A stretch of DNA of 40,120 nucleotides, from the NCBI GenBank assembly GCA_021780215.1, contig JAJXZD010000036.1, positions 1-40,120 of the forward strand. The letters are read 5' to 3'. The stretch is from Acidobacteriota bacterium (GTDB lineage: Bacteria; Acidobacteriota; Terriglobia; Acidiferrales; UBA7541). Positions 1-40,120 of this stretch are shown here, one piece after another. The notes beneath the pieces are model-generated. The model did no database searches and was not told the DNA's origin. It saw only the letters and a list, made by a program, of their open reading frames with translations. The translations under genes and the position numbers were made by a program. The stretch's first letter is position 1. Each line of letters begins with the position of its first letter.

Positions 1-1260
1 CCGGTGCGCGAAATCTCCCTCGCCGACGCGCGCAAGCAGAAGCCGGACATCGAAATTGGCGGCGAAATCACCCGCTCAAGGCCAACGGATGTGCTGGGAA
101 GAATCGCCGCGCAGACCGCCAAACAGGTGATCCTGCAGAAGGTCCGTGAGGCCGAGCGCGACACCATCTTTAACGAATATCACACCCGCGTGGGCGAACT
201 CGTCAATTGCGTGGTGAAGCGCATGGAAGGGCCCGACCTGATTGTGGACATGGGCCGCACCGAGGCGCGCCTACCCAAGCGCGAACAGTCACGGCTGGAG
301 ACCTACAACCCCGGCGACCGTCTACGGGTAACCATCCGCGCCGTCGAACGGGCCGCGAAGGGGCCCCAGGTGGTCGTCTCGCGCGCCGATCCGGCCCTAG
401 TGCAGCGCCTGTTCGAAATGGAGGTTCCTGAAATTTACGATGGCACTGTGCAGATTCGCGCCGTCGCCCGCGAGGCCGGCGAGCGCACCAAGATTGCCGT
501 CGAGAGCCGCGACAAGGACGTGGACCCCGTGGGCGCCTGCGTGGGGATGAAGGGTATGCGCGTGCAGTCCATCATCCGCGAGCTGCGCGGGGAGAAGATT
601 GACATCATCCCTTACAACGAGGATACCGTCACATTCGCGCAGAAGTCTCTCAGTCCGGCGAAGGTCACTCGTGTGCAGGTGGTGGACCCGGAAGAAAAGC
701 GGCTCGAGGTAATCGTCGAGGATACCCAATTATCACTGGCTATCGGTAAGAAGGGCCAGAATGTCCGCCTTGCCAGCAAGCTGATCGGCTGGAATGTGGA
801 TATCAAGAGTGAGGAGGAAAAGCGTCGCGAGATAGAGGCGCAGATGGCGGCGCTCACCGCTCCGGGCACCTCGCTTGCGGAATTGGAAGGCGTTGGCCCC
901 AAGACCATCGAAAAGCTCGAAGCGGCGGGCATCGCCTCCATCGAGAAGCTTGCCGATATGACGCCCGAGCAGCTGATTGAAATTCCCGGCATCGGTGAGA
1001 AAATGGTAGAGAAGATTCACCAGTCCGTCGCCGCCTATTTCCAAATGCTCGAGGCGCAGTCCGCGGCCGCCGCTGCCCAGGAGGCAGAGGCATTGCCTGA
1101 AGAGACGCTTGTGGAGGGAGAGCCCGCGGCGCCTGCCTCTGTCGATACTGAGGCGCCCAAATCAGCGGGCACCGAAGAATCTCCTTCTGCAGGCGCGCAG
1201 GAGGAAGGGACGCAGCAGGAATCCAAAGCTGTGACATCCGAAGAAGGATCCGAAGGTTAG
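1..1260 (+). CDS. nusA: Transcription termination/antitermination factor NusA (5' end outside window)
   Basis: NusA binds RNA polymerase and nascent RNA and controls pausing, termination and antitermination. The frame is open from base 1, so the gene starts upstream; by comparison with E. coli NusA about 75-80 N-terminal residues are missing. Seen in order: the end of the polymerase-binding domain, an S1 domain (around residues 60-125), two KH domains marked by DPVGACVGMKGMRVQ and LAIGKKGQNVRLASKL, then a helix-hairpin-helix pair (LEGVGPKTIEKL, IPGIGEKMVEKI) in place of the long acidic repeats of enterobacteria. The last ~70 residues are an Ala/Glu-rich low-complexity tail. It is followed after 48 bases by infB, the usual nusA-infB order, although no ylxR lies between them. 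Identification is secure; the true start cannot be seen. Confidence 0.96.
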   Translation, partial: PVREISLADARKQKPDIEIGGEITRSRPTDVLGRIAAQTAKQVILQKVREAERDTIFNEYHTRVGELVNCVVKRMEGPDLIVDMGRTEARLPKREQSRLETYNPGDRLRVTIRAVERAAKGPQVVVSRADPALVQRLFEMEVPEIYDGTVQIRAVAREAGERTKIAVESRDKDVDPVGACVGMKGMRVQSIIRELRGEKIDIIPYNEDTVTFAQKSLSPAKVTRVQVVDPEEKRLEVIVEDTQLSLAIGKKGQNVRLASKLIGWNVDIKSEEEKRREIEAQMAALTAPGTSLAELEGVGPKTIEKLEAAGIASIEKLADMTPEQLIEIPGIGEKMVEKIHQSVAAYFQMLEAQSAAAAAQEAEALPEETLVEGEPAAPASVDTEAPKSAGTEESPSAGAQEEGTQQESKAVTSEEGSEG

Positions 1261-1308
1261 AAATGAGCAGATTGGCGGTCCCGGAAAGGGATGCGCCCCC
1301 AGGAACGA

Positions 1309-4233
<2,925 letters not shown>

Positions 4234-4310
4234 CCCTGCTCGGAGCCGGGCCCGGCAGCAGGGTCGCGGAGACTGGGTTCTCCCCATCCGCCGAATCTAA
4301 TGGGGCGAAA

Positions 4311-4604
4311 ATGCCGATTGGTCTTCTCACTCTGGAAATCCACATCCCGGGTGCTCGATCTCTGAAGGACAAACGGCAGGTTGTGCGCAGCCTGAAGGAC
4401 CGCTTGCGCGCGCGTTTTAACGTGGCAGTCGCGGAACTCGATCATCAGGAGCTCTGGCAGCGGGCGCGCGTCGGGGTGGTCAGCATTTCCGGGGACGGCC
4501 GGCACCTTGAAGAATCCTTGCAGGAGATTGCGGCAGAATCGGAACGAACCCTGGGGAGCGATCTGGTATCCCGGGAAATTGAGTATTTCGAGGAAGAAGA
4601 ATGA
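4311..4604 (+). CDS. DUF503 family protein (YlxP-like)
   Basis: This 97-aa protein belongs to the DUF503/YlxP family, small ribosome-cluster proteins whose exact role is not settled. The diagnostic core is IPGARSLKDKRQVVRSLKDR near residues 10-29, followed by the VAVAELDHQELWQRA segment and an acidic C terminus. ATG 4311 is the natural start because family members begin with a short strand of the MxIGLLTLEIHIP type. The frame runs open much further upstream, overlapping infB, but that part is unlike the family. It sits between infB and rbfA, the same place as in Firmicutes, and its TGA overlaps the rbfA ATG (ATGA), so the two are probably translationally coupled. Confidence 0.88.
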   Translation: MPIGLLTLEIHIPGARSLKDKRQVVRSLKDRLRARFNVAVAELDHQELWQRARVGVVSISGDGRHLEESLQEIAAESERTLGSDLVSREIEYFEEEE

Positions 4605-4963
4605 CCGTCGGCGGACACCGGGCAGAGCGCGTCGCCGAAGAGATGCGCAACGAAATCAGCCTTATGCTGGCGGGCGACCTGAAAGACCCGCGGCTGGCTG
4701 TTCCGATCGTCATCTCGGAAGTTCGGATGCGGCCGGACATGCGCGTTGCGCGCGTTTTCGTTCAGATCGAAGGCCAGCCCGAAGAGCGCGACGCCGCCCT
4801 GGCCGGATTGGAAGCTGCCTCCGGCTATGTCCGCCACGAACTGGCCGAGCGGTTGCGTCTGCGGCGGACGCCCGAATTGTTTTTCGTCCCCGATGATTCG
4901 GAGGATTACGGGCAGCGCATCGATGAACTGCTGCGCAAGGTGAGCCGGGCCGACAAGCCCTGA
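4601..4963 (+). CDS. rbfA: Ribosome-binding factor A
   Basis: RbfA is a KH-fold factor that binds the 30S subunit and helps 16S rRNA 5'-end maturation. The 120-aa product has normal family length and the expected segments: the N-terminal RAERVAEEMRNEISLML helix, a KDPRLAVPIVISEVRMRPDM strand region, and the C-terminal LRLRRTPELFFVPDDSEDY stretch typical of RbfA. The start ATG overlaps the upstream stop codon by four bases, indicating translational coupling. The next gene is truB, 79 bases downstream, so the usual rbfA-truB pairing is kept. Confidence 0.94.
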   Translation: MTVGGHRAERVAEEMRNEISLMLAGDLKDPRLAVPIVISEVRMRPDMRVARVFVQIEGQPEERDAALAGLEAASGYVRHELAERLRLRRTPELFFVPDDSEDYGQRIDELLRKVSRADKP

Positions 4964-4971
4964 AGTCAACT

Positions 4972-5003
4972 GGCCGCAGGCTGCCTTAGGCGGCTGCTCG
5001 GCC
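4972..5003 (+). other. Imperfect hairpin between rbfA and truB
   Basis: The outer arms GGCCG (4972-4976) and CGGCC (4999-5003) enclose the complementary triplets CAG/CTG and GCC/GGC around a short TTA loop, giving an interrupted GC-rich stem. No T-tract follows, so it is not a classical terminator. It could be a processing or attenuation element between the coupled ylxP-rbfA pair and truB, or simply chance in GC-rich DNA. Confidence 0.3.
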
Positions 5004-5042
5004 ATCACGTCATCCCGCTGCAATCCCGGAGAATCATATCGA

Positions 5043-6017
5043 ATGCCCCGCTTGCCACAACAGCCCCCGCTGGACGGAATTCTGATCGTCAACAAGCCCC
5101 GCGGGAAGACTTCGCATGACGTGGTAGAAACGGTTCGCCGGCTGGCCGGTTTCCGCCAGATCGGCCATCTCGGCACGCTCGACCCACTGGCGACGGGCGT
5201 GCTCGTGCTGGCTCTGGGACGCGCCACTCGGCTGGCGCGATTCTACGCGGGACGGCGCAAGCGCTATGCCTGCGCGGTGAGGTTCGGCTTTGCCACCAAC
5301 ACCTACGACGCCGAAGGCGAGCCACTCTCCCAGGATTGCGCGCCCGTTCTCGACGCAGCGCAGTTGCAATCCCTGGCCGACGGGCTGACCGGAAAGATCC
5401 AGCAGATTCCTCCCGCCTTCTCCGCAAAAAAGATTGGCGGACGCCCCGCGCACGAGCTGGCACGCAAGCAGAAGCCGGTGTCCCTCTCGCCGATCGACGT
5501 GGAGGTGTACAAGTTTAGCCTCACGGGAATCGAAGGCTCTGTGGCTCGTTTCGCAGTTGAGTGCGGCGCGGGGACCTACGTTCGTTCGCTGGCCCACGAT
5601 CTTGGCAAGCTGCACGGAACGGGAGCGCATCTGGCGGAAATCGAGCGCACCGCTTCCGGAGAATTTACCCTGGACCAGGCCATTCCGCTCGAGGAACTGG
5701 CGGAGGACGCCAAGGTCGGCAAGCTGGCCTCGCGCGTGATTCCTCTGGAAAATCTGCTGACGGACCTTCCTCGTGCCGCGGTGCTCCCGATTGTCGAGCG
5801 GCGCATTCACCACGGGGCGAAGTTCAATATATCCCTGTCCCAGGTCCAGCCGGGAGTCACTCCGCAGGCGCACGGCGCGCCGGGCCAACTCGACTCCGGC
5901 GAATGGAAGCCCCTGCACTTGCGCGTGTTCAACCAGCACGGGCATCTCATAGCCATCGCCGAACCAGTCGTTCCCCGCACCTACCAGCCAGTCGTGGTCC
6001 TAGAAACAGCGCCCTGA
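5043..6017 (+). CDS. truB: tRNA pseudouridine(55) synthase TruB
   Basis: TruB isomerises uridine 55 in the T-loop of tRNAs to pseudouridine. The 324-aa protein carries the N-terminal LDGILIVNKPRGKTSHDVV motif and the catalytic motif GHLGTLDPLATGVLVL, whose Asp47 is the equivalent of the E. coli nucleophile. The RYxC-like strand (GRRKRYACAVRFG) and the QIPPAFSAKKIGGRPAHELAR thumb/binding region follow. The C-terminal part is a PUA-like RNA-binding domain. GGAGA lies about ten bases before the ATG. This is the last gene of the cluster; the next gene is convergent. Confidence 0.96.
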   Translation: MPRLPQQPPLDGILIVNKPRGKTSHDVVETVRRLAGFRQIGHLGTLDPLATGVLVLALGRATRLARFYAGRRKRYACAVRFGFATNTYDAEGEPLSQDCAPVLDAAQLQSLADGLTGKIQQIPPAFSAKKIGGRPAHELARKQKPVSLSPIDVEVYKFSLTGIEGSVARFAVECGAGTYVRSLAHDLGKLHGTGAHLAEIERTASGEFTLDQAIPLEELAEDAKVGKLASRVIPLENLLTDLPRAAVLPIVERRIHHGAKFNISLSQVQPGVTPQAHGAPGQLDSGEWKPLHLRVFNQHGHLIAIAEPVVPRTYQPVVVLETAP

Positions 6018-6051
6018 CGCTGACAATTCAACCAGTACAATTTGGGCTTTT

Positions 6052-6078
6052 GCTCGAGTTGATTCCGTCCGCCCGAGC
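6052..6078 (+). repeat. Hairpin-like repeat, copy 1
   Basis: A 27-base imperfect palindrome begins GCTCGAG, has TGATTCCGTC in the middle and ends CCCGAGC. A closely similar element in the same orientation occurs at 9448-9476. The two copies lie on either side of the secretin gene as direct repeats. Here it sits between the convergent truB and secretin stop codons, where a structured element could act as a transcription end. What it is remains unknown. Confidence 0.45.
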
Positions 6079-6091
6079 TCTCTCGGCATGG

Positions 6092-9000
6092 TCAGCGCTG
6101 CGCGGGAGGCGGTTGAGGAACCGGCTGCGGCGGCTGTTGCTGCGGCGGGGGCGCGGGCGCGGGGCGATTCGTCTCCGGCGTCGCTGGTCGCAGTCCACCG
6201 CCAATGATGCCGGCGCCTGTGCCTTCCAAGGCGCCCTGGCCCGCGTAGATCGTGTGATTTTCGCGCGGCATGTATCGCACCAGGCGCGGGGTGACCAGAA
6301 TCAGCAGCTCCTGATCCTGGTTTTGGACATTCTCGTTCTGCCCGAGCCAGCCAACGCCTGGGAGGCCGGCGATTCCAGGAGATCCGGTGATCGCATTCGT
6401 TACCTGGGATTGCAGAAAGCCGGCCAATGCGGCTGTCTTATTCTCTCTTACGCGCACGGTTTGTTTGACGGCCTCGTTGCTGATGACCGGAATCGAATTG
6501 TAGTTCTGGGAAGTCAGGCTGCTGATGTCGAAATTGAGTTCGAGGCTCACATCATTATCCGGGTGGATTCGCGGCGTCGCCTTGATCTTCAAACCCACGT
6601 CGATATATTCGATACCGGGAAATGGAATACCGGCGAGCGGGTTGGTAGGACCCACAAAGCTGGATGAGTTCAGGATGACGGTGGCGTCGTTTGAATTCTG
6701 GTTGGCCGTCGCTATGTCGGCTTTCCCGTCTCCATTGAAATCGGCCGTGGCGATGGAGACGGGCGCCTGATCCACCGGCAGCTCGAAATTCGGCCCGAAG
6801 AATCCCCCGCCCTGGCCCAGGAGGACGGACACGGCGTTGTCTGCCTCGTCGGACACCACGAGGTCGGAGATGCCGTCAATGTTGTAGTCACCGACGGCAA
6901 TGGCAGTGGGCGAGTTCCCGGCGGGAAAATCCCGCTGCGTGCCAGGGCTGAACGTGCCATTGCCGATAGCCGGATTTGCGGCGCTTGCGTTGCCCAGAAG
7001 AATCGAGACGGTATCGCCGGTATTGGCGGTCGTAGGCGCTCCATCGTTGGCGATCGCCAGGTCCATGATGCCGTCGCCGTTGAAATCACCGGTCGCTACG
7101 AAAACAGGCGTGTTTCCCGTCGCATAATCCGCGCGCGGCTGGAACGTGCCGTTCCCGTTGCCGAGGAAGACGGAAACTGAGTTATTCCCCGCGTCGGCCA
7201 CCGCCAGGTCTGGGTGTCCACTACCCGTAAATTGCATCGCGGCCAGGCCCGTTGGAGCAAATCCCGCCGGGAGCTGGAGAAGCCCCGGAGAAGCACTGAA
7301 AACGCCGCTGGTCGTGATGGAAAAGACCGTGATCGAACTGTCTGCCTGGTTGGCCACCGCAAGATCCACATTGCTGCCAGCCACTGCATTGTGAAAATTC
7401 GCTACCGCCAGGGCAACGGGCGTGTTGCCCGCCGTCGCAATGGCCGGCGCCTGAAAAGTGCCATCCCCGTTACCGAGCAGGATCATGACCGCGCCTGCCT
7501 TGGTGTTGGTGTTCGTGCCGGCCACGGCGAGGTCTTGGTGGCCGTCGCCATTAAAGTCATAGGCCGCCAATGCGGCTGGCTCGAAGCCCGCAGGCAATTG
7601 GATCAGCCCAGGCGTTTGGAACGTGCCGTCACCATTGCCCTGAAAGATGGAGATCGTGCCGTCGAGGCGATTGGCCACCGCCAGATCCACAATGGAGGTC
7701 GTCGTCTTATCATGAAAATAGGCGGCGACTATCGCTGAAGGAGATTTTCCCGCGGGATAATTTGTGGTGGGAAAATTTGCCTGGCCTACCCCGGGCACGC
7801 TCGCGCCAGTCCCTGCCATGCTGGCTGAATAGGTGGCGAGAGAAACGGGAATGCGGTCGCCCACGAAGAACGTGACGGGCTGCCCATCCTCGGCGCGAAG
7901 GAGCACGCGCCGCCCCTGCTTGACCATGGAGAGCATGGTCGCGAAGTTGGCCGTCGCCCCGGGGAGAGTTGCCAGAAAAGTGGTCATGCCACCGCCAAAC
8001 GCCACCACCGGAGGAAGCAGCGAACCGATTCCCAGCTGATTTGCGGCAACCAGGGACGCCAACTGGCTCGAACTCATGCCGGAGACAGAAGCCGGCAGCC
8101 CAAATATTTGATTGATGACATTGATGAGCGACTGTCCGCCCAGCTCCGCCTGCTGGATCTGCTGCGAACTAATGGAGAATACTTGCGAGGTCTGGGGGGG
8201 AATGATTCCAAGTTGGCGAGCGTAATTGCGGTCCACCTCAAGAATTTCGATTTCGAGAATCAGTTCGCCGACAGGCTTTTCGAGATCCTCGATCAGGTCG
8301 GAGGCAACGGCAATGGCCCGCGGCGAGGCCCGCAGCGTGAGCGTGTGGCTGCTTGCGTTGAGCTCGGAGCGCATCACACCGGTAATATCGCGAACCACGC
8401 GGAGCAACTCGGTCATCTGGTCCTGATTCTGCGAAGCGGGCAAAAGGATGGTCCTAACAAGGGACGGTTCATAGTCGCGCCGCTTTTGCGGCGTGTTATC
8501 CGTAACGAAAAACAGGCGCGGCGTGAGCGGCCGCCAGAAGGTGGCCGTCATGTCTCCCAGCAGCCGAGCCGCCGTGAGAAAGTCAACGTCATCGAGTCGA
8601 ACGCGCACAGTCCGGGGATGCAGATCCACGTCAAAGGCCACCTCGACGCCAAATTGCCGGGCCAGTTCCTCGTAGGCTCCCTGTGTATCGCCACGATAGT
8701 CGAGATTGTGCTTCCCCGCCTGATACGCCAGATGCACTTCTCCGGCGATAGCGGGGCCGTTGCTCTTGCGGACCTTTCCCGCTTGTGCAACGGCAAGCTC
8801 CACCATGCGCTCCCGAATCACACTGTTCAGCGGATCTAGATAGCTGGCGGCCAGCAATTGCTGGCGGGCTTCGGCGATGTGGCCGGAAATGGCATCTCGC
8901 TCGGCGGTGTCCATCTTGATCTGCACTAGATGGCTTCTTGCCATAGCCCGCATCAGCAAGTACTCGCGGTCGTTCGGCGCCCATCTCACCGCTTCGGAAT

Positions 9001-9256
9001 ATTTCTCATAGGCCGTCTGCCAGTCTTCCTCCTGCTCTGCTCGCAGGGCCTCCCTGTAGGCTTCCTTCGCCTTTTTGGCATCTGGCTTTGCGGCAGGCGC
9101 CAACGAGACCAGCGGCGCAGGCTCCTGAGCGGGCCGTAATTCTTGATTCTGCGATTGTGGGCGAGCCACATTCGAGAAAAAGAAAACGGCGAGCAGCGCG
9201 ACCGTCAAAGCCGCACCGCGCCATATATTCCAGATTGGCGAAATCAGCCTGCGCAT
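6092..9256 (-). CDS. Secretin with TPR N terminus and internal seven-bladed FG-GAP/VCBS propeller
   Basis: Secretins form outer-membrane pores for type II secretion, type IV pili and related machines. I chose ATG 9256 (1054 aa) because it gives a clean signal peptide (Arg-Arg, then a Leu/Val/Phe core and an Ala-Arg-Pro end); the frame continues 51 codons upstream without signal-like sequence. Order: TPR-like helices (about 50-150), an STN/N0-like domain, a secretin N1-like domain, then the secretin core starting GELILEIEILEVDRNYA and reaching FFVGDRIPVSLATY. There it is interrupted for about 360 residues (roughly 500-865) by seven propeller repeats, and resumes at YIDVGLKIKATPRIHPDND. Four repeats keep the calcium-type DxNxDGxxD loop (e.g. 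DFNGDGHQD, DFNGDGIMD). The tail is Pro/Gln-rich. No other secretion-system gene is nearby, so its machine is unknown. Confidence 0.88.
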   Translation of the reverse strand: MRRLISPIWNIWRGAALTVALLAVFFFSNVARPQSQNQELRPAQEPAPLVSLAPAAKPDAKKAKEAYREALRAEQEEDWQTAYEKYSEAVRWAPNDREYLLMRAMARSHLVQIKMDTAERDAISGHIAEARQQLLAASYLDPLNSVIRERMVELAVAQAGKVRKSNGPAIAGEVHLAYQAGKHNLDYRGDTQGAYEELARQFGVEVAFDVDLHPRTVRVRLDDVDFLTAARLLGDMTATFWRPLTPRLFFVTDNTPQKRRDYEPSLVRTILLPASQNQDQMTELLRVVRDITGVMRSELNASSHTLTLRASPRAIAVASDLIEDLEKPVGELILEIEILEVDRNYARQLGIIPPQTSQVFSISSQQIQQAELGGQSLINVINQIFGLPASVSGMSSSQLASLVAANQLGIGSLLPPVVAFGGGMTTFLATLPGATANFATMLSMVKQGRRVLLRAEDGQPVTFFVGDRIPVSLATYSASMAGTGASVPGVGQANFPTTNYPAGKSPSAIVAAYFHDKTTTSIVDLAVANRLDGTISIFQGNGDGTFQTPGLIQLPAGFEPAALAAYDFNGDGHQDLAVAGTNTNTKAGAVMILLGNGDGTFQAPAIATAGNTPVALAVANFHNAVAGSNVDLAVANQADSSITVFSITTSGVFSASPGLLQLPAGFAPTGLAAMQFTGSGHPDLAVADAGNNSVSVFLGNGNGTFQPRADYATGNTPVFVATGDFNGDGIMDLAIANDGAPTTANTGDTVSILLGNASAANPAIGNGTFSPGTQRDFPAGNSPTAIAVGDYNIDGISDLVVSDEADNAVSVLLGQGGGFFGPNFELPVDQAPVSIATADFNGDGKADIATANQNSNDATVILNSSSFVGPTNPLAGIPFPGIEYIDVGLKIKATPRIHPDNDVSLELNFDISSLTSQNYNSIPVISNEAVKQTVRVRENKTAALAGFLQSQVTNAITGSPGIAGLPGVGWLGQNENVQNQDQELLILVTPRLVRYMPRENHTIYAGQGALEGTGAGIIGGGLRPATPETNRPAPAPPPQQQPPQPVPQPPPAQR

Positions 9257-9402
9257 GGCAAGACCCAACTCACATTGTACAGGCACTCGTACTCCGTCAT
9301 CTCTCGCGAATGCCAAAAAAGTGTCACGGAATGGAGCAATGCGCCCAGCTTTCCTAGGAGCCGAAAGATGGCTGCAAAATCGCCTCGCCCGGCTATTCGG
9401 AT

Positions 9403-9431
9403 TTGACAATCCTGCAATCGGACGCTATTTT
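9403..9431 (+). promoter_or_regulatory. Sigma70-type promoter for the IPT/TIG gene
   Basis: A consensus TTGACA (9403-9408) is followed after 17 bases by TATTTT (9426-9431, four of six matches to TATAAT). Transcription would begin near 9438, giving a leader of about 50 bases that contains the hairpin repeat at 9448-9476 just before the ribosome-binding site. This is one of the best-looking promoters in the window. Confidence 0.65.
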
Positions 9432-9447
9432 CTGCACAAGTGAAGGA

Positions 9448-9476
9448 GCTCGAGGGCTGATTCCGTCAGCTCGAGC
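9448..9476 (+). repeat. Hairpin repeat, copy 2, in the IPT/TIG leader
   Basis: GCTCGA and TCGAGC arms, extended inward by GCTGA/TCAGC, form an 11-bp stem with a two-base bulge and a TTCCG loop. It matches the element at 6052-6078 in overall sequence and orientation. It ends directly before the GGGAGGTG ribosome-binding site of the next gene, so in the mRNA it would be a 5'-UTR stem that could influence translation or stability. Confidence 0.5.
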
Positions 9477-9488
9477 GGGAGGTGTCAC

Positions 9489-9926
9489 ATGGCGCAAGCC
9501 ATATCTGGCAAGCATCATTGGGGGGAATTTTGCCGTCTGGGTTCAATTTCTGGCAAAGCTTCGCGGAGGCACGATGCTCTGCTGGCAGTTTGCCGCTGGG
9601 CGCTCGTGGCCCTGATTCCCATTCTGCTGGTGCTCCCCCCCGCACTGGTCCTGGCGCAGGGTGCGCCGCGCGTCACCAGCGTGGATCCGGCGTCGGGCAA
9701 GGTGAACGACACAATCGCGATCACCGGGGAGAGCCTCGGCCGTTCATCTGTCTCAGCCGTGTTTCTCTCCGACGACAAGTTGGATTACAAGGCTTCCATC
9801 ACCGACCAGAGCGCGACCAAGATTGTCATCAAAGTCCCACAGGTCAAGCCCGGCGAATATCACGTCTCAATTCAGATGGGACCCGCTATCTACATCCAAC
9901 CGGTGGTCTTCACGGTTCAGCGGTAG
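9489..9926 (+). CDS. Secreted IPT/TIG-domain protein
   Basis: This 145-aa protein has a long basic N region, a hydrophobic segment (about residues 36-56, ending ALVLA) and one IPT/TIG immunoglobulin-like domain recognisable from PRVTSVDPASGKVNDTIAIT and the closing KPGEYHVSIQMG strands. TIG domains occur in surface and secreted proteins as binding or spacer modules; a specific function cannot be inferred. The start has a strong GGGAGGTG ribosome-binding site five bases upstream, supporting ATG 9489 despite the long n-region. It is transcribed divergently from the secretin, and its leader carries a hairpin repeat. Confidence 0.78.
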   Translation: MAQAISGKHHWGEFCRLGSISGKASRRHDALLAVCRWALVALIPILLVLPPALVLAQGAPRVTSVDPASGKVNDTIAITGESLGRSSVSAVFLSDDKLDYKASITDQSATKIVIKVPQVKPGEYHVSIQMGPAIYIQPVVFTVQR

Positions 9927-10039
9927 GCTGCCGCACGCTGATTGGGGCAGCCATAATTCCACCACCGCGGCGTCGCGCCCGTCCTGAGCGCCTTGAGAGT
10001 GAACGTGTCGGGTTTTGCTGCGCGCGGGAATATCAGACC

Positions 10040-11035
10040 ATGACCGATTGCCGCGAACAGAGGATTGCGAAAAGAAGCTTTCTCGCCTGTCGCCTTCTCC
10101 TTGCATTCCTGGCAGTGCTGCCCGGATGGGCTTCGGCGCGGGCCTGGGGCTGCCGCGGGCACGAAGTAATCGCGATAATCGCCGAGGCACACCTCACGCC
10201 GCATGCCCGGTCAGCGGCGCTGCGCATCCTTTCCAACAATCCAATCGCCAGGGAACTCCCCCGGTCCTGCCCTTCCTCTGGCGAGGATGCGTTCATGGAT
10301 GCTTCCACATGGGCTGACGACATCCGCAGCTTTCGCCCGGACACAACGCATTGGCATTTCATTGATATTCCCCTGGCCGCGCACAATGCTGACCTTTGGC
10401 GCTTCTGCCCGCCGAAGGATGGCTGTATTCTCACCGCCCTACCAGCCGAGTTGGACATTCTTCGAAATCCGAGGGCCAGCCCCGGGGCGCGTGCGGAGGC
10501 GTTGCGTTTTGTCATCCACCTTGCAGGAGATATCCATCAGCCGCTTCATGCCGCCACCAACGATGACCGGGCCGGAAACTGCGTGCCAGTCGCATATTTT
10601 GGCCGCGTTCCCCAGCTAACCGACCCGTGGCGCGGCGTTTACGCCCCCAATCTACATCAGGTATGGGACGTCGAAATAATTCGCCGGTGGTCACAGTGGC
10701 GTTCGGCAGAACAAAGCGCGCGGGAGCTGGACGCACAGTTCCGGTCAAGCGCCGCGGAGTGGCTTTCTGAACCCGCAGACTTCGCCGCTTGGGCATGGGA
10801 GACACATGAACTGGCCGACTACGTCGCCTACGGTCGGCTCCCCGAGCCGATTGCCATTGCGGCGCCGCGCCGCGTCACGACGTGCGCGGATGATAATAAT
10901 GTCTCCTCGCGGATGCTCCATCTGCACGAACGCCTCTCCCGTGAATACCAAAATGCAGCCGTTCCTGTGGTGAAGCTTCAATTGGCCAGGGCCGGGGTCC
11001 GTCTCGCCGCGCTCTTGAACTCCATCTGGCCATAG
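10040..11035 (+). CDS. Secreted S1/P1-type zinc nuclease
   Basis: S1/P1 nucleases are tri-zinc enzymes that hydrolyse single-stranded DNA/RNA and 3'-nucleotides outside the cytoplasm. The 331-aa product starts with a signal peptide ending SARA, so cleavage would expose Trp36 as the new N terminus, which is a zinc ligand in this family. All nine expected ligands are present with family spacing: Trp36, His41, Asp93, His106, His160, Asp164, His170, His206 and Asp210 (motifs WGCRGHE, THWHFID, HLAGDIHQPLH, NLHQVWD). The frame is open far upstream across the IPT/TIG gene in another phase; ATG 10040 is chosen because the signal peptide begins there. It probably serves nutrient or phosphate scavenging. 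Confidence 0.92.
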   Translation: MTDCREQRIAKRSFLACRLLLAFLAVLPGWASARAWGCRGHEVIAIIAEAHLTPHARSAALRILSNNPIARELPRSCPSSGEDAFMDASTWADDIRSFRPDTTHWHFIDIPLAAHNADLWRFCPPKDGCILTALPAELDILRNPRASPGARAEALRFVIHLAGDIHQPLHAATNDDRAGNCVPVAYFGRVPQLTDPWRGVYAPNLHQVWDVEIIRRWSQWRSAEQSARELDAQFRSSAAEWLSEPADFAAWAWETHELADYVAYGRLPEPIAIAAPRRVTTCADDNNVSSRMLHLHERLSREYQNAAVPVVKLQLARAGVRLAALLNSIWP

Positions 11036-11158
11036 ACTGCACACGCGGCGGTCCCGGCGCCTTCCAAGTCTTCTCAGGTTTACGACGCGACGCAACACGC
11101 GCATTGCCGCCTGCCAAAGCTGCACTGGTCAGGGTAAACTATCTCTCCGGGAGGAAGC

Positions 11159-12265
11159 ATGTTGCGCGTGGGGCTGATCGGCTGGCGTGGAATGGTGGGC
11201 AGCGTCCTTCTGGAACGCATGCGCGAGGAGAAAGATTTTTCCGGCATCGAGCTGATTTTTTTCTCCACATCGAATGCGGGGGGCGCGGCGCCAGCGGAAG
11301 CCGGCGGCGCCTCTCTGCGAGATGCGAGCAACTTGCGCGAACTGGCCGCCTGCGACGTGCTCATCAGCTGCCAAGGGGGCGAATATACTTCTGAAGTGTA
11401 TGCTCCGTTGCGGCAATCCGGCTGGAAGGGCTATTGGATTGATGCCGCTTCCACGCTGCGCATGAGCGATGAGTCCATCATCATCCTCGACCCTGTCAAT
11501 TCCAGTCTCATTGAACAGGGCCTGGCGCGCGGCGTGAAGACGTATGCGGGCGGAAATTGCACCGTCAGCCTTATGCTCATGGCCGTCGGTGCGCTATTTC
11601 AGGCCGGGCTCGTGGAGTGGCTCACCTCCATGACTTACCAGGCTGCTTCGGGCGCCGGGGCCGCGAAGATGATTGAGCTCGTTCGACAGATGCGGCATCT
11701 TGCCAACGCCGCACAAAAGTCTCCCTCGGAAAACGCTCTCGACCTGGATCGCACTCTGATTTCAGCCCAGCGCGGCGCTTCCCTGCCCACAGAGGAGTTC
11801 GGCGCTCCTCTGGCTGGAAGCCTGCTGCCGTGGATTGACAAGGAGATGCCGGGCGGCCAGACGCGGGAAGAGTGGAAAGGCATGGCCGAGGGCAACAAAA
11901 TCCTGGGGCTTCATCCCCCCGTCCCGATTGACGGCATCTGCGTGCGCATCGGCACGATGCGCTGCCACAGTCAGGCCCTCTGCATCAAGCTGGCTAAAAA
12001 TGTGCCGCTCGAGGAGATCGAGCAGCACATTGCTGGCGCCAATCCCTGGGTGCGGGTGGTTCCCAACAACAAGGAGTCAAGCCTCCGCTGCCTCACTCCC
12101 ACCGCGGTTTCCGGGACCCTGCAGGTACCCATAGGCCGCCTGCGAAAGCTGAATCTCGGTCCGCAATATCTCGGCGCGTTCACCGTCGGGGACCAGCTCT
12201 TGTGGGGAGCTGCGGAACCACTCCGGCGCATGCTGGGGATCCTTCGCCGGCATCTCGAATCCTAG
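11159..12265 (+). CDS. asd: Aspartate-semialdehyde dehydrogenase
   Basis: Asd reduces beta-aspartyl phosphate to aspartate semialdehyde with NADPH, the branch point to lysine/diaminopimelate, methionine and threonine. The 368-aa protein is of the enterobacterial-type subfamily: the N terminus contains the nucleotide-binding GLIGWRGMVGSVL motif and the catalytic Cys134 lies in GGNCTVSLMLMAVG. The QAASGAGAAKMIEL segment, the RIGTMRCHSQAL substrate region and a C terminus ending in the PLRRML helix are all typical. A strong GGGAGGA ribosome-binding site precedes the ATG. It stands alone, with no other lysine or threonine pathway gene beside it. Confidence 0.95.
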   Translation: MLRVGLIGWRGMVGSVLLERMREEKDFSGIELIFFSTSNAGGAAPAEAGGASLRDASNLRELAACDVLISCQGGEYTSEVYAPLRQSGWKGYWIDAASTLRMSDESIIILDPVNSSLIEQGLARGVKTYAGGNCTVSLMLMAVGALFQAGLVEWLTSMTYQAASGAGAAKMIELVRQMRHLANAAQKSPSENALDLDRTLISAQRGASLPTEEFGAPLAGSLLPWIDKEMPGGQTREEWKGMAEGNKILGLHPPVPIDGICVRIGTMRCHSQALCIKLAKNVPLEEIEQHIAGANPWVRVVPNNKESSLRCLTPTAVSGTLQVPIGRLRKLNLGPQYLGAFTVGDQLLWGAAEPLRRMLGILRRHLES

Positions 12266-12290
12266 GACACGCACCTGCCGGGTGTATAAT
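12264..12290 (+). promoter_or_regulatory. Candidate promoter of the lipocalin-like gene
   Basis: A perfect TATAAT (12285-12290) lies 15 bases after AGGACA (12264-12269, four of six matches to TTGACA). Initiation would fall near 12297, leaving a leader of about 65 bases before ATG 12362. The -35 overlaps the asd stop codon region. Confidence 0.42.
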
Positions 12291-12361
12291 CCCGCTGCCT
12301 TGCGGCCAGGACCATGGCCTGCCTGCAACATGACTCTCTTTTTTGTGACAAGGAGGAAGGA

Positions 12362-13342
12362 ATGCTTCGAAAGATTTTTCTTGTGGTCTCCGCCGCCGCG
12401 GTTCTTGCTCTGCCCGGTTGGGCGCAACAAGGAACGCGCCTGAACGGAACCTGGAAGCTCGACGTTGCCAAGAGCAACTTTGGCCAGTTCCCGCCCCCGT
12501 CGAGCGAGACGGACGTCATTCAAATCACCGGCACAAGCTTCAAACAGCAGGTGACCAGCGCAACACAGCGTGGCAGTTCCACCTACACCCGCGCCTGCAC
12601 CATTAATGGCAAGGAAACTCCCCTTTCGCCCGATAATCCCAACGCGCATATCGGCCCGGTCCTGCTCAGCAAGATTCTCTGCGCGTGGGATGGGGATGCG
12701 GTGGTGGTTACGGAAGGGGCCAAGATGGGTGGCAACGATCTCACCGACAAGCTGACCTTTTCAGTCTCGAGCGACGGGAACACGATGACCCTCACCTCGC
12801 ACATTACTTCGCCTACCCTCAACGCTGATCGGAAAATGATCTATGAGCGTGCCAACGACTCTGCCGCGCCGTCGGCGAACGGCGGCAAGGCACCCACGGC
12901 CGGAGCCATGGCGGCGATTCACACGGGCGGCTCGCATCCCGACTTGAGCGGGACCTGGAAGCTGGACATCGCGAAGAGTAATTTCGGCCAAGCGCCCCCG
13001 CCCGCCAGCGAGACGGACACGATTGTGGACAACGACCCTTCCGTGAAGATCACGGTTGACCAGAAGGGCGGAATGATGGGCGACATGTCCTATACCGAAG
13101 CCCTCACCACGGACGGCCAGCCATCCAGCTGGGCTGGCATGGGCGGGTCCAAGGTGAATGGCACGGCGCAATGGCAAGGAAATACGCTCGTGATCAACGC
13201 CAAGACGAGCTTTCAGGGAAGCGACGTCACCCTCAAGAACAGCTACACGCCCAGCGCGGACGAAAAGACGCTGACGGAAGTGGCGCACGTCGAAACGAAC
13301 ATGGGCAACTTTGATCTCACTACGGTGTATGACAAGCAGTAG
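12362..13342 (+). CDS. Secreted protein with two tandem lipocalin-like repeats
   Basis: The 326-aa product begins with a signal peptide (MLRKIFLVVS... ending GWAQ) and contains two related halves. Each opens with a GTWKLDxAKSNFGQ motif (residues 29 and 197) followed by PPPxSETD and a series of beta-strand-like segments, which suggests two small beta-barrel domains of the lipocalin-like type found in many secreted acidobacterial proteins. A Ser/Ala/Gly-rich linker (about 165-192) joins them. The first half has extra sequence with two cysteines. Ligand and role are unknown. ATG 12362 has an excellent AGGAGGAAGG ribosome-binding site; the frame continues 16 codons upstream without one. Confidence 0.7.
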   Translation: MLRKIFLVVSAAAVLALPGWAQQGTRLNGTWKLDVAKSNFGQFPPPSSETDVIQITGTSFKQQVTSATQRGSSTYTRACTINGKETPLSPDNPNAHIGPVLLSKILCAWDGDAVVVTEGAKMGGNDLTDKLTFSVSSDGNTMTLTSHITSPTLNADRKMIYERANDSAAPSANGGKAPTAGAMAAIHTGGSHPDLSGTWKLDIAKSNFGQAPPPASETDTIVDNDPSVKITVDQKGGMMGDMSYTEALTTDGQPSSWAGMGGSKVNGTAQWQGNTLVINAKTSFQGSDVTLKNSYTPSADEKTLTEVAHVETNMGNFDLTTVYDKQ

Positions 13343-13464
13343 AGGGTGATCCGCTTCTGACGAAGCTGCCAGCGAACTACAATGCCGAGGCCAGAGCCGG
13401 CTTTGCCAGCGCCTTTGTCCACTGGCGATAACCTCGGACTGATTGGCGGACAGGAGCCCTCCGG

Positions 13465-13974
13465 TTAGGCCCGCCGCCGAGCCCAGGGCAGCGTCTCGTT
13501 GGCAAAGGCCACGCGGCCGAGAAGAATGTGGTAAATGTAAGCCCCCAGGCAGAACTTACCGAAGAGCAGCGCGGCAAATGCCATCACGAGGAAAGCTTCA
13601 AAAACCCAGGCGGTCACGACCCATCCGTGCACGATCGACACCGCGACCACCAGCATGAACGCGGCCGCCATCCCCTGGGCGAACCGCCGAGCCGGTGGCG
13701 CCGGCGTCAGTAGCGGCTTGCCACGCGGCGCGGCAAACACGCCGTTGTAGAACCTCTCAAAGGGATTCCATCCCGGAAGCAAGACATTCCACCAAAGGAC
13801 GGCGGAAAGAACCAGAAATAGCACCGGCGACTGGAAAAGGATTCCCAGCACCACGAGCGGCCCCACGATTCTGGGCTGAAAGTAGAGGCCGGCAAAATGC
13901 ATATTGCAAACGCGCTCGGGTTCCTCCGGAAACCCCTGTTGCTTCATGAAATTTTTTACCGTGAGAAAACTCAT
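13465..13974 (-). CDS. DUF4395 family membrane protein
   Basis: This 169-aa protein has four hydrophobic segments (roughly residues 30-60, 95-120 and 120-150) and matches the DUF4395 pattern: PxxRFAQGMxxxF before the third segment and FGKFCLGAYIYHILL near the end. The conserved Cys in that C-terminal motif is a family hallmark; DUF4395 genes are often linked to thiol or sulfur chemistry elsewhere, but nothing of that kind adjoins this copy. ATG 13974 is preceded by GAGGG at good spacing. An in-frame ATG at 14022 overlaps the predicted -10 element, so it is unlikely to be used. Confidence 0.75.
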   Translation of the reverse strand: MSFLTVKNFMKQQGFPEEPERVCNMHFAGLYFQPRIVGPLVVLGILFQSPVLFLVLSAVLWWNVLLPGWNPFERFYNGVFAAPRGKPLLTPAPPARRFAQGMAAAFMLVVAVSIVHGWVVTAWVFEAFLVMAFAALLFGKFCLGAYIYHILLGRVAFANETLPWARRRA

Positions 13975-14020
13975 GACTGACCCTCGCAAAGACTGCGAAA
14001 AGCCCTTGTTCCCCGGCCTC

Positions 14021-14026
14021 ATTATA
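14021..14026 (-). promoter_or_regulatory. -10 element upstream of the DUF4395 gene
   Basis: Read on the minus strand, 14026-14021 is a perfect TATAAT. A matching -35 is not evident at 16-18 bases. Initiation would be near 14014, leaving about 40 bases before ATG 13974, which supports that start choice over the in-frame ATG at 14022. Confidence 0.42.
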
Positions 14027-14102
14027 CATACCGCGCCGCGACAAACGCTCTGTTTCTCGCAACAGGGACGGTCATTTCCCGCTTCCCAGTCATTCTCTCG
14101 TC

Positions 14103-14108
14103 TATACT
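14103..14108 (+). promoter_or_regulatory. -10 element upstream of the DUF4282 gene
   Basis: TATACT (five of six matches) lies about 37 bases before ATG 14145 and would place initiation near 14115. No good -35 is visible. It is back-to-back with the minus-strand -10 at 14021-14026. Confidence 0.35.
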
Positions 14109-14144
14109 TTACAAAGGATCCCAGTCCATTTACAGGAGGCGCAC

Positions 14145-14447
14145 ATGCCGGAGGCCCGTGGAATGTGGGAAGGCTTGATGGATTTTTCGTTTCGCACGTA
14201 CGCTACACCGCGAATGCTGAAATTTCTTTATTCGTTGCACCTGCTGATCGGGTTGATCGCCGGTGTGGCCTGGGTGGTTCTGGCGTTCCAACAAGCCCCG
14301 GTCCAGGGGCTGCTGGCGATTCTCGGAGCCATTGTGGCGTATTTTTTCTGGATCCTGTATTGCCGCGTGGTCCTCGAGGTTCTCTCGGCCATCTTCCGCA
14401 TGACAGAAGCGATCGCTCCGGACCGCGGAGAGTCGCAACGCGCTTAG
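14145..14447 (+). CDS. DUF4282 family small membrane protein
   Basis: A 100-aa protein with the DUF4282 pattern: a short N-terminal amphipathic start containing MDFSFRTYATPRMLKFLY, two transmembrane segments (about 28-48 and 54-76), and a conserved ILYCRVVLEVLSAIFRMTEA helix at the C terminus. The function of the family is unknown; members are small inner-membrane proteins. A strong AGGAGG ribosome-binding site stands six to seven bases before the ATG. It is separated by 134 bases from the following phosphorylase gene in the same direction. Confidence 0.8.
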   Translation: MPEARGMWEGLMDFSFRTYATPRMLKFLYSLHLLIGLIAGVAWVVLAFQQAPVQGLLAILGAIVAYFFWILYCRVVLEVLSAIFRMTEAIAPDRGESQRA

Positions 14448-14581
14448 CCACAGGGAGCTCGGCATGGCTGTATCTGCCATCCCCGCTCTTTGCCAATGCT
14501 CGGAATCAGCTTTATGGATTGGACTTGGAGCGCCCTCGCATCTACAGTCTAGGGATACGAGGGTAGACAAAGGCAAGAAGG

Positions 14582-17296
14582 ATGGCGCCACAGGATCTGA
14601 CATTCAATCAGGACGTCGAAGCAGCACCGGCATCGGCAGCCGCCGCGCTGCCGCGCGACTCTCGCCATTTCCCGCCCACCGACGAGATTGGCACGTTGGC
14701 GAGGGAGGGCGGCAAGCCTGCGGAAACATTGATGAACCTGGTCGCGCTCATCGCCAGGCGATTCCAAACTGATGTCTGTTCCGTCTACTTGCTCGAGCCA
14801 GACCGGGCCAACCTGGTTCTGGCCGCGACGGTCGGCTTGCGCCCCGCCTGCGTGGGCACCCTCCGGCTGGCGCTTCATGAGGGCCTGGTGGGGCTGGTCG
14901 CCGAGAGCGTCCGTCCGCTTGAGGTCGAGGATGTCCGCAGGCACCCGCGGTTCAAGTATTTTCCCGAGGCCGGCGAGGACGCCTATCACTCCTTCCTGGG
15001 AGTCCCGCTGATTGACCGCGGCGTCCTGCAAGGGGTTCTCGACGTTCAAACGATTGAACCGAGAACTTGGGATGAGTCTGAGATTCGCATGCTGGGCGAT
15101 GCGGCCTCCCAGATCGCTCCGGTAGTCAGCGAGGTCCGAACGCTTGACCGGTTCATCGCTCCGGCGCAGGAGCGGCTATGGTCGCTGGCCCGCAACCTGT
15201 GGTGGAGCTGGGACCAGGACACGGTCGCGCTTTTCCGCGATCTCGATCCGGTGCGCTGGAGCCAGCTCAACCATAATCCCGTCAGGCTCCTGGCCGAAAT
15301 TCCTCTGCAGGACCTCGAGCACCGCGCACAGGAACTGTCTCTCCACAGCCGGATCAACTACGCCTACCGGCGGCTTAATGAATATCTCGCTGGCGACCGC
15401 ACTTGGGGCGCCCGCTACGCAGGGGTTCTACGCCCCCGCCCGGTGGCATATTTTTCCGCGGAATTCGGCCTGCACGAATCGATCCCGATGTATTCGGGAG
15501 GCCTCGGCGTGCTCGCTGGCGACCATATCAAGAGCGCCTCGGATTTGAACATTCCGCTGATTGGCGTGGGCCTCTTCTATGGCCAGGGCTATTTCCGCCA
15601 GCGCGTGGACCTCCATGGGTGGCAGCAGGAGGATTATACGTCCGCCGACATCAGCCAGCTTCCGATTCAACCGGCTATCGGCAAGAACGGCCAGCCCGTC
15701 ACCGTGCAACTGGAGACCCGCACCGGCATTCTGCGCGCCAAGGTCTGGCGGATGAGTGTGGGGCGCTGCGACTTGCTACTCCTCGACTCCAATGTCGAAG
15801 GAAACGCGCCGGAGGATCGCGACCTGACATCACGATTGTACGGCGGCGACCTTCGCATTCGCATTCGCCAGGAGCTCCTTCTCGGAGCGGGAGGATTCCG
15901 CGCGTTGGCAGAGATGGGGATCACCCCCGGAGTGCTCCACTTGAACGAAGGGCACAGCGCGTTCGCGGCTCTCGAGGCGATTCATAGTCGCATGCAAGAA
16001 GAGGGCCTCGGCTTCGAGCAGGCCGCGTCCCGCGTCTCCCGGGAGCTGGTGTTCACCACGCACACTCCCGTTCCGGCGGGACACGACCGGTTCGGCGCGG
16101 ATTTGATTGAGGAGCATCTCGGTCCCTTGCGTGAGCAGCTGGGCATTTCCCTTGATCGGCTGCTGGAGCTCGCCCGCGAATTTCCGCCTAACCCGGCTGG
16201 AGAATTTTGCATGACCGTGTTGTGCTTGAATCTTTCGCGGCGCGTCAACGCCGTATCATCACTCCACGGGGAAGTTACGCGCGCGATGTGGTCAGGTCTT
16301 TATCCCGACAAGCCGGAGGAAGACGTTCCCATTGGACACATAACCAACGGCGTCCACGTGCTTTCCTGGCTCGCGCCCCAGATGTTTCGCCTCTACGACC
16401 GCCACCTGGGCACGCGCTGGTACGAGCACAGCAGCGAGCCAGGCATGTGGCAAGGAATTGAGAATGTGGACGACGGCGAACTCTGGGAAGCCCACCTGAT
16501 TCTGAAAGCACAGCTTCTCGAATATGTCCGTGACCACGTCATCGAGCAATCCCGCCGCCGCGGAGAGCCCGTCGAAATACAGCAGCGCCTCACGCGCGCG
16601 CTCAGTCCGGACACGCTGACCGTGGGCTTCGCCCGCCGCTTCGCCACCTATAAGCGGGCCAACCTGATCCTGGCGGACATTCACAAGCTGGCCCCTCTGG
16701 TGAACGATCCCAAGCGGCCCGTGCAGTTTGTTTTTGCCGGCAAGGCCCATCCCGGCGATGAGCCTGGCAAGCGCGTCCTGCAGGAGATCATGCAGATGAT
16801 GCGCGATCCCCAATTCGCCGACCGCTTCATATTTGTCGAGGACTACGACATCAACCTCGGACGCCATTTCGTGCAGGGGGTGGATGTCTGGCTCAACAAT
16901 CCGCGACGCCCGCAGGAAGCCTCCGGAACCAGCGGCCAGAAGGTGGTTCTGAACGGCGGCCTTAATCTGTCTGTTCTTGACGGCTGGTGGGCCGAGGCTT
17001 ACGACGGGCTCAATGGCTTCGCCATCGGCACCGGACGCACCCATTCGGACCCCCGCGTCCATGACGCGCACGACGCCGAGGACCTCTACCAGACGCTGCG
17101 TGAGGAAGTGATACCCCTCTTTTACCAACGCGATAGCGACGGACTTCCTCGTGGCTGGATCAGGCGCATGAAACGGGCCATCCGCACCCTCGGCTGGCGG
17201 TTCAATGCGGACCGAATGGTTATGGATTACACGACGAAGTGCTATGTTCCCGCGGCCGGCGGCACATCGAGCGACATCCGCTCGCCGGGAAAGTAG
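14582..17296 (+). CDS. GAF domain - alpha-glucan phosphorylase (GT35) fusion
   Basis: Alpha-glucan phosphorylases release glucose 1-phosphate from glycogen or maltodextrin. The 904-aa protein has about 190 extra N-terminal residues forming a GAF domain (FQTDVCSVYLLEPDRANL, then HPRFKYFPEAGEDAYHSFLG) that closely resembles the GAF domain of PtsP, the nitrogen-PTS enzyme I. It then continues as a short-form phosphorylase of the Thermotoga/actinobacterial subfamily: the DUF3417 region (LWSLARNLWWSWDQDTVALF), HLNEGHSAFAALE, and the pyridoxal-phosphate lysine Lys787 in EASGTSGQKVVLNGGLNLS. The GAF module may sense a small ligand and control activity; that is inference. ATG 14582 follows an AGAAGG ribosome-binding site. 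No other glycogen gene is adjacent. Confidence 0.9.
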   Translation: MAPQDLTFNQDVEAAPASAAAALPRDSRHFPPTDEIGTLAREGGKPAETLMNLVALIARRFQTDVCSVYLLEPDRANLVLAATVGLRPACVGTLRLALHEGLVGLVAESVRPLEVEDVRRHPRFKYFPEAGEDAYHSFLGVPLIDRGVLQGVLDVQTIEPRTWDESEIRMLGDAASQIAPVVSEVRTLDRFIAPAQERLWSLARNLWWSWDQDTVALFRDLDPVRWSQLNHNPVRLLAEIPLQDLEHRAQELSLHSRINYAYRRLNEYLAGDRTWGARYAGVLRPRPVAYFSAEFGLHESIPMYSGGLGVLAGDHIKSASDLNIPLIGVGLFYGQGYFRQRVDLHGWQQEDYTSADISQLPIQPAIGKNGQPVTVQLETRTGILRAKVWRMSVGRCDLLLLDSNVEGNAPEDRDLTSRLYGGDLRIRIRQELLLGAGGFRALAEMGITPGVLHLNEGHSAFAALEAIHSRMQEEGLGFEQAASRVSRELVFTTHTPVPAGHDRFGADLIEEHLGPLREQLGISLDRLLELAREFPPNPAGEFCMTVLCLNLSRRVNAVSSLHGEVTRAMWSGLYPDKPEEDVPIGHITNGVHVLSWLAPQMFRLYDRHLGTRWYEHSSEPGMWQGIENVDDGELWEAHLILKAQLLEYVRDHVIEQSRRRGEPVEIQQRLTRALSPDTLTVGFARRFATYKRANLILADIHKLAPLVNDPKRPVQFVFAGKAHPGDEPGKRVLQEIMQMMRDPQFADRFIFVEDYDINLGRHFVQGVDVWLNNPRRPQEASGTSGQKVVLNGGLNLSVLDGWWAEAYDGLNGFAIGTGRTHSDPRVHDAHDAEDLYQTLREEVIPLFYQRDSDGLPRGWIRRMKRAIRTLGWRFNADRMVMDYTTKCYVPAAGGTSSDIRSPGK

Positions 17297-17349
17297 TCGC
17301 TGCCGGCCCCGAACGGTGGCGCCCCCTCGTTACTCCGCAAAATTCTGAT

Positions 17350-17379
17350 TTGACAACGCGCCCGACGCGCTGATAACTA
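17350..17379 (+). promoter_or_regulatory. Candidate promoter of the EthD-PcaC gene
   Basis: TTGACA (17350-17355) is followed at 18 bases by TAACTA (17374-17379), preceded by a TG as in extended -10 elements. Initiation would be near 17386 and the leader would hold the AGGAG site at 17424-17428 before ATG 17440. Confidence 0.48.
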
Positions 17380-17439
17380 TCCTGCCGTACTGTGCAGACG
17401 TCTACATCATCCGGCCTCTCGAAAGGAGCCCTCACTGCC

Positions 17440-18144
17440 ATGCATATCACACTCGCGTTGTACCCGCAGCCCAAGGACCCAGCCCATTTCAAACGCTATT
17501 ACGAAGAGAAGCACCTTCCCCTTGCCGTGCAGTTGCCGGGGTTGCTTTACAGCCATCACAGCTTCGCCATCGAAGGTGTCGGCGCGCCCTCGCCCTACTT
17601 CTGCGTTTGGGAGGGAGCCTTTGAGAACGCCGCCGCAATGGGCGCCGCCATGCAGTCCCCCATTGGCCAGAAGGTCGCCGCGGACGTGGCTAACTACGCG
17701 TCCAACGGCGTCACCCTGCTGCACTTCGACGCCAAGCCTACCCCGCGCCCGTCGCAATCCTCCCCCGCATCCGACACATTCGCCGCAGGTCTGCAGATCC
17801 GGCGCGAAATGCTCGGACCGGCACTAGCCGATGAGACGCTCGACGCCGCCACCGACTTCACTCGCCCGATGCAGGAGATCGTCACGCGGTATTGCTTTGG
17901 GGAGGTCTGGACCCGTCCGCTGCTTGACCGCAAGACCCGCAGCATGATTACCCTGGCACTCCTGGCGAATCTCGGAAAGCCCTTCCCGCTGCGTGCCAAC
18001 GTGCGGGCGGCGATTGCCAACGGCGTCTCGAAGGAAGAGATCCGCGAAGTGCTGCTGCACACGATGATTTACTGCGGAGTTCCGGTCGGCGTTGACAGCT
18101 TCACGCAGGTCGCCGAAGTACTCAAGGAAATGGGACTGGAATAG
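17440..18144 (+). CDS. EthD domain fused to 4-carboxymuconolactone decarboxylase-like domain
   Basis: The 234-aa product joins two folds. Residues 1-95 form an EthD-type dimeric ferredoxin-like domain (HFKRYYEEKHLPLAVQLPGL is the hallmark). After a Pro/Ser-rich linker, residues about 116-234 are close to PcaC, gamma-carboxymuconolactone decarboxylase (LQIRREMLGPALAD, MQEIVTRYCFGEVWTRP, LDRKTRSMITLALLANLG, EIREVLLHTMIYCGVP). PcaC acts in protocatechuate degradation, but PcaC-like proteins are diverse and no other pathway gene is here, so the substrate is open. ATG 17440 has AGGAG eleven bases upstream; a GTG at 17392 is in frame but adds residues not typical of EthD. A 3-hydroxyisobutyrate dehydrogenase-type gene follows 57 bases later. 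Confidence 0.85.
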   Translation: MHITLALYPQPKDPAHFKRYYEEKHLPLAVQLPGLLYSHHSFAIEGVGAPSPYFCVWEGAFENAAAMGAAMQSPIGQKVAADVANYASNGVTLLHFDAKPTPRPSQSSPASDTFAAGLQIRREMLGPALADETLDAATDFTRPMQEIVTRYCFGEVWTRPLLDRKTRSMITLALLANLGKPFPLRANVRAAIANGVSKEEIREVLLHTMIYCGVPVGVDSFTQVAEVLKEMGLE

Positions 18145-18149
18145 TTGCG

Positions 18150-18167
18150 GCGCAGCCACAGCTGCGC
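18150..18167 (+). other. Short perfect hairpin after the EthD-PcaC gene
   Basis: GCGCAGC (18150-18156) and GCTGCGC (18161-18167) form a perfect 7-bp stem with a CACA loop, five bases beyond the stop codon. No T-tract follows. It may slow or partly end transcription before the next gene, or protect the mRNA 3' end. Confidence 0.35.
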
Positions 18168-18201
18168 GGCTACATTTCACCGGACATAAGGAGGCGATAC
18201 C

Positions 18202-19086
18202 GTGCGCGTTGGATTTATCGGCATCGGCAACATGGGCTGGCCTATGGCCGCGAATATAGCCAAGGCCGGCCACGATCTCGCCGTGTACGATCTCGATCCG
18301 GAGCGCTCCGCCCGCTTCGCGCAAGAGCACAGATGTCGCGCGGCCGCCAGCCTCTCCGAGATCGCCGAACGCGATTTCACCGTCACCATGCTGCCGACCG
18401 GCCAGATTGTCCGCGAGGTTCTTCTCGAAGCCGGAGGCGGCGCTTTTGCAAACGCCGCACGGCCCGGAACGATGGTGATCGATATGGGCTCATCGGAGCC
18501 TATCGGCACGCAGAAGCTCGGAGCCAGCCTCGCGACTCGTGGCGTGCTTCTCCTTGACGCTCCGGTTTCGGGCGCGGTCGCGCGCGCCAGGACCGGGGCA
18601 CTGGCCATTATGATAGGTGGAAACGACAAAGACGCCATCGCGCAGGCCAAGCCTTTGCTGCTCTCGATGGGCGACCGCCTGTTCGAAACCGGCCCGCTCG
18701 GCTCCGGCCACGCCATGAAGGCCCTTAACAACTACATCGCAGCGGCGGGATACACCGCCGTTGCCGAGGCTCTGCTGGCCGGCGAGCGGTTTGGGTTGAA
18801 TCAGACCGTCATGGTGGATATCTTAAATGCCTCGACCGGCCGCAATTTCACCACGGAAACCATGATCAAGGAGCACGTGCTCGGCGGCAAATTTGCCACC
18901 GGCTTCGCCGTCGGCCTGATGGCCAAGGATGTGAAGATCGCGGCCGATCTCACCGAAGCCGTGCGCCTCAACGCGCCCCTCTCGCGCCTGATCCGCGAAC
19001 GCTGGGCTGCCGCACGCGACCATCTCGGTCCTGGCGCCGATACCTCTGCTGCAATCCTGGCCTGGAAGGAAAACTTGCCGGAATAG
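18202..19086 (+). CDS. 3-hydroxyisobutyrate dehydrogenase-family NAD(P)-dependent oxidoreductase
   Basis: Beta-hydroxyacid dehydrogenases oxidise substrates such as 3-hydroxyisobutyrate, tartronate semialdehyde or glyoxylate derivatives. The 294-aa protein starts with the Rossmann motif GFIGIGNMGWPMAANIAKAG, has DAPVSGAVARARTGALAIMI in the substrate region and the catalytic Lys173 in GSGHAMKALNNY, followed by the all-alpha C-terminal domain (FAVGLMAKDVKIAADL). The substrate cannot be told from sequence. Start is GTG 18202 with a strong AAGGAGG site eight bases upstream. It probably follows the EthD-PcaC gene in one transcript, hinting at an organic-acid catabolic role. Confidence 0.87.
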   Translation: MRVGFIGIGNMGWPMAANIAKAGHDLAVYDLDPERSARFAQEHRCRAAASLSEIAERDFTVTMLPTGQIVREVLLEAGGGAFANAARPGTMVIDMGSSEPIGTQKLGASLATRGVLLLDAPVSGAVARARTGALAIMIGGNDKDAIAQAKPLLLSMGDRLFETGPLGSGHAMKALNNYIAAAGYTAVAEALLAGERFGLNQTVMVDILNASTGRNFTTETMIKEHVLGGKFATGFAVGLMAKDVKIAADLTEAVRLNAPLSRLIRERWAAARDHLGPGADTSAAILAWKENLPE

Positions 19087-19106
19087 GCAAGAGAACCGCT
19101 TTCGCG

Positions 19107-19135
19107 GCGACAAAGGTTTGCGCCTATCCTATAAT
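19107..19135 (+). promoter_or_regulatory. Promoter of the GNAT gene
   Basis: GCGACA (19107-19112, four of six matches to TTGACA) is followed at exactly 17 bases by a perfect TATAAT (19130-19135). Initiation would be near 19142, about 23 bases before ATG 19165. Confidence 0.58.
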
Positions 19136-19164
19136 CGCTGTTTTATGCTCGAAGGGAAGGCACG

Positions 19165-19647
19165 ATGCTCTCGATTCGCCCCGCCACCGCCGCGGATGCA
19201 CCGCTGCTGACAGCCTTGGTCCGCGAGCTGGCGGAGTACGACCGTCTCGGCCATGAGGCGAGCGTGCTCGAAGAGGACATCGCACGCGATGGCTTTGGCG
19301 CGTCTCCCAAGTTCCGGGTGATCCTTGCTGAATGGGACGGCGAAGTCGCCGGATATGCCCTGTTCTTTGAGTTTTATTCCTCCTTCCAGGGTCGCGCCGG
19401 TCTGTTTCTGGATGATCTTTTCGTGCGCCCGCGGTTCCGCAAGCATGGCATCGGCAAGGCGTTGCTGGCCCACGTCGCTGAAGTGGCTTGGAAGGAGGGT
19501 TACTTCTGCGTCCGGTGGGAGGTTCTGGACTGGAATACTCCGGCCATAGAGTTCTATCGAAGTGTAGGAGCCGTGTTTCTCGATGAATGGAAGTCGGCCC
19601 TGCTGATCGGAGAGGCGTTGCAGGCCGTCGCGGAAGGAAAGAAGTAG
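19165..19647 (+). CDS. GNAT family N-acetyltransferase (SSAT-like)
   Basis: GNAT enzymes move an acetyl group from acetyl-CoA to an amine. This 160-aa protein has the full fold: the N-terminal IRPATAADAPLLTALVREL helix, motif A with LDDLFVRPRFRKHGIGKALL (the RxxGxG/A pyrophosphate-binding loop), and motif B EVLDWNTPAIEFYRSVGAVF. The GYALFFEFYSSFQGRAGLFL segment is characteristic of the spermidine/thialysine acetyltransferase subgroup, so an amine such as a polyamine or an aminoalkyl-cysteine is the likely acceptor; this is inference from the subgroup. It has its own promoter-like element just upstream. Confidence 0.88.
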   Translation: MLSIRPATAADAPLLTALVRELAEYDRLGHEASVLEEDIARDGFGASPKFRVILAEWDGEVAGYALFFEFYSSFQGRAGLFLDDLFVRPRFRKHGIGKALLAHVAEVAWKEGYFCVRWEVLDWNTPAIEFYRSVGAVFLDEWKSALLIGEALQAVAEGKK

Positions 19648-19737
19648 CCCGAGGCATGGGAATACGGAATGGATGAATTACACCGCCCCAAGAGTTACCT
19701 GCACCGAGCAAGGCTTTCATTTATTCAGCGAAGAGCG

Positions 19738-21282
19738 ATGATCTCCCGCCGATTGAAATTTCTCTTTTTCAAAATGAAGCGTAACCCCGTCATGGGTGGC
19801 GCCATATGGAGCCTTATCGCTGCGTGCGCTCTCCTGGGATTGCTCGTGGGGACCCGGGCACCAGCCAAGGCACTCCCTGAGGCAGCCCGCCCTGCTGCCG
19901 CCACGGCGCAGGAGCGCGACAGCACCTACGACGTCACGCTGGGGCGCGGGTATCGCTTCCAGCGTGCCGGATGGATCTACGTTCACCTCGAAGGCGGGCC
20001 GCACGATATCGGCGTGCAGCACGGGTATCTTCTGACGGAGGAGATCTCAGACGCCTTTGTCTCTTTGCGCCTCGAGATGACCCACGACACCGGCCGGGAC
20101 TGGGAGTTCTTCCGCCGCGCCGGACGCGAAATGCTTTGGCCCAAGATCGACACCGAATACCAGCAGGAGTTGCGCGGCATCGCCGAGGGCGTGAAGGACC
20201 ACGGCGGAAAACTGGATGTCTGGGACATCGTCGCGATGAACGCTTTCTCCGAGTTGCCTGATTACTATGTCCCCTGGCTCGATAAGCAAACCGGAGTTGC
20301 CGGCATGCCCCGGCGCGCCTCCTTCGGCCATTGCAGCGCCTTTGTTGCCACAGGCAAGTGGACGCAGGACCATCAGATCGTGATGGCCCACAGCAACTGG
20401 ACCACCTATATTGAGGGTTCCCGCTGGCGGATCATTTTTGACATTGTCCCCCATGACGGCTACCGCATCCTCATGGACGGCTTCCCCGGAGTTATCGCCA
20501 GCGATGACGACTTCGGGGTCAATTCCGCCGGCCTGATGATCTCCGAGACGACCATCGCAAACTTTCACGGGTGGGACCCGAACGGCAAGCCCGAATTCGT
20601 GCGCGCACGCAAGGCCATGCAATACGCTGGTTCGATTGACGAGTACACCCGGATCATGCTCAATGGAAACAACGGCGGCTACGCCAACGATTGGCTGCTC
20701 GGCGACCGCAAGACTGGCGAAATCGCCCGGTTTGAGCTTGGCTTGAAGCATTCGAAGATCTGGCGAACCAAGGACGGCTACTTTTCCGGAGCGAATTTCC
20801 CGAGCGATCCCGCACTGATCAAGGATGAAACCACTTTCGACCCTTCCAACCCGGCGAGCGGGCCCAATGCGCGGCATATTCGATGGGATCAGCTACTGAA
20901 CAAATATAAGGGGCAAATTGATCCCGCTCTCGCGGAAACATTCCTGGCCGATCATTACGACACGTTTACGAAACGCGATGGGCCAAACCGTCGCACCCTC
21001 TGCGGCCACGGAGACACCACGGCGGAAACCCTCCCCGGCTCGAACGCTCCACCCTATGATCCCTTTGGCTCGGCGCAGGGCAAGGTGATCACCAGCGACA
21101 TGGCCGCCGCCATGGAGTTCCTCGCGCGTATCGGCCATCCCTGCGGGACCAATTTCGACGCGGCCAAATTCCTCAATGCGCATCCGGAATTTTCCTGGCA
21201 GTCTCCCGTGCTTCGCAACATGGACGCCGGGCCGTGGACCGAATTCCGCATCGGCGAGCATGCCCGGCCCGCAGCGCCCTGA
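19738..21282 (+). CDS. Secreted C45-like/phospholipase B-like Ntn-hydrolase
   Basis: The protein (514 aa from ATG 19738) resembles the autoprocessing acyltransferase/hydrolase superfamily that includes peptidase family C45 and phospholipase B-like proteins. Key signs are the LEGGPHDIGVQHGYLL motif near the start of the domain, and GHCSAFVATG, in which Cys199 would become the N-terminal nucleophile after self-cleavage, followed by IVMAHSNW and the GFPGVIASDDDFGVNSAGL region. A hydrophobic segment (about 20-42) suggests export or an N-terminal anchor. The start is uncertain: ATG 19669 and ATG 19774 are in frame; 19774 gives the most compact signal peptide. The substrate (acyl-peptide, lipid or N-acyl compound) is unknown. 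Confidence 0.75.
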   Translation: MISRRLKFLFFKMKRNPVMGGAIWSLIAACALLGLLVGTRAPAKALPEAARPAAATAQERDSTYDVTLGRGYRFQRAGWIYVHLEGGPHDIGVQHGYLLTEEISDAFVSLRLEMTHDTGRDWEFFRRAGREMLWPKIDTEYQQELRGIAEGVKDHGGKLDVWDIVAMNAFSELPDYYVPWLDKQTGVAGMPRRASFGHCSAFVATGKWTQDHQIVMAHSNWTTYIEGSRWRIIFDIVPHDGYRILMDGFPGVIASDDDFGVNSAGLMISETTIANFHGWDPNGKPEFVRARKAMQYAGSIDEYTRIMLNGNNGGYANDWLLGDRKTGEIARFELGLKHSKIWRTKDGYFSGANFPSDPALIKDETTFDPSNPASGPNARHIRWDQLLNKYKGQIDPALAETFLADHYDTFTKRDGPNRRTLCGHGDTTAETLPGSNAPPYDPFGSAQGKVITSDMAAAMEFLARIGHPCGTNFDAAKFLNAHPEFSWQSPVLRNMDAGPWTEFRIGEHARPAAP

Positions 21283-21322
21283 CGGCTAACGGAGTCCACC
21301 GGGGACTGCTGCCCGATACGCA

Positions 21323-21344
21323 CCACCTTTTGGCAGCAAGGTGG
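21323..21344 (+). other. Small hairpin upstream of the Cys/His protein gene
   Basis: CCACCTT (21323-21329) and AAGGTGG (21338-21344) form a perfect 7-bp stem with an eight-base loop in the 111-base gap between the Ntn-hydrolase and the small Cys/His protein. There is no T-tract. It may be a weak terminator for the upstream gene or a leader structure. Confidence 0.28.
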
Positions 21345-21393
21345 AATTCCCTTCCGGACGGTGTTACAAAAAAGTGTTTACAGGAGTCCATCC

Positions 21394-21738
21394 GTGCCAG
21401 AGGCGTGCAACGCAAAAGGTTGCAGGGTTTCCGTGCCTGCGGGACAGGCCACGGAGCGCCTCTGCGTTCTGCATTTCACGCTCTTCATCGAACAGGAATG
21501 CGATGAAATGCGCCGCCAAAGTGCCCTTGGCAACGCGAACCACGAGCGCCAGGCGGAATTCATGCAGAAGATCTCCGGCCGGGGAGAGGCCTTGGTGCGC
21601 GTAGCCACCAGCGGCTTCCCGATGTCCGACGAACTAAAGGCGCGCATCCTCAGCACGCTTCTCACCCTCATGAACTGCCGCGAGAATCTCGACCGTGCCG
21701 CCATGCGGCAATCCGGCCTGCGGCGTTTCCCGGGCTGA
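21394..21738 (+). CDS. Small protein with N-terminal Cys/His zinc-finger-like motif
   Basis: I start this 114-aa protein at GTG 21394, because AGGAG lies seven bases upstream and the product then opens directly with the Cys motif. Residues Cys5, Cys10, Cys24 and His27 form a C-x4-C-x13-C-x2-H arrangement (CNAKGC ... LCVLH) that could bind zinc. The rest is mostly helical and charged, with ELKARILSTLLTLMNCRENL near the end. I recall similar small proteins with this Cys motif from Acidobacteria but know no function. An alternative GTG at 21361 would add 11 residues without a ribosome-binding site. It converges with the ThiF-like gene, 13 bases away. Confidence 0.66.
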   Translation: MPEACNAKGCRVSVPAGQATERLCVLHFTLFIEQECDEMRRQSALGNANHERQAEFMQKISGRGEALVRVATSGFPMSDELKARILSTLLTLMNCRENLDRAAMRQSGLRRFPG

Positions 21739-21751
21739 CCCTTCAGCGCAG

Positions 21752-22795
21752 CTAAGCGCCTATATAGCGGGCGTACAGCGAGCGCGCGACGGCCGAGTCC
21801 TTCGTCCCCTTGATGATTGCCCGGCCATCGGCAAAAACAGTCATTTCATACGGAGGGACGCGAAAGCGCAGCAAATAATCGTTGCGCCGGACTTCGTCCG
21901 AACAGCCCAGCAATCGGGCGCCAATTTCTTCGAGGTCCAGCGTCCGCCCGCTTTCGTGGATCTGCACGGAATTGCGCCCACACAGAATGATGCGCGGTTG
22001 GGCTTCCCCGCGGAGAAAAGTGAATTCGCGACGAGCGCAGGCGCGGCAGGCTGGATTGCGGGCCACGCGAATCGATTGGAATTTTCCGTTCCAGACGTCG
22101 CAGGAGAGAAGCCGCCCGCCCAGCCCATCACCCCCTTGCGCAAACCAGCGAATTGCCTCCGCGGCCTGAATGGAAGCGATGACGCTGGCTGCCGATTGCA
22201 TAATTCCCAAGGTGTCGCACGTCGCGCCCCCGCCCAGGGCGCGTAAAGGAGCATCGTCGCCCGTCTCAAGGACGCAGGCGAGACAGGCGGTTTCTCCCGG
22301 GCGAATCATCATGGTCACACCATAGCTGCCGACGACCGCCGCATAGATCCAGGGCACGCCGAGGGATACGGCGACGTCGTTCAGCAGGAGGCGCGTCTCA
22401 AAATTGTCCGTTCCATCCAGGATCAGGCCAAAGCCCTCCAGGAGTTCAGAAGCATTCCCTGGAGTCAAGTCCCCAACCATGCCCTCGACCTGGACGCCCG
22501 CATTGGCCGCGTGCAGGCGACGTTCGGCGGCAACGGCCTTGGGCAGCGACTCCCGCGCATCGGATTCCTCAAACAGCGTCTGCCGCTGCAGATTCGACCA
22601 CTCGACGAAATCGCGGTCAATGATACGCAAGTGCCCCAGGCCCGCGCGGATCAGAATATTCGCCGCGGCCGTCCCCAGCGCGCCGCAGCCGACCAAGACC
22701 GCGCGGGCACCGAGAATCCTCTCCTGGCCCGCCTCGCCTATCCCGGAGAGAAGAATCTGGCGTGAGTACCTTTCCTGTTGGTCGGGATTCATCAT
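21752..22795 (-). CDS. ThiF/MoeB/HesA-type E1-like adenylyltransferase
   Basis: E1-like enzymes adenylate the C terminus of small sulfur-carrier proteins (ThiS, MoaD) for thiamine or molybdopterin synthesis. The 347-aa protein has the ATP-binding VGCGALGTAAANILIRAG (GxGxxG near 36-41), NLQRQ, and LDGTDNFETRLLLNDV. Zinc cysteines occur as C171xxC174 and C250xxC253, and Cys193 in GGATCDTLG matches the position of the conserved catalytic cysteine. About 80 C-terminal residues (ILCGRNSVQI ... LYARYIG) form an extra domain seen in a ThiF/MoeB subgroup, replacing the rhodanese domain of some MoeBs. No carrier-protein or pathway gene adjoins it. ATG 22795 or 22792 fits the family start MNPDQQERYSRQ. 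Confidence 0.88.
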   Translation of the reverse strand: MMNPDQQERYSRQILLSGIGEAGQERILGARAVLVGCGALGTAAANILIRAGLGHLRIIDRDFVEWSNLQRQTLFEESDARESLPKAVAAERRLHAANAGVQVEGMVGDLTPGNASELLEGFGLILDGTDNFETRLLLNDVAVSLGVPWIYAAVVGSYGVTMMIRPGETACLACVLETGDDAPLRALGGGATCDTLGIMQSAASVIASIQAAEAIRWFAQGGDGLGGRLLSCDVWNGKFQSIRVARNPACRACARREFTFLRGEAQPRIILCGRNSVQIHESGRTLDLEEIGARLLGCSDEVRRNDYLLRFRVPPYEMTVFADGRAIIKGTKDSAVARSLYARYIGA

Positions 22796-22892
22796 CCGCT
22801 CTGTTCTCTCCCTGTTGGAATGATAGCGCCATTTCACGCCGGGCACACAGCGGGCCTGTGCTAACCTTCTCTTTGCCCAGGAGATTCGGATT

Positions 22893-25877
22893 TTGCGACG
22901 ATCAGCACCGTATTTGGCCCGCTGGTGCCGAGGTATCCGATGGACCGCCTGCGTAGCTCTACTCGTTGCGGCTGTGTCCGCGGCACAAGGCCAGGAACCT
23001 TCTATCGAAGGTCAAGACGTGGCAGAGGTGCGCGTACTCGACGACGCGGGCCGAGCCATCACGCAGAAACTGCCTGCCCTTGAGCTGCATTCTGGAATGC
23101 CTTTCAATTTTTCCGCCGAACGCGCTAGCTTACGCGCCCTCTACCGTACCGGCGACTACTCCGATATCCGGGTGACAGCCTGGCCCGTGGCGGGAGGGCT
23201 TCGCGTCGATTTCGTGGCGCAGCGAAACTACTACAACAACGTAATCCGCGTCGTGGGCCTGACCCCTCCTCCTACGGAAGCTACCGCACTGGCGGCACTG
23301 CGGCTCAGCCTTGGCGAACCCTTTCGGAAGAGCACTCTCACAGATGCGATCGCGCGACTGCAGGACACGCTTCGCGAAGACGGCTTCTATCAGGCAAAGA
23401 CAGTTCCCTCCCTCGAGCCCCACGAAGCGACAAGGCAGATGGATGTGACCGTGACGGTCATTCCCGGGCCGCGTGCGCGCGTCGGATCGATTCACATCGA
23501 GAATCAAACGCCCTACTCGAATGGCTATCTCCTGCGCCGGCTGAAGTTATCGAACAAAGACTCCGTGACGACCGCGCGGCTCTCCCACGCCACGCGGCGA
23601 CTGAAGCAGTATCTGGTGAATCAGGGCTATCTCGGAGCCGTGGTGCTTCTGATCCCCGGAAATTATGATGCCGCCTCGAACGGACTGCCACTGCGCCTAT
23701 CGGTTTCGGCGGGCCCGCGCGTGCGGGTCGAGGTCAGCGGCGCGCGCCTAAGCAAATCCCAACAGCGAAAGTTGTTGCCCATTTATGCGGAAGGCGCCGT
23801 GGACGAAGACCTCTTGCAGGAGGGCCGGCGCAACATTCGCAGCTACTTTCAAAACCAGGGATACTTTGACGCGCGCGTCGCGGTTGGCTCGCGACAGGAA
23901 GGCCCCAAAGCCGAGCGGGTGATCAGCTACGAGATTTCCCGAGGGGACCGCTATCGCCTGGCTGGAATTTCCTTCACCGGAAACCGATATTTTTCAACTG
24001 ATCTGCTCACCAGACGCATGCAACTCCAGCCGGCCTCCTTCGCTTCGAATGGAAAATTCAGCCAGCAGCTGATGCGCGACGATGCAGACTCGATCCGCTC
24101 GATCTATCTAGCGAATGGCTTTCACGATGTGCAGGTCTCCTCGACGGTGGACGACCATTACCAGGGCAAAAAAAGCAACCTGTTCGTCTCCTTCCACATT
24201 GTCGAGGGATCCCAGACTCGCATCGCCGATCTGACCATCGAGGGCAACAAGGCCCTCTCCACCTCCATTCTCCTAGCCGTCACGGGCTCCACGCCCGGGC
24301 AGCCGTATTCGGAATCGGGGGTGGCCAGCGACCGGAATAACATTCTGGCGCTCTACTATAACGAAGGCTTCCCCGAAGCCCGCTTTCGCGACGAGGCGCT
24401 GCCCGGTAGCGCACCAAATAAAATGCGCCTGATCTACCACATCACGGAAGGGCGCCAGATCAAGGTCGCGAAAGTCCTCCTGACCGGCTACCAATACACT
24501 CACCCCGGAATCATCGCCCGTCAGGTGGAGATTCATTCCGGGGCGCCGCTGCGCGAGGGGGACATCGCCGGAACGCAGCGCAACCTCTACAATCTCGGTG
24601 TCTTTACCCAGGTGCAGGTTGCGCCTCAAAATCCAGACGGCTCGGACCCACAGAAGAATGTCGTCGTAGCGGTCCAGGAGGGGCAGCGGTACACGATCGG
24701 CTACGGATTCGGCTTCGAAGTGCAGCGGATTGCCGGCGGCTCGAACAATCCCACTGGAACAACCATCGGCGCCAGCCCCCGCGGTATTTTTGAAATCTCA
24801 CGCGCCAACATGTTCGGCCGCGCACAAACTCTTTCCTTTAAGGCCCGAGGCAGCACGCTCGAATATCGCGCGGCGCTGGAATACTCCGCCGCCAACTTCT
24901 TGTCTCAGCCGAGCCTGACACTACAAGCCACTGCCTTCGCTGACAAAACCCAGGACATCAACACGTTCACCTCGACGCGCCTGGAAGGCGGCCTGCAACT
25001 GGTTGAGCAGCTCTCTCCCTCTAGTTCCCTTCTCTATCGCTATTTCTACCGGCAAGTGAAGGCGTCCAATATCGTCGCCACGATCAATCCGGAACAGATC
25101 CCTCTGCTCAGCCAGACGACGCTGGTCTCCGGATTCGGAATCACCTATGCGCGCGACCGCCGGGACAATCCCGCCGATGCTTCGCACGGAACCTTTAATA
25201 CGGTGGACTTCAGCGACGCGATTCGCGCCATCGGATCGAGCGCCAGTTTCCTTAAGGGTTTCTTCCAGAACTCCTCCTACTACTCTCTCGGCCGGTCTTT
25301 CGTTTTCGCGCGCTCGGTGCGCTTCGGTGTGGAGCAACCCATGGGCACTACCGTTGCTCCGAGCGACCCCAGCTGCATTCCCGCCACGAGCGGAGCGATT
25401 TCCTGCATTACGATTCCCCTTCCGGAGCGATTTTTCGCCGGCGGTGGCACATCGCTGCGTGGCTTCGGATTGAACCAGGCTGGGCCGCGCGATCCGGTCA
25501 CGGGCTTTCCCATTGGCGGACTCGCCTTGCTCGTGTTCAACCAGGAGCTGCGGTTTCCGATGAAGCTTCCCTGGGTCGGGAACCGCCTGGGCGGAACCGT
25601 CTTTTATGACGGCGGCAATGTATACAACGATCTGTACCACATCTCCTTCGCCTGGAAGTCGCCATCGACTACGAACCTGAGCTATTTCTCGCACACTGTC
25701 GGCTTTGGTTTGCGATATCCCACACCCATCGGGCCTGTCCGCATAGACTTCGGCTATCAGTTGAACCCGGCGCTTTATCAGGCCACGTATACGCCCGCAG
25801 GCTCTACGACTCCCGTAACCCAAAACTTTCGTCTGCCGCATTTCGGGTTTTTCTTCGATATAGGACCGGTGTTCTGA
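22893..25877 (+). CDS. Omp85-family outer-membrane protein (TamA/BamA-like) with about seven POTRA domains
   Basis: Omp85 proteins insert or translocate proteins at the outer membrane using periplasmic POTRA domains and a 16-stranded barrel. The 994-aa product starts at TTG 22893 (GGAG ten bases upstream), with a signal peptide ending SAAQG. I count seven POTRA-like units of 75-85 residues between about 33 and 605, each closing on the pattern LRxxGY/F ... V(x)V(x)G (for example YLVNQGYLGA, YFQNQGYFDA, YLANGFHDV). The barrel runs from GYGFGFEVQ to the terminal Phe of FFFDIGPVF and contains the conserved loop GGGTSLRGFGLNQAGPRD (RGF motif). Its stop overlaps the next start (TGATG). The downstream TamB-like gene argues for a TamA-type role, although seven POTRAs exceeds the three of E. 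coli TamA. Confidence 0.93.
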   Translation: MRRSAPYLARWCRGIRWTACVALLVAAVSAAQGQEPSIEGQDVAEVRVLDDAGRAITQKLPALELHSGMPFNFSAERASLRALYRTGDYSDIRVTAWPVAGGLRVDFVAQRNYYNNVIRVVGLTPPPTEATALAALRLSLGEPFRKSTLTDAIARLQDTLREDGFYQAKTVPSLEPHEATRQMDVTVTVIPGPRARVGSIHIENQTPYSNGYLLRRLKLSNKDSVTTARLSHATRRLKQYLVNQGYLGAVVLLIPGNYDAASNGLPLRLSVSAGPRVRVEVSGARLSKSQQRKLLPIYAEGAVDEDLLQEGRRNIRSYFQNQGYFDARVAVGSRQEGPKAERVISYEISRGDRYRLAGISFTGNRYFSTDLLTRRMQLQPASFASNGKFSQQLMRDDADSIRSIYLANGFHDVQVSSTVDDHYQGKKSNLFVSFHIVEGSQTRIADLTIEGNKALSTSILLAVTGSTPGQPYSESGVASDRNNILALYYNEGFPEARFRDEALPGSAPNKMRLIYHITEGRQIKVAKVLLTGYQYTHPGIIARQVEIHSGAPLREGDIAGTQRNLYNLGVFTQVQVAPQNPDGSDPQKNVVVAVQEGQRYTIGYGFGFEVQRIAGGSNNPTGTTIGASPRGIFEISRANMFGRAQTLSFKARGSTLEYRAALEYSAANFLSQPSLTLQATAFADKTQDINTFTSTRLEGGLQLVEQLSPSSSLLYRYFYRQVKASNIVATINPEQIPLLSQTTLVSGFGITYARDRRDNPADASHGTFNTVDFSDAIRAIGSSASFLKGFFQNSSYYSLGRSFVFARSVRFGVEQPMGTTVAPSDPSCIPATSGAISCITIPLPERFFAGGGTSLRGFGLNQAGPRDPVTGFPIGGLALLVFNQELRFPMKLPWVGNRLGGTVFYDGGNVYNDLYHISFAWKSPSTTNLSYFSHTVGFGLRYPTPIGPVRIDFGYQLNPALYQATYTPAGSTTPVTQNFRLPHFGFFFDIGPVF

Positions 25878-26572
25878 TGGCTCGCTTTGCTTTCATTTTC
25901 GGTCTCGCGGCGCTCTTCGCAAGCCTTGGGGCGGGACACTGCTTCGCCGCCAAAAGCGCCCGCACCAGGCAGGATGTTCATGCGCCGGGTGGGACGATCG
26001 CGATTGACGGCATCGCCGCCCGCATAGAAGACGACATCATTACCGAAAGCCAACTCCGGGAGCTCGCTGCGTTTCAGATTCTTGTGGACGGCCGTGCCAA
26101 GTCTCGCGCCGAGCTGATCCGCGAGCTAGCCGATCAATGGATCGTGCGGGGCGAAGCCAGCGCGGCTAAGTTCGAACAGCCATCCAACGAGGACGTAGAC
26201 CACGCCATCGCCGAACTGGAAAACCAGTTCTCCTCGCCCGCGGAATTCGAGAAGCGCCGCGCCGCCGCAGGAATTAGCCAGGCGGCCGTGCGCCGCCTGG
26301 TTGCGCAACAGCTCTACCTCTCGCGCTTCCTCGATTTTCGCTTCCGGCCGGCCGCGGATGTTAGTCCGGAGCAGGTCCGCGATTACTACGACCGCGAATT
26401 TGCGCCACAGTTGCAAGCGCGCGGCGAGAAGGTGCCACCTCTCGAAAGCGTGCAGGACACCATTCGGGAGGTCCTTGTCCAGCGGGCGATAGACTCGCGT
26501 GCCCGGCAATGGCTGGACGAGACTCGCAAGGGCTTGAAAATTGACGTGATCCCGGACGGGGAGGCCCCATGA
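25877..26572 (+). CDS. Periplasmic SurA-like chaperone lacking a PPIase domain
   Basis: The 231-aa protein has a signal peptide ending CFAA and the layout of SurA N- and C-terminal chaperone pieces without the parvulin domain. The IDGIAARIEDDIITESQLRE strand-helix start, the ELIRELADQWIVRGEA helix, the long helical arm with QQLYLSRFLDFRFRP, VSPEQVRDYYDREF, and the closing helix VQDTIREVLVQRAIDSRARQ all match SurA/PpiD-like chaperone domains. SurA guards unfolded outer-membrane proteins in the periplasm. It overlaps both neighbours by one and four bases, so its level is tied to the Omp85 and TamB-like proteins; it may deliver substrates to them (inference). Confidence 0.82.
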   Translation: MARFAFIFGLAALFASLGAGHCFAAKSARTRQDVHAPGGTIAIDGIAARIEDDIITESQLRELAAFQILVDGRAKSRAELIRELADQWIVRGEASAAKFEQPSNEDVDHAIAELENQFSSPAEFEKRRAAAGISQAAVRRLVAQQLYLSRFLDFRFRPAADVSPEQVRDYYDREFAPQLQARGEKVPPLESVQDTIREVLVQRAIDSRARQWLDETRKGLKIDVIPDGEAP

Positions 26573-29500
26573 GCCGCTTCCGCAAACGCTTGATCTGGAT
26601 CATCCTTGGAACAGTGGCCATCCTGGCGCTCCTTTTGGGCCATGCGCTAAGGAAAGGCCTGGCTGACCCTTGGTTGCGCCGCGCCCTTCTCGCGCAAATA
26701 GAGGTTCGGACCGGTGCGCGCGCCGAAATGACCGGCTTTCGTTTCCAGGCATGGCACCTGCGTGTGGAAATCCGCGGACTGACCCTGCACGGGCGCGAGA
26801 CTTCCGGCGCCCCTCCTCTCTTTCGCGCCAGCCGCGTGGAGGCGCAGGTCCGCATCGTGTCCTTCTTCGGAAGGAAGATCGCGCTCAATGAGCTGGTGGT
26901 GGATAAGCCGCAACTCTCCGTCAGAATTGACTCGGACGGTCGAAGCAATATCCCCACGCCGCGGAAGGCTCCTGCCTCCGGCGCCTGGCGGGATACCTTG
27001 TTTCGCTTGCAGGTGGGACATCTGACTTTGCGGGATGGTTCGGTGAATTTCAACGACCGCCGCACGCCCCTCTCCCTCAATGGCCGGAACATCGATTTCG
27101 CACTCGCCTACAGCGCCCCGGCAGGCGCTGACGGCTCCTATGCCGGCACACTGAACATTCGTCAGATGTTCCTTGCATTGGGGCGCTATGCGCCATTTCG
27201 CTCCGACCTGTCAGCCAGATTTACTCTGTATCGCAACGCTTTCGAGCTGGATGATTTCTCCTGGCGGCTGCCCCATTCAAATCTGCAAGCCCGCGCCACA
27301 CTGGCAAGCTTTTCCCGGCTGGACTGGCAATTCCACTACCGGGGCTCTCTCTCTCTCTCTGATGTGGCTACGATCTTCCGGCGCACCGATGTGCCGGGCG
27401 GTTTGGTCGAATTCTCGGGAAAGGCGCACTACTCTGCGGCCGGGATCACGGCTGGCAAGCGCGGTAGCGATAACCCAAGCCCCGCGCAGTCATGGACCGC
27501 CAGCGGCTATTTCCACGCCCGGGACATTGTCCTGCCCTATGATTGGTTCCACGCCAAGGATCTGACCACCTGGGGAGATTATGAAGTCGCGTCAAGCCGG
27601 CTGACGGTTCCCGACCTTGAGATTCAGGCGCTGGGCGGAGCCGCTACTGGAAATCTGGCGCTGGATTTTCCCGACATGGCATTCCGGGTAGAGACCAGGA
27701 TGCGAGGCGCCAGCCTGGCCAGGATTTTTGCCGCACTGGACAACCCCAACTTTCCGGTCGAGACCCTCCACTGGGATGCCGCCGTGGACGTGGACGCGGT
27801 CAACACGTGGAATGCGAATTTCCGGCACTTCCGCACAAACGGCAAGATGCGCTGGGCTCCTCCCGGAAGCCCTGCCAAGGGGATGATCCCTGCAACTGCT
27901 CGCATTGACTATGACTACACGCAGGACCGGCGCACTTTCTCGATCTCTCCGAGCAAAATTACTCTGCCAAAGGCGCGCATTCGCATGGACGGAGCTCTTG
28001 GCGCACAAAACTCCGACCTGGATGTGAAATTCCACGCGGACGACCTTCTCGAATGGAATGATTTCATCAACGCCATCCGAGGCCCGCATGCGGCCCACGA
28101 GCAAATTGGAGGGCGAGCGGATTGGAGCGGGAGGATTCTCGGTCCGTTGGCTGGACCCGCCTTCCGGGGCCATGTGGATGCGGCCAGTGTATCGTACGGC
28201 CGGCTCTTCTGGGACCAGTTTGCAGCCGACATGGAATACTCGCCCGACGGTCTCCACCTGGCAGAAGCCACGGTCCGGCACGGGAGGGCTGTCGCAAGTC
28301 TCACCTTCCAGATGGACTTCGATGGTGCGTGGAGCTTTCGGCCCGAAAATCATTGGGCGCTCGATGCGAACATCCAGGACGTTCCTATCTCGGACCTGCA
28401 GGAGGCTATCCAGTCCGGCTATCCGGTCCAGGGACAATTGACCGGAAAAGTCCACGGCGACGGGACTCGCGCATCGCCTGTCTTCGACGCCACGCTCGAT
28501 GCCCGGAATTTACAGGTAAAAAGCCTCTACTTCGATCACATGCATGCGCAGCTGCATGCGGGCAATGGCGAGGTCAGGCTAGCCGACGCAACCTTGCGCA
28601 GGGGAACCTCGGACATCAGCGGCACCCTGGCCTACCAGTTGGCGACTGGGACCATGCAGTTCGACGTCACCGGAGCAGGCATATCGCTCAGCTCTATCAG
28701 CATGCTCGAGTCATCGACCCTTCCCCTCGCGGGCCAACTCGACTTTCATCTGCGCGGGCATGGCCCGTTGCAAACCTCCGTGGCTCAGGGTGATTTTCGC
28801 ATCCGCAATTTGCGGCTCGGCTCGGAAGCGGAGGGCGACTTCCGCGGCCGGCTCGTCTCGGACGGCCAAACGGCCCGCCTGACTCTTACCGCCGTCCCCA
28901 CCCCCGATAGCCTGCAAGGAGATGTAACGATCGAGCTGACGGGAGACCGCCGAATCGTCGGGAGTGTGTCCGTGCGGCAGTTCAATCTGGACCCGCTCAT
29001 CACAGCGGGCCTTCACCTCCACCAACTGACCGGCCATGGCGCCGCCGATGCCCTCTTCACCATCTCCGGAAATCTGCGCCAGCCCGATTCCATCGAAGTT
29101 CAAGCAGATATCGCGCGAATTTCCTTCAACTACGAATTGGTCCAGCTCGCCAACGATCAGGATATCCACCTGACCTATCGCCGCAACGAGGTCTCCATCG
29201 AGCAGGCGCGGCTCCGCGGACCCGACACCGATTTTAAAATCAGCGGCTCTGCTCGTTTCGACGGAAATCGGCCGCTCCATTTTGCGGTCTCCGGCGCGGT
29301 CAACCTGCGGCTCGTCAAAGGGCTTTTCCCTGATCTGGATGGAAAGGGCCGGGCGGACGTGAACGTGGGGATTGGCGGGAACCTGTCACAGCCGGAATTG
29401 ACCGGAAGGGCACGCGTCAGCGGCGCATCCATCAGTTACGCGGATTTTCCCGTGGGGCTAACGGGACTCGACGGAGAGTTCTCTTTTGACAAGAGCCGCC

Positions 29501-30558
29501 TCGTCTTCGACAAGATCACGGCGCAAGCTGGTGGAGGGCAATTAACCCTGAGCGGGAGTCTCGCGTATGGCGAAGGGCCGCTGCGATATCAGATCTCGGC
29601 TGCCACGTCGCAGGTTCGCATCCGCTATCCCGCCGGAATAAGTTGGCTGGCGGGAGGCACCCTGGAACTCTCGGGAACGAAAGACGCGGCCTTATTGACC
29701 GGACAAGTGCGCGTCCAGCGGCTGCTGTTCGCGCAGGGCGTTGACGTGGCATCGTTCTTCGCTGCCGCCGCGCAGTCCTCGCCAGGCCCAACCTCTGCTT
29801 CGCCGTTTCTGCAGAACCTGGCGTTCGACGTCGAGGGGCGTGCGGACCCCGGCGCGCGCATCGAGTGGACCGGCGCGCACGTTGATATGGAAGGGGACGT
29901 CCGGCTGCGCGGCACTTGGGACCGCCCCGTCATCCTCGGGCATATCCACCTGCTCGGGGGAGAAATGCCTTTCCGGGGCAACACGTTCGATCTCACGCGC
30001 GGAGACATCAACTTCTCCAATCCCTTCCGTCTCGATCCTGTTCTGGACGTAGAGCTGGCCTCGACCATCAACCAGTACCAAGTGACTGTAGATTTCTCCG
30101 GTCCCGCCAGCCACCTCTCAATGAACTACCGCTCGGATCCTCCGTTGCCGGACTCGGAAATCGTCGCCTTGCTTGCCCTGGGCAGTCCCGGCGAAGGTAA
30201 CGCCCTCCTGGGACAGCCCGGCGCGGCGCAGAACTACGGCGCCACAGCGCTGCTCTCCGAAGCCATTTCGAGCGGTATCGGCGGCAGAATCGAGCACCTG
30301 TTCGGAATTAACCAGTTCCGCATTGACCCCTTTCTGGCCGGGACGGCCACCGAGTCCAATGCGGCTGCACGCGTGACCATTCAAAAACAGGTCACGCGCG
30401 AGCTGACGATCACCTACTCGACAAATGCAGCCACCTCCAACCAATATCAGATGGTTGAAGTGGATTACGCGGTCAAGAACAACCTGTCCGTGGAATTTCT
30501 GCGAGACATCAACGGCACATACGGCTTCGACATCAAGTGGATCAAACACTTCAAGTAA
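26569..30558 (+). CDS. TamB-like translocation and assembly module protein (DUF490)
   Basis: TamB-like proteins are very long periplasmic beta-taco proteins anchored in the inner membrane, working with TamA-type Omp85 proteins or in phospholipid transport. The 1329-aa product has an N-terminal membrane anchor (IILGTVAILALLLGHAL) and AsmA-like early repeats (PWLRRALLAQIEVRTGA). It continues through many short beta-repeat segments to the DUF490 C terminus, marked by LPDSEIVALLALGSPGEG, LSEAISSGIGGRIEHLFGIN and the final VEFLRDINGTYGFDIKW. The start ATG overlaps the SurA-like stop (ATGA). A 16-base CT repeat (27345-27360) lies inside the gene. The convergent modC ends 13 bases after its stop. 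Confidence 0.92.
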   Translation: MSRFRKRLIWIILGTVAILALLLGHALRKGLADPWLRRALLAQIEVRTGARAEMTGFRFQAWHLRVEIRGLTLHGRETSGAPPLFRASRVEAQVRIVSFFGRKIALNELVVDKPQLSVRIDSDGRSNIPTPRKAPASGAWRDTLFRLQVGHLTLRDGSVNFNDRRTPLSLNGRNIDFALAYSAPAGADGSYAGTLNIRQMFLALGRYAPFRSDLSARFTLYRNAFELDDFSWRLPHSNLQARATLASFSRLDWQFHYRGSLSLSDVATIFRRTDVPGGLVEFSGKAHYSAAGITAGKRGSDNPSPAQSWTASGYFHARDIVLPYDWFHAKDLTTWGDYEVASSRLTVPDLEIQALGGAATGNLALDFPDMAFRVETRMRGASLARIFAALDNPNFPVETLHWDAAVDVDAVNTWNANFRHFRTNGKMRWAPPGSPAKGMIPATARIDYDYTQDRRTFSISPSKITLPKARIRMDGALGAQNSDLDVKFHADDLLEWNDFINAIRGPHAAHEQIGGRADWSGRILGPLAGPAFRGHVDAASVSYGRLFWDQFAADMEYSPDGLHLAEATVRHGRAVASLTFQMDFDGAWSFRPENHWALDANIQDVPISDLQEAIQSGYPVQGQLTGKVHGDGTRASPVFDATLDARNLQVKSLYFDHMHAQLHAGNGEVRLADATLRRGTSDISGTLAYQLATGTMQFDVTGAGISLSSISMLESSTLPLAGQLDFHLRGHGPLQTSVAQGDFRIRNLRLGSEAEGDFRGRLVSDGQTARLTLTAVPTPDSLQGDVTIELTGDRRIVGSVSVRQFNLDPLITAGLHLHQLTGHGAADALFTISGNLRQPDSIEVQADIARISFNYELVQLANDQDIHLTYRRNEVSIEQARLRGPDTDFKISGSARFDGNRPLHFAVSGAVNLRLVKGLFPDLDGKGRADVNVGIGGNLSQPELTGRARVSGASISYADFPVGLTGLDGEFSFDKSRLVFDKITAQAGGGQLTLSGSLAYGEGPLRYQISAATSQVRIRYPAGISWLAGGTLELSGTKDAALLTGQVRVQRLLFAQGVDVASFFAAAAQSSPGPTSASPFLQNLAFDVEGRADPGARIEWTGAHVDMEGDVRLRGTWDRPVILGHIHLLGGEMPFRGNTFDLTRGDINFSNPFRLDPVLDVELASTINQYQVTVDFSGPASHLSMNYRSDPPLPDSEIVALLALGSPGEGNALLGQPGAAQNYGATALLSEAISSGIGGRIEHLFGINQFRIDPFLAGTATESNAAARVTIQKQVTRELTITYSTNAATSNQYQMVEVDYAVKNNLSVEFLRDINGTYGFDIKWIKHFK
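27345..27360 (+). repeat. CT dinucleotide run (CT)8 inside the tamB-like gene
   Basis: Eight CT units in a row encode Ser-Leu-Ser-Leu-Ser within the AsmA-like N-terminal part of the TamB-like protein. A change in unit number would shift the reading frame. Such tracts are phase-variable in some bacteria; nothing else here shows that this one varies. Confidence 0.7.
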
Positions 30559-30571
30559 CTGCTCCGGCGGC

Positions 30572-31654
30572 TCACTCCGGCAGTAAGAATAGGAGCTCCG
30601 GTGCAAGCCGCACGTGCCAGGGGAATGGCCGGTCCCGGAAGCGCTCCCATTTCTCCTTGAATACTTCGGCTTGCAGATGAAATTCCCCGGTCTCGCCCGG
30701 CGGGCGGTGGAGATGCAGAAAGAGGGTGACGCGGAAGGGCGTCTCGGAAGATCGCGACAGCCAGCAAGGAAACACGTTTGCTTCGGGCCTGGATGCGGCG
30801 TCCGCGGACTCAGCGAAATCAATGTGATGCGCGCGAATGCCGACATGCGCCGGAGGGCGAGACAAGGACTGCGAGGCGCGCAGGCGGCAGCCCCAGTCGA
30901 GCGCCTCAACGAATCCGCCTTCGACCATGCGTGCGCGCGAGAAATTCTTGCATCCCGTCAGCCGCGCGACCTCTAGACTGGGAGGCCTGCGCAGAACCTC
31001 CTCTCGGGGGCCGAACGCAGCCACCCGCCCTCTCGATAGCACGAGCATCTCCCGACCAAGCCGGTAGGCTTCTTCGACATTGTGGGTCACCAACAGCGCC
31101 GGGCGGCGATAAGCTGCGAAGGTTTCCTGCAGCAGCGCCTCCATCTGAGCGCGCAGATGTGTGTCCAGTGCGGAGAGAGGCTCATCCAGCAGGAGAGCGT
31201 CGGGCTCAATGGAAAGCGCACGAGCCAGCGCGGCTCGTTGTTGTTCCCCGCCGGATAGCTGCCGCGGATAACGATTTCCCAGCACGGCGATATGCGCGCG
31301 TTCCATATGGGATTGCACGCGCCGTTCTCTTTCCTCGTCAGAGAGGGAGCGGAGGCCGAACGCGATATTTTCCGCCACTGTGCGGTGCGGAAATAGCGCG
31401 TAGTGCTGAAAGAGAAGGCCCACGCGGCGATCGCGGGCAGCGACGTGCACATGGCGTTCCGTGTCGAGCAGGACGCGGCCCCCCAGCGCGATACTCCCGC
31501 GATCCGGATGCTCTAGCCCGGCAACGCACCGCAGCAGCATGGTCTTCCCCGCACCGGAAGGCCCGAGAATTGCCAGCGGCTCATCCCCTGCGGTGAACGC
31601 TACATCCAGGGTGTACTCCGGGAGCCTCTTCGCCAACTGGACCTCGAGGGGCAT
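30572..31654 (-). CDS. modC: Molybdate ABC transporter ATP-binding protein ModC
   Basis: ModC powers molybdate import. The 360-aa protein carries Walker A GPSGAGKT (31-38), Q-loop FQHYALFP, signature LSGGEQQR (133-140), Walker B ALLLDEP (153-159) and H-loop VTHNVEEA, with a C-terminal TOBE/Mop-like region (about 235-360) of the kind that binds oxyanions in ModC. Its ATG is one base beyond the modB stop (TGA G ATG), so translation is coupled. It is the last gene of the modA-modB-modC set and faces the TamB-like gene across 13 bases. The related sulfate/thiosulfate ATPases are the main alternative, but the modA neighbour favours molybdate. Confidence 0.9.
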   Translation of the reverse strand: MPLEVQLAKRLPEYTLDVAFTAGDEPLAILGPSGAGKTMLLRCVAGLEHPDRGSIALGGRVLLDTERHVHVAARDRRVGLLFQHYALFPHRTVAENIAFGLRSLSDEERERRVQSHMERAHIAVLGNRYPRQLSGGEQQRAALARALSIEPDALLLDEPLSALDTHLRAQMEALLQETFAAYRRPALLVTHNVEEAYRLGREMLVLSRGRVAAFGPREEVLRRPPSLEVARLTGCKNFSRARMVEGGFVEALDWGCRLRASQSLSRPPAHVGIRAHHIDFAESADAASRPEANVFPCWLSRSSETPFRVTLFLHLHRPPGETGEFHLQAEVFKEKWERFRDRPFPWHVRLAPELLFLLPE

Positions 31655-31655
31655 C

Positions 31656-32372
31656 TCAGCGTCCCATCCATTGGCTTCGGCGGCTTCCCGGCGCCTGTAC
31701 CCAACGGTAAAGCCCGCCCAGCAAGACCAGCGAAATCACCACGTCCAAAAGGCACAAGATTGAAGCGCTGTGCAAGTCCCCGGCCTCCACGGCAAAATAG
31801 ATTGCGATGGGAATCGTCTCCGTCCTGCCGGGTATGTCCCCGGCCAGCATGAGCGTGGCCCCAAACTCTCCCAGCGCGCGGGCGAAGGTGAGGATTGTCC
31901 CGGCGAGCACGCCGGGCCAGGAAAGCGGCAGGGCAATTTCAAGGAAGACTCGCCACTCGCTGCCGCCCAGCGTCCGCGCGGCCTCCAGGTACCGCGTGTC
32001 CACCTGCTCCAGGGCGGCGCGCGCAGTCAGATACATCAGCGGGAAGGAGACGACCGCCGCCGCGATGACAGTCGCGGGCCAGGAAAAGACCACCGTCGTG
32101 CCCAGGCGAAGCAACATTCGGCCTAGCAGGCCATTGCGGCCAAAAATGAGGAGCAGCAGAAAACCAACAACCGTCGGCGGCAGGACCAAGGGGAGGACCA
32201 GAATGCCGTCCACCAGGGCCATCGCCGGCCCGCGCCGCCGCTCGCGCCAAGCCGCCGCAGCCACACCCGCGACAAGCGTGATCGCCGTGGCCGTTACGCT
32301 TGTGGCCAGCGAAATCCGCAGAGGAGACCAGTCGAGAGGTGTGCCGAGAAACATGGCCATGGTCTGATACAT
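31656..32372 (-). CDS. modB: Molybdate ABC transporter permease ModB
   Basis: ModB is the inner-membrane channel of the molybdate importer. The 238-aa protein has five to six transmembrane segments (from about SLATSVTATAITLVAGVAAA onward), the family LVLPPTVVGFLLL motif, and the cytoplasmic coupling EAA loop EAARTLGGSEWRVFLEIALP followed by SWPGVLAGTILTFARALGEF, which docks onto ModC. It starts 21 bases after the modA stop. No strong ribosome-binding site is visible at ATG 32372; ATG 32360 (MAMFLG) is an alternative. Confidence 0.93.
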   Translation of the reverse strand: MYQTMAMFLGTPLDWSPLRISLATSVTATAITLVAGVAAAAWRERRRGPAMALVDGILVLPLVLPPTVVGFLLLLIFGRNGLLGRMLLRLGTTVVFSWPATVIAAAVVSFPLMYLTARAALEQVDTRYLEAARTLGGSEWRVFLEIALPLSWPGVLAGTILTFARALGEFGATLMLAGDIPGRTETIPIAIYFAVEAGDLHSASILCLLDVVISLVLLGGLYRWVQAPGSRRSQWMGR

Positions 32373-32393
32373 CGGCAGAGGATTGTATCCGGA

Positions 32394-33227
32394 TCAGTGG
32401 CCTGTGGGTTGATTTTCTGGGATGGAAAAGCCCCTTTGCGCAAACACGGTGCGCGCCGGCGCGCTTGCCAGGAAATTCAAGAATGCGATGGCCGCGGTGG
32501 GGTGCCGGGTTCCCTTCACCACCGCGGCAGGATAGACGATCGGATCGTGCCATCCGGGCTGTGCGGTCGCGGCGATTCGCACGTGCGGCGTGCCCTGCGC
32601 ATCTGTCCGGTAAACGATGCCCGCATCGGCATTTCCCGTTTCCACATAGGTCAGCACCTGCAGCACATCCTTGGCGTAGACGGCCTTTCCGGCGACAGCT
32701 CCGAGCAGTCCCAGATGCTCGAGCGTCTGTCGGGCATACATTCCCGCCGGCACCGTCGCTGGCTCCCCCAGAGCGACGACCCGGATTTCAGGACGCTCCA
32801 GGTCCGCGAACCCGCCGATGCTTTTCGCCGACGCCGGAACGATCAGAACAAGTTCGTTGCCGGCCAGATCCCGGAGCGTCCCGCCGAGCAGCAATCCTTC
32901 TGAATCGAGAGCGCGACTTTGCTCTGTCCCCGCGGAGATGAAAATATCCACGGGGGCTCCTTGCTCAATCTGGCGCTGCAGGGTTCCCGAGGCGCCATAA
33001 TTGAAGGTAATCTTTACGCCTGGATCGCTCCGCTGATAAATGGCACCCAAATCATCCAAGACGCCCTTCAAGCTGATCGCCGCCGAGACGATCAGGGGCA
33101 CTGGCCGCAGCGTGACCCCATATAGCGGCGCGAGGTAGAGAACGGCAATTGCAATCGCGAGCGCGCGGGCACTGCGGATTATCCCGCTGCGGCGGCGCAT
33201 GGCAGGGGTGAATTTGTCAGCCGCCAT
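32394..33227 (-). CDS. modA: Molybdate ABC transporter substrate-binding protein ModA
   Basis: ModA captures molybdate in the periplasm. The 277-aa product has a long N-terminal region with a hydrophobic signal or anchor (ALAIAIAVLYLAPLYG) and then the ModA fold: VSAAISLKGVLDDLG, the oxyanion-binding NYGASGTLQRQIEQGAPVDI and FISAGTEQ segments, and LTYVETGNADAGIVYRTDA. There is no lipobox cysteine, so it is probably soluble or N-terminally anchored. ATG 33200 (MRRRSG) is an in-frame alternative start. It lies 20 bases downstream of the DUF2059 gene on the same strand, so both may share a transcript. Confidence 0.92.
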   Translation of the reverse strand: MAADKFTPAMRRRSGIIRSARALAIAIAVLYLAPLYGVTLRPVPLIVSAAISLKGVLDDLGAIYQRSDPGVKITFNYGASGTLQRQIEQGAPVDIFISAGTEQSRALDSEGLLLGGTLRDLAGNELVLIVPASAKSIGGFADLERPEIRVVALGEPATVPAGMYARQTLEHLGLLGAVAGKAVYAKDVLQVLTYVETGNADAGIVYRTDAQGTPHVRIAATAQPGWHDPIVYPAAVVKGTRHPTAAIAFLNFLASAPARTVFAQRGFSIPENQPTGH

Positions 33228-33247
33228 CCGAGAAGTTCCTATACCTC

Positions 33248-33922
33248 TCAGGGCTGCTCCGGTGAAGGATTCGGATTGGGTGTCGGGGCCGGTGCTGCTC
33301 CCGGAGCCGGGCTGGCCCCCGGCACCGGAGGAAGCATCCGCTTCAGCTCGGGGTATTCGTCCGACATGGCGCGCAGGACTTGCAGAGCGGCAGACTGATC
33401 CATTTTCATGCCGGCTTCCTGCGTGTCCCGCGTGACCTGCGGGAGAACCTTTACGACGTGCTGGCCCAGCGGAGATTCATAGAAGTTGATCAACCCCTGA
33501 ATCTCCTCCAAGGAGAAGGCGCGGTCGTAGATAGGAACCATCGCGTCGGTAACGGCGCTCGAAGGAGCGCTCGCGGAAAACCGCTTCTCAAAAGTGTCCA
33601 TGAACTTCTGCAGGTCGTTTCCCTGCATGGCGTGGCCCATGACCGTCCGGACCTGGTTCTTGATATATGCGGCCAGATTGTCGCCGAGCTTGGCGGTCTG
33701 CGTAATGTCCATCAGATGGCGAATCGCCGCCTCCTTCGCGGGATCAACCTTGGCCGCTATTTGTGGCGGCGCCTGACCCACACCTGGAGTGCCAGATTGA
33801 TTGGGATATGAAGGCAAATGCCCCGCGGACGGCGCTCCCTGGCCCGCGCGCGGCGCTATCTGTCCCAGCGCAGATGCCGGAATCGTCAAGACAACCGCCA
33901 ACAAGGCTATTCTGAACTTCAT
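33248..33922 (-). CDS. Secreted DUF2059 family protein
   Basis: The 224-aa protein has a clear signal peptide (MKFRIALLAVVLTIPASALG) and a DUF2059 domain (about 60-185) with the hallmark MVPIYDRAFSLEEIQGLI and FYESPLGQHVVKVLP. N- and C-terminal tails are Pro/Gly/Ala-rich. DUF2059 proteins are periplasmic and of unknown role. GAGGAGA at ideal spacing before the ATG fixes the start. A hairpin lies in its leader (33947-33972). It is the first gene of the possible DUF2059-modABC transcript; whether it aids molybdate uptake is not known. Confidence 0.85.
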   Translation of the reverse strand: MKFRIALLAVVLTIPASALGQIAPRAGQGAPSAGHLPSYPNQSGTPGVGQAPPQIAAKVDPAKEAAIRHLMDITQTAKLGDNLAAYIKNQVRTVMGHAMQGNDLQKFMDTFEKRFSASAPSSAVTDAMVPIYDRAFSLEEIQGLINFYESPLGQHVVKVLPQVTRDTQEAGMKMDQSAALQVLRAMSDEYPELKRMLPPVPGASPAPGAAPAPTPNPNPSPEQP

Positions 33923-33946
33923 CGTTTCTCCTCGGATTCTGTCGCG

Positions 33947-33972
33947 GATTCCCGCCTCTCACGGCGGGATTC
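33947..33972 (-). other. Palindromic stem in the DUF2059 leader
   Basis: GATTCCCGCC (33947-33956) and GGCGGGATTC (33963-33972) make a 10-bp stem with one mismatch and a six-base loop, 25 bases before the DUF2059 start codon. It could be an operator for a dimeric regulator or an mRNA leader stem. No match to a known molybdate operator is claimed. Confidence 0.38.
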
Positions 33973-34114
33973 TTCATGCTACCGGACACGCCCATCAGAA
34001 GCAATTTGCGATTCCCAGACTTTTCATGGCGGGAGCAAACCGGGGTGTGATAGTTTTTGGAGAGCGCTTGGCACAGCCACGAAATTACATTCGTGCCTCA
34101 AACATGAGCGCCGC

Positions 34115-34120
34115 TATAAT
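34115..34120 (+). promoter_or_regulatory. -10 element upstream of pcm
   Basis: A perfect TATAAT lies 30 bases before ATG 34150. No convincing -35 is present at 16-18 bases. Initiation near 34127 would make an in-frame TTG at 34129 effectively leaderless, and the AAGGA at 34135 better serves the downstream ATG. Confidence 0.4.
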
Positions 34121-34149
34121 TTCCTGCTTTGCATAAGGACGCCGGCCGC

Positions 34150-34851
34150 ATGAGAGGCAACTGGATGGATGCCCCTGATACAGGCACCAACTTCGAGGAG
34201 TTGCGGCTCGGTATGGTGGCCCGCCAGATTCGCCGGCGCGGAATCCGTGCGGAGCGTGTCCTCGACGCCATGGAATCGATTCCCCGGCACCTGTTCGTCC
34301 CCGCCGAGCAAGAGCCGTCGGCCTACATGGATGAGCCTCTGCCTATTGGCGAGGGGCAGACGATCGCCCAACCTTTCATGGTGGCAGCTATGGCGGAGGC
34401 GCTGCTGCTCGAAGGACACGAACGCGTACTTGAGGTCGGCGCAGGCTCCGGCTACCAGGCGGCGATTCTTTCGATGCTCGCGATGGAAGTGATCGCCATC
34501 GAAACGCGCCCATCCCTGGCCGTGTCGGCGGGAGAAAAGCTCTCACGCCTGGGTTGCACGAACGTGCGTGTCGAAATCGGGGACGGCTCGCTCGGCTTTC
34601 CCGCCGCTGCGCCCTTTGACGCAATTCTGGTAACCGCCGCAGCCCCCGCGATTCCTCCGCCGCTGCTGGACCAACTCGCGGAGGGCGGCCGCCTGGTCAT
34701 TCCCGTCGGCCCGGCCAATCAGCAGGAACTTTTACGCATAGCCCGGCGCGGCGGCGAGACGCATTCAGAGGCACTCTACGCCTGCCGCTTCGTTCCTCTT
34801 CTGGGCCGCCATGGATGGCCTCGACTCTCTCAGGATGCCACGCACGGATGA
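34150..34851 (+). CDS. pcm: Protein-L-isoaspartate O-methyltransferase
   Basis: Pcm methylates isoaspartyl residues of damaged proteins with S-adenosylmethionine and so starts their repair. The 233-aa protein has the family start region LRLGMVARQIRRRGI and IPRHLFVPAEQEPSAYMDEP, the GQTIAQPFMVAAMAEAL substrate loop, SAM motif I VLEVGAGSGYQAAILS, and the AAAPAIPPPLLDQLAEGGRL post-motif region. Start choice: ATG 34150 is used here, but ATG 34165 has a nearer AGAGG site and is a good alternative. Its stop overlaps the start of the GT2 gene. Confidence 0.93.
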   Translation: MRGNWMDAPDTGTNFEELRLGMVARQIRRRGIRAERVLDAMESIPRHLFVPAEQEPSAYMDEPLPIGEGQTIAQPFMVAAMAEALLLEGHERVLEVGAGSGYQAAILSMLAMEVIAIETRPSLAVSAGEKLSRLGCTNVRVEIGDGSLGFPAAAPFDAILVTAAAPAIPPPLLDQLAEGGRLVIPVGPANQQELLRIARRGGETHSEALYACRFVPLLGRHGWPRLSQDATHG

Positions 34852-35603
34852 GCGCTTTGCAGCCTGAGTTATCCGTCATCATCCCCGCATACAACGAAGA
34901 GCGGCGTCTCCGGCCAACTCTCGCGCGCATTCACGAATACTTCGCAAGCCAGGGGATACATCCGGCATCGCTCGAAATCCTCGTGGTTGACGACGGGTCC
35001 ACGGACGGGACAGCACAGGCCGTCCGCGAAAGCATGCGTACCATGCCTGCGCTGCGGTTGTTGTCAAATGGCGAGAACCGCGGAAAGGGTTATAGCGTTC
35101 GGCGTGGAATGCTGGAGGCCCGAGGGCACCTGGCCTTGTTCACCGATGCGGACCTCTCTTCCCCGATGGAGGAATCGGAAAAGCTCTTCGCCGCTCTTGG
35201 TGCGGGAAATGACATTGCGATCGGCTCGCGTGCCCTGGACCGGTCGCTCATCGCTGTGCACCAATCCCGGTCCCGCGAACTTGCCGGAATACTCTTTAAC
35301 CGGCTCGTGCACCTGCTTACCGGCCTTCCCTTTCAAGATACGCAGTGCGGGTTCAAGGCCTTCGTCCGTCATCGTTGCCAAATCATTTTCGAGCAGCAAC
35401 GAATCGAGGGCTTCGGCTTCGACCCGGAAATTCTCTTTCTGGCGCGCCGTCACGGCCTGCAGACGGCGGAAGTCCCGGTGCGCTGGGCACATGAGCCGGC
35501 CAGCAAAGTCCACGTGCTCCGCGACAGCCTCCAGATGCTGGGCGGCCTTGCGTATATCCTCTGGAACCGCCTGGCCGGCCGCTATCCACGCGCGGAACCC
35601 TGA
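34848..35603 (+). CDS. Family 2 glycosyltransferase, dolichyl-phosphate glucosyltransferase-like
   Basis: GT2 enzymes of this group transfer a hexose from a nucleotide sugar to a polyprenyl phosphate. The 251-aa product shows LSVIIPAYNEERRLRPTL, VVDDGSTDGTAQAV, the metal-binding FTDADLSSPMEE (DxD), GSRALDRS, and the conserved DTQCGFKAF plus GFGFDPEILFLAR segments that mark the Alg5/DPG-synthase-like branch. There is no C-terminal membrane domain, although a short hydrophobic segment ends the protein. ATG 34848 overlaps the pcm stop by four bases (ATGA), so translation is coupled although the functions seem unrelated. It could supply polyprenyl-linked glucose for envelope glycans. Confidence 0.87.
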   Translation: MSALQPELSVIIPAYNEERRLRPTLARIHEYFASQGIHPASLEILVVDDGSTDGTAQAVRESMRTMPALRLLSNGENRGKGYSVRRGMLEARGHLALFTDADLSSPMEESEKLFAALGAGNDIAIGSRALDRSLIAVHQSRSRELAGILFNRLVHLLTGLPFQDTQCGFKAFVRHRCQIIFEQQRIEGFGFDPEILFLARRHGLQTAEVPVRWAHEPASKVHVLRDSLQMLGGLAYILWNRLAGRYPRAEP

Positions 35604-35685
35604 CGCGCCCCTTGCCGGTGCATGGCAGGGCGGGCCTTGCCCTGAGAGCCTCCGTTTGCGGCCCGCCGCTGACAGGCTTGTCCTG

Positions 35686-36228
35686 TTATCTCCTGGGCTG
35701 GGCCGTCGGTGGCAGAAGTGCGTTTAGGCGCAGGTAGGAGGCGGCCGTGCTGTAATGGTCGCCATAGTCCTGCGCAAAAACAATCATGGCGTTGCCGCGG
35801 GACATCGTTCTCCCTCCAAAGAACTGCACCTGCTCGCCGAGTGTCGAGTCGTCTACTTTTGCGAGCGACTTCTCGCAAAAATCGAACGAAGACTTCAATG
35901 CCGGCACCAGCGTGTCTTTGGGGTCGCTATCAGCAAGCTTCGGCATGGCCGGCGCTTTCACGCCCGAAATCATGGAGCACAGCCCATAGTTCGCGCCGAC
36001 CATGTGGACCACGAGATGGCCGAAGGTGATCTGTTGAGGCGTGGGGCGGAAGCCGAATTTGTCCGCCGGCATCTCCTCCACCGCGGCAATAATATTCTTG
36101 GATTCCGTCGCCTCCAGCTTCCGCACCGCATTCGATACCGGATTGCTCTCTGACTGCTGGGCCTGAAGCGCGCCGCCCGTAAACGCCAGAAGCAGGATCG
36201 CCAGCAGTCCGAATTTTGTTCGCATCAT
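35686..36228 (-). CDS. Secreted DinB-like superfamily protein
   Basis: The 180-aa protein has a signal peptide (start MMRTKFGLLAILLLAF, end ALQA) followed by a four-helix DinB-like fold. Markers are ADKFGFRPTPQQITFGHLVVH, where His residues on helix 2 can bind metal, and GDHYSTAASYLRLN on the last helix, with the third His. Cytoplasmic DinB relatives include thiol transferases; exported ones like this are frequent in Acidobacteria and uncharacterised. AGGAGG seven bases before ATG 36228 sets the start; a second ATG follows directly. A convincing promoter lies just upstream. Confidence 0.82.
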   Translation of the reverse strand: MMRTKFGLLAILLLAFTGGALQAQQSESNPVSNAVRKLEATESKNIIAAVEEMPADKFGFRPTPQQITFGHLVVHMVGANYGLCSMISGVKAPAMPKLADSDPKDTLVPALKSSFDFCEKSLAKVDDSTLGEQVQFFGGRTMSRGNAMIVFAQDYGDHYSTAASYLRLNALLPPTAQPRR

Positions 36229-36259
36229 TGTGCCGCCTCCTTAAATTTCAAGCGCCCCA

Positions 36260-36288
36260 AGGATAGCCTCTGCCTTCTCCCACGACAA
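36260..36288 (-). promoter_or_regulatory. Promoter of the DinB-like gene
   Basis: On the minus strand TTGTCG (36288-36283) and TATCCT (36265-36260) are separated by 17 bases, each matching four of six consensus positions. Initiation would fall near 36253, about 25 bases before ATG 36228, just ahead of the TAAGGAGG site. Confidence 0.45.
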
Positions 36289-36366
36289 GCGGCTCCCGGG
36301 TGTTGGGGGTATGCCCGGCGGAACCCCGGCAGGGCTGGAGCGTATTTACTTGTTGGCGCAAAGTAC

Positions 36367-36392
36367 TTGACAGCGCCAGGACTCGTGCTAAT
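36367..36392 (+). promoter_or_regulatory. Promoter placing initiation at the start codon of the membrane-protein gene
   Basis: TTGACA (36367-36372) is perfect. The -10 is weaker: GCTAAT (36387-36392) at a short 14-base spacing or TAATCT (36389-36394) at 16. Either way initiation is expected at about 36400-36402, which coincides with GTG 36401. Confidence 0.45.
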
Positions 36393-36400
36393 CTCCCGCT

Positions 36401-37012
36401 GTGGCTCCCATCGAGCTCCCTCGCCGCCAGGAAAAACCCCTCGCGCTCGACGACCGCGCCCGCGACAACCTTCGCTTCATCCGTGAGACGATGGAGCGCG
36501 CCGGCGCCTTTACCGCCGTGCCCGGCTGGGGCGGCGTGGCTATCGGAATCACAGCCATTGGCGCGGCGACCATCGCTTCCCGGCAGTCATCGCCGTCTTC
36601 CTGGCTTCTGGCCTGGATGGGCGAAGCGGCGGTGGCCGTCGCGATTGCCATCTGGACGACACTTTCCAAAGCGCGCCGCGCAGGGACCTCCCTTCTCTCA
36701 GGGCCGGGGCGCCGCTTTGTCTATAGCTTTGCTCCTCCTCTTTTCGCCGGAGCGCTGCTCACACTGGTTTTGAGCCAAGCGGGATTGGTCAGGGCTATTC
36801 CGGGAACGTGGCTGCTGCTCTACGGCACAGGTGTAGCCACCGGTGGCGCATTCTCCATTCGCGTCGTGCCTCTGATGGGGCTCTGCTTCATGGTTCTCGG
36901 AGCGGTGGCGCTGTTCTGCCCGTTCGGCTGGGGAAACGCCCTCCTGGCCACAGGATTTGGGGGCCTGCACATCGCCTTCGGCGCGGTGATCGCGAGGAAA
37001 TATGGCGGATAA
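36401..37012 (+). CDS. Predicted multi-pass membrane protein, possibly leaderless
   Basis: The 203-aa product has a soluble N terminus with a conserved-looking DRARDNLRFIRETMERAGAF helix, then six hydrophobic segments (about 40-60, 68-88, 108-128, 133-150, 153-172, 176-195). I recall similar acidobacterial proteins beginning with this DNLRFIRxTMERAxxFTAVPGWGG segment, always upstream of a winged-helix gene, but know no function. GTG 36401 has no ribosome-binding site, yet a later start (ATG 36491) would remove the conserved helix. With the promoter just upstream, a leaderless mRNA is the simplest reading. Its last four codons overlap the regulator gene. Confidence 0.72.
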   Translation: MAPIELPRRQEKPLALDDRARDNLRFIRETMERAGAFTAVPGWGGVAIGITAIGAATIASRQSSPSSWLLAWMGEAAVAVAIAIWTTLSKARRAGTSLLSGPGRRFVYSFAPPLFAGALLTLVLSQAGLVRAIPGTWLLLYGTGVATGGAFSIRVVPLMGLCFMVLGAVALFCPFGWGNALLATGFGGLHIAFGAVIARKYGG

Positions 37013-37391
37013 ATTTGGGGCATTTCGCGCTTTACGGGAGGATAAGGGCAGACGGGCTGCTTCCGTGCCCCCGGCTCGCCCCGTCCCGGAGACCTCGCCG
37101 ACGAATCTCGACCGCCTGATTCATGAACGCACGCGGCTCGGAATTGTCAGCGCCCTGGCCGTAAATTCCTCCCTTTCCTTCGGAGAACTCAAGCAACTTC
37201 TCGGAATCACCGACGGGAATCTGAGCGTTCACGCACGCAAGCTCGAAGATGCAGGGTACGTCACCTGCACTAAATCCTTTGCCGGACGCTTGCCCAAGAC
37301 GGAATACCGGCTGGCTCCGGCGGGCCGGCGTGCCCTGGAAAAGTATCTGGCCCACATGGAAGCCCTGATCCGCGCAACGCGCGAGGGGTAA
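37002..37391 (+). CDS. Winged-helix transcriptional regulator
   Basis: The 129-aa protein has a disordered, basic N terminus (about 1-35) and a winged-helix DNA-binding domain of the HTH_34 type: [40 protein letters not shown] (recognition helix), [12 protein letters not shown] and the wing [18 protein letters not shown]. Such regulators usually stand beside the membrane protein they control. Its ATG overlaps the end of the membrane-protein gene by 11 bases, with GAGG just before it, so the two are co-translated. It probably autoregulates this pair (inference). Confidence 0.87.
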
Positions 37392-37414
37392 AGAAAGGAT
37401 CTCCACTGTCTGAA

Positions 37415-38146
37415 ATGAAAGACGGACAAGCCAGATTCGGTGCGGATACCGGCCTTCATGTCGCCATCCTGATGGATGGCAACGGCCGCTGGGCCACGGC
37501 GCGCGGTTTGCCCCGTTCCGAAGGTCACCGGGCCGGCCTGGCCGCGGTCCGTAGGGTGGTTCGCGCGGCGCCGGAGATTGGGATTTCAACGCTCACTCTC
37601 TATGCCTTCTCCTCGCACAACTGGGAGCGCCCGGCAAGTGAGGTTGCGTCTCTCTTCCGGCTGCTTGAAGAGTATTTTTGTGACGTGACGGATTGTCACG
37701 AAGGCGGCGTACGAATCCAGGTGATCGGGCGGCGCGACCGCATTCCGCCGTCCCTGGCCACAGCCATCGAATATGCAGAGCAGGCCACCCGACCGGGACG
37801 CAGGCTCGAACTGCGAATCGCGATTGACTACTCCTCCCGCGAGGCCATTTTGCGCGCGGCCACCTGTCCTCGACCGGGACGCGAGACTTCCGAGGAGGAG
37901 TTCGCGCGGCGGTTGGCGCTGGCGACTCACGGCGGCCCGGCCACGCCGGACATAGACCTGCTCATTCGCACCGGAGGAGAGCAGCGCTTGAGCGATTTCA
38001 TGCTCTGGGAAATCGCCTACGCCGAGTTACTTTTCGTGCCGTGCATGTGGCCGGAATTCGGCCTCGCTGATTTGGAGGCGGCGATGGACGATTATCTCGG
38101 CCGCGAGAGACGCTTTGGACGCGTGCCGGAGATTGCCGCGAGCTGA
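37415..38146 (+). CDS. uppS: Isoprenyl transferase / undecaprenyl diphosphate synthase
   Basis: UppS condenses isopentenyl diphosphate units to the C55 carrier lipid for peptidoglycan and glycan synthesis. The 243-aa protein has the catalytic MDGNGRWA motif with Asp21, [32 protein letters not shown] (the SxNWxRP segment) and the C-terminal [20 protein letters not shown] and AYAELLF metal-binding region. The usual RTSGE is RTGGE here, a mild change. A stop at 37411 just before ATG 37415 fixes the start; its ribosome-binding site is weak (AGGA 15 bases away). It may be read through from the regulator gene 23 bases upstream. The usual cdsA partner is absent. Confidence 0.93.
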
Positions 38147-38179
38147 ACCCCAGCGCGGCGATGGAGCAGGTTCCCTCAT

Positions 38180-38556
38180 ATGACTTCATCGCGCCCCAAC
38201 CGAATCTCTTCCCCTTCGCTCGCGAAGAGGGTGGGCGATGCCGCGCGCTTTTGGGAACTCCGGCGCATTTTCTACAATTTGGCCCTTGCGGCTGTTTGTT
38301 TTCTCTGGCTGGGCGTCACATGGCCCCATTTTCGTGACACGCTGAATTGGCAAAGCATTCGATTTCTTTTGTGTTCGCGCTGCTGGCCAGTGCCTGCTAT
38401 TGCGCGGCCTATCCAGCCGATATTCTCTTCCCATCGCTCACGTTACGTTCCAACACGAAGCGCTGGCGCTGGGGACTCTGGCTTGCGGGGACAATCCTAG
38501 CCGTTGCCTTTGCTAACTACTGGATTGCGGACGAAATCTATCCTTTCGTCCGCTAA
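38180..38556 (+). pseudogene. Small membrane-protein gene interrupted by a -1 frameshift
   Basis: The first frame (from ATG 38180) gives WELRRIFYNLALAAVCFLWL and TWPHFRDTLNWQSIRFL, then turns into Ser/Arg-rich sequence. A second frame, shifted by -1, continues with FALLASACYCAAYPADILF, then RWRWGLWLAG and a final IADEIYPFV. Joined near 38363-38370, in the pyrimidine run TTTCTTTT, they make one protein of about 125 aa with four membrane segments, matching a hypothetical membrane-protein type I recall from Acidobacteria. One missing T would explain the break. The site is not a standard slippery heptamer, so mutation or sequencing error is likelier than programmed frameshifting. Confidence 0.72.
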
Positions 38557-38566
38557 TTCCGCCGCT

Positions 38567-39031
38567 TCACTTGCTTGCGGAAGGGCCGCGCTGTCTGGCC
38601 ATCTGGATCGCCTTTTCAATGACGCGGGTAGCCGTTGGGGTGAGCGCATAGTGAGGCAGTTCCTCCGAGCTCGCCCAAGCCACCGCGGCTGCGTCGCTTC
38701 CAGCCCGAGCCTCTCCGCGAAGCGGAGCGCAAAGATAGTCCAAGACCACATAGTGGTATCGCGCCTGCCCGCGCCCGTCCATTTCAATGCGCTCGAAGAC
38801 CTCGATCAGCTCCAGCACGCGAACTTCAACCCCGGTCTCCTCCAGCAATTCGCGGCGGACTCCTTCGGTCAGGGTCTCCCCGGCTTCCAGTGCGCCGCCG
38901 GGTATGGACCATTGCCCCACCAGGGGCGGGCTGGCGCGCCGGATCAACAGCGCCCTGCCGTCCGAAACCACCACCCCTCCCACCCCGATGACCGGGCGGG
39001 CCGGATATTCGCGTTTACTCTCTGACTTCAT
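38567..39031 (-). CDS. NUDIX hydrolase
   Basis: NUDIX enzymes cleave nucleoside diphosphates linked to another moiety. The 154-aa protein has the complete Nudix box, G46-x5-E52-x7-R60-E61-L62-x-E64-E65-x-G67-V68, preceded by VGGVVVSDGRALLIRRASPP and WSIPGG. The FERIEMDGRGQARYHYVVLDY segment resembles the ADP-ribose pyrophosphatase/MutT-like branch, but the substrate cannot be fixed. ATG 39031 has AAGGA five bases upstream. The open frame continues far beyond, antisense to the acidic LysW tail, which is not coding on this strand. It converges with the broken membrane-protein gene and diverges from the LysW-like gene. Confidence 0.9.
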   Translation of the reverse strand: MKSESKREYPARPVIGVGGVVVSDGRALLIRRASPPLVGQWSIPGGALEAGETLTEGVRRELLEETGVEVRVLELIEVFERIEMDGRGQARYHYVVLDYLCAPLRGEARAGSDAAAVAWASSEELPHYALTPTATRVIEKAIQMARQRGPSASK

Positions 39032-39066
39032 TTCATCCTTCCCGGGCAAGCTTGACATGGGCGTTA

Positions 39067-39072
39067 TATAAT
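39067..39072 (+). promoter_or_regulatory. -10 element upstream of the LysW-like gene
   Basis: A perfect TATAAT lies 41 bases before GTG 39114. A TTGACA is present at 39052-39057 but is only nine bases away, too close to act as its -35. The AT-rich core TATATAATA is nearly symmetric and could also serve the divergent NUDIX gene. Confidence 0.38.
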
Positions 39073-39113
39073 ACGCCCTCCGGTGAAAGTTCGCCGCAAG
39101 AGGAGATGTTCCC

Positions 39114-39350
39114 GTGACAAGATGCCCGGAATGCGACGCGGAACTTGACTTGGACGAGGACGAGGTGGAAGAAGGCGAGATCGTCAGTTGCCCGGAATGC
39201 GACGCGGAACTTGAAGTGACGCAAACGCATCCCGTGCATCTCATCGTTCTCTCCGATGATGAAGAAGAGAAGGAAGAGGAAAAAGAAGGGGACGAAGAGG
39301 ATTCCGAGGAGGAGTCCGATCTTGAAGAGGAAGAAGAGGACGCGGAGTGA
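39114..39350 (+). CDS. LysW-like amino-group carrier protein with long acidic tail
   Basis: LysW proteins are small zinc-binding carriers whose C-terminal Glu is ligated to amino-acid intermediates in the lysine/arginine pathway of Thermus and archaea. This 78-aa protein has two zinc-knuckle motifs, C4PEC7 and C26PEC29, joined by the family-like EVEEGEIVSCPECDAELEV. A typical LysW ends near residue 55 with EDWGE. Here the WG is missing and a run of about 30 almost only Asp/Glu/Lys residues ends in DAE. Start is GTG 39114 with GAGGAG nine bases upstream. No lysX/argX-type ligase is nearby. The stop overlaps the next ATG (TGATG). Confidence 0.78.
   Translation: MTRCPECDAELDLDEDEVEEGEIVSCPECDAELEVTQTHPVHLIVLSDDEEEKEEEKEGDEEDSEEESDLEEEEEDAE
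39123..39148 (+). repeat. 26-base exact direct repeat inside the LysW-like gene, copy 1
   Basis: The segment encoding CPECDAEL is identical at 39123-39148 and 39189-39214. The copies are 66 bases (22 codons) apart and in the same frame, so the protein has two nearly identical zinc knuckles. Protein-level similarity of the two knuckles is usual for LysW, but nucleotide identity through every third position is not expected without recent duplication or gene conversion. Confidence 0.85.
39189..39214 (+). repeat. 26-base exact direct repeat inside the LysW-like gene, copy 2
   Basis: Second copy of the repeat described for 39123-39148, covering the second zinc knuckle of the LysW-like protein. 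Confidence 0.85.
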
Positions 39351-39763
39351 TGCGCCCCGCTGTTCTTTCTCCCCTCCGTCGCAGGCCGGCTGGCGCGGGT
39401 TTGCGGCTGCTCTGGCTTCCCTTCTTGTTCGCTCTCGGATTCGGGCTGGCTTCGGCGAGGGCGCAAGACAAGAACGCCGCGGCCCAGCTACGCACAGTTC
39501 ACGGCAGCGTCGTGAACAAGAACGAGGACCCCGTTCCCACGAGCGTCGTCTACCTGCTGAACGTGAAGACGCAGAGCGTGAAGACGTATATTGCCGATGA
39601 CGCCGGAAACTACCGCTTCAGCGGCCTGGATCCCAATGTGGATTACGAAGTGCACGCTGAACACGACGGGCTGACATCGGCCACGCGGACGGTATCCAGC
39701 TTCGATTCCCGCCGCGACATTGAGATCATCCTGAAGCTAGCCCACAAGAAGAGTTCTAAGTAG
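39350..39763 (+). CDS. Secreted carboxypeptidase regulatory-like domain protein
   Basis: The 137-aa product has an Arg-rich N region, a signal peptide core (LLWLPFLFALGFGLASARA) and one carboxypeptidase regulatory-like (transthyretin-type) beta-sandwich: VHGSVVNKNEDPVPTSVVYL, YIADDAGNYRFSGLDPNVDY and EVHAEHDGLTSATRTVSSF are the hallmark strands. These domains are found in exported and TonB-linked proteins; alone they may act as binding or scaffold modules. ATG 39350 overlaps the LysW-like stop (TGATG), so the genes are translated together; GTG 39347 is an alternative start. A GC hairpin follows the stop. Confidence 0.8.
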   Translation: MRPAVLSPLRRRPAGAGLRLLWLPFLFALGFGLASARAQDKNAAAQLRTVHGSVVNKNEDPVPTSVVYLLNVKTQSVKTYIADDAGNYRFSGLDPNVDYEVHAEHDGLTSATRTVSSFDSRRDIEIILKLAHKKSSK

Positions 39764-39764
39764 G

Positions 39765-39800
39765 GGGAGGGGGGCTACGGCGGCAATCGCCGCCATCCCC
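39765..39800. terminator. GC-rich hairpin between convergent genes
   Basis: GGCGGC (39779-39784) and GCCGCC (39789-39794) form a perfect 6-bp stem around AATC, flanked by a G-run before and a CCCCC run after that can extend the stem across small internal loops. A T-rich stretch follows only loosely. Its place between the convergent stop codons at 39763 and 39848 suits a bidirectional terminator. Confidence 0.45.
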
Positions 39801-39847
39801 CTTCTCGGATTTTGATGTTTTCGCCCGGAGCCGCCCGTGCGGCGGGA

Positions 39848-40120
39848 TCAGGGCAGCCGGAACACGAATACCGAGTTTCCAGCAGCCGCCTCGACGTACT
39901 GCTTCCCATCCACCATGTACGTGATGGGATTGGCCCGCACGGAATTTCCCAACTGCACGTGCCAAAGAGGTTTGCCGCTCGAGGCATCCAGCGCGAAGAA
40001 GTTTCCCTCGGCGTCGGCACAGAAGACGAGCCCGCCGGCCGTGGCCAGCGTGCCGGTCCACGAGTCGCCCACCATTTTGAACTGCCACTTAAGCTTCCCC
40101 GACATCGCTTCGAGGGCCCT
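39848..40120 (-). CDS. PQQ-type quinoprotein dehydrogenase, C-terminal end (5' part outside window)
   Basis: Only the last 90 codons are present; the reading frame stays open through the window edge. The sequence matches the closing propeller blades of methanol/ethanol-type PQQ dehydrogenases: WTGTLATAGGLVFCADAEGN, FFALDASSGKPLWHVQLGNS, ANPITYMVDGKQYV and the terminal AAGNSVFVFRLP. Such enzymes oxidise alcohols in the periplasm using pyrroloquinoline quinone. Many acidobacterial genomes carry several members, some of unknown substrate. The catalytic residues lie off the window. Confidence 0.88.
   Translation of the reverse strand, partial: RALEAMSGKLKWQFKMVGDSWTGTLATAGGLVFCADAEGNFFALDASSGKPLWHVQLGNSVRANPITYMVDGKQYVEAAAGNSVFVFRLP

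What the first reader, a model, noticed from the sequence alone, without database searches (positions are those of the whole stretch)
6092..9256. Seven-bladed FG-GAP propeller inserted in the outer-membrane domain of a secretin
The secretin core is split between FFVGDRIPVSLATY and YIDVGLKIKATPRI, two segments normally joined by a short loop, by about 360 residues with seven FG-GAP/VCBS repeats. Seven is the count for a closed beta-propeller, so the insert can fold on its own and its ends are close together, as a loop insertion requires. Four repeats keep calcium-type DxNxDGxxD loops; repeats 1, 3 and 4 are degraded. In a secretin ring of a dozen or more subunits this would give a crown of calcium-binding propellers at the pore, perhaps a gate, cap or adhesin. 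Secretins and FG-GAP repeats are known families; the crown and its role are inference.
Basis: partly seen in the sequence, partly recalled or inferred. Interest (0 to 1): 0.88.

Follow-up and report, generated by a model that had tools for sequence, protein, structure and literature searches.

The report
Propeller built into a secretin's gate
A family of soil bacteria carries an outer-membrane channel protein whose central gate loop holds a complete seven-bladed, integrin-like propeller in every subunit; the same kind of insertion also occurs at the same spot in an unrelated branch, so the channel's gate apparently gained a new working part that nobody seems to have described.

Summary
Window 6092-9256 (-) encodes a 1054-aa secretin split by about 407 aa that hold seven FG-GAP repeats. 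It is not an assembly join: all 71 intact insert-bearing orthologs from one Acidobacteriota family (Ca. Acidiferrales) carry exactly seven repeats, next to truB wherever flanking sequence was examined. AlphaFold2 gives a confident propeller of about 28 strands (pLDDT about 90).

The insert lies between the two glycine hinges of the secretin's central gate (equivalent to XcpD G466 and G496; both Gly in 71/71 orthologs). It is a gate-tip insertion, not a membrane-side or apical loop.

New here: syntenic orthologs without the insert (sister families, plus one nested genus that probably lost it); a second, separately placed insertion of a seven-bladed propeller at the same gate tip in two genomes of another family, whose congeners have a plain 22-aa gate; and Ig-like domains nested in the propeller in two sub-clades.

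Best reading: a secretin whose gate loops carry ligand-binding heads, probably outside the pore mouth, since 14-15 heads cannot fit in the lumen. Anatomy is strongly supported; position, ring and function are inference. No report found in the open-access library. New variant of a known kind.

The parts
6092..9256 (-). Whole gene: secretin with gate-inserted propeller, 1054 aa, ATG at 9256; convergent with truB
   Evidence: synteny
9155..9256 (-). Signal-peptide-like N terminus (residues 1-34, MRRLISPIWNIWRGAALTVALLAVFFFSNVARPQ)
   Evidence: sequence reading; inference
8777..9085 (-). TPR-like helical region (residues about 58-160)
   Evidence: weak NCBIfam hits to TPR proteins, 66-158; the paralog has TPR hits
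8282..8704 (-). Periplasmic N0/STN-like and Secretin_N-like domains (residues about 185-325)
   Evidence: homology to orthologs with a Secretin_N hit; assignment in the window protein by alignment only
7829..8281 (-). First half of the secretin pore domain, ending ...FFVGDRIPVSLATY (residues 326-476)
7859..7861 (-). Gate hinge glycine 1 (G466; equivalent to XcpD G466)
   Evidence: alignments; XcpD gate 466-496 in PMC10550240; Gly in 71/71 orthologs
7775..7828 (-). Lead linker (residues 477-494, G/S/P-rich)
6659..7774 (-). Seven-bladed FG-GAP propeller (residues about 495-866). Repeat hits: 504-561, 558-614, 611-670, 666-719, 715-785, 781-832, 830-882; Ca-type loops in repeats 2, 5, 6, 7
   Evidence: AlphaFold2; Foldseek
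7751..7768 (-). Velcro strand: first strand of the insert (PTTNYP, residues 497-502), strand 4 of the last blade
   Evidence: repeat phase and predicted strands
6608..6658 (-). Tail linker back to the gate (residues 867-883, ...NPLAGIPFPGIE)
   Evidence: resembles the gate end of insert-free orthologs (QAPFPAFQ)
6275..6607 (-). Second half of the secretin pore domain (residues 884-994), Pfam Secretin positions 51-169
   Evidence: solved-structure matches
6593..6595 (-). Gate hinge glycine 2 (G888; equivalent to XcpD G496)
6095..6244 (-). Pro/Gln-rich C-terminal tail (residues 1005-1054)
5043..6017 (+). truB, convergent neighbour; end of nusA-infB-ylxP-rbfA-truB cluster that marks the orthologous site

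Best explanation
This is an outer-membrane secretin subunit whose central-gate hairpin carries a whole integrin-type seven-bladed FG-GAP beta-propeller on linkers. Shown: the fold of the propeller by prediction, its position between the gate hinges, strict seven-fold repeat number, orthologous sites with and without the insert, a second insertion in another family at the same tip, and Ig-like domains nested in the propeller in two sub-clades. Inferred: subunits form a 12-15-meric channel as other secretins do; because that many propellers cannot fit in the lumen, the gate hairpins are held or swing outward and the heads sit over the extracellular mouth as a ring. There they act as a ligand- or surface-binding head (adhesin or receptor) and as a lid, coupling binding outside to gate movement. 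Confidence in the anatomy is about 0.95; the figure given here is for the outward, ligand-binding mechanism.
For: Gate mapping: XcpD's central gate is residues 466-496 between two pivot glycines (PMC10550240); phmmer aligns these with the orthologs' hinge glycines (XcpD chain 432+34=466 and 462+34=496), and both are Gly in 71/71 orthologs. Seven repeats in 71/71 inserts, while unrelated FG-GAP proteins fetched here have 1-25. Confident AlphaFold2 propeller, pLDDT about 90, velcro-closed; nearest folds include integrin alpha heads and, by profile, integrins and the lectin PVL, which bind ligands outside cells. Ig-like domains sit between blades 3-4 (He_PIG) or 1-2 (Big_2) in two sub-clades without changing the blade count; such domains are typical of surface and secreted proteins (general knowledge). 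The propeller diverges faster than either secretin half in 82% of orthologs (medians 42% vs 49 and 47%). Second insertion in genus g78 at the same gate tip, again seven blades, in two genomes. Volume: about 370 aa x 15 is near 7.4e5 A^3, more than a 90 A wide, 96 A high lumen (about 6.1e5 A^3; pIV dimensions).
Against: No experimental data. Oligomer state, membrane position and exit of the heads were not tested. The secretin half had low confidence in the model. A propeller reaching outside must pass the barrel during assembly. One nested genus (g4) lost the insert and kept the secretin, so the head is not essential to the channel. The sequence itself does not show on which side of the gate the head lies.
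Confidence: 0.45

Rival explanations
1. The propellers lie on the periplasmic side or in the vestibule and act as a bulky plug or substrate filter for the channel, replacing the thin gate tips by a solid stopper.
For: In closed secretins the gate loops point to the pore centre and the gate seals the channel; a large domain at each tip would obstruct it. The linkers on either side are short, about 15-20 aa.
Against: 14-15 heads exceed the volume of the lumen (estimate dimensions), so they would have to spill into the periplasm past the N3 ring. Fast divergence and nested Ig domains fit an exposed head better than a packed plug.
Confidence: 0.25
2. Tethered cargo or cargo mimic: these genomes encode many free-standing FG-GAP proteins, and the gate propeller is a captured former export substrate that now docks cargo or partner propellers at the gate.
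For: Free seven-bladed FG-GAP proteins exist (L097, L098, L164) and share blade register with the gate propellers; G318's propeller is as close to a free protein (mean blade score 102.8) as to the gate propellers of the window's family (102.2).
Against: No evidence that this secretin exports FG-GAP proteins; the shared register may only reflect common descent of such propellers.
Confidence: 0.12
3. The gene is no longer a channel: the secretin part only anchors a propeller adhesin at the outer membrane, without a ring or working gate.
For: It stands alone beside translation genes, not in a secretion operon; the genome has two further secretins, a PilQ-like and a TPR-secretin, for its pilus-type machines.
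Against: Both gate hinges are invariant and the secretin halves are more conserved than the propeller, which fits a working pore domain. Insert-free orthologs at the same site are ordinary secretins.
Confidence: 0.12
4. Assembly artefact: an FG-GAP gene was joined into a secretin gene.
For: The window comes from a draft metagenome bin (246 contigs).
Against: The same in-frame architecture occurs in 71 intact orthologs from separate assemblies, with halves and propeller diverged together.
Confidence: 0.005

Closest known systems
Secretin family (PF00263): GspD/XcpD of type II secretion, PilQ, pIV, RcpA
   Same: Pore-domain halves match Secretin and solved GspD, PilQ, RcpA and pIV chains; central-gate hinge glycines kept; periplasmic N domains in front.
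   Different: The gate loop of about 31 residues holds a further domain of about 370 residues; scores are far below the equivalog cut-offs of GspD and PilQ; the gene is outside any secretion operon.
Top (cap) gate of Vibrio-type T2SS secretins
   Same: An optional extra element in a secretin gate region, scattered in phylogeny and dispensable (PMC10550240).
   Different: Lies in another, apical loop and is a simple pair of beta strands of tens of residues; here the central-gate loop is used and a complete globular domain is inserted.
FG-GAP / integrin-alpha-type and PVL-lectin-type seven-bladed propellers
   Same: Repeat motif, DxNxDGxxD calcium-type loops, seven blades, velcro closure; best profile and fold matches include integrin alpha and PVL.
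   Different: Here the propeller is embedded in a channel's moving part, in one copy per subunit of a presumed ring; calcium loops are variable.
PilY1, the tip adhesin of type IV pili
   Same: A calcium-dependent adhesin working at a secretin-based machine, with a beta-propeller by general knowledge (papers found; abstract of PMC8833165 on calcium and adhesion).
   Different: A separate protein carried on the pilus tip, not part of the secretin; no sequence comparison was made here.

Membership tests
Secretin superfamily | Secretin pore domain detected by its profile | tested here: met
   PF00263 92.7 bits against cut-off 27.5; the hit covers profile 51-169 because the insert splits the domain
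Secretin superfamily | Central gate flanked by two hinge glycines | tested here: met
   G466 and G888 equivalent to XcpD G466/G496; 71/71 orthologs
Secretin superfamily | The two halves form one pore domain | tested here: inconclusive
   Insert-free syntenic orthologs join the halves directly by a 25-aa loop, but the AlphaFold2 model of the secretin part was low-confidence
Secretin superfamily | 12-15-meric ring in the outer membrane | not testable with these tools
   no multimer prediction or experiment available
T2SS GspD (TIGR02517) / PilQ (TIGR02515) models | Score above curated cut-off | tested here: not met
   76.7 against 351.35 and 71.1 against 284.35 bits
FG-GAP seven-bladed beta-propeller | FG-GAP repeats above cut-off, seven in number | tested here: met
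   PF13517 135.2 and PF01839 83.1 bits; seven repeats
FG-GAP seven-bladed beta-propeller | Propeller fold | tested here: met
   AlphaFold2 pLDDT about 90 over the insert, about 28 strands; Foldseek to propellers, TM on target up to 0.76
FG-GAP seven-bladed beta-propeller | Calcium-type loops in the repeats | tested here: inconclusive
   Four of seven in the window; 22-50 of 71 orthologs per blade; binding itself not testable
Vibrio-type top gate | Extra element in the apical loop of the pore domain | tested here: not met
   The insert lies between the central-gate hinges, not in the apical region

The most novel reading that the evidence does not exclude
A secretin that displays its own receptor or adhesin heads through its pore: each subunit's central-gate hairpin is permanently or reversibly turned outward and carries an integrin-like propeller (in some lineages with Ig-like domains added), so that ligand binding at the cell surface is mechanically linked to opening of the channel. 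The design arose at least twice at the same gate tip.
Probability: 0.3. Interest if true: 0.9.

Novelty: new variant of a known kind. Interest (0 to 1): 0.78.

Why it matters
The central gate is the sealing element of secretins, and small changes in it make cells leaky or stop secretion (PMC10550240, PMC8563730). Here a family of bacteria has kept a 40-kDa domain in every gate loop since its common ancestor, and another lineage has the same arrangement at the same spot. That shows the gate tip can carry a folded module, gives natural pairs with and without it (same gene, same neighbours) for direct comparison, and raises a testable question: whether a secretin can be a surface receptor or adhesin as well as a channel. 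It also offers a natural precedent for attaching binding domains to a large pore.

Tried and rejected
Assembly chimera: rejected, the architecture recurs across dozens of assemblies. Variable repeat number in the longer inserts (550-681 aa): rejected, they also have seven repeats plus Ig-like domains. Deciding whether the g78 propeller was transferred from the window's family or captured from a free FG-GAP protein: unresolved, blade-register scores are equal. Deeper alignment for the secretin half from viral contigs: the alignment offered no searchable stretch. Relatives in other phyla: not systematically searched; the one scan of all genome contigs used short exact patterns and found only L094 and L095 as whole-architecture relatives, and centring a search on a Planctomycetota locus was not accepted. 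Literature: searches for secretin with FG-GAP, with beta-propeller, with gate/insertion/propeller and with Acidobacteria returned no title or abstract on this architecture. Rfam: no hit in the window.

Full report
WHAT IS THERE. Window 9256->6092 (-) is one open frame of 1054 aa in a metagenome-assembled genome of 2.97 Mb, 93% complete; its nearest named relatives are 'Candidatus Acidiferrales' bacteria of the Acidobacteriota (L094, L095, 62-64% identity; taxonomy). It begins with a signal-like peptide, then a TPR-like stretch, periplasmic N-type domains, and the secretin pore domain. Pfam sees Secretin only in the C-terminal part (93 bits, profile 51-169) and FG-GAP repeats (135 and 83 bits) in front of it. 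The pore domain is broken between residues 476 and 884.

SEVEN REPEATS, ALWAYS. A repeat profile built from the window's own repeats and iterated over relatives finds seven repeats in the window protein. All 89 genomes of the same family hold relatives of the protein. From these, 75 open frames with both halves could be extracted: 71 have an insert, every one with exactly seven repeats above 8 bits; four have none. Inserts run from 369 to 681 aa. The long ones (nine proteins) still have seven repeats, plus about 150-190 aa between repeats 3 and 4, or about 275 aa between repeats 1 and 2; in the three scanned these are Ig-like domains, He_PIG and Big_2. By contrast, unrelated FG-GAP reading frames fetched here have from 1 to 25 repeats, with 7 and 13 among the commonest. 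The phase is that of a velcro-closed propeller: the insert opens with a fourth strand and its last repeat ends after the third. AlphaFold2 on 16 sequences gives pLDDT about 90 over the insert and about 28 strands; Foldseek matches seven-bladed propellers, integrin alpha heads among them, and the profile matches a secreted esterase, the lectin PVL, cartilage acidic protein 1 and integrins.

WHERE IT IS INSERTED. In the P. aeruginosa secretin XcpD the central gate is residues 466-496, between two pivot glycines, and converges on the pore centre (PMC10550240); pIV has the same Gate 1 with hinge glycines (PMC8563730). Aligning the insert-free ortholog L137 with XcpD (PDB 5wln) puts its GER glycine on XcpD chain residue 432 and its DLG glycine on 462; adding the 34-residue signal peptide gives 466 and 496 (and for the C half). 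In the window these are G466 and G888. Both are glycine in all 71 insert-bearing orthologs. The insert is thus at the tip of the central-gate loop. The gate's own ends are kept on both sides as linkers.

SAME SITE WITH AND WITHOUT. The gene is convergent with truB at the end of nusA-infB-ylxP-rbfA-truB in the window, in relatives with the insert, in genus g4 without it, and in the sister families f2 and f3 without it, wherever flanking sequence allowed a check. So the insert-free genes are true orthologs. The g4 gate reads TPTVVDPNLLPLLGPQLQAPFPAFQ. In the tree of the secretin core the insert is confined to family f1, and g4 lies inside f1 (f1 97/91; inner clade 98/97), so one gain at the base of f1 and one loss in g4 is the simplest history (g4 is on a long branch). 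The genome's own TPR-secretin paralog has no insert.

A SECOND INSERTION. A junction-spanning query (last two blades plus C half) over 399 genomes of the class found the architecture in f1 and in one genome of family f7, G318. A profile search of 237 f7 genomes added G723 of the same genus. Both have seven repeats in the gate and are 54% identical to each other. Their congeners G215 and G374 have orthologs (55-56% identity over the N part) with a plain 22-aa gate...[32 protein letters not shown]...; in G318 the propeller falls between YPVLTSGYMG and YSPPPAFNYEDLG. In the tree G318 groups with these f7 proteins (100/99), and three changes of state are forced. The secretin therefore received the propeller separately in f7. 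Whether the propeller was transferred from an f1 gate or taken from a free FG-GAP protein cannot be told: blade-register scores are 102.2 and 102.8. No further case appeared in phylum samples or in 348 genomes of family f11 (strict thresholds, and no positive control inside that family).

GENOMIC SETTING. The genome has three secretins over the Pfam cut-off: a PilQ-like one with AMIN domain, a TPR-secretin, and this one. It has a pilB-pilT-pilC-pilS type cluster and a second T2SSE/T2SSF pair. The propeller secretin sits in none of them.

HOW IT MAY WORK. Shown by sequence: gate position, intact hinges, one propeller per subunit, linkers. Inferred: if 14-15 subunits form a ring, the heads occupy about 7.4e5 A^3 (370 aa x 110 Da x 1.21 A^3/Da x 15), more than the whole lumen of a 90 A wide and 96 A high secretin (about 6.1e5 A^3, dimensions of pIV). 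So they cannot all sit at the closed gate; either the gates stand outward and the heads form a ring over the mouth, or the heads spill into the periplasm. The first is favoured by the faster divergence of the propeller, by the nested Ig-like domains, and by the ligand-binding nature of its nearest folds. The likely job is binding (surface, polymer or partner) combined with closing the mouth. None of this has been tested.

VERDICT. It is a new variant of a known family, not a new kind of system. The open-access library held no report of it under the terms tried; subscription papers and preprints were not searched.

Noticed in passing
L060, L055, L077 and related g2 loci (L057, L059, L062, L064, L066, L079): Ig-like domains are nested inside the gate propeller: He_PIG between blades 3 and 4 (L060, L055), Big_2 between blades 1 and 2 (L077), without changing the seven-blade count; the others carry inserts of matching size and place but were not scanned.
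   Followed up: partly
L151:3295-6618 (G318) and L189 (G723): Secretins of another Terriglobia family with their own seven-bladed gate propeller, absent from congeners.
   Followed up: yes
L071 and L072 (genus g4, genomes of 2.6-2.8 Mb): Syntenic orthologs without the propeller, nested in the insert-bearing family; apparent loss in smaller genomes.
   Followed up: partly
L136:7874-10264 (-): A TPR-secretin paralog of the same genome with a weak cohesin-like C-terminal match, next to smpB; insert-free relatives of it occur across the class.
   Followed up: no
L097, L098, L164: Free-standing FG-GAP proteins with exactly seven repeats that share blade order with the gate propellers; L096 and L099 have 13-14, perhaps two propellers.
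   Followed up: partly
window 22893-30555 (+): Omp85/POTRA protein followed by a small unknown ORF and a TamB-type protein: a TamA/TamB-like pair.
   Followed up: no
window 9489-9923 (+): Small secreted-looking IPT/TIG-domain protein divergent from the secretin; it overlaps the frame of an S1/P1 nuclease ORF (9482-11032). It gave no match beside the secretin in the relatives checked.
   Followed up: partly
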